From positions 1,148,306-1,212,305 of the forward strand of contig NZ_CP085041.1 in assembly GCF_022026155.1 (NCBI RefSeq): a stretch of DNA of 64,000 bases, given 5' to 3'. Position numbers and translations under genes: made by a program. The first letter of the stretch is position 1. Every line of letters starts with the position of its first letter. Below, piece by piece: positions 1-64,000 of the stretch. The notes beneath the pieces are model-generated. The model did no database searches. It was not told the DNA's origin and saw only the letters and a program-made list of their open reading frames with translations. The stretch comes from Dissulfurimicrobium hydrothermale (lineage in GTDB: Bacteria > Desulfobacterota > Dissulfuribacteria > Dissulfuribacterales > Sh68).

Positions 1-1
1 T

Positions 2-274
2 GTAATCCTGAAGGCCGGTATTGCAGGGACAGAGGCCTTGAGAAAGGAATTGAAAGACCATGTCAGGAAGGAGATAGGACCCATTGCAAACCCTGAGGTG
101 ATACAGTTTGTGGAGGGGTTGCCGAAGACCAGGAGCGGCAAGATCATGCGCAGGATACTCAGAAAGATTGCTGCAGGCGATACAGGAGACTTTGGAGATA
201 CCTCTACCTTGGCGGATCCAGCTGTGATAGACTGGCTTATAAAGGGCAAGGAAGAGCTGTTTAAGACACGCTGA
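2..274 (+). CDS. acs: Acetyl-CoA synthetase, C-terminal fragment (cut by window edge)
   Basis: The reading frame is open from base 2 and ends at a TGA at 272-274, so only about the last 90 residues are present. They match the C-terminal lid domain of AMP-forming acetyl-CoA synthetase, which activates acetate to acetyl-CoA with ATP in the cytoplasm. The key visible motif is [11 protein letters not shown], which holds the conserved lysine that in this family contacts acetyl-adenylate and is the target of regulatory acetylation. The residues before it ([15 protein letters not shown]) also fit the family. The adenylation core lies outside the window, so a related acyl-CoA synthetase cannot be fully excluded. 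No terminator is visible; a small membrane-protein gene follows after 20 bases. Confidence 0.85.
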
Positions 275-294
275 AACGCTGATATTGCGGAGGC

Positions 295-690
295 ATGATC
301 AAAGTAATGGGCAAAGGCCATGATGCAAATGCGCCGAGAAGGACACATCTTGCAAATGAAAGGACGTTTCTCGCCTGGATAAGGACTGCCATCGCCATCA
401 TGGCCTTTGGTTTTCTGGTGGCAAAGCTTTCCCTTCTGACAAGACTGCTTTCCGAGACCCATCCTGAGGCTGCGACCTTTCAGTCTGACATACCCCTATA
501 TCTCGGGGCAGGCACTATAGCCATAGGCGGGCTCCTGGGTATATTTGCCGTCGTCAGGCACTATCAGATCAAGCGCCAGATAGATCAAGATACATTCAAA
601 CCGTCGATATTGCTTGATATCATGGTGGCCCTCATACTTTTGATGATTTCTTTGTTTGTCGTATTCTATCTCATACGTCTGCTTGGTTGA
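295..690 (+). CDS. DUF202 family small membrane protein (YidH-like)
   Basis: This 131-residue protein carries the DUF202 signature near its N-terminus (HLANERTFLAWIRTAIA), followed by three hydrophobic segments at about residues 30-48, 65-85 and 108-128. The family is a set of small inner-membrane proteins of unknown biochemical role, so no function is assigned. It starts at an ATG 20 bases after the acs stop with a GGAGG-like site (GCGGAGGC) just upstream, so co-transcription with acs is likely. Its length is usual for the family. About 120 bases of non-coding DNA separate it from the downstream riboswitch. Confidence 0.8.
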   Translation: MIKVMGKGHDANAPRRTHLANERTFLAWIRTAIAIMAFGFLVAKLSLLTRLLSETHPEAATFQSDIPLYLGAGTIAIGGLLGIFAVVRHYQIKRQIDQDTFKPSILLDIMVALILLMISLFVVFYLIRLLG

Positions 691-812
691 TTGTTTGTCG
701 GGATGGAAGGTGCAAAAGCCAAACAATCCGCCGCAGTCGATTCTTGAGCGATTTATATGCTTGACAACCTTTCTGAGGGCAAATAGAGTTTTATATTAAA
801 ATTAAACAAGAC

Positions 813-964
813 AACAGGCGCCGCGAGGCTTAATGGGGAACCCTGTGAGAATCAGGGACGGGCCCGCCGCTGTGATCGGGGACGGAGGTCGTAGTAATGC
901 CACTGGCTTAGGCTGGGAAGGCGCGGCCGGTAGATGGATCCGAAAGTCAGAAGACCTGCCTGTT
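813..964 (+). promoter_or_regulatory. Cobalamin (B12) riboswitch aptamer
   Basis: The conserved blocks of the adenosylcobalamin riboswitch occur in order: GGGAA then GTGAGAATC and the GGGACGGGCCCGCCGCTGTG box (about 837-876), a GCCACTGG element at 899-906, GGGAAGGCGCGG at 915-926, and the 3' block AAGTCAGAAGACCTGCC at 944-960. The closing stem P1 can form between 813-819 and 958-964. The aptamer directly precedes a CobN-like gene and an operon ending in CbiK. In this class, ligand binding normally shuts off the downstream genes, so this operon is expected to be on when the cell lacks cobalamin. Confidence 0.95.
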
Positions 965-1049
965 TGATAGCTGCCCTTTCGAGGCAAGGAGTGGGGCGGT
1001 TGCTGTCCTGTTCGGTAGCTGTAGGATTTAAGCGGATAAAAGGGCTATT

Positions 1050-1098
1050 CCGGATCCATGCACCTGTTTTCTTAAGGTGTTGATCCGGTTCTTTATTT
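1050..1098 (+). terminator. Likely expression platform: terminator-like hairpin between riboswitch and cobN
   Basis: A CCGGATC arm at 1050-1056 pairs with GATCCGG at 1082-1088. A second nested pairing is possible inside it (CACCT 1061-1065 with AGGTG 1075-1079). The T-rich run TTCTTTATTT follows at 1089-1098. This arrangement, 85 bases after the aptamer and about 30 bases before the start codon, fits an intrinsic terminator controlled by the riboswitch. No antiterminator pairing was worked out, so the mechanism is inferred. Confidence 0.55.
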
Positions 1099-1129
1099 GG
1101 AGCTCTATTCTATTAAGAGAAGGTGTCTG

Positions 1130-4100
1130 ATGTATTGCTGGATTTTTACTGTCATAACTATTTTTTCATTTTTTATCCCGAAAACCGCCTCGGCCCAAGG
1201 GCTGATGGTCTTTTTTGTCGGGGATTCTGACGTCTATACCTGTCGGAAAGCGTTATCGTCCATTGATCTTCCTGGACTTAAGGTCTTGGTCTTAACTGAA
1301 AAGGATCTCGATGCCCCAAGGGCCTCGGCTGTGCTTTCGTCTATGGATGTAGCTGTCTTGGATGCTATGCAGGGGGGACTTACCGATTGGTTGACCTCGC
1401 ATAAAAATTTAATAAATCCAATGGCTAAGATATATGCCGTCCGTTCGCCAGGCAGATCAAGGGAGTTGAAAGGTCAGGGTGTCATATTCGACGAGACGGT
1501 CAGGAGATACTTCGATTATACGAGTGAAGAAAATATCCGAGGGCTCATTCTATATCTTGCGAAGACCGATTTAGGCGTTCATGTCTCTCCGCCAGCGCCG
1601 GTCGTGCCGCCCGAAGGGGGTTTTTATCACCCCGATGCCCATGCCTTTTTCGCTGACGTCGGCGAATATGTGAACTGGTATAAAAAAACAGGCCATTTCA
1701 ATGACAAAGGTCTCTGGTCACTAGTGGTCGTATTTCCAACTTTTACCGTTGATTCAAGGAAAGGGCCGCTTGACGCCCTTATAAGGGCATATGAGGCCAA
1801 TGGTATAAATACGCTGACACTCCTCTATTCCCCAAAGGACGGGCCATCCGAGATAGACCGTTTGATCTCTGAACCGCCCTTAAATGACGCCCTTGGTTCC
1901 ATCACGAGTTTTGTATTCAGATTCAGCTCTCTCCTTTCCCCTAGACTTTTGAAGGTACTTGAGAAGGCGAATTGCCCCGTTTTCAATCCCCAATATCTTT
2001 TTTACACATCGAGGGACGAATGGATGAAGTCGTCGCAGGGCATGGCCGCCAGCGAGATCACCATGCAGTTCTCCATGCCGGAGCTCTCTGGCCTTGTAGA
2101 ACCTACTGTTGTCGGGGCGAAAGAAGATATGAGCAACGAGGGTCCGATATATGTCCCGATCAAGGATGAGATAGATATACTTGCAAGGCGGGTGGCAAGA
2201 TGGCATGCGCTTAAAGAAAAACCGAATAGGGATAAAAGAATCGTCCTGATTTATTATAACCATGTCCAAGGCAAACAGAATATAGGGGCAAGCTACCTCA
2301 ATGTGGCGAGGAGCATCAAGGTCATTGTTAACCGTCTGAGAGCTGAAGGATATATGATCCCGAAGGATGTAAGCGAGGACGAGATCAAGGACCTTCTTGT
2401 AAAGGTTGGGAGGAATATAGGTTCGTGGGCCCCAGGCGAGCTTGACAGATTTATGGCCAGCAATGATTATGTCGCGATCGACATGAGGCAATATAAGAGG
2501 TGGATAAAGGGAATTGACCAGGGATTCTTAAAGAAGGTCGAAAAGGATTGGGGGAGGCCTGAGGATTCAAAGATAATGACCCGCGACGGGCGGTTTATCA
2601 TCCCATGCATCCGTCTGGGCAATCTGACCATTGCGCCGCAGCCTGTAAGGGGGTTCAGCGATGATCCCGACAAGCTCTATCACAGCACGATTGTCTATCC
2701 GCACCATCAATACGTGGCTTTTTATCTCTGGCTTCAAAAGGTCTTGAGGCCTGATGCCATGATAAGCCTCGGCACTCATGGTACACATGAGTGGCTGCCT
2801 GGGAAGAATGCCGGCCTCTCGGCCAGCTGCTCACCGGAGGTGCTGATAGGCGATATCCCAAATATCTATCCATATATAGTTGATGACGTGGGTGAAGGCA
2901 TCCAGGCCAAGCGCAGGGGGCGGGCTGTGATAATAGACCATGCGGTCCCGCCGTTCAGGCAAGGCGGTCTCTATGCCGAGTATTCAAAGCTCGCAGCCCT
3001 CATAAGTGAGTACGAGGCATCCGATTCGAACGATATAAAGGCCGCAAGGCTTGCACGCATAGGTAAGCTTGCAACAGCGCTCGGGCTCTGTAAGGACCTC
3101 GGGGTAAAAAAAATAGATAAAGACTCAGTCAAGAGACTTGAAGACTATCTCATTGAGATAAAAACCAGCCTTGTACCGTACGGTCTCCATACCTTTGGGG
3201 AATCCCCTAAAGGTGAGGCGCTTGATGAGATGGCCGCAGCTGTTTCATCAGGTGCAAATGGTGGAAAAGATCGCTACCTTAGGCTCATTTCTGAATCGGG
3301 TCGGGATGAACTCGATGCGCTTGTCAATGCCTTAAACGGCGGTTTTATCCCGCCGGCCCCCGGCGGGGATCCGGTTCGGAACCCCGAGAGTCTACCGACA
3401 GGCAGGGACTTCTATGGCTTTGATCCGGAAAAGGTCCCGTCGAAAGAGGCGTGGGGCCAGGGGAAAAAGGCGGCGGAGGAGATTATTGATGGTTATCGAA
3501 AGGCTCACGGCGGCAGGTATCCCGAAAAGACAGCCATAGTCCTCTGGGCCGTCGAGACTATGAGAAACGAGGGGGTGAACGAGGCGACCGCACTCTATCT
3601 CATGGGCATGAGACCCATATGGGATCGTAGGGACAAGGTAAAGGGCGTCGAGCCTATTTCGGCCACAGAATTGAACAGGCCGAGGCTTGATGTGCTTTTG
3701 CAGATGTCTGGTCTTTACAGGGATACCTTCCCATCGGTTGCGCTTCTTCTTGACAAGGCGGTGAAAGAAGCCGCTGTACTCACAGACGTTGAGAACTATA
3801 TCAAGGATCACACCGAGGCGCTTAAAAAGACCCTCATAAAGGCGGGTTATACCAGAGCCGAGGCCGATAAACTCTCGACAGTTCGTATATTTTCCGAAAG
3901 ACCTGGGGCATATGGTACAAAGGTAGCCGAGATGACCGGCGCAAGTGGTCTTTGGGAGGATGATTCAAAGATCGCTCAGGCGTTTATGAACATGGTCTCA
4001 TTCGGTTATTCAAAAGACATGTGGGGGCAGGATGCAAAAGCTGTGTTCCGCTCACAGCTCAAGGATGTAAGCGTCACCGTCCAGTCGCGCTCTTCGAATC

Positions 4101-5110
4101 TCTACGGCCTTATGGACAACGATGACGTCTTTCAGTATCTTGGCGGACTCAATATGGCCGTAAAAAAGATCTCTGGGAAGGCGCCGGATAGCCTCATATC
4201 CGATCAGAAAGATCCTCGAAACAGCCGAATGGAACCCCTTTCCCTAGCTATAGGTACGGAGCTCAGGGCTAGGTATCTGAACCCTGTCTGGATAGAAGGT
4301 ATGAAGAAGGAGGGTTATGCCGGGGCGCGTGAGATGTCTAGGTTTGTGGATAACATGTGGGGGTGGCAGGTGACTACCCCTGAGATGATAGACAGGGCCA
4401 AATGGGACGAGGTCTATTCAGTATATGTGGAAGATAAATACAGGTTGGGACTTAAAGAATTCTTCTCAAGGGAAAATCCATGGGCATATCAGTCTATTAC
4501 TGGGCGGATGCTTGAGGCGGCAAGAAAGGGCTATTGGAAGGCCGACGACAGGACATTGATGAGGCTTTCAAAAGAATATGCACTGGATGTGATTAACAAG
4601 GGTGTGGCGTGCTGTGATCATACATGCAATAATCCCCTTTTAAATCAGATGGTGGTTAATATTATATCCATCCCAGGTGTCATGGCCCCGAAGCTCGTTG
4701 AGCGGTTCAAACTCGCCATACAAAAGGCGGCCGGGAAGACCATCGATGCCCAGGTCAAGCAGAGGATCGATCTCCTCACTAGACTGGGGAATAGGGCCAT
4801 CCTGGTGTCAGATGAAAGGCCTTCATACGATCCGTGGGTCAAGGCCAGGGCAACGATCGGCGAGACGACAGGAAACGATAAAGGAGGGGTTGGAACTGAG
4901 GGCATAAAAGGTACGCATAGCATCCAAAATGCCTCCAAAAAGGCTGATGTCAAGGGGTATAAGGTGAAAGAGCTTGGTCAAAGGGATAAGAAAGAAAGGG
5001 CGGACAAGGCCGATGTCTCTTCATCGGGTGTCCAGTGGGCTGCGGCCGTCTTCGTCATGGGGATTGTGGTGCTCGTAGTCCTTGGGATATACAGACAAAA
5101 AAGGAGATGA
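1130..5110 (+). CDS. Exported, membrane-anchored CobN-like chelatase large subunit
   Basis: About 1326 residues, the length of CobN/BchH-type large subunits, which hold the tetrapyrrole in metal insertion. Family motifs include the THGTHEWLPGK segment and the preceding block around NLTIAPQPVRGF. Two features are unlike cytoplasmic CobN: an N-terminal signal peptide (hydrophobic residues about 4-17 ending ASAQ) and a C-terminal transmembrane helix followed by RQKRR, giving a periplasmic body with a cytoplasmic tail. The ATG at 1130 is chosen because AGAAGG lies six bases upstream and the signal peptide begins there; a TTG at 1097 would add 11 charged residues. It is the first gene after the B12 riboswitch. 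No CobS/CobT or ChlI/ChlD ATPase partner is in the window. Family assignment is firm; the substrate and the direction of metal transfer are unknown. Confidence 0.88.
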   Translation: MYCWIFTVITIFSFFIPKTASAQGLMVFFVGDSDVYTCRKALSSIDLPGLKVLVLTEKDLDAPRASAVLSSMDVAVLDAMQGGLTDWLTSHKNLINPMAKIYAVRSPGRSRELKGQGVIFDETVRRYFDYTSEENIRGLILYLAKTDLGVHVSPPAPVVPPEGGFYHPDAHAFFADVGEYVNWYKKTGHFNDKGLWSLVVVFPTFTVDSRKGPLDALIRAYEANGINTLTLLYSPKDGPSEIDRLISEPPLNDALGSITSFVFRFSSLLSPRLLKVLEKANCPVFNPQYLFYTSRDEWMKSSQGMAASEITMQFSMPELSGLVEPTVVGAKEDMSNEGPIYVPIKDEIDILARRVARWHALKEKPNRDKRIVLIYYNHVQGKQNIGASYLNVARSIKVIVNRLRAEGYMIPKDVSEDEIKDLLVKVGRNIGSWAPGELDRFMASNDYVAIDMRQYKRWIKGIDQGFLKKVEKDWGRPEDSKIMTRDGRFIIPCIRLGNLTIAPQPVRGFSDDPDKLYHSTIVYPHHQYVAFYLWLQKVLRPDAMISLGTHGTHEWLPGKNAGLSASCSPEVLIGDIPNIYPYIVDDVGEGIQAKRRGRAVIIDHAVPPFRQGGLYAEYSKLAALISEYEASDSNDIKAARLARIGKLATALGLCKDLGVKKIDKDSVKRLEDYLIEIKTSLVPYGLHTFGESPKGEALDEMAAAVSSGANGGKDRYLRLISESGRDELDALVNALNGGFIPPAPGGDPVRNPESLPTGRDFYGFDPEKVPSKEAWGQGKKAAEEIIDGYRKAHGGRYPEKTAIVLWAVETMRNEGVNEATALYLMGMRPIWDRRDKVKGVEPISATELNRPRLDVLLQMSGLYRDTFPSVALLLDKAVKEAAVLTDVENYIKDHTEALKKTLIKAGYTRAEADKLSTVRIFSERPGAYGTKVAEMTGASGLWEDDSKIAQAFMNMVSFGYSKDMWGQDAKAVFRSQLKDVSVTVQSRSSNLYGLMDNDDVFQYLGGLNMAVKKISGKAPDSLISDQKDPRNSRMEPLSLAIGTELRARYLNPVWIEGMKKEGYAGAREMSRFVDNMWGWQVTTPEMIDRAKWDEVYSVYVEDKYRLGLKEFFSRENPWAYQSITGRMLEAARKGYWKADDRTLMRLSKEYALDVINKGVACCDHTCNNPLLNQMVVNIISIPGVMAPKLVERFKLAIQKAAGKTIDAQVKQRIDLLTRLGNRAILVSDERPSYDPWVKARATIGETTGNDKGGVGTEGIKGTHSIQNASKKADVKGYKVKELGQRDKKERADKADVSSSGVQWAAAVFVMGIVVLVVLGIYRQKRR

Positions 5111-5116
5111 TTTATC

Positions 5117-5857
5117 ATGGAGCTTAAGGCGCTTATTCTTGGCCTGCTCTTTAGTATAGGGATCTTTGCCTTAAAGAGCGGGACGGGGTTGTATTACGCC
5201 GCAATCCAAAAAAAAGGCATTTTCGGTAAGACGTTGCTCGTCTTGACCTTCATTGCCGTATATGTAGGGCTGTTCGGGCTTTCGTTTTTTGTCTTGGGGC
5301 GGATTAATCTTGTTCGTCATCTCGATTTTATAAACGGTCTTTTGAGGGCCGGGATGCTTATCCATCTTGTCCTGGCAGCATTTACGGCCGTTTGGGGTGT
5401 AGTCCTCCTTAAAGAAGGCAGCCGATACAGCCTTGGCTGGCTCACCCTTTCTGTGCCATGCCCTGTCTGCATGATCGTCATATTTTCGACCAGTGCCTTT
5501 TTGATGAGTATATTTCCGGAGGCCTTGGGCACGGCGTTTTATCTTGCAACCGGCAGTTTTGTGGCCGTCGTTCTCTTTACGTTTTTCGTGATGCATTCGG
5601 CTCGAAAGGGCCTCAAGGGCTCGCCTGAGTCGCTTTTAGGCGGGGCCATGCTGGCGATTTCAGGCTATTTTATCCTGTCCGCCATGATAATCCCTCAGGT
5701 TTCTGATATTGAGCGGATATATCGGCTTTCCATGCAAAATGCAGCACAAAATACAGGTCGTGGCCTTACTACCGTCTTGATCTTGTTTCTTTTGACCGCT
5801 GTCCCAGGATTTTTTTGGACCCTCATGAAGATAAGGAGGATCAAGACTTGGACGTAG
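5117..5857 (+). CDS. DUF2162 family predicted membrane transporter
   Basis: A very hydrophobic 246-residue protein with about seven predicted membrane segments and a conserved-looking CPVC pair in SVPCPVCMIVIF near residues 115-120, which could bind a metal or be redox active. It matches my recollection of DUF2162, a predicted transporter family often found beside CobN-like and ExbB-like genes. It begins six bases after the cobN stop and overlaps the start of the next gene, so it belongs to the same transcript under the cobalamin riboswitch. Likely role: the inner-membrane channel or permease part of a cobalt or corrinoid system, by context only. Confidence 0.7.
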   Translation: MELKALILGLLFSIGIFALKSGTGLYYAAIQKKGIFGKTLLVLTFIAVYVGLFGLSFFVLGRINLVRHLDFINGLLRAGMLIHLVLAAFTAVWGVVLLKEGSRYSLGWLTLSVPCPVCMIVIFSTSAFLMSIFPEALGTAFYLATGSFVAVVLFTFFVMHSARKGLKGSPESLLGGAMLAISGYFILSAMIIPQVSDIERIYRLSMQNAAQNTGRGLTTVLILFLLTAVPGFFWTLMKIRRIKTWT

Positions 5858-6459
5858 AGGCAATCCTCAAATCATTTCTCTATATTATTTCCTCCACCCT
5901 TTTTCTGCCAGTTATCTTTATATTATCCATGCTCGTGATCTGGATATGTATATATTCGGGTTCCTTTTTTGCAGAATGGCTTGAGAGGGCAAGGCTTACA
6001 AGGTGCGATCCATCGGCCTTGCCCGATATTATAAAGAATGGCGGCCGGTTCGATATGCTTTCTCACAGCGTCAAGGGCTTTATCGCCAAGCTCGAAGACT
6101 TAATAGGCAACGGTGTACTTTCATCGCTTTCCGTTGAGAATCTGGTTTACGATTACACCATCAGACTCTCGAAATCCCTTGATCATCTGCGCCTGCTCAT
6201 ACGGCTTGGTCCAGGACTTGGGCTTCTTGGAACCCTTATACCGATGGGTACTGGCCTTTCCGCCTTGAGCCAGGGAGATATGACCAGGCTTTCAGCGGAC
6301 CTTGTCGTGGCCTTTACAACAACCATCGTAGGTCTTGCCATAGGGCTTATGGCCTTTTTCTTTTACACAGTCAAGCGCAGATGGGTGGAAGAAGATATAA
6401 AGAATATCGAACTTACGGCCGAGATACTAATGGAGAGCGATGTCAGAGATGTATCTTAG
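5848..6459 (+). CDS. MotA/TolQ/ExbB-family proton channel protein
   Basis: About 203 residues with an N-terminal membrane helix (about 8-32), a cytoplasmic stretch, and two later helices carrying the family pattern (RLGPGLGLLGTLIPMGTGL at about 120-140, then VVAFTTTIVGLAIGLMAFF). In ExbB, TolQ and MotA these helices form the ring that conducts protons. A TTG at 5848 is preferred because AAGGAGG lies about eight bases upstream; an earlier TTG at 5815 has no such site. It overlaps the DUF2162 gene by 10 bases and the next gene by 20, showing strong translational coupling. Neither TonB nor an outer-membrane receptor is encoded beside it. Confidence 0.85.
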   Translation: MDVEAILKSFLYIISSTLFLPVIFILSMLVIWICIYSGSFFAEWLERARLTRCDPSALPDIIKNGGRFDMLSHSVKGFIAKLEDLIGNGVLSSLSVENLVYDYTIRLSKSLDHLRLLIRLGPGLGLLGTLIPMGTGLSALSQGDMTRLSADLVVAFTTTIVGLAIGLMAFFFYTVKRRWVEEDIKNIELTAEILMESDVRDVS

Positions 6460-6808
6460 ACGAAGGCGTTTTTTCAAAAGGATATTGACAGTAAAAGACG
6501 ATCCGCGCGACGGCGACGATGATCCGCTCGCAGGTCTTGTAAATCTCTTTGATCTAAGCGTAGTATTCATAGTAAGTCTCATTCTTACTCTCTTCTCCGT
6601 CTACAGAATGCAGGACCTCTTTAGTGAAAAGGCAGAATTTACTATCATGAAGCAGTCAAAAGATGGCCGGCTTGAGATCATTACTAAAAAAGGCAAAAAA
6701 GTTACTGCAATGAAGGTCGAGAAAGAGAAGGCCGAGGGCAGGGGGGAGCGTCTCGGCACTGCGTACAGGCTTGAAGACGGGAGTCTTGTCTATGTGCCTG
6801 AACAATGA
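6440..6808 (+). CDS. DUF2149 protein, probable ExbD/TolR-like partner of the TolQ homologue
   Basis: A 122-residue protein with a charged, acidic cytoplasmic head (DDPRDGDDDP at 20-29), one membrane helix at about 39-58, and a short exported tail. Asp38 sits at the start of the helix in NLFDLSVVFIV. That is the position of the proton-carrying Asp of ExbD, TolR and MotB (pattern IDVMLVLLI). The match to DUF2149 is from recognition of the family, and the ExbD analogy is my inference. The ATG at 6440 overlaps the upstream gene; an ATG at 6449 is also possible because the GGAGAG site at 6432 is only two bases from 6440. Confidence 0.7.
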   Translation: MSEMYLRRRRFFKRILTVKDDPRDGDDDPLAGLVNLFDLSVVFIVSLILTLFSVYRMQDLFSEKAEFTIMKQSKDGRLEIITKKGKKVTAMKVEKEKAEGRGERLGTAYRLEDGSLVYVPEQ

Positions 6809-7577
6809 TAGATCAAAGATCCCGATCGTGCTTACCGCCTTTGGAACCACTAGTCGGGCTATGAAGACTTATGCTGTCGTGGATAAGGTCGTTAGGATGC
6901 ATTTCCCTGGGCATGATATACGTTGGGCGTATACTTCTCGCGTAGTCAAAGATTCTGCGCGGAAAGAGGGCAGAGAGATAAAGTCGCCGTCTGAGGTCTT
7001 GAATGACCTGGCTGCTGAAGGCCATTCATGGGCGGTGGTACAGTCCCTTCATCTCCTATGCGGCCATGAGTTTTATCGTATGATTGATGAGATAAGTAAC
7101 CATATTGTACGTGTATCGGTAGGCCTGCCCCTTCTCTCCTCACCGATGGATTATGGGCGCATGGCGGACGTCATCGGTCGTGCATTTCCCGCCTATGATC
7201 TTGAGGCGACGGTCCTGATCGGGCATGGCACGGATCACCCTGCATGGTCGAGTTATCTTGCGTTTTTATGGGTGTTGAGGCGGCGTTTCGGGCCGAGGTT
7301 TTTTATCGGCGTGATAGAAGATGGTATGCCGACCATGGAAGACACGTTAAAGACTGTTATGGAGGCAGGTTTTTTAAAAGTTAGGCTTGTGCCGTTGCTC
7401 CTTGTTGCTGGGCGGCATTTCCAAGAGGATTTGGCTGGAAGCGGCGGCTCCTGGAAATGTATGTTTGAACAGGTCGGGCTGGAGACCGTCGTCCATTGCG
7501 ATGGTATCGGCGAATTGCCCGGGGTGGCCGATGTATTTTGTGGGCATATACAAGATGCCATTGAGGTGGTTCTTTAA
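6792..7577 (+). CDS. cbiK: Sirohydrochlorin cobaltochelatase CbiK
   Basis: About 261 residues, the usual CbiK size. CbiK inserts cobalt into sirohydrochlorin in the anaerobic cobalamin pathway without ATP. Visible family features are the opening VLTAFGTTS, HLLCGHEF near residue 92, and LIGHGTDHPAW near residue 145, holding metal-ligand histidines; LVAGRHFQEDLAG follows near 207. The ATG at 6792 is chosen because GGGAG lies eight bases upstream; it overlaps the previous gene by 17 bases. No signal peptide is visible, so it is cytoplasmic, unlike the exported CbiK of some Desulfovibrio. It is the last gene under the B12 riboswitch, tying the operon to cobalt use. Confidence 0.9.
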   Translation: MCLNNDRSKIPIVLTAFGTTSRAMKTYAVVDKVVRMHFPGHDIRWAYTSRVVKDSARKEGREIKSPSEVLNDLAAEGHSWAVVQSLHLLCGHEFYRMIDEISNHIVRVSVGLPLLSSPMDYGRMADVIGRAFPAYDLEATVLIGHGTDHPAWSSYLAFLWVLRRRFGPRFFIGVIEDGMPTMEDTLKTVMEAGFLKVRLVPLLLVAGRHFQEDLAGSGGSWKCMFEQVGLETVVHCDGIGELPGVADVFCGHIQDAIEVVL

Positions 7578-7616
7578 CTTTTCGATTGATAACTGGCGGC
7601 AAGACGGTCGGTCTTC

Positions 7617-8150
7617 TCATGCACCGTCAAGTCCGCTCTTTTCCTTTTCCATGAAGTAACCTTGTGGATCTTGATAGTAGTACTGCATATCAATGAGCAT
7701 CCCGTGATGGGCCCTTTCTTCGCTCAGCATTTTTTGGAGAAAGGCCTTCTCGGCCTGACCGTCGGCCTCGTCTAGGCGTTTTGCATAAAAGTCCATGGCG
7801 GCCTTTTCGAGTCCGATCCCGATCTGGAGTGCCTCTGTCACGCCTGTTGCTGTTTTGACGGAGGGGCCATACTTCTTGGCCGCCTTTGCAAACGTCTTTT
7901 CAGCATCTATCTGTTTCTGTTCATAGAGCCTGCATGCGGCAGGCCATCCGCCGTTGGATTCCAGAAAATTATTTATCTCCTCTATTTCCTTCTTATGCCC
8001 TGTTTCATCTTCCAGGATGGCGAGGAATATCTCTTTCCCTGGTCCGTCAGGGCAGTTGTCGGCGGCCTTGCGGAAAAATTCCAGTTCTTTTTCTTCCATC
8101 CGCATGGCGGCACATAGCATGTCCGTTACCCTGTTATGTTTTCGAGCCAT
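7617..8150 (-). CDS. Ferritin-like (rubrerythrin-type) di-iron protein
   Basis: A 177-residue, all-helical protein with two repeats of the di-iron carboxylate pattern: EEKELEFF with EDETGHKKEIE in the first half, and GLEKAAMDFY with SEERAHHGML in the second. This is the ferritin-like four-helix bundle of rubrerythrins, which reduce peroxide or store iron. The C-terminal rubredoxin domain of classical rubrerythrin is absent. The start at 8150 is chosen because AAAGGAGG lies six bases upstream; an in-frame GTG or ATG further out would add 15 basic residues. It is convergent with cbiK. Probable role: oxidative stress protection. Confidence 0.82.
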   Translation of the reverse strand: MARKHNRVTDMLCAAMRMEEKELEFFRKAADNCPDGPGKEIFLAILEDETGHKKEIEEINNFLESNGGWPAACRLYEQKQIDAEKTFAKAAKKYGPSVKTATGVTEALQIGIGLEKAAMDFYAKRLDEADGQAEKAFLQKMLSEERAHHGMLIDMQYYYQDPQGYFMEKEKSGLDGA

Positions 8151-8353
8151 ACCCATCCTCCTTTGCCTGCCGGTCTGTTTATATTTTGAGACCATGGTTT
8201 TGTTTATCTGTTTTTAAAACCTAACATAATTTGCATCGTTATGTCTAGAGCAGGATATTTGGGTTCGAAAGGATCGCAGGATTTTATTGAAATATCCGGT
8301 AACGCCATGTAGAGTCTGTGAGATTAAGAATAACTGTCGTGGGGGATTTTGTT

Positions 8354-9784
8354 ATGCTCACACCAGTGATATTGTCCGGCGGAGCTGGGACGAGGCTCTG
8401 GCCGGTATCAAGGCTTGCGCATCCTAAACCGTTTATGAAGCTGAAAGACGGTCTGAGTCTTCTTCAGAAGACGCTGATGAGGGCGATCGGGCTTAATGGA
8501 GTCAGAAAGGTCCTGACAATTACCAACCGCAACTATTATTTCAAAACGCGCGATGAATACGGCGCGCTCAGGCCTGATCCGACCCTTGTTTTTGATTATC
8601 TGCTTGAGCCTGTCGGAAGGAATACCGCCCCTGCCGTTGCGATGGCTGCTGTCAGACTGATGGAGACCGAGGGGTCTGACGCAGTGATGTTCATCATGCC
8701 GGCCGACCACCTTATTGAAGGCAAAGCGGCCTTTGCAGCTGCCGCTGACAAGGCGTATAAATTGGCCATGGAAGACTATATTGTGACCTTTGGGATCAGA
8801 CCGTCACGTCCCGAGCCTGGCTTCGGTTACATAGAAATGGGTTCACAGCTTGATGAACACGGCTTCTGTGTTAGGCGCTTTATAGAAAAGCCTACGCTCA
8901 AGGATGCCGAAGACTATCTTGCATCAGGGTTTTTCTTCTGGAATTCCGGGATGTTTTGCATTAAGGCAGCCCGATATCTTGATGCCCTTAAATGTTACAG
9001 CCCGGACGTGCACGCCGTTTGCTTTGAGTGCAAGGACAGGACCGATTGGAACGCGCAGCCAGTTGAGCTCGACGCCGTGAGTTTTAGTTCGATGCCAGAT
9101 ATATCCATTGATTATGCCGTGATGGAAAAGGCGGATCGTATAGCCATGGTGCCAGGCGACTTTGGATGGAACGACATTGGTTCATGGAAGGCCGTGAGCG
9201 GTCTGATCGAACCGGACGAGACAGGAAACCGCGTGGACGGGGATGCCGTGTTGATAGATACCGAGAATTGTTACATTCAAAGCGATAGACTTATCGCTGC
9301 GATAGGCCTTAAAGACATGGTGCTGATCGATACCCCCGACGCCCTCCTTGTGGCAGACATTGAGCGCACTCAGGATGTAAAAGAGGTTGTTGGTCGGCTC
9401 AAAAAGGCAGACCATGAGACATACCGCCTTCACCGGACGGTCCATAGACCTTGGGGGACATATACGGTCCTTGAAGAGAGGGACAGGTTCAAGATAAAGC
9501 GTATCGTCGTAAAACCAGGGGCTGCGCTTTCGCTGCAAATGCACCACCACAGGAGTGAACACTGGATAGTGGTTTCAGGGACCGCAAAGGTGATAAATGG
9601 AAAGGATGAAAGACTGGTGAGGGTGAATGAATCAACCTATATCCCGGCCGGAAACCGTCACAGGCTCATAAATCCGGGTATGATCGACCTGGTGATGATA
9701 GAGGTGCAAACCGGTGAATATCTTGAAGAAGATGATATTGTGAGATTCGATGACCAATATGGCAGGGGACAGGAACAGCCTTAA
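8354..9784 (+). CDS. manC: Mannose-1-phosphate guanylyltransferase / mannose-6-phosphate isomerase
   Basis: About 476 residues with the two-domain layout of ManC/AlgA. The N-terminal nucleotidyltransferase carries LSGGAGTRLWPVSR and the FIEKP lysine motif; the C-terminal cupin has RPWGTYTVLEERDRFKIKR and QMHHHRSEHWIVVSG, the metal-binding type II phosphomannose isomerase. It makes GDP-mannose for exopolysaccharide, LPS or glycoprotein glycans. The ATG at 8354 has GGGGGA upstream and starts directly at the nucleotide-binding strand; a GTG at 8318 is less likely. No other polysaccharide genes are adjacent, so it appears to be a stand-alone housekeeping gene. Confidence 0.95.
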   Translation: MLTPVILSGGAGTRLWPVSRLAHPKPFMKLKDGLSLLQKTLMRAIGLNGVRKVLTITNRNYYFKTRDEYGALRPDPTLVFDYLLEPVGRNTAPAVAMAAVRLMETEGSDAVMFIMPADHLIEGKAAFAAAADKAYKLAMEDYIVTFGIRPSRPEPGFGYIEMGSQLDEHGFCVRRFIEKPTLKDAEDYLASGFFFWNSGMFCIKAARYLDALKCYSPDVHAVCFECKDRTDWNAQPVELDAVSFSSMPDISIDYAVMEKADRIAMVPGDFGWNDIGSWKAVSGLIEPDETGNRVDGDAVLIDTENCYIQSDRLIAAIGLKDMVLIDTPDALLVADIERTQDVKEVVGRLKKADHETYRLHRTVHRPWGTYTVLEERDRFKIKRIVVKPGAALSLQMHHHRSEHWIVVSGTAKVINGKDERLVRVNESTYIPAGNRHRLINPGMIDLVMIEVQTGEYLEEDDIVRFDDQYGRGQEQP

Positions 9785-9828
9785 GCTTATTTTTAGAGAC
9801 GCCTCTTAATTGTGACAGTGTGTTGATT

Positions 9829-10200
9829 ATGGCCTATCTATTTGTCGGTGCAGGGGGTTTTTTTGGAGCCGTTGTACGTTATGTCTTGGCTATGTGGATC
9901 GGTCAGAGATGGGGTAGGAGTTTCCCGCTGGGTACATTTTTCATCAACATAAGCGGCTGCTTTCTTATAGGCTTTCTTATGCAGCTCCTGACCGAAAGGT
10001 TTATGGTCAGCCCGCAGTGGAGGCTGTTTCTAGTGGTTGGTTTTGTAGGCGCCTATACGACCTTTTCCACCTTTCTGTATGAAACGAGCAATCTTTTGAA
10101 GGATGGCGAGTGGTTTTTTGCCATATTAAATGTAACATCAAGCGTTATTACTGGTTTTGTGGCGCTGAAGCTTGGCGAAATGCTTGCAAAGACTATATAG
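9829..10200 (+). CDS. crcB: Fluoride channel FluC/CrcB
   Basis: A roughly 123-residue protein with four membrane segments. It shows the signature GGFFGAVVRY near the start, GTFFINISGCFLIG in the second helix, and the conserved GAYTTFSTF in the third, which in this family lines the fluoride pore. It exports toxic fluoride as a dual-topology dimer. The ATG at 9829 is in frame behind a GTG at 9820. No fluoride riboswitch was recognised upstream. The ribosome-binding site of the next gene overlaps its stop codon, so the two are translated together. Confidence 0.93.
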   Translation: MAYLFVGAGGFFGAVVRYVLAMWIGQRWGRSFPLGTFFINISGCFLIGFLMQLLTERFMVSPQWRLFLVVGFVGAYTTFSTFLYETSNLLKDGEWFFAILNVTSSVITGFVALKLGEMLAKTI

Positions 10201-10208
10201 GAGTTGGC

Positions 10209-10940
10209 ATGCTTATAAAGGGACCAGCTAAGAAGCTTGTTATTTATGTGGATGAAACAGACAAGTTCGGCGGTAAGCCAATATATGAGGTTTTGATGGA
10301 TCTGTTTTATAGGAATAAAATAGCTGGTGTAAGTATATTTAGAGGCATGGCCGGCTACGGAACGGACGGGGTATTCCATACATCAAAGATATTGGAATTA
10401 TCAACCACTATGCCACTTAAAATCGAGGTGGTTGAAAGTGAAGAGATGATTAGCAAAATTTTGCCTGATGTCTATACAATAGTAGAAAAAGGTCTAGTAG
10501 AAATAAGCGATACGACTGTCTTTAAGTGTTGCCGCAAGAGATTGGATGAAGGGAAGAAAAATGAAAAGGGGAAGAATATGAAACTAGAAGGTAAGGCAAA
10601 GATGCTAAGAATAATTGTAAATGAAGATGATAAATGGGAAGGCGTACCATTATATGAAGTTATTGTAAAAAGGATGATGATGATGGATATTGCAGGCGCA
10701 ACTATTTATAAGGCAATAGCCGGATTTGGACCGCACAAGCGATATCATAAGAAAAAAACACTGACGACTACCGGTGAGTTGCCGATCTTAATCACAGTTA
10801 TTGATTCAGAGGAGAATATAAACAAAATATTACCTATTCTTGATGATATAGTAAAAGAAGGGTTAGTTGTTCTATCAGATGTAAATGTAATAAAATATAT
10901 TCACAGACATTCTGATGCCATAGAAACCAAACTGATCTAA
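10209..10940 (+). CDS. Tandem DUF190 protein (two PII-like domains)
   Basis: A 243-residue protein made of two copies of DUF190, each about 100 residues. Copy one runs about 4-110 (LVIYVDETDKFGGKPIYEVL and GVSIFRGMAGYG), copy two about 130-235 (RIIVNEDDKWEGVPLYEVI and GATIYKAIAGFG), joined by a lysine-rich linker. DUF190 proteins have a PII-like ferredoxin fold and very often follow crcB, as here; their exact role in fluoride response is unsettled. Single-domain DUF190 proteins are the norm, so the fusion is unusual. The ATG at 10209 has AGGAG at 10200-10204. The gene is clearly richer in A and T than manC or crcB, hinting at a different origin. Confidence 0.88.
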   Translation: MLIKGPAKKLVIYVDETDKFGGKPIYEVLMDLFYRNKIAGVSIFRGMAGYGTDGVFHTSKILELSTTMPLKIEVVESEEMISKILPDVYTIVEKGLVEISDTTVFKCCRKRLDEGKKNEKGKNMKLEGKAKMLRIIVNEDDKWEGVPLYEVIVKRMMMMDIAGATIYKAIAGFGPHKRYHKKKTLTTTGELPILITVIDSEENINKILPILDDIVKEGLVVLSDVNVIKYIHRHSDAIETKLI

Positions 10941-10962
10941 GTGTATCTGCGAGTCCATATAG

Positions 10963-12078
10963 TTATCGCCCAAGCCCCCTATATCTCATCCTCTGCGGCG
11001 TATCGGCTCCTAGACCAAGCCTCTTTTCCCTGGCTAGTTCATAGTCGGAGGAGTTGCCTTCGAAGCAAGCCACTTGCCCTTCGCCTTCAAATGCCATGAT
11101 GTGTGTTGCAACACGGTCAAGAAACCATCGGTCATGGCTGACTATGACGGTACTCCTCGTAAAGTCGTTTAAGGCGTCTTCCAGGGCCCGAAGTGTATTT
11201 ACATCAAGGTCGTTCGTGGGTTCATCGAGCAGGATTACATTCGCTCCGAGGGTCAACATCTTTGCAAGATAGACACGATTTCGTTCGCTGCCCGAGAGGT
11301 CCCTTATCTTTTTTGTCGATCGGGTCTCAAAAAATTGAAACTGGCACAGTATGCCCGGACGCTTTTTCTGTATTTAACCCCTCTCGCACCTGATCCACAT
11401 AGGCCATCTTTACCGTCTGGCCGGTGATTACTGAACCGCTGTCTGGCTGCTCGATACCTGCTATCAATTTCAACAAGGTGCTTTTCCCTGTACCATTTGG
11501 CCCGATGACACCAATGATCCCACCCGGCGGCACGGAAAAGTTTAAATTTTTAATGAGCAGGCGGTCACTTTTGGCCTTTAAGACATCATTGAATTTGATT
11601 ACTATATTGCGCCTAGCCGCGCCCCCGCTGGGATATATATTTCCCTTTCCTCCCTTGCCTTTTCATGTTCCTGGCCAAGGAGTTTCTCATATGAGTTGAT
11701 CCTCGCCTTGCCCTTGGTCTGTTGCGCCTTTGGGGTCATTTTTATCCATTTAAGTTCTCGTTCAAGGGTTTTTTGTCGCTTTGTTTCCACCCTTTCCTCC
11801 ATGGCGAGACGCTCTCTTTTTTGTTCAAGCCACGAGGAATAGTTACCTTTCCATGGGATCCCATGACCGCGGTCAAGCTCTAGTATCCATCCTGCCATAT
11901 TGTCAAGGGAATATCGGTCATGCGTGACAGCTATTACGGTGCCTTTGTACTCACGAAGGTGTTGTTCAAGCCATGCCACGGATTCGGCGTCAAGGTGGTT
12001 TGTCGGTTCATCCAGCAAGAGGATATCCGGTTCCGTAAGGAGTAGGCGGCAAAGGGCGACACGTCTGCATTCACCGCG
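10963..12078 (-). pseudogene. Broken ABC-F ATPase gene (EttA type)
   Basis: Three reading-frame pieces on the minus strand rebuild most of an EttA-like ABC-F translation factor. From 12078 to about 11610: the end of the first ABC signature ([13 protein letters not shown]), Walker [12 protein letters not shown] and the linker down to GARLG. From about 11610 to 11343, after a frame change: VPPGGIIGVIGPNGTGKST (second Walker A). From about 11320 to 10963, after a second frame change: a degenerate signature (DLSGSERNRVYLAK), [12 protein letters not shown] and the natural C-terminus. The start of the gene, including the first Walker A, is missing, and about 20-30 residues between VREGL and the second signature appear deleted. 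It cannot make a working protein. Confidence 0.9.
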
Positions 12079-12175
12079 CAACTTCCTTCTGAGTCAACAC
12101 ACATTTCTTCCAATCCCTGTAAATCTCCACAAAATGCATCTTCTTGACATCCTGCAGCAATTTTGTCCGTGTCAT
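12074..12175 (-). mobile_element. Transposase N-terminal remnant fused to the broken ABC-F gene
   Basis: On the minus strand an ATG at 12175 opens a 34-codon frame (MTRTKLLQDVKKM, then [16 protein letters not shown]) that stops at 12071-12073. This matches the first helix-turn-helix stretch of ISNCY-type transposases, which typically begin MTRTKLLQEIRKM and continue LTQEEAARLLGV. The similarity breaks off just where ABC-F coding sequence begins, within a few bases of 12076. So a transposon inserted into or beside the ABC-F gene and was later mostly deleted. The family name rests on memory of the N-terminal motif; no terminal repeats were found between 12176 and 12330. Confidence 0.55.
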
Positions 12176-12330
12176 GGGCCAGTCCTCCTGACCATATAAA
12201 ACTGGATAATTCACGTGCTACAAAAGCGGTCAAATCATTTGCTTCTAGCACTCTGCAGGATAGAACTTGACATGGGCATGGCAAGGATTAAATTAAATTG
12301 TTGCAAGAAAAATTCGAGAGGGTTGTTTGA

Positions 12331-12606
12331 GTGGATGTCAAATTGTTTTTGACGGTCTTTGTATCTGTATTGATAGCTGAGCTTGGCGATAAGACCCAGC
12401 TTGCTACCATGCTTTTTGCAACGGACAAGCGGGCAGATTCGCTGACTGTATTTGTCGGTGCCTCGTTGGCACTGACATTGGCTTCGGCTGTAGGCGTCTT
12501 GGCTGGAGATGCTGTCTCCCAATATGTAAGCGAAAAACCCTTGAGACTGATGGCCGCGACAGGTTTTATCGCTATTGGTGCATGGATGCTTTTCAGGACG
12601 GCATAA
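12331..12606 (+). CDS. Half-size UPF0016 (TMEM165/Gdt1) cation transporter
   Basis: A 91-residue membrane protein with three hydrophobic segments and the family's signature AELGDKTQLAT at residues 16-26; full-length UPF0016 proteins carry this E-x-G-D-K motif twice. Such proteins export Mn2+ or Ca2+ from the cytoplasm. A single-repeat version must dimerise, either with itself or with a second half encoded elsewhere; none is next to it. It starts at GTG 12331, directly after an in-frame TGA, with GAGAGG upstream. It sits just outside the transposon-scarred ABC-F locus. Confidence 0.8.
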   Translation: MDVKLFLTVFVSVLIAELGDKTQLATMLFATDKRADSLTVFVGASLALTLASAVGVLAGDAVSQYVSEKPLRLMAATGFIAIGAWMLFRTA

Positions 12607-12648
12607 GCCGGCTTGATAAAAATAATCGAGTTTAACGGAGGTTTTGTT

Positions 12649-12963
12649 ATGCCGATATACGAATATGAATGCCTATCTTGCGGAAGGATTGTAGAACTTA
12701 TGCAAAGGTTTACTGATCCAGATCCTGCGCAGTGCAAATGCGGCGGCAGGTTCCGCAAGCTGATTTCTAACTCCAGCTTTCATTTGAAGGGTACGGGTTG
12801 GTATGTTACAGATTACAAAAATCGCGGCGGCAATAACGTCCATGCTGCAAGTGAGGCTGACAAGCCAAAAACTCCTGCTGCGTCGCCGCCTGCAACGGCT
12901 TCAAGTCCTCATTCATCAAAGGGATGCGGTACAGAGGGCGCAGATGCTACCTGCTGCCATTAG
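12649..12963 (+). CDS. FmdB-type zinc-ribbon regulatory protein
   Basis: A 104-residue protein with the FmdB opening MPIYEYECLSCGR, a second metal-binding pair (CKCGGRFRKL), and a conserved SFHLKGTGWYVTDY stretch at about residues 45-60. The tail is a low-complexity Ala/Pro/Ser segment ending with a CGTEGADATCCH cysteine cluster. FmdB-like proteins were first linked to regulation of formamidase; their general function is unknown, and a zinc-binding adaptor role is plausible. GGAGG lies seven bases before the ATG at 12649, so the in-frame ATG at 12613 is rejected. It is convergent with the MerR gene. Confidence 0.85.
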   Translation: MPIYEYECLSCGRIVELMQRFTDPDPAQCKCGGRFRKLISNSSFHLKGTGWYVTDYKNRGGNNVHAASEADKPKTPAASPPATASSPHSSKGCGTEGADATCCH

Positions 12964-13000
12964 GGGTCTGAATCTCAGATTCAATTCGGGCGGGCAAGGC

Positions 13001-13522
13001 TTAGGCCGGTGCCTGCTCAGAACAGCCTGGTTTTGTACAAACTGCAAGGGTAGGCTCGCGTTTTTTGACTTTGATAATTTTTAGTTGTTTCTTGGCGTTG
13101 TTGTTTTCCGTTGCTTCGTCTCGGGCTTCTTTCATGGCCTTGATATATACGTCGCATTCCTGGCAATGGTTGAGCTCTTTGGCGCAGGCTGAGCTCGCCC
13201 TTTCCCAACAAGGTACCACCTTGTTTGCAAAGGCTGTGCATTTCTCCCTGCGTTCAGGCGGGCATTTTTTTATTTCCCAGCATGGAGTGAGCTCCAGGAG
13301 TTTTTTTATCCCAGGGATGCTGATCCCTTCTTCATGAATAAGATGGCGCAGACAGCTTATCCAGTCGATATCTGATTGGGAATAATAACGTTTGTTGCCT
13401 TGTCTGGCAGGGGTTATAAGGCCCTCTTCCTCATAAAGTCTTAAGGTCCTTGGGTGTAATCCGAGCAGTCTGGCGGCGACGCTTATGGGATAAATGGGAC
13501 TGTTTTTATCAGCGAGCTTCAT
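13001..13522 (-). CDS. MerR-family transcriptional regulator with cysteine-rich C-terminus
   Basis: A 173-residue protein. Residues about 10-80 form a MerR/HspR-type winged helix (ISVAARLLGLHPRTLRLYEEEGL, then RYYSQSDIDWI). Residues about 90-140 carry many cysteines (PCWEIKKCP, EKCTAFANKVVPCWE, CAKELNHCQECD). This cysteine pattern recurs in anaerobe MerR proteins, but whether it binds metal or an Fe-S cluster is unproven. The C-terminal tail is basic with two more cysteines. The start at 13522 reads outward into the AT-rich region that also serves the efflux operon in the opposite direction, so the two promoters are divergent and cross-regulation is possible. Confidence 0.85.
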   Translation of the reverse strand: MKLADKNSPIYPISVAARLLGLHPRTLRLYEEEGLITPARQGNKRYYSQSDIDWISCLRHLIHEEGISIPGIKKLLELTPCWEIKKCPPERREKCTAFANKVVPCWERASSACAKELNHCQECDVYIKAMKEARDEATENNNAKKQLKIIKVKKREPTLAVCTKPGCSEQAPA

Positions 13523-14052
13523 TTTTCACTCTTTTGCTCATGTTTATTATTTAGGATATTAAAGATCGTTTAATTTTAATTATTAGATAATTATGTAGAT
13601 TGTCAATGTTTTTAACAATAAAAATTTTAAAGATAATTATAAAATAAAATTGTTATTTATTTTTGCCTATCTTTTTTGATGATTATCAACATCTTTTATC
13701 TTCAATCCCTTCCAATCGAATTGAATGTTATATTCTGAACAAAATAATAGATAAAAAACTAGATAATAAAATTATATATCATTTGGATCAATTAGTTACA
13801 ATAATATATTATTTTTTTTCAATTTTCTCCAGATTTTTTTATCAATTAATTATACATTTAAGATGTAATAATAATTGAAAATTAAACTTTCATTCTAAAA
13901 AAATCGATATGATAATTTTTATAAAGTCATATAAAAAATATTTCTTGACAAATCATATATAAAATATTTTATATTTTTCTCTGAAATAGCCCGATGGTCA
14001 TTGATGATCCTCGGGAAGATAAAAAAATATTATAAAATACAAAGGAGGCTAT
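13523..14052. other. AT-rich intergenic region between divergent MerR and efflux operons
   Basis: About 530 bases of extremely AT-rich DNA with long A and T runs. A possible 71-codon frame at 13663-13878 is rich in Ile, Asn, Phe and Tyr, has no recognisable domain, and is better read as a by-product of composition. The right end holds the candidate promoter and palindrome described separately. The composition could mark a curved or protein-bound regulatory region. Confidence 0.6.
13945..13974 (+). promoter_or_regulatory. Candidate promoter with overlapping 18-bp palindrome for the efflux operon
   Basis: A perfect TTGACA lies at 13945-13950. The perfect palindrome ATATAAAATATTTTATAT follows at 13957-13974, filling the spacer and the expected -10 position. 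The efflux operon starts at 14053 and encodes an ArsR-type repressor at its end; ArsR-family proteins bind AT-rich inverted repeats across the -10/-35 region. The assignment to this ArsR is inferred from position alone, and palindromes arise easily in such AT-rich DNA. Confidence 0.5.
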
Positions 14053-15360
14053 GTGAAGGCATCTATCAGGGCTTTCATGCTTATCTGCTGTGTCTTGATT
14101 CCGGCTGGTGTCTTTGCAGCAGAGGCGCAGACGCTTACCCTTAAGGAGTGTCTCAAAACAGCCCTTGAACAGAGTCCGCTCATAAAAGGGGCAGGATTCG
14201 ATGTCGAGGCGTCAAAAGAGGCTGTAAAGGGGGCAAAGGGACAGATGTTCCCAAAGATTGATTTTAACGCCTCCTATCTCAAGGAAAATCAGGATGTGCC
14301 CTATATACCGGCCCAGAGCACAACGATTCCCGCTAAGTTCAGCAATGAGGTCTATTCGTGGGGTGCATTTTTGAGAGTACCCATATATGAAGGCGGAAGG
14401 CTTGTCGGGCAGCTCAAGGCGTCTGAGCTTGAACAGGCTGTACAATCCGCAAGGAAAGATTTTACAACGCAGGACCTTATTGCAAACGTTACTAATACAT
14501 TCAATAAGCTCCTGGAGTTGAAAGAGCTGCGTAAGGCCTATATTAAGTCGGTGAGGGCGCTGGAAGAACAAAAGAAAGATGCGGGACTCCTATTGAAAAT
14601 AGGCCGTGTGGCAAAGGTGGATTTCTTGAGGATAGAGGTTCAGCTTGCCTCGGAAAGACAGAATCTGGTAAGGGCCGAGGAGTCCATAGCCCGGACAAAA
14701 AACGCCCTTGCGTTTTTCCTTGGTGTAGATGTTGGTCAAATAAAGGATGTAGAAGGTCGACTTACGGCCGGCGAGCACGCAGAGACAAAAGATATCGATG
14801 TAGATGTATTTGTCAGGGCTCGACCTGACGTGGTCGCCGCATTGAAGAGGGCGGAGGAGGCAAGGATCGGGGTGAATATAGCCTCAGGAAAGAGATATCC
14901 GTCTGTCGCCCTGGTTGGTGATTACGGCAACCGTGCTGGTGTAGGGTTTAATCAAAGGGAGGAGATATGGGAGGTAGGTTTTGTAGCCTCGGTAAATATC
15001 TTTGATGCAGGCGTGATCTCTTCAGAGATAAATAGCCAAAAGGCACACTATGAGAAGGCAAAAGAGGAGCTTAGGCGTGTCATGCTTCAGGCAAGGCGGG
15101 AGATCGCCGACGCCGTTTCTCTCATAAGAGATGCAGAGGCAAGGCTGGACCTCGCACGGAAGGCCGTCGCGCAATCAGAAGAGAGCCTTCGCATAGAGAC
15201 CCTTAAATACAAGACAGGCGCTGGCGCAATAACTGATGTGCTCCTTTCTGAAGCGGCCATGAGTCTTTCCAATGCCAATTATTATCAAGCCCTTTACGAT
15301 TACAACTCAGCAGTGACCGAGTTCAAGAGGGCGACAGGGACCATAGGGGTGGAGAAATGA
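14053..15360 (+). CDS. TolC-family outer-membrane efflux protein
   Basis: A 435-residue protein with a signal peptide (about residues 1-22, ending VFAAEA) and the two-repeat coiled-coil layout of outer membrane efflux proteins. The opening LTLKECLKTALEQSPLIKGA and the later VNIASGKRYPSVALVGDYG mark the repeats. It forms the trimeric exit duct of a tripartite pump. Start is GTG at 14053 with AAAGGAGG at 14040-14047; the nearby ATG runs straight into TGA. The stop overlaps the next gene's ATG (ATGA), so it is coupled to the periplasmic adaptor gene. Confidence 0.92.
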   Translation: MKASIRAFMLICCVLIPAGVFAAEAQTLTLKECLKTALEQSPLIKGAGFDVEASKEAVKGAKGQMFPKIDFNASYLKENQDVPYIPAQSTTIPAKFSNEVYSWGAFLRVPIYEGGRLVGQLKASELEQAVQSARKDFTTQDLIANVTNTFNKLLELKELRKAYIKSVRALEEQKKDAGLLLKIGRVAKVDFLRIEVQLASERQNLVRAEESIARTKNALAFFLGVDVGQIKDVEGRLTAGEHAETKDIDVDVFVRARPDVVAALKRAEEARIGVNIASGKRYPSVALVGDYGNRAGVGFNQREEIWEVGFVASVNIFDAGVISSEINSQKAHYEKAKEELRRVMLQARREIADAVSLIRDAEARLDLARKAVAQSEESLRIETLKYKTGAGAITDVLLSEAAMSLSNANYYQALYDYNSAVTEFKRATGTIGVEK

Positions 15361-16499
15361 AAAAGATTATAGCTATTTTAGTAGCATTGGTTTTGATCGG
15401 CGGGGCGATCTTTGTCATAAAGAAAAAGAAGGACATGATCGCCCGCACGCCTGCTGTCGCAGCTTATCCGCTTCCGGTTGAGGCCGCCGTGGCGACAAGG
15501 GGGGATTTCGAGATATCGTCGCACTATCTCGGCACCATTCAGCCTTTCAATTATGCGGACATAGCGCCAAGGATAACAGGCTCTATAATAAGCGTAAGGG
15601 TGAGAGAGGGCGACGTCGTCCACAAAGGTGATGTGCTCGTGATCATTGACGACAGGGAGCTTAGAGAAAAGGAGCAGGCCCAGGCCCTTCAGGTGGCCGC
15701 TGCCCGGTCGCAGCTTGCCGGCGTAAAGAGCGCCTGTGAGACCCAGCAGGCGATCTTTGAAAGGGATGAGACGCTCTATAAAGAAGGGGCCATCTCCAAA
15801 GAGGCGTTTGAGCGATCAAGGGCCCAGAGAGACCTGGCGGTTGCACAGGTAAAAAGCCTGGAAGACAACATAAACGCCCTGCAAAATATCCAGAGGGCCC
15901 AGGCGGTTGAGACCTCATATGCAGTGCTCTCTTCTCCCATGGACGGCGTGGTGGCAAAGAGGCTTGCCGAGCCAGGGGACCTTGCCGTGCCTGGAAGGTC
16001 CATAGTGAGGGTTGAAGGGACAGACAGATTCAAGCTCGTTGTCCAGATACCGGAGACCGAGATGCCCCTTATGAAAAAAGGGGGAAAGGTAGTGCTTTCA
16101 AACGGAAAAGATAGCTTTAATGCCCTGATCAGCCGCGTTTATCCTGCTGTTGGCACAGGCACCCTTGGCAGCATTGAGATAGACCTGACCAAGCGCCCGT
16201 TTGATTGCCCGTCCGGCGGGACTGTCGGCGTGGACGTGATTACAGGAGATATCCCCAATGCGACAATCGTCCCGCTGAACGCCCTCCTTGAGGATCAGAG
16301 CGGGAGTTTTGTCTATAAAATTGAGGTGAATAATATCAAGGTTTTAAAGGTGGCTGTTCTTGGGAAAAACGCCGATCATGCCGCGATCAGAGGGGATATA
16401 AAAGACGGCGACATGGTTGTTACTGGGGACGAAGGAAAGCTTATGAGGCTTTCCGGCAACATGACCGTGATACCGCAAAAGGCAGGGGCTTTGAGATGA
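15357..16499 (+). CDS. RND efflux periplasmic adaptor (membrane fusion protein)
   Basis: A 380-residue protein with an N-terminal membrane anchor (about 4-21), a biotinyl-lipoyl-like half motif (GSIISVRVREGDVVHKGDVL) at about 75-95, a coiled-coil hairpin at about 100-175, the second lipoyl half (SPMDGVVAKRLAEPGDLA) near 197, then beta-barrel and membrane-proximal domains. This is the AcrA/HlyD-type subunit that joins the inner-membrane pump to TolC. ATGA overlaps on both sides place it in the middle of one operon. No lipobox cysteine is visible, so it is anchored by the N-terminal helix. Confidence 0.92.
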   Translation: MKKIIAILVALVLIGGAIFVIKKKKDMIARTPAVAAYPLPVEAAVATRGDFEISSHYLGTIQPFNYADIAPRITGSIISVRVREGDVVHKGDVLVIIDDRELREKEQAQALQVAAARSQLAGVKSACETQQAIFERDETLYKEGAISKEAFERSRAQRDLAVAQVKSLEDNINALQNIQRAQAVETSYAVLSSPMDGVVAKRLAEPGDLAVPGRSIVRVEGTDRFKLVVQIPETEMPLMKKGGKVVLSNGKDSFNALISRVYPAVGTGTLGSIEIDLTKRPFDCPSGGTVGVDVITGDIPNATIVPLNALLEDQSGSFVYKIEVNNIKVLKVAVLGKNADHAAIRGDIKDGDMVVTGDEGKLMRLSGNMTVIPQKAGALR

Positions 16500-19400
16500 A
16501 ATTTACTGAAAAGTATTTGAAAATGCCCTATCTTATCACTTCTATTATATTTCTCTTTGCCGCGATCGGCCTGATCGGGTTTAACAAGCTTCCAATAAAC
16601 CTCTTTCCTGACAGCGATTACCCGCAGATAGCCGTCCTTATCTCCTATCCAGGCGCATCTGCCAAGGACATCGAGGACCAGGTTACAAGACTCGTGGAAA
16701 AAGAGATCAACACCATAGATCAGGTAAGAAAGGTCTCTTCCTCGACAAAGGACGAGATAACCGCCATTACCGCTGAATTTGAATACACAAAGGGCCTTGA
16801 CGCCGCGGCTACCGACGTCTCAAACGCCATTAAAAAGGTCGAGGGGCAGCTTCCGCCCGAGATAAGGCCGCCCCAGATATTTAAGATCAGCAAGGCGACA
16901 CAGCCCGATCTCATACTGTCCCTGAGCCCGAAGGAAGGCTCGCCATTTGATCTTGCGAAGGTCAGGCAGCTTGCGGATAACGATATAAAGGAAGACCTCC
17001 TGCGCATACCAAATGTCGCCAATGTCGAGGTCTTCGGCGGTTACAACCCTGAGCTTACCATCAAGATCAACCCTGACCGCCTGAACAGCTATGGCGTCTC
17101 ACTCGCTCAGGTGATGGCGGCAGTCGCAGCCCAGAACCTGAACATTCCAAATGGGTTCATCATCAGGGAAAAAGACCAGTATATTCTGAAGACCCAGGGC
17201 GAGCTTGCAAAGAAAGAAGACGCCGGCCTGATAGTCATAGCCCATGCTCAGGGGGGTGATGTGCACTTAAGAGATGTGGCCGACATCACGCCTGGATTTC
17301 AGGAGAGACAGTCCCTTTATCATGGAAATGGCAAACCTGCCATCGGCGTAAGCATCCTGCGCTCACACGAAGGCCATGACCTTGACACGATAAAGGCGGT
17401 GGAAAAGGCCCTGCCGGGCATCCGGGCCAGGTACCCCATGATCAGTTTCGAGATAGCGGACACCCAGAAGGAGCTTATCGAAAACAGCGTTGACAACATG
17501 ATTGACGCCCTTCGAGATGCCATTATCATGACAGTGATCGTCATATTTCTCTTCCTTGCGGACATCCGCGGCATGATTATAGCCGCCATCTCCATCCCTT
17601 TTACCTATCTTCTGACATTTGCCATCATGTACATGCTTGGCATGGAATTTAACCTTGTAACGCTTACCGGCATCATCCTGGCCGTAGGCATGCTCCTTGA
17701 TGACGCGATCGTTGTCATAGAAAATATCGAGCGCAGATACCACCAGAACAAGGAGGAGCTGAAAACCGCTGTATTCGGTGGCACGGACGAGGTGATGCTC
17801 GCCATATTCTCAGGGACATACGCCACAATAATGGTCCTGATCCCCATTATCTTTATCGGCGGTTTTGTCCAGACGATACTCCGCCCCCTCTCTGTCACCC
17901 TCTGTATCGCCCTGGCTGTATCCTATGTCGTATCTGTAACCGTAATCCCGCTCTTCGCCCCGATGATCCTGAAGGCCGAGGCGAAAAAGAACCGGTTTGA
18001 AAGGCTCATTCAGCTCTTTGACGACCGCATTATCTCACCTATAAGGGATTTCTTTGTGGGCATACTTGAGATTGCGCTCAGACACAGGGCGCTCTTTCTT
18101 GCGGGGGCGGTGATCGTGCTGGTCTTTAGCCTCAGGCAGATGCCTCTTGTTGGCAGGGACCTCATGCCGCCCATGGATACAGGGATCATCAAGGTAAACT
18201 TCGAGGCGGACTCAAATACGTCGCTTGCCGGGACAGAGGGCATCCTCAACCAGATGGAAGATGTGATCAAAAAAACCCCGGGGGTCTTGAGGATATCGAC
18301 AACCGTGGGCTCTGAGCCGGGGGTGATAAGCTTTGGAAGCGGCAGGGTCCCGCAGCAGGGGACGATCACCATACACCTTGTGGACAGATTCCACAGAAAG
18401 GAGTCCCTCTGGCAGGCCGAGGACATATTAAGGAGCGAATTCAGGAAGATCGCGGGGATAAAGTATGTGGACGTCTTTGACTACGGCGCAACAGCGCTTT
18501 CATCCATAAAGGCCACTGTTGACATCATGGTAAGCGGACCTGACCCGAAGATCATCGATTCCATAGGAAGCGATATCATGGAGAGGCTCAAGAAGGTCAA
18601 AGGGCTTGAAAGTATCGCCCGAAGCTGGACCTATGACAAAAGGGAGGTGGCCTTTAAGGTCAACATGGAAAAGGCGGCGATCTATGGCATGTCGCCGGTG
18701 GCCATCTCAAAAGAGATAGGTGCGGCTGTAAGGGGAGGCGTGTCATCGGTATTCAGGGTCCCGGGACAGGACGGCTACTTCATAAGGGTGCAGTATGGGC
18801 CAAGGTACAGGGATAGCCTGCCTGCCATAGAATCCATGCTCATCCAGACTCCCAAGGGCCCGGTGCCTGTAAGGGAATTGGGCAGTCTCAGCATGATAAA
18901 GACCCAGACCTCCATGACAAGGCAGTATCTCCAGCCCACCCTTGACATCTATGGATACCGCTCCACCGCCGCTGTATCGCACATTCACGACGATATTGAA
19001 AAGGCGCTCAAGGGCATAAGGCTTCCGCCCGGCTACGCCATCTCGCAGGAAGGGGATTTGAAGCAGATGAAGGAGTCCTTTGGAAGACTCCTGTCCGCCC
19101 TTGTAATCGGCCTCATACTGCTTTATTTTTCTTTGGTGCCGGCGTTTAAATCCTGGATACATCCGCTTACGATAATGTCCGCCATACCACTTGGGCTTAT
19201 CGGCGCTATCTGGTCCATGCTTATCACGGGCAAACATCAGTGCATGCCCTCTTTCATGGGGATGATCCTCCTGGCCGGAATAGTGGTAAAAAATTCCATC
19301 CTGCTCATAGATTTTATCGAGGAGGCGCGGGGACGCGGGGAAGCTATCAGGGATGCGATAATTGAAAGCGTAAGGATAAGGACGAGGCCCATACTTATGA

Positions 19401-19627
19401 CCGCGGTTGGAACGAGCGTAGGCATGATCCCCATAGCCCTTGAGTGGGCGATAGGGTTAGAACGGCTCTCGCCCCTTGCGATTGTCGCCATCGGCGGGCT
19501 TATGGTCTCCACATTTCTTACGCTTGTCTATGTCCCGATACTCTACAGCCTGTTTGATGGATTAAAGACAACTAGGCTGAAGATGTCTCTTTCAATGCCA
19601 TTGCGTATACGCCGGGTAGCCCAATAA
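16496..19627 (+). CDS. RND efflux pump inner-membrane subunit (AcrB-like)
   Basis: A 1043-residue protein with the twelve-helix RND layout: a first helix at about 12-30, a periplasmic porter domain, helices 2-6 at about 335-540, and the repeat in the second half. The proton-relay pair of aspartates is visible in helix 4 (GMLLDDAIVVIENI), the pattern of drug-type (HAE1) rather than heavy-metal (HME) pumps. Substrates cannot be read from sequence. It overlaps the adaptor gene by four bases and is followed after 26 bases by an ArsR gene that probably controls the operon. Confidence 0.93.
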   Translation: MKFTEKYLKMPYLITSIIFLFAAIGLIGFNKLPINLFPDSDYPQIAVLISYPGASAKDIEDQVTRLVEKEINTIDQVRKVSSSTKDEITAITAEFEYTKGLDAAATDVSNAIKKVEGQLPPEIRPPQIFKISKATQPDLILSLSPKEGSPFDLAKVRQLADNDIKEDLLRIPNVANVEVFGGYNPELTIKINPDRLNSYGVSLAQVMAAVAAQNLNIPNGFIIREKDQYILKTQGELAKKEDAGLIVIAHAQGGDVHLRDVADITPGFQERQSLYHGNGKPAIGVSILRSHEGHDLDTIKAVEKALPGIRARYPMISFEIADTQKELIENSVDNMIDALRDAIIMTVIVIFLFLADIRGMIIAAISIPFTYLLTFAIMYMLGMEFNLVTLTGIILAVGMLLDDAIVVIENIERRYHQNKEELKTAVFGGTDEVMLAIFSGTYATIMVLIPIIFIGGFVQTILRPLSVTLCIALAVSYVVSVTVIPLFAPMILKAEAKKNRFERLIQLFDDRIISPIRDFFVGILEIALRHRALFLAGAVIVLVFSLRQMPLVGRDLMPPMDTGIIKVNFEADSNTSLAGTEGILNQMEDVIKKTPGVLRISTTVGSEPGVISFGSGRVPQQGTITIHLVDRFHRKESLWQAEDILRSEFRKIAGIKYVDVFDYGATALSSIKATVDIMVSGPDPKIIDSIGSDIMERLKKVKGLESIARSWTYDKREVAFKVNMEKAAIYGMSPVAISKEIGAAVRGGVSSVFRVPGQDGYFIRVQYGPRYRDSLPAIESMLIQTPKGPVPVRELGSLSMIKTQTSMTRQYLQPTLDIYGYRSTAAVSHIHDDIEKALKGIRLPPGYAISQEGDLKQMKESFGRLLSALVIGLILLYFSLVPAFKSWIHPLTIMSAIPLGLIGAIWSMLITGKHQCMPSFMGMILLAGIVVKNSILLIDFIEEARGRGEAIRDAIIESVRIRTRPILMTAVGTSVGMIPIALEWAIGLERLSPLAIVAIGGLMVSTFLTLVYVPILYSLFDGLKTTRLKMSLSMPLRIRRVAQ

Positions 19628-19653
19628 AAATGAGGAGATAGGTCAAAAATAAG

Positions 19654-19995
19654 ATGCAGGAACTATTGAAGATACTAAAGGCCCTTTCAGACGAGACCAG
19701 GCTCAGGATAATAAAACTCCTTGAAGACGGCGAGCATTGTGTATGTGATATAGTGGCCGCACTCGATATGGTTCAGCCCAAGGTCTCATTCCATCTGGGG
19801 GTATTGAAGGAGGCAGGTCTTATAAAAGACAGAAAGGATGGCAAGTGGAGTTATTATAGCCTGAACGACGCCGATATATTGAGAAGATTCTTGTTGTTTA
19901 CCGTGATAGAAAAGGTCGGGGAAGAGGACACAAAAGACGACAGCAAGAGGCTCAAGAGCTTTCTGGAATACAAAGGACAAAAGCAATCCGGTTGA
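19654..19995 (+). CDS. ArsR-family repressor with CVC metalloid-type site
   Basis: A 113-residue winged-helix protein: ALSDETRLRIIKLLEDGE, then CVCDIVAALDMVQPKVSFHL (recognition helix region) and a GKWSYYSLN wing. Cys29 and Cys31 form the CVCD motif that binds As(III) in classical ArsR; the third ligand of the R773 protein (Cys37 there) is replaced by Val34. Binding of arsenite, antimonite or a soft metal is therefore possible but unproven. The gene sits between the efflux operon and a P-type ATPase gene (53-base gap) and may regulate both. GGAG at about 19632 and the ATG at 19654 leave a long spacer, so translation initiation may be weak. Confidence 0.88.
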   Translation: MQELLKILKALSDETRLRIIKLLEDGEHCVCDIVAALDMVQPKVSFHLGVLKEAGLIKDRKDGKWSYYSLNDADILRRFLLFTVIEKVGEEDTKDDSKRLKSFLEYKGQKQSG

Positions 19996-20048
19996 CCTAC
20001 TTTAATTCCATTTCTGCGTAGTAGTGAGATCGTCATTTTAGGTGGCCA

Positions 20049-22613
20049 ATGGCGGATTTCGACATAAAAACGATAAAAGGGTTGTCGGAGGCAGAGGCCA
20101 AGGAAAGGATTAAAAAATATGGTCTGAATGAACTGCCTTCATCAAGGCCAAGGAATATCTTTCAGACGACTCTGGAGGTTGTAAGGGAGCCTCTGTTTGT
20201 GCTCCTTGTGATCTGCGGTGGATTGTATCTGATGCTTGGCGATTTTAAAGAGGCCTTGATGCTCCTTGGATTTGTATTTGTGGTCATGGGGATCACATTT
20301 TATCAGGAAAGAAAGACAGAAAAGGCGCTCGATATGCTTAAGCGTCTTTCAAGTCCAAGGGCCCTTGTCATAAGAGACGGCAAAGAGATGCGCATAGCGG
20401 GCCGAGATGTCGTAGTGGACGACATTATCATCTTAAGAGAAGGCGATAGAGTGCCGGCTGATGCGGTTGTCCTGCGGGCCGTCAATCTTGCCGTGGATGA
20501 ATCGCTTCTAACCGGTGAGTCCATGCCTGTTCGGAAGGTGGATTGGGATGGAGGTGTGGACAGAGCCGGTCCTGGTGGCGACGACCGGCCTTATGTCTAT
20601 TCCGGGACAATGATCACGCGGGGGCTGGGATATGCCAGGGTGGTCGCAACAGGCGTCGATACGAGGCTTGGGAAGATAGGCAGGGCGATGGAAGGCCTTG
20701 CAGAGGAAGATTCAAGGCTTAAAGAAGAGACTGGGCGCCTTGTGAGGGTATTGCTCATTACAGGCGGCATATTGTGTATCGTCATTATTATTGTATACGG
20801 CGTTACGAGGGGTGATTTTATTCAAGGTCTTCTTTCCGGCATAACCTTTGCAATGGCGATGCTCCCTGAAGAGTTTCCCGTGGTATTGACCGTTTTTATG
20901 GCGCTTGGGGCGTGGAGGATCTCGAAAAAACACGTGCTGACGCGTAAAATTTCAGCCATTGAGACACTCGGTGCGGCTACCGTGTTGTGTACGGACAAGA
21001 CCGGTACTTTAACGCAAAATAAGATGCAGGTGAGAAAGATTTATTCGGCGGGGTGTTATTTTGATTTTGATGTAGATATGGGAAAAGAAGCTGTTTTGCC
21101 TGAAGATTTTTATCAGCTTATAGAATATGGGATACTTGCAAGCCAGAAAGATCCGTTTGATCCGATGGAAAAGGCGATTGCAGAGCTCGGGCGGTTTAAG
21201 TTTGTCGGCGACGCCAGGTGCCTGCATGCAGATTGGGAGTTTATTCAGGAATATCCGCTGTCAAAGGAGTTGCTCGCCATGTCGCACGTCTGGAGGATCC
21301 CTGGTGACGGCAGGTATGTCATAGCGGCAAAAGGTGCGCCCGAGGCGATATTTGATTTGTGCCACCTGTCTGACGCCAGCAGGCGGATATTGTCAGAAAC
21401 CATCAAGGAAATGGCTTCGGAAGGCCTGAGGGTGCTCGGTGTTGCGAAGTCATTTTTAGGGCCTGGGCAGTTGCCTCAAATCCAGCATGATTTCGAGTTC
21501 GAGTTTCTAGGGTTCATAGGCCTTTCCGATCCAATCAGGCCGACCGTGAAAGACGCCATAGAAGAGTTTTATAGGGCCGGGATAAGAGTCGTAATTATTA
21601 CAGGTGATTATTTGGTAACTGCACAATATGTCGGACGGCGGATAGGTCTCAAGAATGTCGGAAACTGCATTACCGGCGTTGAAATTGACTGTATGACGGA
21701 CACGGAATTGAGAGAGCGGGTGAAAGATGTCTCTATCTTTGCACGGATACTTCCTGAACAAAAGTTGAGAATAGTAAATGCATTCAAGGCAAATGGAGAG
21801 GTTGTTGCAATGACTGGTGATGGCGTAAATGATGCGCCAGCATTGAAATCGAGCAATATCGGCATCGCGATGGGCGGCAGAGGGACTGATGTAGCAAGGG
21901 AGACAGCCGATCTAGTGCTGCTGGATGACGATTTTTCTTCGATCGTTGATGCCGTCAGGCTCGGCCGCCGGATTTTTGATAATCTGAGAAAGGCGATGGC
22001 GTATATCCTTTCGATACATGTCCCCATTGCCGGTATGTCCCTTGTCCCTGTGCTTTTTAAAGGTCTTCCGGTCATCCTTTGGCCGGCGCATATCGTCTTT
22101 CTTGAATTGATAATCGACCCTACCTGTTCTATCGTCTTTGAGGCCGAGCAAGAAGAGATGGATATCATGGATAGACCACCTCGTCCTGTGAATGAGCCGC
22201 TTTTTGATATCAACTATATCATTATAAGTATATTCCAGGGATTAGGTATCTTGGTGGCCATAGGATTGGTTTACTGGGCAGCTTTGTATCTTGATAAAGA
22301 TGTAGGAGTTGTGCGTGCACTTGCATTTGCTACACTGATAATGGCGGACATAGGTCTAACCTTGACCAACCGATCATGGAAGCGCACCATCCCTGAGACA
22401 TTAAAGACCTGGAACTCAACGCTGTCGATAGTCATATGCGGAATCGTCATATTCCTTGGGCTTATTTTGTATGTTCCATTTTTGCGTGAGACATTTCATT
22501 TTGGCATATTGCACTTGGACGACCTTGCATTTTGTTTTACAGCCGCTTTTATAAGTATTTTATGGTTTGAAATATGTAAGTTGTTTTTCAGAAATAAGTC
22601 ATGCTTCACATAA
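20049..22613 (+). CDS. Cation-transporting P-type ATPase
   Basis: An 854-residue pump with all core motifs: the actuator LTGES, the phosphorylation site DKTGTLTQNK (Asp316), GDGVNDAPALK, and helices before and after. The fourth helix carries PEEFPVVLTVF rather than the PEGLP of SERCA/PacL calcium pumps, a variant seen in uncharacterised bacterial P2-like ATPases, so the ion is uncertain (Ca2+, Mn2+ or monovalent). There are no N-terminal metal-binding domains and no CPC motif, which argues against heavy-metal P1B ATPases. It lies behind the ArsR gene; a 53-base gap allows either read-through or its own promoter. Confidence 0.88.
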   Translation: MADFDIKTIKGLSEAEAKERIKKYGLNELPSSRPRNIFQTTLEVVREPLFVLLVICGGLYLMLGDFKEALMLLGFVFVVMGITFYQERKTEKALDMLKRLSSPRALVIRDGKEMRIAGRDVVVDDIIILREGDRVPADAVVLRAVNLAVDESLLTGESMPVRKVDWDGGVDRAGPGGDDRPYVYSGTMITRGLGYARVVATGVDTRLGKIGRAMEGLAEEDSRLKEETGRLVRVLLITGGILCIVIIIVYGVTRGDFIQGLLSGITFAMAMLPEEFPVVLTVFMALGAWRISKKHVLTRKISAIETLGAATVLCTDKTGTLTQNKMQVRKIYSAGCYFDFDVDMGKEAVLPEDFYQLIEYGILASQKDPFDPMEKAIAELGRFKFVGDARCLHADWEFIQEYPLSKELLAMSHVWRIPGDGRYVIAAKGAPEAIFDLCHLSDASRRILSETIKEMASEGLRVLGVAKSFLGPGQLPQIQHDFEFEFLGFIGLSDPIRPTVKDAIEEFYRAGIRVVIITGDYLVTAQYVGRRIGLKNVGNCITGVEIDCMTDTELRERVKDVSIFARILPEQKLRIVNAFKANGEVVAMTGDGVNDAPALKSSNIGIAMGGRGTDVARETADLVLLDDDFSSIVDAVRLGRRIFDNLRKAMAYILSIHVPIAGMSLVPVLFKGLPVILWPAHIVFLELIIDPTCSIVFEAEQEEMDIMDRPPRPVNEPLFDINYIIISIFQGLGILVAIGLVYWAALYLDKDVGVVRALAFATLIMADIGLTLTNRSWKRTIPETLKTWNSTLSIVICGIVIFLGLILYVPFLRETFHFGILHLDDLAFCFTAAFISILWFEICKLFFRNKSCFT

Positions 22614-22650
22614 GTAATAATTAGAAAAATAACTTTGATTTTAAATTTAA

Positions 22651-24036
22651 TTATGTAAATGGGATGGTAAGTACCTCTCCATTTTGATAGATTAGTCTAT
22701 ATTTGCCATTTAAATCGATAGGGCAATCGAAAGTAGCGTTATAGATTGTTATTCTTGTGTTTGAATAGATATTTTTATTGACGAAAATAGTTGCGCTTTG
22801 TTTTGCCGTCAATTCTTCTTGAAGCTTTTCAAGCTCCCCTTTTTTTAGAATAGCTTCTTCACCTAGCTTGATAAGTGTATTTGAGAGATGCTGTTTGATA
22901 AAACTGAATTTTTCATCGAGTGGACCACTGCGTTCCAGTAGGTCAATTTTTTTAAGCCCATTTTTCACATCTTCAAGTTTTTTGGCAATAGTCTCCAGGT
23001 CATCAACTATCTTTTTATATTTTGACATCAAATCGAAATCAAAACCTATTGAGATATTTGTAAAGATATTAGTTGGCGATCCAAGCGTGTTTACTGCCAG
23101 CGAATGCCCAAGAAAGAGGTTTCCACCGCTTATCATGCCGCGTCCCTGGATGATCCAGGCATATCCTTTTACCCTGCATTCAGCCTTGAGGATATAGTCT
23201 TCGACCTCCATGTCGCCACCTACCGATATATCGGCATATTCAATGGCCTTTGCATACAGATCGTTTCCCGTGTTTACTCGGGTCTTATTCCCTCTGATTA
23301 TGCCTCCAACCTTAAGGTTGCCCTTGACATATATCTGCGCCTCGCCTTCTATATTGCCAGTCACGGTCAGATCGTTCCAGGTTGAGACCTTGAACGCACC
23401 TGAGATAGACCCGGAGATAGTCAGTAACCTCCCCCAGAACTCCATATCTCCTATGGTTATGTCAAGATCTCCATTGATGATATATTCATCCAGTACGGTT
23501 ATCTCGCCGTTCTTGATCTCCGCCTTCCCGCTCCTCGACGCTATGATGGCAATCTCGTCAGAGGAGACTGCGGCGCCTTGACCCAGTTTGAATTGTGCTG
23601 GTTTTCCTGGTTTCGGCGGTATTTCATGTCCGAATATATCTTTTCCAGGGATTCCAGGCGTTGGTGGTATGATCTTTGCGATTATATCGTCTTTGCTTAC
23701 ATTGACAAATCTTTTGTGTGAGTTGGATTCCGGCTCTTTAAGCCCCTCGAATCTCGGCATAAATTCGAGTCCGCCGTCCTCGCCGTCCACAGGCGGATTT
23801 CCTCTTGCGACCACCCATCTACCGTTTTCAAATTGAGGCGGTCGTTGTATCCCATATATTATCTCGTATTGTTTTAATATCTCCGGCAGGTCATGCAGGC
23901 AGTCTGGATCAATATCCTGTTCGATGGGGGAAAGCGCGGCCTCCATCCCGTTTTTTGAGACCTTCAGTACTGCCGTGCCGTACAAGATAACACCCTTGTC
24001 CAGTTCTTCTTTTTTCATCAATGGTTTATAATCCAT
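22651..24036 (-). CDS. FapA/DUF342 family protein
   Basis: About 461 residues. The body (about 170-330) is a run of short beta repeats with Gly/Asn turns (INGDLDITIGDMEFWGRLLT, SGSISGAFKV, GNIEGEAQIYVKGNLKVGGI), typical of the FapA right-handed beta-helix, followed by a coiled coil at about 350-420 and a short C-terminal beta segment. FapA-family proteins are cytoplasmic, polymerise or associate with surfaces, and occur with motility or signalling genes; the exact role is unknown. The ATG at 24036 overlaps the CheZ-like gene by 11 bases; an ATG at 24018 is an alternative. It is the last of three minus-strand signalling genes. Confidence 0.82.
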   Translation of the reverse strand: MDYKPLMKKEELDKGVILYGTAVLKVSKNGMEAALSPIEQDIDPDCLHDLPEILKQYEIIYGIQRPPQFENGRWVVARGNPPVDGEDGGLEFMPRFEGLKEPESNSHKRFVNVSKDDIIAKIIPPTPGIPGKDIFGHEIPPKPGKPAQFKLGQGAAVSSDEIAIIASRSGKAEIKNGEITVLDEYIINGDLDITIGDMEFWGRLLTISGSISGAFKVSTWNDLTVTGNIEGEAQIYVKGNLKVGGIIRGNKTRVNTGNDLYAKAIEYADISVGGDMEVEDYILKAECRVKGYAWIIQGRGMISGGNLFLGHSLAVNTLGSPTNIFTNISIGFDFDLMSKYKKIVDDLETIAKKLEDVKNGLKKIDLLERSGPLDEKFSFIKQHLSNTLIKLGEEAILKKGELEKLQEELTAKQSATIFVNKNIYSNTRITIYNATFDCPIDLNGKYRLIYQNGEVLTIPFT

Positions 24037-24643
24037 ATTCGGCCAGGAGTTCGTCAACGAGGTCCTGGGTAACAAGCCTGCCGGCGTCCGAGCCGGCCTT
24101 GATCTGATTTATAATCTCTTTGCATTCGTCCGCTACCTGTCTCTGAGGCGATTTTTTGATATTCAGGATAATAAGTGCCTTTATAAGCGTATCGCGCATC
24201 TCCTCGAGCTGTTTTTCCATTCGTTCCAGTTGTTGCCTCGCCACGTCCTGATACGACTGCACCGAGATGATTTCAAATACCTCCGCCTTGATTTTTTTGT
24301 GGTGTTCATAGATTTCAGGCAGTTGCTGCAATGCGCCAGATCCCATAATGATGTCGCATTCTTTTATTATGTTGTCGCATATATCCAGCACCTTTCCAGT
24401 GGAGTCACCCATGAGATTTGCGACCGTCTTGGTCGTAACGGCAAATTGCGGGGTCTCCTTTTCAACTCGTTCAAACGACGGTTTGGCCTCCTTGAGGTTT
24501 TTTATCAGTTTATTGATTGCCGATGCGATATTCCCTATGATGCCCTCTGCGTCAAGCCTTATCTCGTGATCTACCTCGCCGTTTAGTATGGCCTGCGTGG
24601 AACGGAGTATGGCCTGCAACTCCCGTTCATAACTTAAAGACAT
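24026..24643 (-). CDS. CheZ-like phosphatase with HAMP-like N-terminus
   Basis: A 205-residue, fully helical protein. Residues about 15-55 resemble a HAMP linker (LNGEVDHEIRLDAEG then SAINKLIKNLKEA). The central helix holds YQDVARQ (Asp133, Gln137), matching the FQDLTGQ motif of CheZ, where Asp143 and Gln147 help remove phosphate from CheY. The C-terminus LVDELLAEYGL matches the CheZ tail VDDLLDSLGF that tethers CheY-P. No chemotaxis or flagellar gene is near. Start ATG 24643 is preferred over GTG 24652 because GGAGGGG lies about ten bases upstream. Likely a phosphatase for a CheY-like receiver encoded elsewhere; activity is unproven. Confidence 0.7.
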   Translation of the reverse strand: MSLSYERELQAILRSTQAILNGEVDHEIRLDAEGIIGNIASAINKLIKNLKEAKPSFERVEKETPQFAVTTKTVANLMGDSTGKVLDICDNIIKECDIIMGSGALQQLPEIYEHHKKIKAEVFEIISVQSYQDVARQQLERMEKQLEEMRDTLIKALIILNIKKSPQRQVADECKEIINQIKAGSDAGRLVTQDLVDELLAEYGL

Positions 24644-24675
24644 GGTCTTCACCCCTCCATCCGATCTTGAAAATC

Positions 24676-26454
24676 TTATCGGTATCTTTTATGGTCAGCA
24701 TAATAGCGGTCTTTATCCGCATACATAGCGTTGTCGGCCGCCTTTACAACCTCATCAGGCGGGACAAGGTCAGAACCGGCCGAGCCTAGGCTGACGCTGA
24801 TCGGCACAGAGACACCTTCGGCCACAGGCAATTCCTTGTCATTGAATGTCTCTTTAATTCGATTGAGTAAATTTACAGCATTTCCAGAGGTCGTATTGGG
24901 GAGCAGGATATAAAACTCGTCGCCACCGATTCTGGCCAGAACGTCCGTCTCCCTGACGTTTTTGCACAGAATTGCAGCCGCGGCCCTGATAAGTTCATCT
25001 CCGGCCTGGTGGCCGTAAACGTCGTTTATGAACTTAAGGCCGTTTAAATCAGCAACTATTACAGAGAAATGTATGCCATGCCCTGCGTTTTTAGAGATTT
25101 CTTCAGAAAGCGCCCTTTCGAAGTAATAACGGTTATAAAGCCCTGTGAGACCGTCGATGTTGGCCCTCTCTTCCAGCCTTTTTAAAAGGAGTTTATTCTG
25201 TATCCACGACAAAAACGACTTGGAATAGAGATCAATGATATTGTTTGCATCCAAGCCGCATTCATGCATCGATGAGACCCGACCTTGATTCAGGAGTAAG
25301 ATCCCTATTTGTCCGCCTTTGTTTGAGCGCAGCGGCATCTGAAACCATGTTCTGTCTCCACCGTCGCTAGCCGGCGGCAGGGCTTCGAGTGGAAAGACAA
25401 ACGTATCACACTTCCTTGGAAGGTGCGAGAGGTACGAACCTATCAACCCCTGGGCGCAGTCATGTTCAAGGCCTATGGAGATCTGAAGCCATATCACACC
25501 CCTTCGGATATCTTCTATCAGCAAGAAGCATTTTGTACCGCCTATCTTTGAAAGGATGGAGCTTAATACTGTATGTGCCAGTTTCGTTTCATCTTCCCCC
25601 GGCTGCTGCATGAGGAGCATCAGTCCCGAGAGTTCCACGAAAAGGTCTTTTTGTTCGTTGAGTTGCCGTTGTTGCGCCTTTATTTGTTTGATAAGTTTGA
25701 CCTTGTTTGTATCATCTTTGAATACGAGAAGTGCTCCAGACTGATTGGCGATGGGTATAAAATTTTCGGTGATGTGTTCACCTTCACGTTCATGACCTAT
25801 TAATTGAAATCTATTCTGGGATGTTTCAGTTATAGGACATTGTCTACAAGGGTCTTTGTATCCGAATATTTCAAAGCATTTGACGTATGACTTGGCAGGA
25901 TATTTTTGTGACAACTTTTCTTTTAGAAAGAGATTGCTTTCTATGATGGTGTGATCTAGGCCTATTATTGCTAGGCCATCTGGGAGATGATCAAAAAGTA
26001 TCTCTAATCTTTCTTGAAGTATCTTTAACTGTTTAGTTTTATATTCCTCTAAGATCGTTTTTGCGGTTAGCTCTTTTCTGAGAAAGAAATAATCTTCTAT
26101 GAGTTTACGTTCTCTTGAGATATCTTTTAATGAAACGATGCATAGATCGTTTTGTTTTTTAAAATTCGCCAAAATGTATTTTGGCTTGCCGCTGATCGAG
26201 CAGTCTATGACTCTTTGGAGATGTGTTTTATTCGATTTTACAGGGCAGTCGCGGCATTGAATTTGTCCGAATAGAGATTTTAAGAGACATTTATTAGAAC
26301 TATATGGTTTGTTTTTGTTGGGATCGCCTATTTTAAGCATTGAGGCTGCGCCCTGATTTACAAATACGGTTTTACATGTTTGATTAATTAGGATTATGCT
26401 TATATTTAACCCATTTAAGATGTCCCTTGTCGCCTGATCTAGTTTAGATATCAT
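24676..26454 (-). CDS. PAS-containing diguanylate cyclase (GGDEF)
   Basis: About 592 residues: two PAS-like domains (about 10-115 and 150-265), a coiled coil, a GAF-like region (about 285-415), and a C-terminal GGDEF domain (about 430-590). The active-site motif GGDEF is intact in ARIGGDEFYILLP, and an RETD inhibitory site lies five residues before it, so it should make cyclic di-GMP with feedback inhibition. Both PAS domains carry a similar cysteine cluster (CLLKSLFGQIQCRDC and CFEIFGYKDPCRQC), a candidate Fe-S or redox sensor. No membrane helix is evident. The ATG at 26454 begins at the first PAS helix. The CheZ-like gene follows after 32 bases. Confidence 0.9.
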   Translation of the reverse strand: MISKLDQATRDILNGLNISIILINQTCKTVFVNQGAASMLKIGDPNKNKPYSSNKCLLKSLFGQIQCRDCPVKSNKTHLQRVIDCSISGKPKYILANFKKQNDLCIVSLKDISRERKLIEDYFFLRKELTAKTILEEYKTKQLKILQERLEILFDHLPDGLAIIGLDHTIIESNLFLKEKLSQKYPAKSYVKCFEIFGYKDPCRQCPITETSQNRFQLIGHEREGEHITENFIPIANQSGALLVFKDDTNKVKLIKQIKAQQRQLNEQKDLFVELSGLMLLMQQPGEDETKLAHTVLSSILSKIGGTKCFLLIEDIRRGVIWLQISIGLEHDCAQGLIGSYLSHLPRKCDTFVFPLEALPPASDGGDRTWFQMPLRSNKGGQIGILLLNQGRVSSMHECGLDANNIIDLYSKSFLSWIQNKLLLKRLEERANIDGLTGLYNRYYFERALSEEISKNAGHGIHFSVIVADLNGLKFINDVYGHQAGDELIRAAAAILCKNVRETDVLARIGGDEFYILLPNTTSGNAVNLLNRIKETFNDKELPVAEGVSVPISVSLGSAGSDLVPPDEVVKAADNAMYADKDRYYADHKRYR

Positions 26455-26692
26455 GGCAGTTCTCCGCAATAAGGTTTTGCAGGATTGGGTTGCAGAGACG
26501 CCCAGATTGGAAAATTGAAAAGAAGATTGAAAAACAGATGAAAAGCTCGATGAATATTTGATAAAGATTCAGACTTGTTGAGGCTTTTCTTTCCATAAAA
26601 AAAGTATAAATTAATTAAAAATGCTTTTCAAGCAAATGCACGGTGCCTGGTGTGCAGCCGAGGTCTTTGTCGTCTAAAAAGGAGTTATGATT

Positions 26693-27121
26693 ATGTATAA
26701 AAGGATGTTGGTTCTTCGTTTCCCGCCTGAGATAACAGACAAGCCCATAGTTTGGGCGCTCAGTAAGGACTTCGGTCTCTGCTTCAATATTTTGAAGGCA
26801 GCTGTCTTTCCAGGCCAGGAAGGCCTTATGGTATTGGAACTTTCAGGGCAAAAGCCGGAGGTCACTAGGGGGCTCAAATATCTTCGCTCGCAAGGGGTTG
26901 TAGTAAAACCTGTCGAGCAGGAGATAAGCCGAAACAACGAAATATGCATACAGTGCGGTGCCTGTACAGGCGTATGTCCCACAAAGGCCCTTTACATCGA
27001 CAGACCTACTATGTGTGTAATGTTTGACCCCAAGAAGTGCACTGGCTGCGAGTTATGTGTCCTTGTCTGTCCTGTCAGGGCCATGGAGGTGCGCTTCAGT
27101 AAGGAAAAGGCGCTCGCCTAG
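26693..27121 (+). CDS. NIL-domain ferredoxin
   Basis: A 142-residue protein with an N-terminal NIL domain (about 1-75; ACT-like fold found in methionine transporters and sulfur-assimilation proteins) and two 4Fe-4S sites (CIQCGACTGVCP and CTGCELCVLVCP). Homologous NIL-ferredoxins act with COG1900 proteins in homocysteine formation in methanogens, where they help move reduced sulfur. Here its partner is mnmA, nine bases downstream, so a role in delivering sulfur or electrons to tRNA thiolation is an attractive guess. AAGGAG at 26679-26684 is spaced eight bases from ATG 26693 but only two from ATG 26687, so the inner start is chosen. Confidence 0.85.
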   Translation: MYKRMLVLRFPPEITDKPIVWALSKDFGLCFNILKAAVFPGQEGLMVLELSGQKPEVTRGLKYLRSQGVVVKPVEQEISRNNEICIQCGACTGVCPTKALYIDRPTMCVMFDPKKCTGCELCVLVCPVRAMEVRFSKEKALA

Positions 27122-27130
27122 TCGGACTGT

Positions 27131-28162
27131 ATGACAAAGGGGGTATTGGTTGCGATAAGCGGCGGTGTTGATAGTGCGGTTGCGGTCATGAAGGCCGTTG
27201 AGGCCGGTTATCATACCGAGGCATTTCACCTGAGGCTCTCCAAGCATGATGTCGGTCTTTCCGCTGCAGCCGCCATCGCCGAGGGGTTTGGCATAAGGCT
27301 CCACATCGTCGATTGCCTTAATGAATTTGAGCAGGAGGTTATAGATTATTTCAAGACCTCTTATCTGATTGGTGAGACCCCGAATCCATGTGTAGTATGC
27401 AATCCCAGGATTAAGATAAGATATGGGCTGAAATTGATGGACAGGCTGGGGTTGGATGTTCTAGTCACTGGTCACTATGCAAGGGTGGTTGGCCGCAACG
27501 ACATCGGTACCGTGCTCCTTAAGGGTGTCGATGCAGCTAAGGACCAGTCATATTTTCTGCACCAGATCCAGCGTACGGCCTTTGACCGCCTTTGGTTCCC
27601 GAATGGTTTGTTTACGAAAGAAGAGATTAAGGCCTTGGCGGGGAAGGCTGGTTTCTTGGATATCGTGCATAAGGAGAGTCAGGAGGCCTGTTTTTTAAAG
27701 GGCGATTACCGGGATTTTCTGGGTGTGGACGCAGACGGCGAGGGAGGTGAGGTTGTTACAAGGGACGGATGCATTCTTGGACGGCACAAGGGGCTTTGGG
27801 CCTATACAGTGGGGCAGAGGAAGGGTCTGAGCGGCCTGCCAGGTGGCTCGCCTTGGTATGTGTTGGCCCTTGACCATGAAAACAACCGCCTGATTGTGGG
27901 CAGATCTGACGAACTTTTGTCCACTGGTTGCCTGGTGAACGGCATAAATTGGCTGGTTGATGATCCGGCTATGGTCTTTGACTGCCGGCCTCAGGTCAAG
28001 ATCCGTTACCGCCATCAGGGCGTTCGAGCAATTGTTGAACCTGCAGAAGACGGTATGGTAAGGGTCATCTTTGATATGCCCCAACGTGCGGTTACGCCGG
28101 GGCAATTTGCAGTTTTTTACAACGATGAGCAGGTCCTTGGAGGCGGGAAGATATGCGGATAG
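27131..28162 (+). CDS. mnmA: tRNA-specific 2-thiouridylase MnmA
   Basis: A 343-residue PP-loop enzyme that adds sulfur to U34 of Lys, Glu and Gln tRNAs. It has the ATP-binding SGGVDSAVA, the first catalytic-region cysteine in TPNPCVVCN, DQSYFL, and the second cysteine in SQEACFL. The N-terminal domain is shorter than in E. coli MnmA between the PP-loop and the tRNA-binding part. The gene begins nine bases after the NIL-ferredoxin and overlaps mtaB by 10 bases, forming a three-gene sulfur-modification operon. Confidence 0.93.
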   Translation: MTKGVLVAISGGVDSAVAVMKAVEAGYHTEAFHLRLSKHDVGLSAAAAIAEGFGIRLHIVDCLNEFEQEVIDYFKTSYLIGETPNPCVVCNPRIKIRYGLKLMDRLGLDVLVTGHYARVVGRNDIGTVLLKGVDAAKDQSYFLHQIQRTAFDRLWFPNGLFTKEEIKALAGKAGFLDIVHKESQEACFLKGDYRDFLGVDADGEGGEVVTRDGCILGRHKGLWAYTVGQRKGLSGLPGGSPWYVLALDHENNRLIVGRSDELLSTGCLVNGINWLVDDPAMVFDCRPQVKIRYRHQGVRAIVEPAEDGMVRVIFDMPQRAVTPGQFAVFYNDEQVLGGGKICG

Positions 28163-29463
28163 CCTTCTATACCTTGGGGTGCAAGGTAAACCAGTTTGAA
28201 ACTGCAGCCATAGCGGAGAGTCTGGCGTGCAAAGGAGGCGAGATTGTTTCCTTTCAAGATGCAGCCGATCTTTATGTTATAAATACCTGCGCGGTTACTT
28301 CTAAGGCGGCCTATCAGTCCAGGCAGGCGATCAGGAGGGCAAGACGTATAAACCAGGCTGCCAGGGTAATAGCTACGGGTTGTTACGTCCAAATCGGCCT
28401 TCAGGAACTGCTTGAGACCATGCCATGCAAGGTTTGTCTTGTAGGCAATGATCAAAAACACACCATTCCCGAGATAGCCTTCGAAGACTTGGGTTGCCTG
28501 GAGGTGTATACAGGCGATGTCGGGATGGTTAAAAAAATAGCCCCTTTTTTCATTACAGCGCCTTTTGATCGGACCAGGGCGTATGTGAGGGTGCAGGACG
28601 GCTGCGATGCCTTTTGCAGTTATTGCATCGTCCCATATACCAGAGGGCGCTCCAGAAGTCTGGCGCCTGAAGCCGTGCTTAGACAGGTCGAGGCGCTTGC
28701 CGTAGGTGGCATAAAGGAGGTGGTGCTGACAGGCATACACATAGGTCTTTATGGGCGGGATCTTGCGCAGAAGACCTGTCTCCTTGATCTAATCAAGGCC
28801 CTTTGCCCTGCCTTTCCTGACATCAGGTTCCGCCTAAGTTCTATCGAGCCGACTGAAGTAAGTGATGAACTGTTGGCATTCGCCGGTTCGCAGCATAATT
28901 TTTGCCCCCATTGGCATATTTCGCTCCAAAGTGGTTCTGAAAAGGTGCTTTCGGCGATGAATAGGCGCTACAAGCCAGGACTTTTTGTACAACTTGTTTC
29001 CAAGATCAAGGAGACGATGCCTAATGCAGCTATAGGGGTTGACGTCATGGCTGGTTTTCCCGTTGAGGATGAACAGGATTTTCTGATGACCCTTAATCTT
29101 TTGAAAGACCTTCCTGTCGCTTATGTCCATGCCTTTCCTTATTCAAAGCGACAGGGCACCTTGGCTGCCGTCATGAAAGACGTTGTGCCTCAAAGAGAGA
29201 GAGTGCGGAGGGCGGCCGCCTTAAGGGCCCTTGGTGAGGTAAAGCGCATGGAATTCTGGCGATCCCAGCTTCGAAAAACCTTTGAGTGCTTGGTGGAGTC
29301 AAGGACCGGTGAGACAGGTGATTGGTTTGGTCATACTGAGAATTATATACCTGTGATCATTAAGGGTCTAAGCAATGCGCATATGCAAAATTTGATCGTC
29401 CCTGTGCGTCTTGACGCCGTAAAAGACGATAGAGTTGTTGCCTTTTTGGATATGGAGGGTTAA
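28153..29463 (+). CDS. mtaB: tRNA t6A37 methylthiotransferase MtaB
   Basis: A 436-residue radical-SAM methylthiotransferase with the three expected domains: the N-terminal MTTase domain with three cluster cysteines (TLGCKVNQFE, INTCAVTS, ATGCYVQ), the radical-SAM core with CDAFCSYCIVPYTRGRSRS, and a C-terminal TRAM region. MtaB converts t6A37 to ms2t6A37 in ANN-decoding tRNAs. MiaB and RimO differ in the TLGCKVNQ opening, so MtaB is favoured. It overlaps mnmA, continuing the tRNA thiolation theme. Confidence 0.9.
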   Translation: MRIAFYTLGCKVNQFETAAIAESLACKGGEIVSFQDAADLYVINTCAVTSKAAYQSRQAIRRARRINQAARVIATGCYVQIGLQELLETMPCKVCLVGNDQKHTIPEIAFEDLGCLEVYTGDVGMVKKIAPFFITAPFDRTRAYVRVQDGCDAFCSYCIVPYTRGRSRSLAPEAVLRQVEALAVGGIKEVVLTGIHIGLYGRDLAQKTCLLDLIKALCPAFPDIRFRLSSIEPTEVSDELLAFAGSQHNFCPHWHISLQSGSEKVLSAMNRRYKPGLFVQLVSKIKETMPNAAIGVDVMAGFPVEDEQDFLMTLNLLKDLPVAYVHAFPYSKRQGTLAAVMKDVVPQRERVRRAAALRALGEVKRMEFWRSQLRKTFECLVESRTGETGDWFGHTENYIPVIIKGLSNAHMQNLIVPVRLDAVKDDRVVAFLDMEG

Positions 29464-29473
29464 TTTCCTCAAA

Positions 29474-29497
29474 TTTAATATCGATTTTAATATCGAT
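29474..29497. repeat. Perfect tandem 12-base repeat upstream of the heme cluster
   Basis: TTTAATATCGAT occurs twice in direct succession at 29474-29485 and 29486-29497, 44 bases before the first heme gene. Each copy ends in the palindrome ATCGAT, so paired repressor half-sites on the same face of the helix are conceivable. No regulator is assigned. Confidence 0.6.
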
Positions 29498-29540
29498 GTG
29501 TTATATGATCGTTTATAACCGCACTGCAGGGTAAAATTGA

Positions 29541-30614
29541 ATGGATTTCGAATTGAAATGGCTTGCCTGGGAGATAACTAGACGTTGCAATCTCCACTGT
29601 ATCCACTGTAGGTCTTCATCAGAGCTGGAGATAAAGGGTCATCCCGATTTTTCTACCGAAGAGGGCTTCAGGATACTCGACGACATATCTAATTTCGCAA
29701 GGCCTGTTGTGGTTCTTTCAGGCGGCGAACCCCTTTTGAGGATGGATTGGCCCAGGCTTGCCCGTTACGGCACGGAAAAGGGCCTCAGGATGTGTCTTGC
29801 TACAAACGGTCTCCTTGTCACCGATGAGGTGTGCAGGGAGATAAAGACATCTGGCATAAAGATGGTCTCTTTGAGTCTGGACGGTGCAAGCGCTGAGGTC
29901 CATGATAATTTTAGGGACCAGCCAGGGGCCTTTGACGGCGTTATGAACGCCGCAAGGCTTTTCAAAAGACATTCCATAGATTTTTTGATTAATTCCTCAT
30001 TCACCAAGAGGAATCAGGCTGAGATACCGAAGGTCATGAGACTCGCCAAGGAACTTGGGGCAACGGCGTGGTATATGTTTATGATAGTCCCTACAGGAAG
30101 GGGTGAGGACGTGATGAACGAGCTTATCTCCCCTGAAGATTATGAAGAGATACTTAGATGGCACTATGAGATGGAAAGGCATGAAGACGAACTTCTGGTA
30201 AGACCCACGTGTGCCCCACATTACTACCGCGTAAGGCTTCAGCTCGCCAAGGAAAAGGGGGAAATTCCAAAAAAAAGGACCCTAAAGTTCTCTACTGGTG
30301 GGTCAAAGGGGTGCCTGGCAGGTCAACTTATAGCGTTGTTGGATGTAGATGGAAACGTCCTTCCTTGCAGTTATTTCCCACTCCCGGCAGGGAGCATCCG
30401 GGAAAGGCCATTTAAGGATATTTGGCTGAACAGCCCGCTTTTTAAAGAAATTAGAGACTTTTTATCCTATAAAGGCAGATGCGGGCGGTGTGAGTACGTT
30501 TCTATATGCGGGGGTTGCAGGGCCAGGGCATACGCCTTGACCGGAGATTATCTCGCCGAGGAACCGTTTTGCAGATACATGCCACTGCAGGTAAGGAGTG
30601 GGAGGGTTGTATGA
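29541..30614 (+). CDS. AhbD/AhbC-like radical-SAM heme biosynthesis enzyme
   Basis: A 357-residue radical-SAM protein with the cluster motif [10 protein letters not shown] (Cys16, Cys20, Cys23), LSGGEPLL, and a C-terminal SPASM-type region ([13 protein letters not shown], then [19 protein letters not shown]). AhbC and AhbD act in siroheme-dependent heme synthesis; AhbD decarboxylates iron-coproporphyrin III to heme. The [13 protein letters not shown] tail resembles AhbD more than AhbC/NirJ in my recollection, so AhbD is favoured but not certain. It overlaps hemE by four bases (ATGA), tying it to a coproporphyrin-type gene set. Confidence 0.8.
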
Positions 30615-31633
30615 AAGACATCTTCTTGAAGGCATGTAAAGGGGAAAAGACCAGACCTATACCTGTCTGGGTCATGAGGCAGGCCGGACGATATCTGCCG
30701 GATTATCAGCGAGTGCGCGGTGGCATGGATTTTTTGACCCTCTGCAAGACCCCTAGACTTGCCGCCGACGTCACCCTCCAGCCTGTTGATATCTTGGGTA
30801 TGGATGCAGCTATACTGTTTTCAGATATACTCATACCGGCAGAGGCGATGGGGATAAATCTTGTCTTCTCGGAGGGCAAGGGACCTATCTTGTCGCCGCC
30901 TGTCAGAACGGAGAGGGACATATCGGCCCTCCGCAACATCGATCCTGCGGCAGATACCCCTTTTGTCCTGGAGACCATAGCCATTCTTCGGGATGAACTG
31001 AAGGACAAGGTCCCGCTCATAGGTTTCGCAGGCGCCCCCTTCACCCTGGCGACCTATATGATAGAGGGTGGAAGCTCTAAAAATTTCCTACATACAAAAA
31101 AGATGATGTTTTCTGCGCCCGAGCTCTTTCACCGTCTGATGGCGCTTCTGACAGATGTGACTATGGCCTATCTTTTGGGGCAGATAGGTGCCGGGGCGCA
31201 GGCCGTCCAGGTATTTGACACCTGGGCAGGCGTCCTCTCAAGGACTGACTATAAGGCCTTCGTGCTTCCATATGTCAAACAGATATTCACCGGGATAAAA
31301 AAGGCCGGGGTTCCAGGTATATATTTTGTGCTGGATGGCTGTCATCTCCTCGAAGAGACGGCTGACGCCGGAGCGGATGTCATCGGTCTGGATTGGCGAA
31401 CCGAGATAAAAGACGCCGTGTTTCGACTTGGCGATGTGTCCATACAAGGGAATCTGGATCCATGTTCCTTGTTTTTACCGGAGAATTTTTTAAGGGAGAA
31501 GGTGAGGTCCATACTTGAACAGGGTACCCTTGCCAAAAGCCACATCTTTAATCTCGGCCATGGCGTTCTTCCTGAAATTCCATATGAAAAGGTAAGGCTT
31601 TTGGTGGAGCTGGTGCACGAACTTTCGGCATGA
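30611..31633 (+). CDS. hemE: Uroporphyrinogen decarboxylase
   Basis: A 340-residue enzyme with [15 protein letters not shown], the invariant N-terminal active-site loop of HemE, and [16 protein letters not shown] plus a HGVLPEIP C-terminal motif. It converts uroporphyrinogen III to coproporphyrinogen III in the cytoplasm. The ATG at 30611 overlaps the AhbD-like gene's stop, with AAGGAGTGGGAGGG upstream; the in-frame upstream extension is rejected. HemE is not needed in the siroheme-dependent route, so its place beside an Ahb-type gene is noteworthy. Confidence 0.95.
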
Positions 31634-32622
31634 AGACGGGTGTCGTCCTTTTAAATATGGGCGGGCCGGATTGTTTGGCCGCCGTCAGACCATTTCTTCA
31701 AAATCTCTTCTCCGATCGGGACATAATCAGGCTTGGTCCGAGACCTTTTCAGGCGTTGCTCGCCTGGTGGATAGCAAAAAAGAGGGCGCCGAAGAGCGAG
31801 AAGAGCTATGGCCTTATAGGCGGCAAGAGCCCGCTTTTAGAGATCACTATGTCTCAGGCGAGGGCTGTCGAAAGATTGCTCAATGATAAAGGTATAGACA
31901 TTACGGCAGCGGCCGGTATGAGATATTGGTCGCCCAGGACACCAGACGTCTTGAAATCATTAAAGGAACAGGGCATATCAAGCGTCGCAGGGCTTTCGCT
32001 GTATCCTCATTACAGCAGGGCCACGAGTGGTTCATCTCTTGCGGATTTCAGTGCAGCCTGTGAGGATTTGGGCTTGCTGCACATAGAGATCATGGCCTTC
32101 CCTGATTATAGGCCTTATATTGAGGCCTTGGCCGAGTGCTTGGAAGATGGCCTGGATGCCCTTTTCCGTCCTGAAGAAAAGGCCTTGTTGCCGCATCTGC
32201 CGTCTGATTTCGCTCTCCTATATAGCGCACATAGTCTGCCGGAATACCTCATTGAATCAGGCGATCCATACGTGGATAACCTTCGCCTCACTATAGAGGC
32301 GCTTGAGGGGATGACGGGCGTCAGGGGCGAACTCTCCTTTCAGAGCAGGAGCGGTCCTGTGAAATGGCTTGGGCCTGGTACAGATACTATGATCTTGAGA
32401 TTTGCAAAAGAAGGCAAAAAAAGGATATTGGTCGTGCCGATCAGTTTTGTTTCGGATCATGTCGAGACCCTTTATGAAATAGACATGCTGTATAAAGACA
32501 TGGCGGCCGAAATGGGAGTGAGGCTCGTTCGCGCGCCATCGTTGAATGACAGGCCGGCCTTTATTGCGGCATTGGGGATGCTGGTTGAGGATAGTTTCAG
32601 GGAGATCGGATGGCTAGGGTGA
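31630..32622 (+). CDS. hemH: Ferrochelatase (protoporphyrin or coproporphyrin type)
   Basis: A 330-residue HemH-family protein that inserts Fe2+ into a porphyrin. Visible motifs are LLNMGGPD at the N-terminus, YSAHSLPEYLIESGDPY with the catalytic histidine, and VPISFVSDHVETLYE with the conserved glutamate region. Sequence alone does not tell protoporphyrin (HemH) from coproporphyrin (CpfC) use. It is coupled to hemE by an ATGA overlap and overlaps the oxidase gene by 13 bases. Confidence 0.93.
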   Translation: MKTGVVLLNMGGPDCLAAVRPFLQNLFSDRDIIRLGPRPFQALLAWWIAKKRAPKSEKSYGLIGGKSPLLEITMSQARAVERLLNDKGIDITAAAGMRYWSPRTPDVLKSLKEQGISSVAGLSLYPHYSRATSGSSLADFSAACEDLGLLHIEIMAFPDYRPYIEALAECLEDGLDALFRPEEKALLPHLPSDFALLYSAHSLPEYLIESGDPYVDNLRLTIEALEGMTGVRGELSFQSRSGPVKWLGPGTDTMILRFAKEGKKRILVVPISFVSDHVETLYEIDMLYKDMAAEMGVRLVRAPSLNDRPAFIAALGMLVEDSFREIGWLG

Positions 32623-33983
32623 TTGTAATAGGAGGTGGTGTCTCCGGACTTTCTTTTGCGTGGTATTTAAGGAGGCTAAAGCCAGGTTGGGAGATATTGA
32701 TATTGGAAAGGGCGCCAAGGCCAGGCGGCAAGGTCTGGACGGCGATAGAAGAGGGTTTTGTTTGGGAGAGGGGGGTGAACGGTTTTCTTGATAACAAACC
32801 GGCGGCCTTGAGATTGGCAGGCTTGTTGGGTCTAAGTCTTTTAAAGAGCAATGATTCGGCGCGAAGGCGTTTTGTTGTAAAAGACGGTGATCTTTTAAGG
32901 CTTCCTGAATCCCCGTTGGCCCTCTTGCGTTCAAAGTTGTTGTCGCCTGTCGGCAAGGTCAGGTTGGCGTTGGAGCCCTTCATTCCAAAGGCCAGCGCCA
33001 TCAAAGAAGAATCGCTTGCAGGGTTTGCAATAAGACGCCTGGGCAAGGAGGCCTTCGATTATCTGATCGATCCGATGGCCGCCGGCATTTATGCTGGAGA
33101 TCCTTATGCATTGTCCTTGAAGGCCTGTTTTCCAAAGATATATGAGCTTGAGCAAGGCTATGGCAGCCTTATTCGGGCCATGATGGTCTTAAAAAAAGAG
33201 GCGAGGCGCAAGGGCTTAAACGTCCCTACGGCAGGACCAGGTGGTGTGCTCATGTCGTTCGCGGCCGGTATGAACGAGCTTGTCGAGGCCCTTTATAGAG
33301 ACCTGTCAGACATCGTCAGGCTTGATACACAGGTGATTTCCATCAGGAGGATGGGGAGGGATGGTTTTTCCTGCCTTACGGCGGATGGCGAAGAGATAGA
33401 GGCAACCCACGTTGTTGTGGCCTGTCCTGCAAGAGAGGCCTCGCGCATCATGTCAAGGTCCTTCCCTGCAGCAGCGGATGCGGCCTTTTCTATTTATTAT
33501 CCGCCGATAAGCATAGTGGCCATCGGTGTGCACGAAAGGCATTTGCCCGGACCTCTTGACGGTTTTGGTTTCCTGTGTCCATCGAGGGAGAAGAGGGATA
33601 TCCTTGGCGTCCTTTGGGATTCGTCGATATTTTCCGGAAGGGCGCCGAGCGGGTATTGTTTGATAAGGGTCCTTATAGGGGGCGCGAGGGCGCCTGAACT
33701 GGCAAGGATGCCTCAAGAAAATATTGTCCAAACGGCCTTGAAGGAACTTAAAGACCTTTTGGGCCTAAAGGCCGGCCCTGAATTCGTCAGGGTCTTCAAG
33801 TGGGATGAAGCGATACCGCAATACAACGTGGGACATGCCGATGTAGTCCGCAGGGTTGTCGAAGGGTTTGACAGTGACAGGATAAAGATACGTTGCAATT
33901 GGGTCGGAGGTGTGAGCCTGAACGACTGCGTTGCAAACTCAGAGACCTTGGCTAGAGAGATGGCGCAGGATGGGAACAGTTGA
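32610..33983 (+). CDS. hemY: Protoporphyrinogen/coproporphyrinogen oxidase (HemY/CgoX family)
   Basis: A 457-residue FAD enzyme with the dinucleotide-binding motif VIVIGGGVSGLSFAWYLRR, ERAPRPGGKVWT, and a C-terminal FAD-contact segment (NWVGGVSLNDCVANSETLA). HemY/CgoX proteins oxidise protoporphyrinogen IX or coproporphyrinogen III; known members use oxygen, which is odd if the organism is a strict anaerobe. The gene overlaps hemH by 13 bases and the next flavoprotein gene by 14. No hemN, hemQ/chdC or hemJ is in the window. Confidence 0.88.
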   Translation: MARVIVIGGGVSGLSFAWYLRRLKPGWEILILERAPRPGGKVWTAIEEGFVWERGVNGFLDNKPAALRLAGLLGLSLLKSNDSARRRFVVKDGDLLRLPESPLALLRSKLLSPVGKVRLALEPFIPKASAIKEESLAGFAIRRLGKEAFDYLIDPMAAGIYAGDPYALSLKACFPKIYELEQGYGSLIRAMMVLKKEARRKGLNVPTAGPGGVLMSFAAGMNELVEALYRDLSDIVRLDTQVISIRRMGRDGFSCLTADGEEIEATHVVVACPAREASRIMSRSFPAAADAAFSIYYPPISIVAIGVHERHLPGPLDGFGFLCPSREKRDILGVLWDSSIFSGRAPSGYCLIRVLIGGARAPELARMPQENIVQTALKELKDLLGLKAGPEFVRVFKWDEAIPQYNVGHADVVRRVVEGFDSDRIKIRCNWVGGVSLNDCVANSETLAREMAQDGNS

Positions 33984-35139
33984 GGGTTTAACCAGAAGCT
34001 TTGATTGCATTATAGCAGGGGCAGGACCAGGTGGTGCCTATCTGGGTTATCTACTTTCTTCGCTTGGGTTGAAGTGCCTTATCCTCGAAAAGAAATCCAT
34101 CCCCCGTTACAAGCCTTGCGGCGGGGGGCTTACAAAACGCGCCCTTGATCTCCTGCCGTTTGATTTGACAGGGATTGTTGAAGATTGGGCTGTAAAGGCT
34201 AGGCTTTGCTTCGGCGGCGGTTTTATCCGGGAGGTTTTATTCGATCAACCGGTGATCGGTCTTGTGATGCGGTCGAGGCTCGATTCCTTTTTGGTGTCAA
34301 AGGCCCAGGAAGCGGGCGCAGTGGTCTTGACAGGAGTGGCTTTCAAGGATGTCAAGGCCGCATCTGGCGGAAGCCTCGAGGTGCAGACCACTGCAGGCGA
34401 TTTTAAGGCCCTGGTCCTTGCCGGGGCCGACGGGGCAGGTAGCAGGACGGCTAGGGCGCTCGGGCTCTGGAAGAACAGGGTCGGATGTCCCGCCGTAGAG
34501 GCGGAGGTTTATCCCCTCAGCCGAGAATCCCTTGATGCCTGGCGCGGCATGGTTGAGTTTGACTTCAGTGCGGCGCCTAAGGGTTATGGCTGGGTCTTTC
34601 CAAAGGCCGATCACCTCTCTGTAGGGGTATTCTCAACAGGTAAAGAGACGAAGGGCCTGAGGGGTCGCCTGTTCGATTTTATGGTTTCAAGGGGCTTGAA
34701 AGAGCAGGATATAAAAGGGATCAGGGGTCATATGATACCGCTTGGACCGCATAACGGCCCTTTTGCTAGCCCCGTGGGTCTTCTCGTAGGTGATGCGGCT
34801 GGTCTTGCCGATCCGATAACTGGCGAGGGTATTTATCATGCCCTGAGACAGGCGGAATTGGCTGCAAGATGTATTGCCGCCACCTTAACTGGTAAAAACG
34901 GCAGGTTGACCGTCTATAACAGCCTTGTTCAGGAGGAATTTATCAGGGAACTGTCATATGCAAGGCGTCTTGCACATCTTTTTTATGGGATGCCTAGACT
35001 CAGTCGCCTGATGATGAGGGTTGGAACTGATAAGGTCATAGGTTATCATCTGGACATCATAACCGGTAGAAGGGCCTATAGAGATCTCTTTTTGAAGGCT
35101 GTAAATCCGCTGACCTTTCTGTCTTCCGCCTTCGGCTAG
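33970..35139 (+). CDS. Geranylgeranyl-reductase-family FAD oxidoreductase
   Basis: About 389 residues with an N-terminal FAD fold (CIIAGAGPGGAYLGYLLSSLG, EKKSIPRYKPCGGGL) and the second family motif VGDAAGLADPITGEGIYHAL, as in geranylgeranyl reductases and related flavoproteins (PF01494/GGR). These reduce isoprenoid chains of lipids, quinones or pigments; the substrate here is unknown. Position at the end of the heme operon may suggest a farnesyl or side-chain modification of a cofactor, but that is guesswork. The ATG at 33970 is chosen because the family begins directly at the FAD strand; an in-frame start at 33931 is less likely. Confidence 0.82.
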   Translation: MGTVEGLTRSFDCIIAGAGPGGAYLGYLLSSLGLKCLILEKKSIPRYKPCGGGLTKRALDLLPFDLTGIVEDWAVKARLCFGGGFIREVLFDQPVIGLVMRSRLDSFLVSKAQEAGAVVLTGVAFKDVKAASGGSLEVQTTAGDFKALVLAGADGAGSRTARALGLWKNRVGCPAVEAEVYPLSRESLDAWRGMVEFDFSAAPKGYGWVFPKADHLSVGVFSTGKETKGLRGRLFDFMVSRGLKEQDIKGIRGHMIPLGPHNGPFASPVGLLVGDAAGLADPITGEGIYHALRQAELAARCIAATLTGKNGRLTVYNSLVQEEFIRELSYARRLAHLFYGMPRLSRLMMRVGTDKVIGYHLDIITGRRAYRDLFLKAVNPLTFLSSAFG

Positions 35140-35181
35140 GCATAGCCTATGGTTTGACTATTTTTTTTATTATATAGACAT

Positions 35182-35204
35182 CTTTTTAACGGCCGGTTAA
35201 AAAG
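35182..35204. terminator. Inverted repeat between heme operon and yebC-ruv operon
   Basis: CTTTTTAAC at 35182-35190 pairs perfectly with GTTAAAAAG at 35196-35204 around a GGCCG loop, 43 bases after the flavoprotein stop and 43 bases before yebC. The A/T-rich stem could be a weak terminator for the heme operon or an operator for yebC-ruvCAB. A clear T-run does not follow, so the terminator role is tentative. Confidence 0.4.
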
Positions 35205-35246
35205 TTATCTTTATGCCCAGATCTGTATAGTATCCGGAGGTTTTCT

Positions 35247-35996
35247 ATGTCAGGACATTCAAAATGGAGTACCATAAAGCACAAAAAGGGGGCGTTGGAT
35301 GCCAAGCGGGGCAAGATTTTCACCAAGCTTATAAAAGAAATAATGGTTGCCGCCCGTCTTGGCGGGGGCGATCCAGCCAGTAACCCCCGGCTCAGGAATG
35401 CTATTATGGCCGCCAAGTCGGAAAATATGCCGAAGGAGAACATAGAAAGGGCTATCAAAAAGGGGACTGGCGAGCTTGAAGGCGCCAACTATGAAGAGAT
35501 CTTATATGAAGGTTATGGGCCTGGCGGCGTTGCGGTGCTGGTTGAGGCCATGACAGATAACCGCCAGAGGACAGTCTCTGATGTGAGGCATATATTCTCA
35601 AAGCGGGGTGGGAGTCTAGGTGAACCGGGTAGTGTGGCCTGGATGTTTGAGAAAAAAGGGCTTATCATTGTAGAGAAATCGAGCATTGACGAAGAGTCGC
35701 TTATGACATTGGCCCTTGAGGCAGGGGCTGAAGACCTGAAGGAGAATGAGTCGGATTGGGAGATACGCACCACCCCTGATTCGTTCGAAGCCGTAAGGGC
35801 CGCAATAGAGGCCAAGGGCATAAAGATCGAGGAGGCACAGGTGACAATGGTCCCTAAGACTGTCGTAAAGATCGAGGATGAACAGCAGGCAGGTCAGATA
35901 TTGAGGCTTATGGAGGCAATAGAAGATAATGACGATGTTCAGCATGTCTATGCGAATTTCGATATATCCGACAGTCTTCTTGAGAAGTTAGGATAA
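35247..35996 (+). CDS. yebC: YebC/PmpR-family protein
   Basis: A 249-residue protein with the invariant opening [23 protein letters not shown] and [13 protein letters not shown], then [19 protein letters not shown]. Family members are transcriptional regulators or, as shown for some, relieve ribosome stalling at proline stretches. The ATG has GGAGG 11 bases upstream. It sits two bases before ruvC, the classical yebC-ruvC-ruvA-ruvB order. Confidence 0.96.
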
Positions 35997-35998
35997 AG

Positions 35999-36544
35999 AT
36001 GTCAGATGGGCTTATTCTTGGCATTGATCCCGGCAGCATTGCCACAGGCTACGGCATCATAAAGAAGGATGGGGACAGGCTTTGCTTTGTTGATGCAGGT
36101 GTCATTAGGCCAGGATGTCGCAGGGCTCACGGCGATAAAGATGGGAACGATTTGGCAAAGAGGCTTGAGTGTATATATGCCGGTCTTGGCAAGGTGATAG
36201 AGCGTCTTGCCCCTGAGACCTCGGCTATAGAAGGTATATTTCACAAGAACAACCCTAGATCGGCCCTGCTTCTTGGACATGCAAGGGGGGTTGCCATTTT
36301 GGCCGCTGTGCACCGCGGTCTCTGTGTCTATGAGTATTCGCCGATGGAAATCAAAAAGGCTGTCGTGGGCTATGGCAGGGCGGAAAAACACCAGATCCAA
36401 CAGATGGTTAAGGTGATGCTGAATCTACAGGAAAAGGTGGCTCAGGATGCATCGGATGCACTTGCCGTTGCCATATGTCATGCCAATTCAATGAGATGCA
36501 GGCGCATGATGGTAGGTATCTCGTCAAGGTTGAATAGGAGATGA
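35999..36544 (+). CDS. ruvC: Holliday junction resolvase RuvC
   Basis: A 181-residue nuclease with GIDPGSIATGYGII (first catalytic Asp), AIEGIFHKNNPRSALLLGHARG (catalytic Glu and substrate loop), and the C-terminal DASDALAVAICH pair of acidic residues. It cuts Holliday junctions during recombinational repair with RuvAB. It is coupled to yebC and ruvA (ATGA overlap). Length is slightly above the usual 160-175. Confidence 0.95.
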   Translation: MSDGLILGIDPGSIATGYGIIKKDGDRLCFVDAGVIRPGCRRAHGDKDGNDLAKRLECIYAGLGKVIERLAPETSAIEGIFHKNNPRSALLLGHARGVAILAAVHRGLCVYEYSPMEIKKAVVGYGRAEKHQIQQMVKVMLNLQEKVAQDASDALAVAICHANSMRCRRMMVGISSRLNRR

Positions 36545-37173
36545 TAGGTTATCTCAAGGGCAGAGTGGAGAGGCTTTGGGACAAGAGGGGTATCATCCTT
36601 GACGTAAACGGCATAGGTTATGAGATACAGATGCCTGCTCCGGCCGTTTCAAGACTTGAATCCATAGGAAGGGAAATAACCGTCTTTACGCATCTTGTAT
36701 GGAAAGAAGACGCGGTTTCGCTTTACGGTTTTGAGGGGATGGAGGAGCGCGATATGTTTAGGATGCTCATCGAGGTGTCGGGCGTAGGTCCAAAGATGGC
36801 CTTGAATATCCTCTCGATGTTTACTGTACAGGAACTCTTAAAGACGATAGCCGGTTATGACATAAAAAGGCTTCAGGCCATACACGGCGTGGGCAAGAAG
36901 ACGGCAGCTAGACTGTGCGTCGATCTTAAGGAAAAGGCAAGGCTTATTCTTGTCGAACAACAGAAAACGCAGGCCAGCGGTGGCATTGCAAAAGCAGGTC
37001 CAGGTGTTTACGAAGAAGAGGTTATGCAGGCCCTTTTAAACCTTGGATACAGTCGTTTAGAGGCCAGATCCGCGCTTGAAAGGGCGCATGCCGAGCTTGG
37101 AGAAGGGACGGGGATCGAGAGGCTCGTTAAGACCGCATTAAGCTTTTTGGGTAAAGGTGTATGTTCATCATGA
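36541..37173 (+). CDS. ruvA: Holliday junction DNA helicase subunit RuvA
   Basis: A 210-residue protein with the N-terminal OB fold ([20 protein letters not shown]), two helix-hairpin-helix motifs ([16 protein letters not shown] and [16 protein letters not shown]) and the C-terminal RuvB-binding domain ([15 protein letters not shown]). It binds four-way junctions and recruits RuvB. It overlaps ruvC by four bases and ruvB by 13. Confidence 0.95.
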
Positions 37174-38186
37174 AAGAGGCTGCGCCCTTGCTCAACCGAG
37201 ACAGAGAACTTGATCCCAAGCCCATAGGAGAAGAAAGAGGTATAGAGCCTGGGCTTCGCCCAAAAAAGTTGTCCGAATATGTCGGACAAAATGATGTCAA
37301 ATCCAGCCTTGAGGTCTTCATTTCAGCTGCCCGCATGCGTGGAGAGACCCTTGATCACGTATTGTTGCATGGTCAGCCTGGCCTCGGAAAGACTACGCTC
37401 GCTAATATCATAGCAAACGAGATGGGTGTCAGTCTGAGGGCCACGTCCGGTCCTGTAATTGAAAGGCCTGGAGACCTTGCCGCTATACTTACAAATCTAC
37501 AAGATGGTGAATGCCTGTTCATAGACGAGATACACAGACTCAACCCGGTGGTCGAGGAGATACTCTATCCTGCAATGGAGGATTTCCAGCTCGATCTTGT
37601 TATAGGACAGGGTCCAAGCGCACGCACTATCAAGATCGATCTGCCGCGTTTTACACTGATCGGGGCCACCACAAGGACGGGTCTCTTGTCGCCGCCGTTA
37701 AGGGACAGGTTTGGTGTGGTATTGAGGATGGAATTCTATCATGAGCGCGAACTCTATGAAATAGTAAGACGTTCTGCAGCCATTATGGGTATTTCAATCG
37801 ACGAAGGCGGAGCAATGGAGATAGCCTCGAGGTCCAGAGGTACGCCCAGGATATCGAATAGGCTCCTGAGGCGTGTACGAGATTATGCCGAGGTTAGGGC
37901 AAACGGGCATATATCCGCCGAGGTGGCGGACATGGCCCTGTCTCTGATCGACGTTGACAAAAGCGGACTTGATCGTATGGATAGATTGATATTAAAGGTT
38001 ATAATCGACAAATTTTCAGGCGGCCCGGTCGGACTTGAGACTATAGCAACATCTGTCGGAGAGGAAAGTGATACTATAGAAGATGTCTATGAGCCCTATC
38101 TCATCCAGAAAGGTTACCTTCACAGGACGCCGAGGGGCAGGGTCGCAACTGATATGGCCTACAGACACCTGGGGAGGAGGCGCTGA
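37161..38186 (+). CDS. ruvB: Holliday junction DNA helicase subunit RuvB
   Basis: A 341-residue AAA+ motor with [11 protein letters not shown], Walker [13 protein letters not shown], Walker [10 protein letters not shown], sensor GATTRTG and the C-terminal winged helix ending [14 protein letters not shown]. It drives branch migration at RuvA-bound junctions. The start could be ATG 37161 or ATG 37170; AAAGGTG at about 37152 fits either poorly. Confidence 0.96.
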
Positions 38187-38216
38187 TTAAAAAATAAGGA
38201 GCGATACAACCATATT

Positions 38217-40661
38217 ATGGAAAAAATAACGCATGTGCCACTTGAACCAAGTGCACTTCGGCTGAACATTGACCCCAATGGCCTTGGGTTCGAGACCCTC
38301 TTTGGACTTGAAGAAAACGAGGAGACAGAGACCTTGGCCCAAGAGCGGGCTGTCAAGGCCCTCGCCTTCGGCCTTGAAATAAGACATCCTGACTTCAACG
38401 TATATGTTGCAGGGCCGAAGGAGACAGGGCTTTTTGATCTGGCGCGTATGTATGTCGAGCAGGTGGCAAAGACCTTGCCGTCATCCCCTTCCGATTGGTG
38501 CTATGTCTATAACTTCAAAGACCATGATTCACCCATAGCTATAAGGCTTGAGCAGGGGAGGGGGCGTGAATTTAAAAGGGATATGTCTGTGCTTGTGGAT
38601 AATCTTAAGCTGCATATCCCGAAGATATTTGAGAGTGAGATCTACATATCCCGCAAGGAGGAGATTATAAGGGCCTTCAATAAGGCGAGGAGTCAGGTAT
38701 TCGAAGAACTCGATAGGAAGGTGCGTGAAAGCGGTTTTATCCTTCAGGCAGACCAGACCGGTATGATGGTGATCCCTGCCAAGGGAGAGGGCGTCCCATT
38801 TACCCCTGATGAGCTTTCGACCCTTTCCGAAGAACAGCAAATGGAGCTCAAGACCAGGTCTGAGATGTTGCATAGAGAGATGGGCAGCACCATGCGCCAC
38901 GTCCATCAACTTGAACAGGAAGTGAGCGAAAGGCTGAGGGCCCTTGATGCGGAGATGGTAGGACAGGTGTGTGATCGCTTTATTGATGAGCTCAAGAAAA
39001 AATATGAAGGTCATGGCCTTATCCAGGATTATTTGTCTGACGTCAAGGCGGATGTCATAAAGAATATGGACGACTTCCGTTCAAAGCCACAGGCACAGAC
39101 GCCTTTCCCTTTCCCTATGATGACCCCGAGTTTCACCCAGTATGAAGTCAACCTCATCGTCGATAACATTGAGACAAAGGGTGCGCCAGTAGTCATAGAG
39201 AGCAATCCGAGTTATCCGAATCTATTTGGTTCGATCGAGAAAAAGGCCCAATTCGGGGCGCTTGTTACAGACTTTACGATGATCAAGGCCGGTGCCTTCC
39301 ACAAGGCCAATGGGGGATATCTGATTATCAAGGCCATGGATCTCCTAAAGTGGCCCTTTTCCTATGAGGCCTTAAAGAGATCTTTAAGAGATCGGAGGCT
39401 TGAAATCGAAGATCCGGGTGAGCAATTTGGTCTTTTTACCACAAAGACATTGAAGCCCATGGCCATTCCACTGGATATAAAGATTGTCCTTGTGGGGAAT
39501 TCAGAGATATATCAGCTGCTTTATAATTTTGATGAGGATTTTAGAGAGCTTTTTAAGGTGAAGGCCCATATGGATGTGCATGTGGACAGGAACGAGGCCA
39601 GATTGGGTCAGTTATTGCAGTCGGTTAAGACGATAGTAAAAAAGAACGGCCTCAGGGATATCCATAACACTGGGATCGCAAAACTTATCGAATACAGCGC
39701 CGAACTTGCCGGCTCGCAGGAGAAATTGAGCCTTAAGGTATCAGATATCGCTGATCTTATATGTGAGGCCGATTTTTGGGCCGCAAAGGATGGAAGCCCA
39801 TTGATCACCGGCGAATATATCCAAAAGGCTATGAACGAAAAGGCCTACAGGTGTAGGCTCTATGAAGATCACCTCCAAGAGCTTTTGGCCAAGGGTATCA
39901 TTAAGGTGAATACTAGCGGCAGAGCGGTCGGGCAGGTCAACGGTCTTGCCATCTACGACCTCGGGGACTATATCTTTGGCAAGCCATCCAGGATTACGGC
40001 CAACATATCCTTGGGCAAGGAAGGCGTTATAAACATAGAACGTGAAGCAGAATTGAGCGGCAGTATTCATACCAAAGGGGTCATGATCCTGTCGGGATAT
40101 CTTAGGGCATATTTTTCTGCGGATAGGCCTTTGACCCTTGCAGCTACCATCTGTTTTGAGCAGAGCTATGGGATGATTGACGGAGATTCTGCGTCTGGTG
40201 CCGAGCTGTTTGCGTTGCTCTCGGCGCTTTCCGGTATGCCTATCGACCAAGGGATCGCCGTAACTGGCGCTGTGAGCCAAAAGGGAGAGATATTGCCTAT
40301 AGGAGGGGTTACACAGAAGATAGAGGGCTTTTTTGATCTATGCAAGGCGCACGGACTTACAGGAAGTCAAGGGGTAATCATCCCTAAGGCAAATGTAAAG
40401 GACCTGATGTTGAAAGAAGAGGTTGTCGGGGCGGTGGAGGCAGGTAGATTCCATATCTGGGCTATAGAGACCGTAGAGGAAGGCATTGAGATACTTACAG
40501 GCATCCCCGCAGGGGTCAGAGATGTGGATGGGAATTATCCGGAGGGAACCCTCTTCTATTTAGTCGATCTGAGGCTTCAGGAATTGGCCGAGGCGGCCAA
40601 GAGCTATGGCCATGAGGAAGAAGGCGTAATGGAGGAGGCGGCGGAAGGGGCTGGGTCTTAA
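38217..40661 (+). CDS. Lon-family ATP-dependent protease (AAA_32 / LonB-like)
   Basis: An 814-residue protein: a large N-terminal region with a degenerate AAA domain (ERAVKALAFGLEIRHPDFNVYVAGPKETG), a long coiled coil at about 200-280, and a C-terminal Lon protease domain. The Ser-Lys dyad is visible: Ser660 in GDSASGAELF and Lys701 in GGVTQKIEGF, 41 residues apart as in Lon. This family is distinct from LonA and occurs widely in Desulfobacterota and Thermotogae. It starts 31 bases after ruvB and its stop overlaps the convergent small membrane protein gene. Confidence 0.9.
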   Translation: MEKITHVPLEPSALRLNIDPNGLGFETLFGLEENEETETLAQERAVKALAFGLEIRHPDFNVYVAGPKETGLFDLARMYVEQVAKTLPSSPSDWCYVYNFKDHDSPIAIRLEQGRGREFKRDMSVLVDNLKLHIPKIFESEIYISRKEEIIRAFNKARSQVFEELDRKVRESGFILQADQTGMMVIPAKGEGVPFTPDELSTLSEEQQMELKTRSEMLHREMGSTMRHVHQLEQEVSERLRALDAEMVGQVCDRFIDELKKKYEGHGLIQDYLSDVKADVIKNMDDFRSKPQAQTPFPFPMMTPSFTQYEVNLIVDNIETKGAPVVIESNPSYPNLFGSIEKKAQFGALVTDFTMIKAGAFHKANGGYLIIKAMDLLKWPFSYEALKRSLRDRRLEIEDPGEQFGLFTTKTLKPMAIPLDIKIVLVGNSEIYQLLYNFDEDFRELFKVKAHMDVHVDRNEARLGQLLQSVKTIVKKNGLRDIHNTGIAKLIEYSAELAGSQEKLSLKVSDIADLICEADFWAAKDGSPLITGEYIQKAMNEKAYRCRLYEDHLQELLAKGIIKVNTSGRAVGQVNGLAIYDLGDYIFGKPSRITANISLGKEGVINIEREAELSGSIHTKGVMILSGYLRAYFSADRPLTLAATICFEQSYGMIDGDSASGAELFALLSALSGMPIDQGIAVTGAVSQKGEILPIGGVTQKIEGFFDLCKAHGLTGSQGVIIPKANVKDLMLKEEVVGAVEAGRFHIWAIETVEEGIEILTGIPAGVRDVDGNYPEGTLFYLVDLRLQELAEAAKSYGHEEEGVMEEAAEGAGS

Positions 40662-41173
40662 TAGACCCACTTGCCTTTGGTATAGCGGAATATCTCAGTG
40701 ACAGGCACCTCTTCAATGGGTGTGCCAGGGTCATTCAGGGCGTCTTGCCGTGTAGGACCTTTTTTGAGGACCTGTTTTTCGGAATAATAAATCATTCCTA
40801 CATAAGGTGTTTCTTTCGAGCCTGTTCTTTTTATGGAAATATTGCATTCAGGCCCGTAGCAGACATATCTTCCGACATATACACCATCCCGTTCTAATGG
40901 TTCGAGCCTGATTTTTTTTGAATTTTCTCTACTTATAGCCTCCAGCTTGGCCATCCATGCCTTTGCAAATCGTTCAAAGCTTTGTCTGATTTCATCGTCA
41001 CTCAGTCTAGTTTTTTTATCTTGGCGGTTATTTGCGACATATTGATGGTTGTTTTTGATTCTATCGCCACTGCTGGCAAAGATCGTTTGAGGATACGACA
41101 GTACTGCCAAGGCGATTAACCCCAGCAGTACTGTCACAACTGATATAAGAGTTGCTTTTTTCTCAAGAATCAT
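40658..41173 (-). CDS. Hypothetical single-pass membrane protein
   Basis: About 171 residues with one N-terminal membrane helix (LISVVTVLLGLIALAVL), a charged helical segment rich in Lys, Arg and Glu, and a C-terminal beta region with a cysteine pair (YVCYGPECNISIKRTG). I do not recognise a family. It lies directly behind the OmpA-type lipoprotein gene; a TTG at 41197 overlapping that gene's TGA is an alternative start, and neither start has a clear ribosome site. By position it may act in the envelope with the lipoprotein. Confidence 0.6.
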   Translation of the reverse strand: MILEKKATLISVVTVLLGLIALAVLSYPQTIFASSGDRIKNNHQYVANNRQDKKTRLSDDEIRQSFERFAKAWMAKLEAISRENSKKIRLEPLERDGVYVGRYVCYGPECNISIKRTGSKETPYVGMIYYSEKQVLKKGPTRQDALNDPGTPIEEVPVTEIFRYTKGKWVY

Positions 41174-41193
41174 GGAATGAGCAACTGTTTTGA

Positions 41194-41898
41194 TCAATCA
41201 AGTATCTTGAACTCTACGCGACGGTTCATGGCCCTGCCTTCCGCTGTCTTGTTGCTGGCGATAAAATGGGTTTTGCCATAGCCGATCGTCTGGATCTTGT
41301 CGGCATTTATTCCATGTTGTACCAAGAACTTCTTTACAGATTCAGCACGTCTTTCTGAGAGTTTTAAGTTGTATGCAACTGTACCAATAGAGTCACAATA
41401 GCCTTCAACGACTACCTTCACATCAGGATGGGCCTTGAGTATCTCGACGGCCTGCTCAAGCACCGGCACGAATTCCTTTTTGATGTTTGATTTGTCAAAG
41501 TCAAAGTTGATGCCTCTGAGGACGATTTTTTCCTTCACCACTGGTGGTGGCGGCGGCGGTGTCTCTACCTTGGGTTCAGGCATAGGTGCTGGTGGTTCTA
41601 CCTTTGGGGCCGGTGCTGGTGCCGGCGGTTTGACCTCTTCTTTTGCCATCAGAGCGCCTATGATGCCGCCTATTAGGGCGCCACTAGCAGCCCCAATCAT
41701 CGCTCCGTTGCCTGTCGCTGCATCTCTGTTGCCATTGTCGCTGCCGTTGCCGATAGCCGCGCCAGCGCCGCCGCCTATAACCGCTCCTACGGCAGCGCCC
41801 TTAAGAAATCCCTTTTGGCGGGCTGACATATTTGCGCAACCGGTTGTCATTGTGACGGCGCATAGCATCGCTACACCTATCTGCCAAATTTTTTTCAT
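41194..41898 (-). CDS. OmpA-family peptidoglycan-associated lipoprotein with glycine-zipper
   Basis: A 234-residue lipoprotein: a signal peptide ending in the lipobox TTGC, a glycine-zipper (KGAAVGAVIGGGAGAAIG, GAASGALIGGIIGAL at about 30-80), a Pro/Ala-rich spacer with PAPAPAP and PPPPPP runs, and a C-terminal OmpA domain (INFDFDKSNIKKEF, VVVEGYCDSIGTVAYNLKLSERRAES cut here as two parts, and the final RRVEFK). It should anchor the outer membrane to peptidoglycan. The ATG at 41898 is preferred because AAAGGAGG precedes it by four bases and the signal peptide begins there; the upstream in-frame 30 residues are not signal-like. Confidence 0.9.
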   Translation of the reverse strand: MKKIWQIGVAMLCAVTMTTGCANMSARQKGFLKGAAVGAVIGGGAGAAIGNGSDNGNRDAATGNGAMIGAASGALIGGIIGALMAKEEVKPPAPAPAPKVEPPAPMPEPKVETPPPPPPVVKEKIVLRGINFDFDKSNIKKEFVPVLEQAVEILKAHPDVKVVVEGYCDSIGTVAYNLKLSERRAESVKKFLVQHGINADKIQTIGYGKTHFIASNKTAEGRAMNRRVEFKILD

Positions 41899-42033
41899 AG
41901 AACCTCCTTTCTCCTCTTTTAATGATTTTAAAAATAGCGCAACAGTTGTCTCTTTGTCAAGGAGCCAGCACCTCTGTCTATTTATCATATCTCTTAACCT
42001 CTGATCCTACCTTATTGAGGAATGAAGTGAATG

Positions 42034-43029
42034 TCATGGATGCATGACATGCCCGCCTGTCAATAAAAATAGATTGCGGAGCATCTCCGGTCGTATTGCA
42101 GACTCCCAGTGACCTGTAACAGAGGCCAATATCCATGCACCGAAGATCAGGGTGATGGTTAGGGCGGCGACACCCAATGGAGAAGGCTTGATACCTAGCA
42201 GTGTATTGAGTCCAAGGCAATTTTTTACAGGACAGACGCCGATGCACTCCATGCAGCCCTGACACTCAGGGGTGCGCACTGCTGTTTTTTTGTGCACTTC
42301 TATGCAGGCTGGGCATATCTTTGTACACCTTTTGCAGTTGATGCAGAGTGTCTCGTCACGCTTCACATGGATGGGGCTGAAGAGCGCCATAACGCCGAGG
42401 AGCGCCCCATATGGGCACAGATACCTGCACCATGGATTTCTGAGGATGATGGACAGGGAGGTGATGACCACCAGAAAGACGACCGTCGTCAGGGATGGCT
42501 TAATGAAAAATAGGAGCATCTTTATATCAACAAGCATGTTGTAGGGGCTTGACATAAAGGCCGCGATGGACCGCCCATCCATGCGAAAGAGGATTATGTA
42601 GAGAAAAAAGGAAAGAAGTATGTATTTTAATGAATAAAGGGGTATGGATGGCCAGCCCTTAAGACAGAAGGAGAGCCCAAACCTCCGGCCAAGGCCCTCG
42701 AAGAGATTGGAGATGAGGCCAACGGGGCAGACCCAGCCACAGACGCCCTTGCGGAACAGGAAGGCCGTCAGCAGGACTGCTATGAAGATGGCAAGCCCGG
42801 CGGGGTGGATCGGATCGAACTGGCCCGTGAGCACCAGGTGTTTCAAGGCGGTCAGCGCCCCGATGGGCAGAAAGGCCTCGACAGAGGGGAATTTGGGCGC
42901 ATAGACATTGCTTTGTCCACTTACCCACAGGTAGTAGCGGTAGAATCGGTAACCGGCATAGAGAAGATATAGTGAAAAGGCCAACTGCACAGCCCTTCTT
43001 GCATATCGAACAGGGATAATTAAAGACAT
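42034..43029 (-). CDS. NapH-like membrane polyferredoxin
   Basis: A 331-residue membrane protein with about six hydrophobic segments and NapH/NosR-type motifs: CGWVCPVG after the third helix, CRYLCPYGALLG near residue 205, and two 4Fe-4S sites (CINCKRCTKICP and CQGCMECIGVCP, with PVKNCLG following). NapH-type proteins take electrons from quinol and pass them to periplasmic redox enzymes. It is 109 bases downstream of an octaheme cytochrome gene in the same direction and is its probable electron donor. No NapA or NosZ is in the window. Confidence 0.85.
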   Translation of the reverse strand: MSLIIPVRYARRAVQLAFSLYLLYAGYRFYRYYLWVSGQSNVYAPKFPSVEAFLPIGALTALKHLVLTGQFDPIHPAGLAIFIAVLLTAFLFRKGVCGWVCPVGLISNLFEGLGRRFGLSFCLKGWPSIPLYSLKYILLSFFLYIILFRMDGRSIAAFMSSPYNMLVDIKMLLFFIKPSLTTVVFLVVITSLSIILRNPWCRYLCPYGALLGVMALFSPIHVKRDETLCINCKRCTKICPACIEVHKKTAVRTPECQGCMECIGVCPVKNCLGLNTLLGIKPSPLGVAALTITLIFGAWILASVTGHWESAIRPEMLRNLFLLTGGHVMHP

Positions 43030-43138
43030 AGCGATAAATTAGAACCAGAATTCAGGGTATTTTCTTCTCTTTTTTAAGATTTTGGGGCACCCGTCCTAAT
43101 ACATCGCGGCTGGATGCCCCATAGCGTTTTAAATCAGC

Positions 43139-44410
43139 CTATTTTTTTCTGGTCTTGACGGTAGCCTTAAAGTGCGCCTGCCGCATCTCCTGGGCAAGCT
43201 CCTTGATCTCCACCAGGTCCTTCTTCATCTTGGCATAGCCGTACCATGTGGCGTAATCCGGGTTCATGTGGAAGGTGGCCTGGAATGCCTTCATCCTGTG
43301 GTCCATGAACATCTCATAGAGTATCTCCTCGACCTTGGTGTTTACGTCATAGAAGGTAAGGAGATCAGGATAGGCATAGGCCTGGCCAGGTTTTTTCTGA
43401 ATGATGCCGTCCTGATAAAGCCCAGCCACAGTGGCTATAGCCTCGGCGAACAGTTTATCCGCGGCCTTCACCATCTTATCTGCATTCTGGATGTTTGCAT
43501 CGACGAATGCAGGCGAATGGCACTCTTTGCACACATCAACTATGCGCCTTCTTTCTGCTTCAAAGTCTTCTTTCGTAAGCCTTGCGACCTTGCCGGCCTT
43601 TACCACATCAAGCCTTGCCGTGGGTTTTCCGTTCGGGTCAAGCACGCCCAGACCCTTTAAAATAGTAGCGCGGTATCCCATCCACTCCGGATCGTCCTCG
43701 GGAAGCCTTACGGCCAGGAAGCCCCAGGCTGAAAAGACCCTGTGATTACCCTTTGGCATGTGGCATGTCTGACATTTCGGCGCCCTGTCTTTGTTCTTGG
43801 GATCAATGGTCCGTTCCATGAGATAGGTCACGCCGTGTTTGGAGCCTGACCACATCTCCCACTGTGGGTGATCAAAGCCCATGTGGCAGGTCTCGCACGC
43901 CTCGGGTTCAGAGGCCTCGGCCTTTGAGAATGCGTGCCTGGTATGGCAGTTCTGGCAATCCATACCATATTTGTAGTACTTCCTGCCCTCTGTCTGACGA
44001 TCGGCCTGGGTCTTGAGGCCTAGGGTATGGCAGCCTCCGCAGCCCTTCTGCCCCTCTACAAAGGCCTTGGGCTGCATGTGCGTATAGGGCATGGCCTGGA
44101 GCGCCACAAGGCCGAGCGCATGTTTTCCTTCGAGGTACTGGTTGGCCTGTTCCGGATGGCACTGTTTGCAGGTCTCGATGGTCGGCAGTTTCGCCTTGTC
44201 GACGTCTTTTTCGCTCATGTGGTCGCTTCCATGGCAGTCAGCACATGTAAGCACCTTCGCCATCTTACCTCGGTTGAAGTCTTTCACCATCATGGGCGTG
44301 ATTTTTACGTGACAGTCTTCACATGGTGAAGGCTTTGCGATAGCTGTCCCCATGCCGATAAAGCTGAACAAACCAAATAAAAAGAGATAAAAACCCAGGA
44401 CATTTCCCAT
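43139..44410 (-). CDS. Octaheme cytochrome c of the hydroxylamine oxidoreductase superfamily
   Basis: A 423-residue exported protein with a signal peptide (about 1-24) and exactly eight CxxCH heme sites (CEDCH, CADCH, CKQCH, CGGCH, CQNCH, CETCH, CQTCH, CKECH). Size, heme count and the C-terminal stretch FHMNPDYATWYGYAKM fit HAO-family octaheme enzymes. In anaerobes these run as reductases of nitrite or hydroxylamine (IhOCC/eHao type) rather than as oxidoreductases for ammonia oxidation. The start has GGGAGG seven bases upstream. Neighbours are hcp-group genes upstream and a NapH-like quinol donor downstream, which favours a reductive role. The exact substrate is not readable from sequence. 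Confidence 0.82.
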   Translation of the reverse strand: MGNVLGFYLFLFGLFSFIGMGTAIAKPSPCEDCHVKITPMMVKDFNRGKMAKVLTCADCHGSDHMSEKDVDKAKLPTIETCKQCHPEQANQYLEGKHALGLVALQAMPYTHMQPKAFVEGQKGCGGCHTLGLKTQADRQTEGRKYYKYGMDCQNCHTRHAFSKAEASEPEACETCHMGFDHPQWEMWSGSKHGVTYLMERTIDPKNKDRAPKCQTCHMPKGNHRVFSAWGFLAVRLPEDDPEWMGYRATILKGLGVLDPNGKPTARLDVVKAGKVARLTKEDFEAERRRIVDVCKECHSPAFVDANIQNADKMVKAADKLFAEAIATVAGLYQDGIIQKKPGQAYAYPDLLTFYDVNTKVEEILYEMFMDHRMKAFQATFHMNPDYATWYGYAKMKKDLVEIKELAQEMRQAHFKATVKTRKK

Positions 44411-44521
44411 GACAAATCCTCCCTTTTAATTAAGTATAAAAATTAAAGACACCCCCAACCTAAAACACGTCTTTCACCGCACCTTCCAGATAACCACCCT
44501 CCTTTTTTTAGATTTATGCCG

Positions 44522-45271
44522 TCAATCCAGCAGTTCGCCCCGTGCGCTGACGACTATCTTTTTAAGCGGGATCGAGACACTCGCCCCTTCCATGGCCTTG
44601 TTCAAAATGCCCAGCATGGAAGAACAGCACGGCACCTCCATGATGACCGTCGTAAGCGATTTTATCTGGGCTTTTTTGAATATCTCAATAAATCTTTCCA
44701 CATATTCATGGGCGTTGTCAAATTTGGGGCAGCCTATAAGCAGGACCTTGCCTGGCAGGAGGTCCATGTGAAAGGCCGGATAGGAAAAGGCGGTGCAGTC
44801 AGCCGCCACCAGGAGGTCCGCCCCTTTAAGAAATGGTGCGGCAGGCGGGACAAGCCTTATCTGCACAGGCCAGTGAGTAAGTGCGGAGCGGAGAGAGCCA
44901 AAATTGACCGGCTGATTGGCCCTGGCGCATGCGTCTTTTTGAGGACCAAATTCCTGCACGAGCGTGGACGGGCAGCCGCAGCCCAGTGCCGCTCCTTGAA
45001 TCGCACCCTTGGTCTCGGCAGGCATTGGACTGCTCAGGTGTCTATGGGCCGCCTCTTCATCGAAGTCATCGGCAACTCTTTCTACAATCCTCAGCGCCCC
45101 TTGAGGACATTCGCCGAGGCAGGCTCCGAGGCCGTCGCAGTATCTCTCGGCCACAAGCCTTGCCTTGCCGTCTATTATCTGGATCGCCCCCTCAGCGCAG
45201 GACGGGACGCACTTGCCACAGCCGTTACAGAGGGCCTCATCAATCTCAATGATCTTTCTCAACGTTTTCAT
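44522..45271 (-). CDS. Ferredoxin-fusion protein of the hcp neighbourhood
   Basis: A 249-residue protein: two N-terminal 4Fe-4S sites (CNGCGKCVPSCAEGAI and a variant CDGLGACLGECP, where Gly replaces the second cysteine), followed by a C-terminal alpha/beta domain with cysteines in LGCGCPST, LIGCPKFDN and MEVPCCSSML. Such proteins often accompany hybrid cluster protein genes and may feed electrons to Hcp; the C-terminal domain has no assigned function. The second cluster lacks one cysteine of the usual CxxCxxCxxxCP pattern. It overlaps the zinc-ribbon gene by 26 bases. Confidence 0.75.
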   Translation of the reverse strand: MKTLRKIIEIDEALCNGCGKCVPSCAEGAIQIIDGKARLVAERYCDGLGACLGECPQGALRIVERVADDFDEEAAHRHLSSPMPAETKGAIQGAALGCGCPSTLVQEFGPQKDACARANQPVNFGSLRSALTHWPVQIRLVPPAAPFLKGADLLVAADCTAFSYPAFHMDLLPGKVLLIGCPKFDNAHEYVERFIEIFKKAQIKSLTTVIMEVPCCSSMLGILNKAMEGASVSIPLKKIVVSARGELLD

Positions 45272-45545
45272 CTTTGTTTTCCTTTTTTGTCTCTTTTTCT
45301 TTCAGGAGTCTCTCGCGTTCTTCCCAGAGTTCCTTTGGCAGACTCCCGATGCACTCCTTGGCATAGGGACAGTAGGAAGCGCAGCCCATGTCCAGGTTGG
45401 GGTTCCGGATCTTATGCCCGCAGTTCGGGCATGTACGCCAGGCATCGTCTTTGAAAAATTCCACATCGTCGCCGCAATTGGGACACTTGGTCTCAAAGAT
45501 GGCGTCTGACCTCCAGTATCTCGTGTCCTGCCCTGGGCATTTCAT
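45246..45545 (-). CDS. Small zinc-ribbon / cysteine-rich protein
   Basis: A 99-residue protein with an initial cysteine (MKCPGQDTRYW), a zinc-ribbon pair (KCPNCGDDVEFF then TCPNCGHKIRNP), a further cysteine group (GCASYCPYAKECIG) and a highly charged Glu/Lys tail. No specific family function is known to me. It lies between hcp and the ferredoxin-fusion gene, overlapping the latter by 26 bases, so it is part of the same operon. Confidence 0.75.
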   Translation of the reverse strand: MKCPGQDTRYWRSDAIFETKCPNCGDDVEFFKDDAWRTCPNCGHKIRNPNLDMGCASYCPYAKECIGSLPKELWEERERLLKEKETKKENKDENVEKDH

Positions 45546-45610
45546 ATCTAGCCCCCGTAAGTGTTTGACAAGGAGGGTCTTGTCCCTCCTTGTCGTCGTG
45601 TTTGTTGTAA

Positions 45611-47242
45611 TTACCCCAAAATGGCCTTCAGGTCTTCATCCGGGGTGGTTATAGGTTTGATGTCATAGTTCTTGACCAATACATCGAGCACATTGGGCGT
45701 AATAAACGCTGGAAGGCTCGGCCCAAGTCTTATATTTTTTATGCCCAGAGAGAGAAGCGTCAGCAGGATCGCGACAGCCTTTTGTTCGTACCAGGAAAGG
45801 ACCATTGAGAGCGGCAGCTCATTTACGCTGCAATTAAACGCCTTGGCAAGGGCGACCGCGATCTGGATGGCTGAGTATGCGTCGTTGCACTGGCCGATGT
45901 CTAGGAGCCTCGGGATGCCGTCTATGTCTCCAAGGTCCTTGTCGAAGAAGCGGAACTTGCCGCAGGCAAGGGTGAGGACAATGCAGTCCTTTGGCACCTT
46001 TTCCACAAATTCAGTGTAGTAGTTGCGCCCTGGTTTTGCCCCGTCGCAGCCAGCCACCAGGAAGAAGCGGCGGATATTGCCTGCCTTTACCGCCTCGATA
46101 ACCTTGTCCGCAACGGACAATATGGCGTTTCTTGCAAAGCCCACCATCACCGAGCCTTTATCCGTGTCTTCAGCAAAACCAGGCATCTCCAGGGCCTTTT
46201 TTATCACAGGGCCAAAGTCCCGGTTCTTTATATGTGCGACATCCGGCCAGCCTACAAGCCCGCTTGTGAATATGCGGTCTTTATAGGAATCAAGCGGTTT
46301 CTGGATGCAGTTTGTGGTCATCACGATCGGCCCGGGAAACCCTGGAAACTCCTTGTGCTGGTTCTGCCAGGCCGTACCATAGTGGCCATAGAAGTGAGAA
46401 TACTTCTTAAGGCCTGGATAGCCGTGGCATGGGAGCATCTCACCGTGCGTATAGACATAGATGCCCTTTCCTTCGCTCTGCTTCAGTATCTCTTCGAGGT
46501 CCTTGAGGTCGTGACCGGATACCAGGACGGCCTTTCCTTTCTTTGCCCCCAGCGGTACCTTTGTCGGCACAGGGTGGCCGTATGCGCCGGTGTTTCCGGC
46601 ATCCAGAAGCTCCATGGCCCTCAAGTTTATCTCGCCGCATTTTAAGACAAGGCCGACCCAGTCGTTAAGGCCAAGGCCCTTGTCAAGGGTTGCGGCAAGG
46701 CCTTCATGGATGAAGGCATAGACCCTGTCGTCTTCCTGACCCAGTATCTGGGCGTGGTCTGCATATGCGCAGATCCCTTTAAGGCCATAGACCAGGGTCT
46801 CACGAAGTGAGCGGATATCGGGATCAACTGCCTCGCCGTTGGACATCACCCCATGTGCCTCCCCCTGCTTGACCATGCCCTCAAGGGTGTCTGCCGGCTT
46901 GAATGTGGCTGGTCCTTCACAGAAATCCGCTTTGCCGCCCGCTGCCTTCACCTTCTCTTTAAGTCTGTCCCTGAGCTCAACGGTTCGTTTTATCAGCCCT
47001 TCGAACCGCTCCGGGTCAAAGTCCACGTTGGTAAGCGTTGAAAATACGGCTTCGCAGGTAAATACGTTTGCCTCATGGTCGACGACACCGACCCTCCTTC
47101 CCTCCACGGCATAAAGGGCGAGGCCCTTTACTGCATAGATCAAGAGGTCCTGAAGCGCCGCAACATCGGGCTGTTTCCCGCATACGCCTATCGTCGTGCA
47201 ACCCTTGCCCTTGGCCGTCTGTTCACATTGAAAACAAAACAT
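45611..47242 (-). CDS. hcp: Hybrid cluster protein (NO/hydroxylamine reductase)
   Basis: A 543-residue Hcp. The N-terminal cluster ligands are CFQCEQTAKGKGC then TTIGVC, giving C-x2-C-x8-C-x5-C, the spacing of strict-anaerobe (class I) proteins. Later family segments include VLVSGHDLKDLEEIL, YTHGEMLPCHGYPGLKKY and LACGKFRFF. Hcp reduces nitric oxide (and in vitro hydroxylamine) and protects against nitrosative stress. A GGAGG site precedes the ATG. A perfect FNR/HcpR-like palindrome lies 111 bases upstream. The neighbouring ferredoxin and octaheme genes fit a nitrogen-oxide detoxification or respiration set. Confidence 0.95.
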   Translation of the reverse strand: MFCFQCEQTAKGKGCTTIGVCGKQPDVAALQDLLIYAVKGLALYAVEGRRVGVVDHEANVFTCEAVFSTLTNVDFDPERFEGLIKRTVELRDRLKEKVKAAGGKADFCEGPATFKPADTLEGMVKQGEAHGVMSNGEAVDPDIRSLRETLVYGLKGICAYADHAQILGQEDDRVYAFIHEGLAATLDKGLGLNDWVGLVLKCGEINLRAMELLDAGNTGAYGHPVPTKVPLGAKKGKAVLVSGHDLKDLEEILKQSEGKGIYVYTHGEMLPCHGYPGLKKYSHFYGHYGTAWQNQHKEFPGFPGPIVMTTNCIQKPLDSYKDRIFTSGLVGWPDVAHIKNRDFGPVIKKALEMPGFAEDTDKGSVMVGFARNAILSVADKVIEAVKAGNIRRFFLVAGCDGAKPGRNYYTEFVEKVPKDCIVLTLACGKFRFFDKDLGDIDGIPRLLDIGQCNDAYSAIQIAVALAKAFNCSVNELPLSMVLSWYEQKAVAILLTLLSLGIKNIRLGPSLPAFITPNVLDVLVKNYDIKPITTPDEDLKAILG

Positions 47243-47853
47243 CTGATTATTCCTCCTTGTGATGGTTGTGCATGGCGTCTATTCTTAAAGGGAACTTCTT
47301 AAAAGAATATCGGCCTTTTGATTGGACAATACAATGGAAACCAGGTGATAGCCTTGACTTAAGTCAAGAAGATAGAATTTTAAATATTATCGGCTTTTCT
47401 ATGAACTCATGCAGCCCTTTTTTCTGCTTTTCTGCTCCCTGCCCTATTTTAGGTCATGCAGTCGCCATTTTGCTCGATCTTCAAAGTTACACCAAAAAAT
47501 AGTTACTTAATAACTAAATTTGGTTATATAATAAAAATGGATACAGAGAGAATTAAATACAAGCTAGAGGATTTTTTATTTTAACATCGATAGTATCTTG
47601 CTTAATTTTATTAAAAATCCTTCGGTGATGTCTTGATAGCCTGGGCCCTTCTCAGGGCATCCATCAAAGGGGGTGAGTCTGCCTACAAGTCTTAGGCGTC
47701 GAAGATAGTTGATTCGATATGATCGAAATTGATTGTAAAAACAGGAGGTTATTTACTGCTTTTACCGGGTGAGACCGGGTTTCAGAAAAAACGGCATAGT
47801 TGTAAATCTATCATATTGGGTATTTCCTGCCTTATGTAAAGAGGCCGATCGTC
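47243..47853. other. Non-coding stretch upstream of hcp and of the barrel pseudogene
   Basis: About 610 bases without a convincing gene. The part next to hcp (to about 47500) is its promoter region with the palindrome. From about 47500 to 47640 the DNA is AT-rich. From 47640 to 47853 it has gene-like composition but no intact frame, and may be the eroded front part of the barrel pseudogene that follows. No riboswitch or structured RNA was recognised. Confidence 0.55.
47353..47368. promoter_or_regulatory. CRP/FNR-type palindrome upstream of hcp (HcpR-like site)
   Basis: CTTGACTTAAGTCAAG is a perfect 16-base palindrome 111 bases before the hcp start. Its TTGAC-N4-GTCAA form differs from FNR (TTGAT-N4-ATCAA) and from CRP (TGTGA). 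As I recall, it equals the consensus reported for the HcpR regulator that controls hcp in Desulfovibrio and relatives. No HcpR gene is in the window. Confidence 0.7.
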
Positions 47854-48466
47854 ATGCTCTATGACCTTTGGGAGCCGCGTCTGTCATACACCCATGAAGA
47901 CTGGATGACATTTCATGGAGGGGTTGGGCTTACGCCGACACGGGGTCCGCTTTCTCCTCAACCTATATGGGATGCAGGTTTTTTGTTGAGCCTCCCGATA
48001 TTTCACACTTGGCCCAGTCCTGTCTTATGAGGCGTATGCCAGAAATCTCGACCATTTTACCCTTGGAAACGGCGGCTATTATAGCCCTCAAACCCTTCTC
48101 TTGCTTGGCATGTCAGGACGGTTTCTTACAAAGGAGTTGAAGTACTTCGTGCTTAAAGGTAACATAGATTTAGGTTGACAGTATAAATATGAGGCGGAAA
48201 GCCCGGCCTTTCCACTCGATCATGAAAAAGACCGGCTCTATGCCCCTTATCCTTCAAATTTTAAAAATGGGCTGAATTTTTCCACCGAGTTCCTTGGGGC
48301 CGTCAGGGTGTCTGACAGCTTGATCTTTTCGGCAGGCGTCGGGATAAGGCGCAGCCAGGATTATAACGACAACAACTTCATGGTCTTTTTGACCTATACC
48401 TTTGGCGGGCGAGGCTCGATTATTCGATCCGACCTCAAGGAAAGATCCTTTGAGGAGATGTATTGA
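47854..48466 (+). pseudogene. Decayed BcsC-like outer-membrane beta-barrel, C-terminal part
   Basis: Two frames together encode a barrel resembling the C-terminal domain of cellulose export protein BcsC. From ATG 47854: PRLSYTHEDWMTFHGGVGLTP and WDAGFLLSLPIF up to TGA 48028. Then, one frame over from about 48020: LSYEAYARNLDHFTLGNGGYY and SPQTLLLLG, an in-frame TGA at 48176-48178, and on to VFLTYTFGG and the stop at 48464-48466. The FTLGNGGYYSPQ block is the strongest BcsC-type feature. One frameshift, one nonsense codon and the missing front two-thirds make it non-functional. No cellulose synthase genes are nearby. Confidence 0.7.
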
Positions 48467-48469
48467 TTC

Positions 48470-48829
48470 ATGGCGCAGGCCTTGTTCATCCAGATAATCT
48501 CTCCGCTTTCAGGGAGTGTTGTCACTTCAGGCGAAATTCTGGCGCAGGCGCAGGTGACCTTGGACTGCGGCCTTCCCGCCTGCGCAGGAGGTAGATTCAA
48601 TCCCGAACGGTTCAAGGTGGCGGCTGCGCTATTTAGAGATGACGTTCGTATTTCCGAGGCAACCATGACTTACAAAAAAGACATCGGCATATCTGAATGT
48701 AGGTTTGAGTTGATGGGTGTGGGCGATTACACGCTCCAGGTTGAGGCCTATGACCCAGAAACAGGCCTGGCGGGAAGGAATGCGGTCAAGTTTCATGCAA
48801 AAGGCCCGTTGAGCCCCAGTCTTCCATAG
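48470..48829 (+). CDS. Hypothetical small beta-rich protein
   Basis: A 119-residue protein with an Ig-like strand pattern (IQIISPLSGSVVTSGEILAQ early, VGDYTLQVEAYDPETGLAGR late) and two cysteines near residue 35. I do not recognise a family, and no signal peptide is present, although such domains are usually exported. It starts four bases after the barrel pseudogene and its end overlaps the convergent nucleotidyltransferase gene by 37 bases. It may be a leftover of the same eroded locus, so expression is uncertain. Confidence 0.5.
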   Translation: MAQALFIQIISPLSGSVVTSGEILAQAQVTLDCGLPACAGGRFNPERFKVAAALFRDDVRISEATMTYKKDIGISECRFELMGVGDYTLQVEAYDPETGLAGRNAVKFHAKGPLSPSLP

Positions 48830-49698
48830 GGCGTAACGATTGAGTCTTTAATGTATTCTCCGTCTTCTATGGCGCACCCGTCCCAGATGACAGACCTCGA
48901 TAGGGTGACCCCCCTTCCAACCTTTACGCCGTCTCCCATTACGCACCATCCATCAATGCTGGTATCAGGCTGAAGGTTTGAATCGGCACCGGCAAATACA
49001 GTCCAGCCTTTTTTTTTCAAAAGGGCCTCGTGCGCGGCAAGATAACCCCTTACGCTTCCTATGTCTTCCCAGAGATAGCCAGGCTTAAGTTCATCCGCCA
49101 TAAGTGCTATGATGTCTTCGCCTGCCCCTATGGCATCAGAAAGGGTGTCAATCAAGGAACTTGGAAAATGATCAGGCATTGACCTTATAAGCGCGGATTC
49201 AATGACAGATATCCCTGTAAATGCAAGGGCGCCACGGCCTTTAAAGCTAAAGTTGCTGACACGCCTGCCCGTGACCTTTATGCTGTTAAATGTTGGGTGA
49301 TCGTGCAACACCATCGTTGCAATGGGGTGTTTCTGGCAGTGGACCTCGAATACGGCCTTAAGGTCTATATCCGTAACCACGTCGCTGTTTATCAGCAATA
49401 TCGGGCCGTCTTCAAGGCAGGGCATGGCATTCTTAAGCGCCCCGCCTGTGCCGAGGAGAAACGGTTCTTTAACAATGACGATTTCCTGGCCCAGATTCCA
49501 TCCGGAGATTGCGCCAATCAATAGATTTGTCAGGTGACAGGCGTTTATGACTATTTTTTTAAAGCCTGCGGCCTTGAGCCCATCCAGTATTCGTCTTACC
49601 GATGGGGTATTGAGGACAGGAAAGAGGGGCTTTGGGAGGTGAGAGGTCAAGGGCCGCAGGCGGCTTCCCAGGCCCGCAGCCAAAATCATGGCCTGCAT
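48793..49698 (-). CDS. Sugar-1-phosphate nucleotidyltransferase
   Basis: A 301-residue NDP-sugar pyrophosphorylase: MILAAGLGSRLRPLTSHLPKPL at the N-terminus, LGTGGALKNAMP, and the metal-binding INSDVVTDID. The C-terminal part (about 245-295) is a short left-handed beta-helix (GWCVMGDGVKVGRGVTLSRSV cut here at 20 or fewer residues per motif) seen in GlmU/MurU-like enzymes. It makes an activated sugar for cell-wall or surface glycans; the sugar is not readable. It is followed on the same strand upstream by tatA, with no clear functional link. Confidence 0.85.
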   Translation of the reverse strand: MQAMILAAGLGSRLRPLTSHLPKPLFPVLNTPSVRRILDGLKAAGFKKIVINACHLTNLLIGAISGWNLGQEIVIVKEPFLLGTGGALKNAMPCLEDGPILLINSDVVTDIDLKAVFEVHCQKHPIATMVLHDHPTFNSIKVTGRRVSNFSFKGRGALAFTGISVIESALIRSMPDHFPSSLIDTLSDAIGAGEDIIALMADELKPGYLWEDIGSVRGYLAAHEALLKKKGWTVFAGADSNLQPDTSIDGWCVMGDGVKVGRGVTLSRSVIWDGCAIEDGEYIKDSIVTPYGRLGLNGPFA

Positions 49699-49715
49699 TT
49701 TCAGGCTATCCCTGG

Positions 49716-49940
49716 CTAAGCCGCCTTTTCTCCTGCGCTTGCGATCTTTTTAGGGTCCTGGGCAGGCTTTTCAAGGGGTTTTTCAGGATTTGCCGCGTCT
49801 TCTGTCTCCTTTAGCCCTCTTTTAAAGGAATTTATGGCCTTTCCGAGCCCTGCGCCTATTTCAGGCAGCTTTTTTCCGCCGAATACGAGAAATGCTATGA
49901 GAAGTATGATTAGAAGTTCTTGCGCCCCGAGTCCAAACAT
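49716..49940 (-). CDS. tatA: Twin-arginine translocase subunit TatA/TatE
   Basis: A 74-residue protein with the TatA plan: MFGLGAQELLIILLIAFLVF membrane helix, GGKKLPEIGAGLGKAINSFK amphipathic helix, and an acidic/lysine-rich tail. It forms the pore of the Tat system for folded, often cofactor-bearing proteins. The ATG at 49940 is preferred because GGAGGACC lies eight bases upstream; the ATG at 49955 is part of that site. tatB/tatC are not adjacent. Confidence 0.93.
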   Translation of the reverse strand: MFGLGAQELLIILLIAFLVFGGKKLPEIGAGLGKAINSFKRGLKETEDAANPEKPLEKPAQDPKKIASAGEKAA

Positions 49941-50041
49941 GAGCCGGTCCTCCATATTAAATTGAAATCAAGTCGTTTGCTATTACTACTCAGACAATTT
50001 TGCCATTCCCGAAGGTTTAATCGGGGATCTAGTTTATTTGG

Positions 50042-50896
50042 CTATTTGGTTGATCCGTAGCTGTGCAACCCTGACAACAGGAAATTTACACCAAAATATG
50101 TAAAGATTACTGATATAAAACCTATTATCGCCAAGATGGCTATCTTACGGCCCGTCCATCCTTTTATGAATCTGGCGTGGAGGGCTATGGCATACACGAA
50201 CCAGGTGATAAGCGACCAGGTCTCTTTAGGATCCCAGCTCCAGTAGGTACCCCACGCCTCGTTGGCCCATATGGCACCGGTTATGATGCCGATACTGAGC
50301 CACAGAAAGCCGAAGACTATAGTCTGATGCATGAGCGAATCCATAACCCTTTTGCTGGGTAGCACGCCAAGCAAACCGCTTGAAGCCTCTTCTCCGCCCT
50401 TGCTTTTTATAAGATACATGATCCCGAGGCCGCATGCCACTGCAAAAGAGGCGTATCCTAAAAAACAGGTGATGACATGGGCTATGAGCCAGTTGCTTTG
50501 AAGGGCCGGTATGAGCGGCTGGATCTCGTCGTGCACGTCAGGGCTGAACGACGCATAGGCCATGGCGAATGTGGCGAACGGGGTTGAGAATGCGCCTATC
50601 ACCCTGTTTCTGACCCGCCATTCTATGACCAGATACACAAGTATAGTGACCCACGAAAAAAATACAAGGGATTCATAGAGGTTTGATAGCGGCACATGCC
50701 CATATCCCAGCTGGTATGACTCCGTCCACCTGAGGCCCATGCCTACAGTCTGGACCAAGAATCCAGTGATGGTTACTGCCGTAGCGAGCACCCCCAATTT
50801 TTGTACCCTGAAAACCCATGTCGTCAGGTAAAGGACAGCTGCTGCAAGGTAAATGAATGTCGTAACACTCAAGAGAAAAGAACTGGATAGTGTCAT
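50042..50896 (-). CDS. ccsB: Cytochrome c biogenesis protein CcsB/CcsA
   Basis: A 284-residue membrane protein with about eight helices and the heme-handling WWD-type motif in WGTYWSWDPKETWSLITW. With ResB it forms system II cytochrome c synthetase, which moves heme to the periplasm and attaches it to CxxCH motifs. It overlaps resB by four bases. The octaheme cytochrome in this window is a plausible client. Confidence 0.95.
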   Translation of the reverse strand: MTLSSSFLLSVTTFIYLAAAVLYLTTWVFRVQKLGVLATAVTITGFLVQTVGMGLRWTESYQLGYGHVPLSNLYESLVFFSWVTILVYLVIEWRVRNRVIGAFSTPFATFAMAYASFSPDVHDEIQPLIPALQSNWLIAHVITCFLGYASFAVACGLGIMYLIKSKGGEEASSGLLGVLPSKRVMDSLMHQTIVFGFLWLSIGIITGAIWANEAWGTYWSWDPKETWSLITWFVYAIALHARFIKGWTGRKIAILAIIGFISVIFTYFGVNFLLSGLHSYGSTK

Positions 50897-52242
50897 GCCT
50901 TGTCTCCAATCGCCCGTTCTACAGCCTCTCTGATCTTTGTGAAGTCCTTTTCAAATGCCAATTGATTTTTGTTTGCCTGGCCTGCCAAGAGGACGGTCAT
51001 CTTTCCGTTTTTTTGTCCTATCCAGAGCCATATCCTTGAATGAGCGACCCAGAAGACAACTATAAAGCCGAGTATTAATGCCGTACATCCAAGCCAGACT
51101 ATCCATACGCCAGGGTCCTTTTTGACTTGAAGACCCGTCATGTAGCGGTTTTTTGCATCCACAAGAGAGATCTTATATGTATTGCCGCCGAGGCTCAGTT
51201 CTCTTTCGTGGCCTTTTAGAAGCCATACTGTATCAGCCTCTCCATTAGGCGACGCCGCCCATACCTGGGCTGCCGGCTCGCCGTGGATGCTCGGCAGATA
51301 TTGAATTATTCCGACAGAGAGCCTCCCCTCCGGCCATGCCACCCTTTCCATGGCTGGCACTGTCAGTGAACCCTGCCTGCCGTTGGACGCAATTATATGT
51401 AGATTGACTTCAGGGATACTGTTGTAACTTGCCTGATAAAAGGTGACGCCTTTATAGGTCAACGGGGAATTCACCATTATCGATTTGTGGAGCACCTCTT
51501 TGCCGTTTTCCAGGATAGTGAGGTCGGATACATATCTTTTGGGTGCACCGTTGTCATAAAAATCCACCGCAAATTTGTCGCATCGTACATCAAAACCAAG
51601 CGGTATATCCTCAAACGTCGAGCGGTTTATCACGTGATCGGTGGTTTCACCTTCAAAGAGCTCTACATAGCCCTTAAATCCCCAGAACAATCCGACCAAG
51701 GCGCCGATAAATATGATTATAATGCTACTGTGCAGGCCGTAGACCCCCCAGTAGCTCCATTTTCCCTTTTCGACCAGGTATAGGCGTCTATCGCCCGTGT
51801 CCCTTTCTTTTGGGATCCCGGCCGCGTTTTTAAAGGAATTCAATATGGGATCCAAATCCGCCTCTTTGTCTTTAAGTACCCATTCTTTTTTCAATTGAAG
51901 CCTTGAGAGATAATCGGGACCGCATGAAAGGCTGTCGCGTTTGAATATCCTGAGTGTAACGGGGAAGCGGTTTATAGTGCATACTACAAGGTTCAAACTG
52001 AAGAGGAGCAAAAGGGATACGAACCACCAGGCATGATATGTATCGTTAAGTCGCAGTGTGCTTATTATCTTGAAGAGATCCTGGCCGTATCTTTCAAGAT
52101 AAAATTGGTCGGCTTCGCCTTGAGGGATTAGGGTGCCAATGATCGAAGTGACGGCAAGGGTGATGAATAGAAATACAGCCAACTTGATAGAGGCGAGGGT
52201 ATTCCATAAAGGGTTGCCCTTGCGGCTCGTATTTGTCTCCAT
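50893..52242 (-). CDS. resB: Cytochrome c biogenesis protein ResB
   Basis: A 449-residue ResB: helices near the N-terminus (SIKLAVFLFITLAVTSIIGT), a second pair at about 70-95 and 160-185, a large periplasmic domain (about 190-370), and a C-terminal helix (VWIVWLGCTALILGFIVVFW). It partners CcsB in system II. It precedes ccsB with an ATGA overlap. A 361-base gap separates it from the upstream dsrE gene, so it probably has its own promoter. Confidence 0.93.
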   Translation of the reverse strand: METNTSRKGNPLWNTLASIKLAVFLFITLAVTSIIGTLIPQGEADQFYLERYGQDLFKIISTLRLNDTYHAWWFVSLLLLFSLNLVVCTINRFPVTLRIFKRDSLSCGPDYLSRLQLKKEWVLKDKEADLDPILNSFKNAAGIPKERDTGDRRLYLVEKGKWSYWGVYGLHSSIIIIFIGALVGLFWGFKGYVELFEGETTDHVINRSTFEDIPLGFDVRCDKFAVDFYDNGAPKRYVSDLTILENGKEVLHKSIMVNSPLTYKGVTFYQASYNSIPEVNLHIIASNGRQGSLTVPAMERVAWPEGRLSVGIIQYLPSIHGEPAAQVWAASPNGEADTVWLLKGHERELSLGGNTYKISLVDAKNRYMTGLQVKKDPGVWIVWLGCTALILGFIVVFWVAHSRIWLWIGQKNGKMTVLLAGQANKNQLAFEKDFTKIREAVERAIGDKA

Positions 52243-52603
52243 AAATTCGCTGGGCTAAGGCCTAGATGACATTGGGATCAACAATGTGCATTTTTAATAT
52301 CAAATGCCTTTTCGAGGGTTTTGATCGCACCTTTAACTATGCCTTGCCTTCTCCTTGCTTATAAGGAATTTTTGGCCGCTGTATTCTGTTTGTCATTGCG
52401 ATATACAGCAGATCCGCCATCCCCCCAACCTAAACACGCCAAAACCCCCTCTCCATGGGCATGACGCCTAGAGTCCCAAAGATTTGCGGCTCAATTTACC
52501 GCCTGTATATTTTTATGTCAATGAGGTTATTTTAAGGACAGCGACCGCCCTTTCCTGCTTTTATATAGTCTGATGGCGTAAGGAAAAAGGGCGGCCGTGG
52601 GGA
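52243..52603. other. Intergenic region between dsrE and resB
   Basis: About 360 bases with no gene found. The right side holds the dsrE-distal hairpin; the left side must hold the resB promoter, but no clear -35/-10 pair stands out. A short segment (CCCCCAACCTAAACACG, 52422-52438) nearly matches one at 44452-44469 upstream of the octaheme gene. Confidence 0.5.
52545..52594 (-). terminator. Hairpin at the end of the hdr/dsrE operon
   Basis: CCGCCCTTTCC at 52545-52555 pairs with GGAAAAAGGGCGG at 52582-52594 with a two-base bulge. It lies about ten bases past the dsrE stop in the direction of transcription, where a terminator is expected. The following minus-strand sequence lacks a strong T-run, so it may act with Rho or as an mRNA-end stabiliser. 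Confidence 0.45.
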
Positions 52604-52978
52604 TCAGTAATTTAGAACTGCGTTGGCCTCAAGCACTGTATGCACAAGGCGGCCTGCCTTGATGGGTTGTGCGCCTTCGACCATCATATCGAGCGAGATG
52701 CGGCGTTCCTCAATACACGGTATGCAGATGAAGAGCTTACCTCCGAGTCTAATAAAGTCATCCACCATTTTTTTGAGGGGTTCAAGCCCTGGTGCCACTA
52801 TGTGCTCATAGACCCCCTTTTTGGCCGTAAGCACGCCTTTGGCCTGTAGTATCACGGTCACCTCAACATCCATCGCCAGGGCGGCGTTGGCCACTACAAA
52901 GGGAAGTGATGCCTTTTCAGGGTCTTCCGGACCATGGGTTACAATTATGACCAGTTTTTCACTCTTGCTCTCCGACAT
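52604..52978 (-). CDS. DsrE-family sulfur-carrier protein
   Basis: A 124-residue protein with the DsrE/YchN fold: VIIVTHGPEDPEKASLPF start, AMDVEVTVILQAKGV, and ICIPCIEERRI with a candidate sulfur-binding cysteine pair position (Cys in PCIEER). DsrE-like proteins carry persulfide sulfur between TusA and downstream enzymes. ATG 52978 is chosen because AGGAGG lies six bases upstream; the ATG at 52984 is too close. As the last gene after hdrB, with tusA at the other end, it brackets the hdr genes and suggests that sulfane sulfur is the substrate. Confidence 0.88.
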   Translation of the reverse strand: MSESKSEKLVIIVTHGPEDPEKASLPFVVANAALAMDVEVTVILQAKGVLTAKKGVYEHIVAPGLEPLKKMVDDFIRLGGKLFICIPCIEERRISLDMMVEGAQPIKAGRLVHTVLEANAVLNY

Positions 52979-53118
52979 TTTCATCCTCCTATTTTATATT
53001 TTATTTGATTTTATTCGTAATGGTCCTTCATCTTCCGGCTTTTGGTCTAACGCCATGTCGCAGGTGATGGGAGGCGCATAGCGAAGTTTTTGCAAGACTA
53101 GCAGCTGCTATGGGTCAG

Positions 53119-54093
53119 TCAAACATGTGCACAATAGGCCTTGGCAAGATACTCTGATATATCAGTAACCTTTAGATCTACATCGGCCTTGGCTGCTGCA
53201 CCTTGCAGGTTTACAAGGCATATCGGGCACATGGTTGTTATTTTATTGCCGCACTCGGCAAGCTGGCCCAGGCGTTTTCGGGCGATCTCATGCGCCTTGC
53301 CTGGAAAGAGCGATTCTATAGGTCCTCCGCAGCAATGGGTGAGCCTTTCAGAGAGTTCAGGTTCATGGAGTCTTGCCCCTGTCTTTTTAAGTAGAAGTCT
53401 TGGCTCTTTTGTGACGCCTTCATGCCTTGCATAGACGCATGAGTCATGGATGACAAGGTCAGCATCAAGGGGGTTTCTGGCGTCTGTATCTTGTTCACAA
53501 AGGACTTCGAGATAGCTTGCGACCTCAAGGTCATAGCCCTTGATGAATTTTGGATATATAGTCCTCAGCATATTTGTGGTGTGTGGATCTACGGTAATTA
53601 CACGCCTTACTTTATTTTCTTTTAAAAGCCTATAGACCTTCCGTGCGTGCATCTCAAAGACATGGTCGATCCCCTGGTCGAATATGAGCGCCCCTGTATA
53701 AAGTTCTCTTTCAAAGAGACAGCCAAAGTCAACCTCTGCCTCCTTGAGCAACATGGCGATATTCCGCAGGTAATTGTTATATCGCGCCTGTTCCTCCGGG
53801 GATGGGCTGCCCATGAATGTAATGAGGTTTACGGCCTTGTTTGCAATGCGACCCATCCAGAAATATCTTGTCAGGATCGAGTTTTCAAGACCGGCCATCT
53901 TCTCGGCCATGATCTTGATGGAGGGAATGAGCTGATACATGTGTCCAGTGTAGATGATGGTCTCTCCACCCTCTTTTATTCCGAGTCCGTCTGCCCAGGC
54001 CGAAATCAACCTCTTCGGCAGTGGGAGTACACTGCCTCTCAGCCTTATATTGTCGGTCAAGATACCAAGGATATCTCCTATAGGAAGTGGCAT
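53119..54093 (-). CDS. HdrB-like CCG-domain Fe-S protein with one intact site
   Basis: A 324-residue protein related to heterodisulfide reductase subunit B/D. The C-terminal cysteine-rich domain is intact (HDSCVYARHEG, then HCCGGP, then CPIC), giving C-x34-CC-x33-CxxC, which in the family holds a non-cubane 4Fe-4S cluster. The N-terminal equivalent has lost its ligands: IYTGHMYQ replaces the usual GC pattern. HdrB catalyses disulfide reduction at two such clusters, so this version should have a single active site, like DsrK. It lies between hdrC and dsrE in the sulfur operon. Confidence 0.82.
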   Translation of the reverse strand: MPLPIGDILGILTDNIRLRGSVLPLPKRLISAWADGLGIKEGGETIIYTGHMYQLIPSIKIMAEKMAGLENSILTRYFWMGRIANKAVNLITFMGSPSPEEQARYNNYLRNIAMLLKEAEVDFGCLFERELYTGALIFDQGIDHVFEMHARKVYRLLKENKVRRVITVDPHTTNMLRTIYPKFIKGYDLEVASYLEVLCEQDTDARNPLDADLVIHDSCVYARHEGVTKEPRLLLKKTGARLHEPELSERLTHCCGGPIESLFPGKAHEIARKRLGQLAECGNKITTMCPICLVNLQGAAAKADVDLKVTDISEYLAKAYCAHV

Positions 54094-54105
54094 GGCGCAG
54101 TTCCT

Positions 54106-54408
54106 TTATAATCCATATACGTGCCTGCCTATATATCTCCTGAGGACCCTGATGTTTTCCGCAATTCTGACCCCTTCCGGGCAGTTGTCCTCGCACATCC
54201 TGCAAAGCAGGCACGAATAGATGGCGTCTTTATTTTCCATGAGTTTGTCTTTCATCCCCATAAGGACGTAGCGAAATAGTATCCTTGGAAGGATATTGAT
54301 CCCCATGGGGCAAAGGGCTGTACATGTGCCGCAGTTAAAGCACTGTGCTGCATTGAACTTGTCGTACGACCCTATCTCTTTTGAGAATTTTATGTCAAGC
54401 CTTTGCAT
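54106..54408 (-). CDS. HdrC-like ferredoxin
   Basis: A 100-residue protein with two 4Fe-4S sites, CFNCGTCTALCP and CLLCRMCEDNCPEG, in the helical frame typical of HdrC, which passes electrons from HdrA to HdrB. ATG 54408 is taken as the start; it overlaps the HTH gene's end by 14 bases. An in-frame start at 54432 would lie deeper in that gene. It directly precedes hdrB. Confidence 0.88.
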   Translation of the reverse strand: MQRLDIKFSKEIGSYDKFNAAQCFNCGTCTALCPMGINILPRILFRYVLMGMKDKLMENKDAIYSCLLCRMCEDNCPEGVRIAENIRVLRRYIGRHVYGL

Positions 54409-54661
54409 GATCCTGGCCCATCCTTCCGACAAATTTGTATCGGAAGTAGTCGTCCCTTCTGTTTTTGGGTATCTCTTCTATATATCCATATCTCCGCATG
54501 GCCATGACAATCCTTACCATCTCATGCGAAGGGAGGTTCAATGCGTCGGCAAGTTCCGGTATTGTCTTAGGCCCTTCGTGCAAGAGGCCTGCTATCTTGT
54601 CTTTGAGATACATTTCGTCCCGCATGACCTCGCGAATATTTCGATTTGACTGCCTTTCCAT
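54395..54661 (-). CDS. Small winged-helix/HTH protein inside the hdr operon
   Basis: An 88-residue protein with a HTH pattern (LLHEGPKTIPELADALNLPS, then HEMVRIVMAMRRYGYIEEI), as in MarR- or TrmB-like small regulators. It begins at ATG 54661 overlapping the hdrA stop (TGATG) and ends inside hdrC, so it is co-translated with the Hdr subunits. It could regulate the operon or act as a structural adaptor. I know of no named family. Confidence 0.72.
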   Translation of the reverse strand: MERQSNRNIREVMRDEMYLKDKIAGLLHEGPKTIPELADALNLPSHEMVRIVMAMRRYGYIEEIPKNRRDDYFRYKFVGRMGQDHAKA

Positions 54662-56394
54662 CACTTGGCCTCCCTTGCCATAGCTGAGATCATAGACCTT
54701 ATCTGGGCGTCTGTATAGCCTTCTATGTCGATTGCCCTTTTAGGGCATGCCGGGACGCAGGCCCCGCAGCCCTTACAGGCCGCCGGGTTGATCCCGGCTA
54801 TTTTTTTGTCTTTGATTTCGACTTGCCTTATGGCGTCAAATGGGCATGCCGGGACGCAGGCCCCGCACCAGGTGCAGATATCGGCATCCGCCTTGGCAAC
54901 GAGCGGTTCGATGTCTACATGTCCCTTTAGCAAGAGTCCTGCAGCCTTAGCGGCGGCAGCTAGAGAGCTTGTTACGCTTTCAGAGAGGGTCTTCGGGCCT
55001 TGCGCCGTACCAGCAATGAATATACCATTCATCACCGTCTCAACCGGCCTCAGTTTTGGGTGTATCTCGGTGAAAAATCCGTCCTTGCCTATAGGTATCT
55101 TTAATATGCCGGAAAGCCTGCCGCCTTTGCCTGGTGTCATGCCGGTTACAAGGACCACCAGGTCGGCGCCTATCTCTATTTCCTCGTTGCCGGTTAGCCT
55201 ATCCTTGACCCTGACGAGCAGTCCTTCGTTAGTTTTTTCCACGGTCGGTGGTTCGTCCGGATCATACTTAAGGAAAAGCGAGTCAGCTTCAAGCGCCCGA
55301 GTATACAGCAATTCATATTTTCCATATGTCCTTATGTCGCGATAGATGTGGAATTGTGAGATATGGGGGTCGAGTTTATGGGCCAAAATGGCGGTATGAA
55401 CCGCCGAGGCGCAGCAATAGCGCGAGCAATAGGTATATCGATCGTCGCCGGCGGACTGTCTTGATCCTACGCAGTAGATATAGACGATGCTTCGGACCGT
55501 CTTACCCGCATATTCCACCCCTCTTTTCTGTTTGGCAAGGAGTTTTTTGTATTCAGGAAGGGTGATGACCCCTTTGATTCCATAGCCAAACTCACCGTTT
55601 TTTGGCGTGTATGGAGAGAAGCCGATGGTTACGATAATCGCTCCAACATTAAAGGAGGCGGGGTTTTGTCCTTTTATGTCTACTTTTATCAGAAAGTTTC
55701 CAACGCTCCCGCCCTTTTCAACGACTTCCGCCTCTGTAAATAGTGTTATGTTCTCATGTTCTATTGCGGCCTTTGATAGTGAATGAGCCATTTCTTCCCC
55801 GTCTCTGTCGTCAGGAAACAACCTTCCTAGGCCTTTGATGAAGCCTCCTGGCTCCGGTGAACGCTCTACAAGATAAACTTTCAGACCCATATCGGCCAGG
55901 GCGATTGCACTCCTGAGCCCGGCCGCTCCCGCCCCTATGATGAGCACGCCTGGTGTCGTATCTACACGGATTTCTTGAAGGGGAATTGCGAGTCTGGTCC
56001 TTGCCACACCTGAACGGACAAGCCTGACGGCCTTTTCGGTTGCCGCCTGCCTGTTGTGGGTGTGGGCCCATGAACACTGTTCCCTGATATTGACCTGTGT
56101 GTACCTGTATGGATTGAGCCCGGCCCGTTCGGCCATGGCCCTGAAGGTCTGGAGGTGCAGCCTGGGGGAGCAGGAGGCTATAACAATTCCGTCGAGGCCG
56201 TTTTCTTTGATTGCCCGAATCATCTCCTGCTGGGCGGCGTCGGAACACGAGAACATATTGGTCTTGGCAAAGACTACGCCTTTTTCGTCTTTTATGACGT
56301 CACGGACCTTCTCTACATCTACATAATCGGAGATGTTCCCCCCACAGTGGCATATGAATACCCCGATCTTCTTGTTTTCGGCATCAGTGTTCAT
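54661..56394 (-). CDS. HdrA-like flavoprotein
   Basis: A 577-residue HdrA: an N-terminal domain with GVFICHCGGNISDYVDVEKV, the cluster-binding cysteines (MFSCSDAAQQ, IASCSPRLH, REQCSWAH), an FAD fold (GVLIIGAGAAGLRSAIALAD), and two C-terminal 4Fe-4S sites (CTWCGACVPACP, CKGCGACVPACP). HdrA binds the bifurcating FAD and links the electron donor to HdrC. The inserted ferredoxin of some HdrA proteins is missing here, but the second hdrA gene just upstream has one. It overlaps that gene by 11 bases. Confidence 0.9.
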   Translation of the reverse strand: MNTDAENKKIGVFICHCGGNISDYVDVEKVRDVIKDEKGVVFAKTNMFSCSDAAQQEMIRAIKENGLDGIVIASCSPRLHLQTFRAMAERAGLNPYRYTQVNIREQCSWAHTHNRQAATEKAVRLVRSGVARTRLAIPLQEIRVDTTPGVLIIGAGAAGLRSAIALADMGLKVYLVERSPEPGGFIKGLGRLFPDDRDGEEMAHSLSKAAIEHENITLFTEAEVVEKGGSVGNFLIKVDIKGQNPASFNVGAIIVTIGFSPYTPKNGEFGYGIKGVITLPEYKKLLAKQKRGVEYAGKTVRSIVYIYCVGSRQSAGDDRYTYCSRYCCASAVHTAILAHKLDPHISQFHIYRDIRTYGKYELLYTRALEADSLFLKYDPDEPPTVEKTNEGLLVRVKDRLTGNEEIEIGADLVVLVTGMTPGKGGRLSGILKIPIGKDGFFTEIHPKLRPVETVMNGIFIAGTAQGPKTLSESVTSSLAAAAKAAGLLLKGHVDIEPLVAKADADICTWCGACVPACPFDAIRQVEIKDKKIAGINPAACKGCGACVPACPKRAIDIEGYTDAQIRSMISAMAREAK

Positions 56395-58627
56395 CTTTCG
56401 CCGCCTTTTTTAGATAAGCTGCAATTTGGGCAGCAGCAGCCCCTGCATGTAGCACACTGTCAGGTATGTCCCTTATGCCGGAGGCCGCCCCCGCCACAAA
56501 AACCCCTTCGATGTTGGTCTGTCCCGGTTCAATGGCTTCGTCTGATTCGGCTATGAAGAAGGAATTCGGGTCGACCCCAAGCCCTTCGCCTTTAAAGCAA
56601 CCGAGCATATCCAAGTTGGGCAGCCCACCCACCGAGAGTGCTACAAGGTCGTGTTCAGCCTTTTTAACCCCGCCGCCCCCTTCTATGTCTTCATAATAGA
56701 GTATGAGATCATGGTTGACAGTCTCTTCAATACGGGCCACCTTGCCCTTTATGAAGCGGACGCTCATAGCCTTGGCTTGTTCGTAAAATTCGTCATAGCC
56801 CTTGCCAAAGGCCCGTATGTCTATGTAATAAATAGTCACCTCGGCTATAGGCAGGGCACCCATGATGAGCTGCGCTTGTTTGACCGAATACATGCAACAG
56901 ATGCGGGAACAGATTGAGTTTTTGATCGTCTTGTCCCTTGAGCCGGTACAGAGGACAAATGCAATGTTGTTCGGCGCCTTGCCGTCAGAGGGTCGGAGGA
57001 CAGCGTTATAAGGCCTAGTCGGTGCAAGAAGGCGGTCCATCTGCATAGCGTCTATCACATTTGGGAAACGGCCGTATCCGAGTGCCGGTTTATTTTTTGC
57101 ATCAAAGAGATTAAATCCCGTCGTTATAAGTACCGCTCCAACGGTCAATTCTAATTCTTTTGGCCTCATATCAAGCGAGATAGCCTCTGCCGGGCAGACA
57201 GCAACACATCGATGGCATTCGGAACATCCGCCGCAATCCAGACAGCGGTTTGCCTCGAGGCGTGCCTCTTCGTCAGTCATGAGGGTGGCGTTAGGCTTGA
57301 TAGGCATCCTGTGTGTTATCCCATTCGTTGTCCTTGACAGCACATCTTGTTTATCGGCCGCATGGAATCTGTCGTCAAACTTGGCACACTTCAGCGGTTC
57401 ACCTTTGAGGTAGCGGTCGATATAAAATGCAGCCCGCTTGCCCTGAGCTATGCCAAGGATTGTCTTGGAAGGATCTGTAGCCGCGTCTCCTCCTGCAAAG
57501 ACATGGGGAAGGGAAGCCTGGAGCGTCTCTTTATCGGTTTCTATGGACTTATTGGGTCTGAGCTTGAGATCGCAGATAAGTCCAGCGGTGTTTTTTGATT
57601 TATTGGCACTTGATCGATCAAGGGCGATATATACAGCATCAAACCCTTCGTCTTTTAGGGTTTTGAGTGATATCGGGCCGATGTTGGTCATCACCTTGAC
57701 GCCAACGGCCGTTATGTTTTTGATGTCGCGGTCCAGGATGCGTTCTGGCAGGCGGCCGTTTTTTACCGCATCGCGAAGTATGCCGCCTATCTCTGCTTCT
57801 GACTCGAATATCGTGACCTCGTAGCCGGATTTGGCCAGAAAATAGGCTGCGGCAAGCCCCGACGGACCTGATCCTGCTACAGCCACTCTTTTGTCGTTTT
57901 TATTTTTTGGTGGTCCATATTCAGGCTCGGCGTGGTTTTGATAATATCTATCAGCCATAAATTGTTTGATGGCACGTATCCGGACAGGCCCTTCAAGCGT
58001 ACTTCTCGTGCATCTTTTTTCACATGGTGCGAAACACAATCTACCCAGGCTTCCAGGGAGAGGTGCATCCTCCATGTGTAGATGAAATGCCTCGTCAAAC
58101 CTGCCGGCACGTACAAGGGAACAGTAACCATGGGCCTTGACGCCGCCAGGGCAGGTGTGTGAACAAGGTGATTGTCCGTGCCTTTCTATAATAGCCTTCT
58201 TGGGCACGGCCTGCGGAAATGGTATGTAGATAGCGCGTCTGGCGATCATGCCGCTGTTGAACTGGTCAGGGATCGCTACGGTACAAGCGAATTCGCACTG
58301 TGAGCACCCAGTGCACCTTGTATGGTCAACAAAAGTGGGTTTTTTTTCAATTTTTACAGTGAAGCCGTCGCCTCTTTTTAGTATTTCCTTGACCTCACTG
58401 TAGATCAAGATGTCGATATTCGGGTGATTAGCCGCCGCTGCCATCTTGGGTGTGGATATACAGCTTGAGCAATCGAGTGTCGGAAATACCTTGCTCAGTA
58501 GAATCATCTTGCCGCCGATGCTGGCTTCTTTTTCTACCAGAAGCGTCTTGAAGCCCATGTCTCCAAGAGACAAAGCGGCCTCCATTCCTGCGATCCCGGC
58601 CCCGATTACAAGGACGCCATAATCCAT
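56384..58627 (-). CDS. HdrA-like flavoprotein with internal GltD-like insert lacking the NAD(P)H domain
   Basis: A 747-residue protein. Residues 1-145 are HdrA-like: FAD motif GVLVIGAGIAGMEAALS, Cys53/Cys56 in CSSC, and a 4Fe-4S site at Cys105-Cys115 (CTGCSQCEFAC). From about 155 to 460 a GltD-like segment is inserted (CPGGVKAHGYCSLVRAG, VAVAGSGPSGLAAAYFLAKS, AGGDAATDP). HdrA sequence then resumes with CLDCGGCSECHRCVAVCP and ICSRICCMYSVKQ. The insert has the FAD halves but no GGGNxAxD Rossmann block between about 336 and 350, where GltD binds NADPH. So it probably does not use NADPH and may act as an electron-splitting scaffold. FlpD is encoded next to it. Confidence 0.85.
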   Translation of the reverse strand: MDYGVLVIGAGIAGMEAALSLGDMGFKTLLVEKEASIGGKMILLSKVFPTLDCSSCISTPKMAAAANHPNIDILIYSEVKEILKRGDGFTVKIEKKPTFVDHTRCTGCSQCEFACTVAIPDQFNSGMIARRAIYIPFPQAVPKKAIIERHGQSPCSHTCPGGVKAHGYCSLVRAGRFDEAFHLHMEDAPLPGSLGRLCFAPCEKRCTRSTLEGPVRIRAIKQFMADRYYQNHAEPEYGPPKNKNDKRVAVAGSGPSGLAAAYFLAKSGYEVTIFESEAEIGGILRDAVKNGRLPERILDRDIKNITAVGVKVMTNIGPISLKTLKDEGFDAVYIALDRSSANKSKNTAGLICDLKLRPNKSIETDKETLQASLPHVFAGGDAATDPSKTILGIAQGKRAAFYIDRYLKGEPLKCAKFDDRFHAADKQDVLSRTTNGITHRMPIKPNATLMTDEEARLEANRCLDCGGCSECHRCVAVCPAEAISLDMRPKELELTVGAVLITTGFNLFDAKNKPALGYGRFPNVIDAMQMDRLLAPTRPYNAVLRPSDGKAPNNIAFVLCTGSRDKTIKNSICSRICCMYSVKQAQLIMGALPIAEVTIYYIDIRAFGKGYDEFYEQAKAMSVRFIKGKVARIEETVNHDLILYYEDIEGGGGVKKAEHDLVALSVGGLPNLDMLGCFKGEGLGVDPNSFFIAESDEAIEPGQTNIEGVFVAGAASGIRDIPDSVLHAGAAAAQIAAYLKKAAKDEH

Positions 58628-58642
58628 GACATATCCCTTTCT

Positions 58643-59053
58643 TTATGTCTTTGCTTGATCCATTTCGCCAAGTGCCTTGTGGAATTTTTTTATGTGACTC
58701 ACAAATGACTCGGAACAGACCGAGCATATTGCAGCCATTTTAAGCCGCCTTGGATCGAGCCCATCGGCCCTTAACATCTCCTGCGCATTTTTCACGATCT
58801 CGGCCGTTCTGTCTGTGCAATCGGTAAGATATGGGCAGTCAGTACCGTCAGCGGCTATGAACACACCATCGAAGCCTTCTTTTAAGGCATAGATCACCCA
58901 TTCAGGTCTTATTCCACTGGAGCACGGCACAGAGATCGACACCACTGACGCCGGATAGTCCATGTGCGATGCCCCAGCAAGGTCTATCCCAAGATCGGAG
59001 ATGCTGTTGGTGGAAAACACCAATATCTTTGGACCGCCCTTATCGTCGTACAT
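58643..59053 (-). CDS. FlpD/MvhD-like iron-sulfur electron transfer protein
   Basis: A 136-residue protein matching the small delta subunit (MvhD/FlpD) that hands electrons to HdrA: ILVFSTNSISDLG start, VSISVPCSSGIRPEWVI, and cysteines in GTDCPYLTDCTDRTAE and ICSVCSESF. In methanogens MvhD takes electrons from hydrogenase and FlpD from formate dehydrogenase. Here no such donor is adjacent, so the source is unknown. It sits between tusA and the first hdrA, 28 bases from tusA. Confidence 0.85.
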   Translation of the reverse strand: MYDDKGGPKILVFSTNSISDLGIDLAGASHMDYPASVVSISVPCSSGIRPEWVIYALKEGFDGVFIAADGTDCPYLTDCTDRTAEIVKNAQEMLRADGLDPRRLKMAAICSVCSESFVSHIKKFHKALGEMDQAKT

Positions 59054-59081
59054 AAGATTATAACCTTAAGTAAAGTAGTAT

Positions 59082-59333
59082 CTATTTTTTTCTCTTTACA
59101 AATAGCCTCCAATAACCCGCTTCTTCAAGCGTGCCCAAGAATTCATGTCCTACCTTGTCTGCCCAGAGCGGCAGGTCGTCGTTAGTGCCTTCATCAGAAG
59201 AGAGCACCTCCATGATTCCGCCCACCGGCACCGAAGCTATTTCACGTTTTGCTGCCAGCAAAGGACCGGGGCAAGCCGTGCCTCTTGCATCGATCGTCTT
59301 GTCTGCCTTTAAATTTTTAAGATCCGTGGCCAT
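59082..59333 (-). CDS. tusA: TusA-family sulfur carrier
   Basis: An 83-residue protein with the TusA motif IDARGTACPGPLL, whose cysteine carries persulfide. TusA links sulfur donors to DsrE/sHdr-type systems. It heads the operon (minus strand) with FlpD, both HdrA proteins, HdrC, HdrB and DsrE behind it. Together with DsrE this matches gene neighbourhoods reported in sulfur-oxidising and sulfur-disproportionating bacteria. Confidence 0.92.
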   Translation of the reverse strand: MATDLKNLKADKTIDARGTACPGPLLAAKREIASVPVGGIMEVLSSDEGTNDDLPLWADKVGHEFLGTLEEAGYWRLFVKRKK

Positions 59334-59379
59334 CTTTATTTCTCCATATTTTTTTTAAATCTTTATATATGTAAGATAG

Positions 59380-59394
59380 ATGATTGTCAATCAT
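59380..59394. promoter_or_regulatory. Perfect 15-base palindrome between divergent tusA and nifX-like operons
   Basis: ATGATTGTCAATCAT at 59380-59394 is an inverted repeat with one central base. It lies 47 bases before tusA (minus) and 167 bases before the next plus-strand gene, in an AT-rich divergent promoter region. A regulator could control one or both operons from here. No clear -35/-10 pair was fixed. Confidence 0.5.
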
Positions 59395-59560
59395 TTTTAT
59401 GAATCATTATTTTATTATTTGGTATTAATTTATTGAAATAACTAAAAAATTATTAAAATCTAATTTTTTAGTTAGGATCTTATGCTCAAAAATATTATTG
59501 ACAAATAGCATATTATAATTTAACTTTTGCTCATTATTATAAAATATAAGGAGAAGGACG

Positions 59561-60157
59561 ATGAAGGTTGCAGTCAGTGCAAAAGGACAGGATATGAGTG
59601 CCATGATCGATCCAAGATTTGGAAGGGCGGATTATCTGCTTATAATCGACGCATCTTCCAGAAAGATGCTCAAGGTCATAGACAACAGGGGATCGCAGAA
59701 TGCGGCCCAGGGTGCCGGGATAAATACCGCAAGCCGTATAGTGAATGAGGGGGTAGAGGTGGTCCTTACCGGTAGAATGGGCCCCAAGGCCTTTGATGTG
59801 CTTAGGGCTGCGGGCGTAAAGATCATTTCCGGGGTATCAGGTACTGTGGGCGAGGCGTTAGATGGTTTTTTGAAAGGTGATTATCAAGAGTCAAGCGGCC
59901 CTGATAATCCAGGGCATTTTGGAGGTGCAGGTATGGCTATGGGTAGAGGTATGGGTGGCGGCAGAGGCCGTTGTAGGGCCTTCATGACAGGCATGGGCAT
60001 TGCGGTCGATCGTTTTATGGGTGGGTGCCTCGGCTTAGGGAGGGGCATCGGCATTAGGGCCCGAAGACGGGACTTTTCCTGTCTGAGGGGTGTGGATAGG
60101 GGTATCGGTATGATCAGTGGCCGAAGACGCGGTGTTTTCTTTCCAAAAGGCGTTTAG
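59561..60157 (+). CDS. NifX/NifB-like (dinitrogenase cofactor-type) protein with Gly/Arg-rich tail
   Basis: A 198-residue protein. Residues about 1-110 are the NifX/NifB C-terminal-like fold (MKVAVSAKGQDMSAMIDPRFG, VVLTGRMGPKAFDVLRAAGV, SGTVGEALDGFLKGDY). Residues about 115-198 form a low-complexity Gly/Arg/Met tail with two cysteines. Members without nitrogenase genes are thought to bind metal or Fe-S cofactors. It opens an operon with three P-loop ATPases; GGAG lies nine bases before the ATG. The tail resembles those seen on related proteins of anaerobes but has no known role. Confidence 0.85.
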   Translation: MKVAVSAKGQDMSAMIDPRFGRADYLLIIDASSRKMLKVIDNRGSQNAAQGAGINTASRIVNEGVEVVLTGRMGPKAFDVLRAAGVKIISGVSGTVGEALDGFLKGDYQESSGPDNPGHFGGAGMAMGRGMGGGRGRCRAFMTGMGIAVDRFMGGCLGLGRGIGIRARRRDFSCLRGVDRGIGMISGRRRGVFFPKGV

Positions 60158-60160
60158 CCG

Positions 60161-61015
60161 ATGGAGATCGCCGTTGCAAGCGGAAAGGGCGGGACTGGCA
60201 AAACCACTGTGGCGGTCAGTTTGGCACTGTGCGCTGAAGGCGTATCAGTGCTCGCTGATTGTGACGTCGAGGAGCCGAACTGCCATATCTTTTTAAGGCC
60301 GCTAATAGAAGAGAGGCTGCTGGTAGATTTGTCTGTGCCGGTCGTCGATCTAGGAAGGTGTGATTATTGTGGAAAATGCAGAGATATCTGTCGATTCAAC
60401 GCAATAACCGTATTTGGGAAAAATATCATGACATTCCCTGAAATGTGTCATTCCTGCGGCGGCTGTTTCCTCGTGTGCCCCCAAAAAGCCATAATCGAAG
60501 GCAGGCGCGAGATAGGTGTGATCGAAAAGGGAAGGGCGAGTGATGTTGTCTTTGTCAGTGGCACTTTGAAGATAGGAGAGGCCATGGCCCCGCCGCTTAT
60601 AAAGGCGGTGAGGGCACATGGTAAGGCCTATAAGGAGGAGGCCGAAGGCAAGAAGAGGTGTGTCGTAATAATAGACGCCCCGCCAGGGACCTCATGCCCT
60701 GTCATAACGGCAGTCCGCGGTGCTCAGTATACCATCCTTGTCACAGAACCAACGCCCTTTGGTTTAAATGATCTCAAGCTTGCAGTTGGTGTATTGAAAA
60801 GGCTCAATCAGCCATTTGGTGTGATTATAAACAGATCCGATATAGGTGATGATCAAGTGGAGGATTGGTGCCAGACGCAGGGGATACCAATCCATATGAA
60901 GATACCATTTGACCGTCGGATTATAGAGGGATATTCAAGGGGTGAGCCGCTTATAACGACCTGTCCCGATCTCAAACCTGTGTTTGATGGTTTGTTGAGA
61001 AGGCTTTGTGTATGA
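60161..61015 (+). CDS. MinD-superfamily ATPase with inserted ferredoxin (first)
   Basis: A 284-residue P-loop ATPase: deviant Walker A SGKGGTGKTTVAVSLAL, an inserted pair of 4Fe-4S sites at about residues 65-105 (CDYCGKCRDICRFNAI and CHSCGGCFLVCPQKAI), IIDAPPGTSCP Walker B region, and LVTEPTPFGLNDL. Such proteins occur as pairs beside NifX-like proteins in many anaerobes and may assemble or deliver Fe-S cofactors; the target is unknown. It begins four bases after the NifX-like gene and its stop overlaps the next ATG. Confidence 0.88.
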   Translation: MEIAVASGKGGTGKTTVAVSLALCAEGVSVLADCDVEEPNCHIFLRPLIEERLLVDLSVPVVDLGRCDYCGKCRDICRFNAITVFGKNIMTFPEMCHSCGGCFLVCPQKAIIEGRREIGVIEKGRASDVVFVSGTLKIGEAMAPPLIKAVRAHGKAYKEEAEGKKRCVVIIDAPPGTSCPVITAVRGAQYTILVTEPTPFGLNDLKLAVGVLKRLNQPFGVIINRSDIGDDQVEDWCQTQGIPIHMKIPFDRRIIEGYSRGEPLITTCPDLKPVFDGLLRRLCV

Positions 61016-61878
61016 AGGAGATAGTCGTAATAAGCGGCAAAGGCGGCACAGGCAAGACTACAATCGTTGGCGGTCTAGCAGTGTTGATGGAAAATAAGGT
61101 CTTGGCTGATTGTGATGTGGATGCCGCTGATCTACACCTTATACTTGCCACCAAGGTTATCGAAACATACGATTTCAAGGCAGGGGTGAGGCCGGTTGTA
61201 GATGAAAAGAGATGCACGGCCTGCGGTACATGTGCCGGGCTTTGCCGTTTTGACGCCATAGAGATCCAGAAGATTGCAAAAATAGATGAATTTTTATGCG
61301 AGGGTTGCGGGGTCTGTGTCCATTTCTGTCCCGAATCAGCCATGTCGCTCAGAGAAAATACCTGCGGTGAATGGTATGTCTCCGATACCCCTTACGGTCC
61401 AATGGTACACGCTAGGCTTGGTATAGGTGAGGAAAATTCAGGGAAGCTTGTAAGCCTTGTGAAGCAAAAGGCAAGGCAGATCGCCGAAGATATCGGCTCG
61501 GATTTCATTCTGATCGACGGTCCGCCAGGGATCGGATGTCCTGTAATCTCGTCCCTTTCAAATGCAGACGCTGTGCTCGTGGTCACAGAGCCGACGCTTT
61601 CCGGTCTTCATGACCTTGAGCGAGTTATCGATCTTGCAAGACACTTTAAGCTTTTATCGTGTGCGTGTATAAATAAATGGGATATAAATCCAGAGATCTC
61701 CGCTCAAATAGAGGGAATATGTTTGAAGAAAGGTGTTCGAGTGATAAGCAGGCTGCCTTTCGACCGTGAGGCCGTAAAAAGCATTATAGCGAGAAGGCCG
61801 ATTGTAGGGTACGATAGAGGGCCGATAGCCGATTCAATAAGGCGGCTCTTCAACGGATTGACGATCTTGCTTGATTAA
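61012..61878 (+). CDS. MinD-superfamily ATPase with inserted ferredoxin (second)
   Basis: A 288-residue paralogue of the preceding gene: ISGKGGTGKTTIVGGLAV, inserted 4Fe-4S sites CTACGTCAGLCRFDAI and CEGCGVCVHFCPESAM, and LIDGPPGIGCPVISSL. The two probably form a heterodimer, as the pairs are conserved together. ATG 61012 overlaps the upstream TGA, so the in-frame TTG at 61006 is rejected. A 13-base gap with GGAGG leads to the mrp gene. Confidence 0.88.
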   Translation: MKEIVVISGKGGTGKTTIVGGLAVLMENKVLADCDVDAADLHLILATKVIETYDFKAGVRPVVDEKRCTACGTCAGLCRFDAIEIQKIAKIDEFLCEGCGVCVHFCPESAMSLRENTCGEWYVSDTPYGPMVHARLGIGEENSGKLVSLVKQKARQIAEDIGSDFILIDGPPGIGCPVISSLSNADAVLVVTEPTLSGLHDLERVIDLARHFKLLSCACINKWDINPEISAQIEGICLKKGVRVISRLPFDREAVKSIIARRPIVGYDRGPIADSIRRLFNGLTILLD

Positions 61879-61891
61879 CCATAATGAATGA

Positions 61892-62788
61892 TTGGAGGAA
61901 AGAGCTGTGGAAGCAACACAACAAAATGTCAGGGCGAATCCTGTTCTTGACCAACAGGACCAGATGATAAAGCAGAAGCTTGACAGGATTGAAAACAAGA
62001 TAATGGTCATGAGCGGCAAGGGCGGGGTCGGCAAGAGCACCGTGGCCGTAAATCTGGCGCTCGGTCTCTCCCTTGAGAATTTTTATGTGGGTCTTTTGGA
62101 TGTCGATCTGCATGGTCCAAATGTCCCGAAGATGCTCGGCCTTGAAAGGGGTGAGCTTAAACGGAGATCTGACGGGACGGTGGGGCCGGTGTTTTACTCG
62201 CCCAATCTCCAATTTATGTCGGTTGAACCGCTCCTGCCAGAAAAAGACTCGGCTGTCATGTGGCGCGGGCCCCTGAAGATGTCGGCCATCAGGCAGTTCA
62301 TCTATGACATCGAATGGGGAGATCTTGATTACCTTGTGATAGACGCACCCCCAGGCACTGGAGACGAGCCAATGACCATTGCACAGATGATACCAGATGC
62401 CTTTGCGGTGGTCGTCACCACCCCGCAGGAGGTCTCTCTGCTTGACGTCAGGAAGTCAATAAGCTTTTGCAGACACGTAAATATGCCTATTCTGGGGATT
62501 GTTGAGAATATGAGCGGTATGATCTGCCCGCACTGTGGGAAGGCGGTGGATGTCTTCAAAAAGGGCGGTGGTGAAAAGCTTGCTGAAGAGCTCGGCATAA
62601 CGTTTCTTGGGCGTATCCCTGTTGACCCAAGGATAGTGACCACCGGTGATGCTGGAAGACCGCTTGTGGCTGCATATCCAAACAGCCATACGTCAGAAGC
62701 CTTTGAACAAATTATAAGGAATACAATAAATGCAACGCAGGCGCTACGGGCGGAAAAGAAGGCCAGACAGGCCTCTGGGCGACAATGA
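61892..62788 (+). CDS. Mrp/ApbC-family Fe-S cluster carrier ATPase
   Basis: A 298-residue Mrp/NBP35 protein: MSGKGGVGKSTVAVNLALGL, VDLHGPNVPKMLGL, IDAPPGTGDEPMT, and the cluster-binding MICPHCGKAVDVF motif. It should carry Fe-S clusters to apoproteins with ATP. The first codon at 61892 is ATG or GTG; the sequence shows GTG at 61906, in frame with the better-spaced GGAGGAAAGAGCT site, so the exact start (61892 or 61907) is uncertain. It is followed by a second NifX-like gene. Confidence 0.9.
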   Translation: MEERAVEATQQNVRANPVLDQQDQMIKQKLDRIENKIMVMSGKGGVGKSTVAVNLALGLSLENFYVGLLDVDLHGPNVPKMLGLERGELKRRSDGTVGPVFYSPNLQFMSVEPLLPEKDSAVMWRGPLKMSAIRQFIYDIEWGDLDYLVIDAPPGTGDEPMTIAQMIPDAFAVVVTTPQEVSLLDVRKSISFCRHVNMPILGIVENMSGMICPHCGKAVDVFKKGGGEKLAEELGITFLGRIPVDPRIVTTGDAGRPLVAAYPNSHTSEAFEQIIRNTINATQALRAEKKARQASGRQ

Positions 62789-62811
62789 TATCATGGATGA
62801 AGGAGGGACAA

Positions 62812-63189
62812 ATGAAGATCGCCATGCCTATAGATGGTCAAATGACAGCGGGCCACTTCGGCCATGCACCAAAATTCGCTTTTGTAGATGTAAAAGACGG
62901 CCAGCCAGGGGTGATTGCCATGCTCGCACCGCCTCCTCATGAACCTGGTGTTATACCAAGATGGCTCCATGAACAAGGGGTAACTCATCTTATCTGTGGC
63001 GGCATTGGGGCAAGGGCAGTGGAGATACTTACGGCGTCCGGTATAAATGTCATAGCAGGCGTTCAACCCATGGAGCCGAGTGAGGCGGTGAAGGCATTGC
63101 TTTCCGGGAGGCTCAAGGGGGTGGCCGGATCTACATGCGCAGGCCACAGTCATGGCCATGAGCACGGTCATAGTTGCGGCGGACACTAG
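62812..63189 (+). CDS. NifX/NifB-like protein with His-rich tail
   Basis: A 125-residue protein with the same fold as the gene at 59561 (MKIAMPIDGQMTAGHFGHAP, HLICGGIGARAVEILTASGI) but with a C-terminal metal-binding tail GHSHGHEHGHSCGGH. The ATG at 62812 has GGAGGG six bases upstream. It closes the NifX/MinD/Mrp operon. The histidines suggest Ni, Zn or Co binding, perhaps linking this operon to metallocofactor assembly. Confidence 0.88.
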   Translation: MKIAMPIDGQMTAGHFGHAPKFAFVDVKDGQPGVIAMLAPPPHEPGVIPRWLHEQGVTHLICGGIGARAVEILTASGINVIAGVQPMEPSEAVKALLSGRLKGVAGSTCAGHSHGHEHGHSCGGH

Positions 63190-63206
63190 AGAGATGGCAC
63201 TTGGTT

Positions 63207-63938
63207 ATGTTTCACAAGATAAGGGCTGTATTTTTCTTGATATTTGCCGTGAGCAGCTATGTATTGCTGGGTTCAATAGCCATATTGCTCTCTCTACTTA
63301 CAGGGACAGGGGATTATGGTCATAATCTGGGAAGGTTCTGGTCAAAGTTGCTTTTTATAGTGGCGGGGTTGAGGCTAAATGTCACAGGATCTGAAAATAT
63401 CCCGTTGGGCAGGCCTGTAGTCTTTGCATCTAATCATGCAAGCCAGCTTGATATACCTGTCTTATACCTTGCCTTGTGCGTACAGTTTCGGTTCTTGGTA
63501 AAGAAAGAGCTTTTTAAGATCCCGCTTTTCGGTCAGGCCATGCGTATGGCCGGCTATATACCGATAGATAGATCGGGCGGCAAGACTGCGGTCTTGGGCC
63601 TGAGAGATGCGGCCAAAAGGATCAGGGAAGGCACGTCGATCGTTGTCTTTCCGGAGGGGACGAGGAGTAGTGACGGCCGTCTTCAACCTTTCAAGACAGG
63701 TGGTATAAAGGTGGCCATAGAATCGGGTTGTCCAATAGTTCCTGTGGCGATAAGTGGCAGCCATAAGGTGCTTCCCAAGGGTAGTCTAATGATAAGGCCG
63801 GGGGGGATCATCTCTGTATCCATAGGTAGGCCTATTGACCCTAAAGGTTCAAGAGACGATCTGACAAAAGAGGTATGGGATGCAATAAACGCCATGCTCG
63901 GCAACCTAAACCGGTCTGATCCAAGGGTGCAATCATGA
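63207..63938 (+). CDS. plsC: 1-acyl-sn-glycerol-3-phosphate acyltransferase
   Basis: About 243 residues with an N-terminal membrane anchor (VFFLIFAVSSYVLLGSIAIL), the catalytic SNHASQLDIP (H-x4-D), and FPEGTRSSDGRLQPFKTGG. It makes phosphatidic acid for membrane lipids. The ATG at 63207 is chosen because it precedes the hydrophobic helix closely; a start at 63174 would add 11 residues. Its stop overlaps the ATG of the pyruvate kinase gene. Confidence 0.92.
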   Translation: MFHKIRAVFFLIFAVSSYVLLGSIAILLSLLTGTGDYGHNLGRFWSKLLFIVAGLRLNVTGSENIPLGRPVVFASNHASQLDIPVLYLALCVQFRFLVKKELFKIPLFGQAMRMAGYIPIDRSGGKTAVLGLRDAAKRIREGTSIVVFPEGTRSSDGRLQPFKTGGIKVAIESGCPIVPVAISGSHKVLPKGSLMIRPGGIISVSIGRPIDPKGSRDDLTKEVWDAINAMLGNLNRSDPRVQS

Positions 63939-64000
63939 TTTTTCCTTCGCATAAGACGAAGATCGTGTGCACTATCGGTCCTGTTTCAAGCGGGCCGGAT
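63935..64000 (+). CDS. pyk: Pyruvate kinase, N-terminal fragment (cut by window edge)
   Basis: From ATG 63935 the frame reads IFPSHKTKIVCTIGPVSSGPD and runs off the window after 22 codons. KTKIVCTIGP is the invariant start of pyruvate kinase, the last step of glycolysis. It overlaps plsC by four bases (ATGA). Confidence 0.85.
   Translation, partial: MIFPSHKTKIVCTIGPVSSGPD

Follow-up and report, generated by a model that had tools for sequence, protein, structure and literature searches.

The operon described here lies within 64,000 nucleotides of the genome of Dissulfurimicrobium hydrothermale, a sulfur-cycle bacterium (the window, the whole stretch analyzed), where a cobalamin riboswitch is followed by genes for a CobN-like protein, the DUF2162 protein, a TolQ/ExbB-type channel, the DUF2149 protein, and CbiK, with intergenic spacing ranging from overlap to 6 bp (Table 1). 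This arrangement, proposed in a first-pass annotation made from the sequence alone, was confirmed by the score of the RF00174 match (105.4 bits, gathering score 31.5; E 2.3e-25) and by the gene-family scores in Table 1. Promoter-like matches such as the one upstream of the riboswitch occur in the region at a chance-level number. The CobN-like gene has a TTG start at 1097, which provides a KRR n-region, and an alternative ATG at 1130, from which residues are numbered (Met1). The channel gene probably starts at TTG 5848, behind AAGGAGG, in an ORF open from 5815, and cbiK probably at ATG 6792, in an ORF open from 6771.

Table 1. Features of the riboswitch-headed operon, in window positions
Feature	Position	Strand	Support
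Promoter-like site 5' of the riboswitch, TTGACA-17-TAGAGT	761-789	+	10/12 match; weak evidence
Cobalamin riboswitch aptamer, RF00174	799-977	+	Covariance model, full-length match
Exported, C-terminally anchored CobN-like protein, class I chelatase fold	1097-5110	+	Pfam CobN-Mg_chel, 1076.6 bits
Codon of H550, equivalent of catalytic HmuS His-538	2777-2779	+	GTH His in 83/83
Codons of D998-D999, CobN-type Asp pair	4121-4126	+	D998 in 83/83, D999 in 82/83
CCDHTC motif, after the chelatase body and before the C-terminal helix	4610-4627	+	C1161 in 81/83, H1164 in 76/83, C1166 in 81/83
SSGVQW, transmembrane helix and basic tail of the CobN-like protein	5021-5107	+	Column identity
DUF2162 inner-membrane protein	5117-5857	+	119.9 bits
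TolQ/ExbB/MotA-type channel	5848-6459	+	MotA_ExbB PF01618, 48.7 bits (cut-off 22.9)
DUF2149 protein, ExbD-like	6440-6808	+	103.5 bits
CbiK, cytoplasmic sirohydrochlorin cobaltochelatase	6792-7577	+	PF06180, 166.1 bits (cut-off 26.2)

The N-terminal hydrophobic segment of the CobN-like protein ends in ASA-Q, and a second hydrophobic segment, SSGVQWAAAVFVMGIVVLVVLGIYRQKRR, is found at the C-terminus, in agreement with the signal peptide and anchor noted earlier. The C-terminal segment has a mean column identity of 0.54, compared with 0.22 in the preceding linker and 0.27 in the signal peptide. Class I chelatase domains are present, with scores below the NCBIfam CobN equivalog cut-offs (973.8 vs 1619 and 636 vs 822), and the CCDHTC motif is a candidate metal site. 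Neither CobS/CobT nor ChlI/ChlD genes were found next to the CobN-like gene. The closest solved structure is HmuS (9d26; phmmer E 7.5e-155), the membrane-bound heme de-chelatase of Bacteroidota characterized by biochemistry and structure (EMBO J 2025; PMC12583661). The first-pass remark that no biochemical description was known is thus outdated, and a CobN of Trichlorobacter (Geobacter) lovleyi lacking CobST was remarked on in 2012 (PMC3403914).

The DUF2162 protein carries an invariant PCPxC motif (window codons 5456-5470); its AlphaFold2 model (pLDDT 89.8) has no PDB match, and in Foldseek searches neither this model nor that of DUF2149 had a confident match. DUF2149 combines a beta domain with one transmembrane helix containing Asp38 (codon 6551-6553), which is invariant in 50 sequences and replaced by Glu in Runella. 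In a profile comparison, it aligned only weakly with the Asp helix of ExbD (probability 2.3%).

The same neighbor genes recur in dozens of independent loci, as the first-pass annotation had indicated, so the gene set is not a chance association. Of 102 DUF2149 genes, 101 have a CobN-like gene beside them, and the pairing of the CobN-like gene with TolQ and DUF2149 is close to obligate. Upstream DNA was readable for 24 Desulfobacterota operons, of which 18 have a B12 riboswitch no more than about 310 bp from the first gene and six lack an adjacent one. Loci of the SSGxQW type are flanked by TonB receptor genes in 50 of 61 cases, and 38 of the 61 contain a gene of BtuF-CbiZ size; all such genes scanned (46/46) encode a fusion of Peripla_BP_2 and CbiZ domains, mostly behind a signal-like hydrophobic start, and many of the Desulfobacterota operons have this fusion. 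The closest relative on the tree (L053, identical to L125) has the order DUF2162-TolQ-DUF2149-CobN-CbiK-CbiA, and L045/L126 show the gene order of the window followed by cbi genes. These riboswitches and CbiZ domains strengthen the B12/cobalt link suggested previously.

A different neighborhood is observed in Runella, where a NicO-like permease occurs in a nickel/hydrogenase operon (one case). We also considered the Azospirillum operon as nickel-linked via NikR and rejected this assignment, since its DUF2149 gene is closely followed by a B12 riboswitch; Runella is therefore the single instance of a nickel context.

Elsewhere in the D. hydrothermale genome, the ChlI and ChlD genes overlap those of another CobN, which is split in two, lacks a signal and an anchor, and is cytoplasmic. 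CbiZ was not found in this genome, and there is no TonB receptor in the operon, so the corrinoid link is drawn from the riboswitch, CbiK, and the relatives. A CbiM-type Co/Ni importer is present, and thus the cobalt supply need not depend on the operon. The operon CbiK, which is below the stricter NCBIfam equivalog cut-off (135.1 vs 400), has no signal peptide; the other CbiK of the genome has a signal-like N-terminus, making the operon CbiK the only cytoplasmic one found.

On balance, these comparisons favor a reading of the operon as a cobalt/B12 branch of the hmuS-type systems, probably a chelatase system that handles cobalt or corrinoids and is coupled to the proton-motive force (PMF). The body of the CobN-like protein would work at the outer face of the inner membrane, and TolQ with DUF2149 would form an ExbB/ExbD-like stator by which PMF moves it, the coupling probably involving its conserved C-terminal helix; this stator would replace the CobS/CobT or ChlI/ChlD ATPases. 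The substrate would be a corrinoid or another tetrapyrrole, taken up under B12 shortage. Cobalt may be stripped from it, insertion being less likely; DUF2162, with its invariant intramembrane CPxC, could handle metal or electrons at the membrane; and the machine would feed cytoplasmic CbiK, which would insert cobalt into sirohydrochlorin. We suggest cobalt removal as the specific reaction only tentatively, and the chemistry counts against it, as removing cobalt from an intact corrin is very hard. Of the first-pass reading, the proton channel and the B12-cobalt link stood, and the alleged absence of a biochemical description did not. An exocytoplasmic CobN-like protein served by a proton channel instead of CobS/CobT appears better founded given the 101 of 102 pairings and the additional ExbB-ExbD pairs described below, and its independence of ATPases gained from the association of ChlI/ChlD with another CobN and from the ATP-independent activity of HmuS (PMC12583661).

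Alternatively, the CobN-like protein, large as it is, might only bind a corrinoid and, when PMF moves it, release the corrinoid or hand it over, with no metal moved. The difficulty of extracting corrin cobalt favors such a handover, as do the uptake and salvage genes of the neighborhood (TonB receptor, BtuF domain, CbiZ). The head and neck domains of HmuS, moreover, resemble periplasmic binding proteins (PMC12583661). We nevertheless regard a handover as unlikely: the active-site residues are strictly kept (H550 and D998, 83/83 each), metal handling is suggested by the CbiK neighbors and by the CCDHTC motif, and the characterized homolog, HmuS, moves metal.

A receptor-energizing role has been proposed for HmuU/HmuV (PMC10100974, PMC12583661), and by general analogy with ExbB/ExbD the TolQ-DUF2149 pair could energize a TonB-dependent receptor only, the CobN-like enzyme being independent. 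The frequency of flanking receptor genes at SSGxQW loci fits this explanation. However, canonical ExbB and ExbD genes are also present on the same strand within 6 kb at 14 loci, and in T. lovleyi they belong to the same gene run, which argues for the CobN-like protein, not TonB, as the client of TolQ-DUF2149. Neither TonB nor a receptor is encoded in the window operon, the genome has its own ExbB-ExbD-TonB, and DUF2149 almost never occurs without the CobN-like protein. DUF2149 is also found in Methanosarcina acetivorans (a control), which has no outer membrane, and HmuV and HmuS clusters occur in Methanomicrobia (PMC10100974); archaeal occurrence is taken from this control and the published table. 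A role confined to TonB thus seems decidedly unlikely.

A criterion for a heme de-chelatase of the HmuS kind is the NADH-dependent conversion of heme to protoporphyrin IX. That the CobN-like protein is such an enzyme, incidentally under B12 control, agrees with HmuS being its best structural match, with Met80 at the position of HmuS Met-79 (Met in 78/83), and with neighboring TonB receptors, whose top scores in NCBIfam scans were to hemin-type models, although all were below cut-off and the scans did not discriminate heme from B12. The catalytic His-538 (GTHG) is also kept, as H550. Nevertheless, the heme-ligand pair Met-79 and His-254 is not found as a pair, the latter position being Phe265 in the window protein and Phe or Lys-Phe in its branch. 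In place of the HmuS motif LSLDHxxEFMGG (His-1209, Glu-1212), the window protein reads LMDNDDVFQYLGG, with His-1209 changed to Asp and Glu-1212 to Gln; at D998-D999, HmuS has Asp1208-His1209, and the HmuS proteins of three Bacteroidota operons read DH. The Met-rich insertion is absent (40 residues, compared with 151-340 in three HmuS), as are HmuY and HmuT. DUF2162 stands where hmu operons have HmuT, but we rejected equating the two, as Pfam gave no match and the best E with our own profile was 0.03. The context differs similarly, with a B12 riboswitch, CbiK, and CbiZ in the window branch and HmuY/HmuR in hmu systems; searches of the Runella operon and of three hmu operons returned no B12 riboswitch. 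The Bacteroidota HmuS references were drawn from plasmids, because among 148 genomes of the Sphingobacterium phylum PF09919 matched in the starting genome only. We rejected heme de-chelatase identity on the residues compared and consider it quite improbable. By its sequence, the window operon is a branch separate from HmuS-type systems, with a CobN-type active-site signature.

A partnership of the CobN-like protein, as an ordinary cobaltochelatase subunit, with the ChlI/ChlD ATPases encoded in the genome can be dismissed with near certainty, since those genes overlap the other, split CobN, the window protein has an export signal and an anchor, and there is no ATP in the periplasm.

Returning to the PMF-coupled cobalt/B12 system, if PMF indeed drives a chelatase, this would be a new use of an ExbB/ExbD-type stator and would explain how class I chelatases can act without ATP. 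The system bears on cobalt and corrinoid acquisition by anaerobes. The CobN-like groups other than HmuS are listed as having an unclear function (PMC12583661), and for some of them it suggests one that can be tested. A branch that is switched by B12, has CbiZ neighbors, and carries a CobN-type active site also contradicts the use of DUF2149 as a heme-transport diagnostic, a status given to HmuT and HmuV in the hmu literature (PMC10100974). More speculatively, and rather doubtfully, the CobN-like protein, TolQ, and DUF2149 could constitute a general PMF-driven machine for metal-tetrapyrroles outside the cytoplasm, the membrane partner being swapped according to the metal: DUF2162 for cobalt/B12, HmuT for heme iron, and the NicO-like permease of Runella for nickel. 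The cobalt branch would then be the first known enzyme to remove or exchange cobalt in a corrinoid, and the first chelatase with an ExbBD-like motor in place of an AAA+ ATPase.

Several known systems share parts of this design. CobNST and ChlHID have the class I chelatase fold, and the D-x-D-D signature of CobN is present in the window protein; those complexes are cytoplasmic and ATP-driven, whereas the window gene has no adjacent ATPase genes. The ExbB-ExbD and TolQ-TolR stators likewise pair a MotA_ExbB family channel with a single helix bearing an invariant carboxylate, but neither sequence nor fold searches recognize DUF2149 as ExbD, and the client proposed here is a chelatase instead of TonB or TolA. 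The CobN cluster of T. lovleyi plasmid pSZ77, for which the missing CobS/CobT and the cobalamin link were noted in 2012 (PMC3403914), has the order TonB receptor-DUF2162-TolQ-DUF2149-CobN under tandem B12 riboswitches, with ExbB-ExbD-TonB directly downstream in the same gene run; unlike the window operon it shows no CbiK in that stretch, and its CobN-like protein belongs to another tree branch with a different C-terminal helix motif. Closest are the hmu systems, including those of P. gingivalis (PMC13227078) and B. fragilis BtuS1/2 (PMC6460266): CobN, TolQ, and DUF2149 correspond to the hmuS-U-V core of Bacteroidota, and HmuS and the window protein are both proteins of class I chelatase fold that are exported and anchored at the C-terminus. 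The operon thus looks like a cobalt/B12 counterpart of the recently described heme-iron-stripping system of gut bacteria.

The genome comprises 2,025,450 bases in a single contig, and the window begins at base 1148306. The operon encodes, on one strand, a CobN-like protein, DUF2162, a MotA_ExbB channel, DUF2149, and CbiK, its genes overlapping or separated by at most 6 bases, which confirms the arrangement of a cobalamin riboswitch and five overlapping or near-touching genes described in the first-pass annotation. A convergent rubrerythrin/ferritin-like gene outside the operon (7617-8195, minus strand) is weakly similar to encapsulin-associated ferritins.

Features of the window operon (likely starts, chosen by inspection), other B12 riboswitches of the genome, and the Runella locus
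Feature	Sequence	Position	Context
Cobalamin riboswitch	window	799-977	precedes five same-strand genes
CobN-like	window	TTG 1097 or ATG 1130	
DUF2162	window	ATG 5117	
MotA_ExbB	window	TTG 5848	
DUF2149	window	ATG 6440	
CbiK	window	ATG 6792	
B12 riboswitch	own genome		before anaerobic cbi operon
B12 riboswitch	own genome		beside TonB receptor; locus with BtuFCD-like transporter, ExbB-ExbD-TonB, split CobN, ChlI-ChlD
B12 riboswitch	own genome		before metE-like genes
TonB receptor - NicO/DsbD-like - TolQ - DUF2149 - CobN	Runella slithyformis plasmid (L163)	15819-34085	within hypABF...hypCDE

DUF2149 was found in 37 of 297 genomes of the phylum, and loci from these genomes were compared together with 80 named loci, the two sets overlapping in part. 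A CobN-like gene lies within 6.5 kb of 101 of the 102 DUF2149 genes that have either a CobN-like neighbor or enough flank to judge, a count conditioned on DUF2149, not on CobN, since the loci were found via DUF2149. The proposed co-occurrence of CobN with TolQ, DUF2149, and DUF2162 is recurrent, the frequent order being TonB receptor - DUF2162 - TolQ - DUF2149 - ~690-aa protein - CobN-like, often with CbiK. The ~690-aa protein combines Peripla_BP_2 and CbiZ in all 46 cases scanned, and most carry a signal-like N-terminal segment, which would place CbiZ outside the cytoplasm; as predicted proteins, these BtuF-like/CbiZ fusions (46 loci, e.g. L058:6655-8724) imply probable exocytoplasmic hydrolysis of corrinoid side chains. 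In L045, L126, and L053/L125 the operon continues into corrin-synthesis genes. Desulfospira joergensenii (L096:2-14246) has two adjacent full CobN/DUF2162/TolQ/DUF2149 sets with clearly diverged DUF2162 proteins.

TolQ-DUF2149 could serve a TonB receptor, as published for HmuU/V; we favor the CobN-like protein as its client on four points. DUF2149 is almost never found without a CobN-like gene. In 14 loci, same-strand genes for canonical ExbB and ExbD are additionally present no more than 6 kb away, and the T. lovleyi run reads TonB receptor-DUF2162-TolQ-DUF2149-CobN-ExbB-ExbD-TonB-TonB receptor. The window operon contains neither receptor nor TonB, a separate ExbB-ExbD-TonB being encoded elsewhere. 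Finally, organisms without an outer membrane possess these genes: DUF2149 occurs in Methanosarcina acetivorans (the search control), and HmuV/HmuS clusters are reported in Methanomicrobia (PMC10100974). DUF2149 resembles ExbD in having one helix with an Asp, here invariant, the formal profile match being weak. Conservation of the C-terminal helix of the CobN-like protein with its SSGxQW entry (0.54, compared to 0.56 for the whole protein and 0.22 for the preceding linker) fits a putative partner-contacting helix, although a sorting signal would look alike.

Of the 24 operons whose upstream sequence is readable, 18 have a B12 riboswitch no more than about 310 bases from their first gene (two listings combined by hand); none is as near in L048, L051, L062, L064, L065, and L072 (4 kb away in L072). 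Riboswitches also occur in the named loci L116, L119, L146, L080, L086, and L098, and as a tandem pair in T. lovleyi; none was found over the three hmu operons and the Runella operon searched. On an Azospirillum brasilense plasmid (L168:9390-9607), with NikR near, one directly follows DUF2149 and precedes a binding-protein/permease/TonB-receptor set.

The genome contains three further B12 riboswitches and two CbiK genes. The CbiK of the anaerobic cbi operon (L012:8137-9129) has a signal-like N-terminus and resembles periplasmic CbiK; hence that operon lacks a cytoplasmic CbiK, and the window CbiK is the only cytoplasmic one found, which fits cobalt delivery to de novo synthesis. A CbiM-type importer is encoded elsewhere, and CbiZ was not found in this genome. 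The second CobN is split into two ORFs (808 and 506 aa, ATGA overlap) adjoining ChlI and ChlD (L010:6291-10234, genome 1656291-1660234); its active-site loop reads CCCYFGTHGG, versus D-x-D-D in CobN, possibly the mark of a chelatase that has two subunits and a Cys-rich site. RuBisCO- and phosphoribulokinase-like ORFs also occur in this genome (L013) and, like the named loci related to the operon, indicate an affiliation with Desulfobacterota.

We favor a putative chelatase-fold machine driven by proton-motive force at the outer face of the inner membrane, which would handle cobalt or corrinoid when B12 is scarce. An invariant CPxC lies within the membrane part of DUF2162, which may pass on metal or electrons. 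In Runella, a NicO/DsbD-like membrane protein scoring just under the cut-off occupies the equivalent slot; this one case hints at a metal permease position and places the TolQ-DUF2149-CobN core in a nickel/hydrogenase context. By analogy, cobalt removal would be closest to HmuS, but cobalt held in a corrin is difficult to extract; cobalt insertion, metal exchange, or pure corrinoid handover are possible instead.

The CobN + TolQ + DUF2149 set is already described: in P. gingivalis and its relatives, the annotation names these genes hmuS (CobN), hmuU (MotA/TolQ/ExbB), and hmuV (DUF2149) (PMC10434189). A cryo-EM structure exists for the B. thetaiotaomicron HmuS, a heme de-chelatase that is bound to the membrane, depends on NADH, and needs no ATP (PMC12583661). 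The initial interpretation of an exported CobN-like protein with a proton-channel motor is supported in part, strengthened by the 101/102 pairing; its remark that no biochemical description was known does not hold. In B. fragilis, heme-iron use requires BtuS1/2, periplasmic by prediction (PMC6460266), and CobN without CobS/CobT on T. lovleyi pSZ77 was remarked in 2012 as cobalamin-associated, its role then unknown (PMC3403914).

HmuS is the best PDB match of the window CobN-like protein. In an alignment of 83 CobN-like proteins encoded at DUF2149 loci, all have the GTH His and D998, 82 have D999, and 78 have Met at the Met-79 position of HmuS; a conserved CCDHTC follows the chelatase body. However, the three HmuS references of Bacteroides finegoldii, Prevotella nigrescens, and Aureibacter, each encoded in an hmu operon, all differ from the window protein: HGR occupies their His-254 site and ALSLDHVYEFMGG their His-1209 site, and a long insertion spans 151-340 residues. 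The window protein reads FRFSS and LMDNDDVFQYLGG at the two sites, and its corresponding stretch is 40 residues long (~40 in its branch). HmuT of the hmu operons has no recognizable relation to DUF2162. A FastTree phylogeny of 33 proteins, with the genome's split CobN as root, unites the three HmuS in one clade with full support; the window protein falls in a separate clade, where it joins those of L053, L046, and L070 (support 1.0). Its identification as HmuS was rejected on both His sites, insertion length, and tree position; the D-x-D-D pattern of its branch is that of solved CobN structures.
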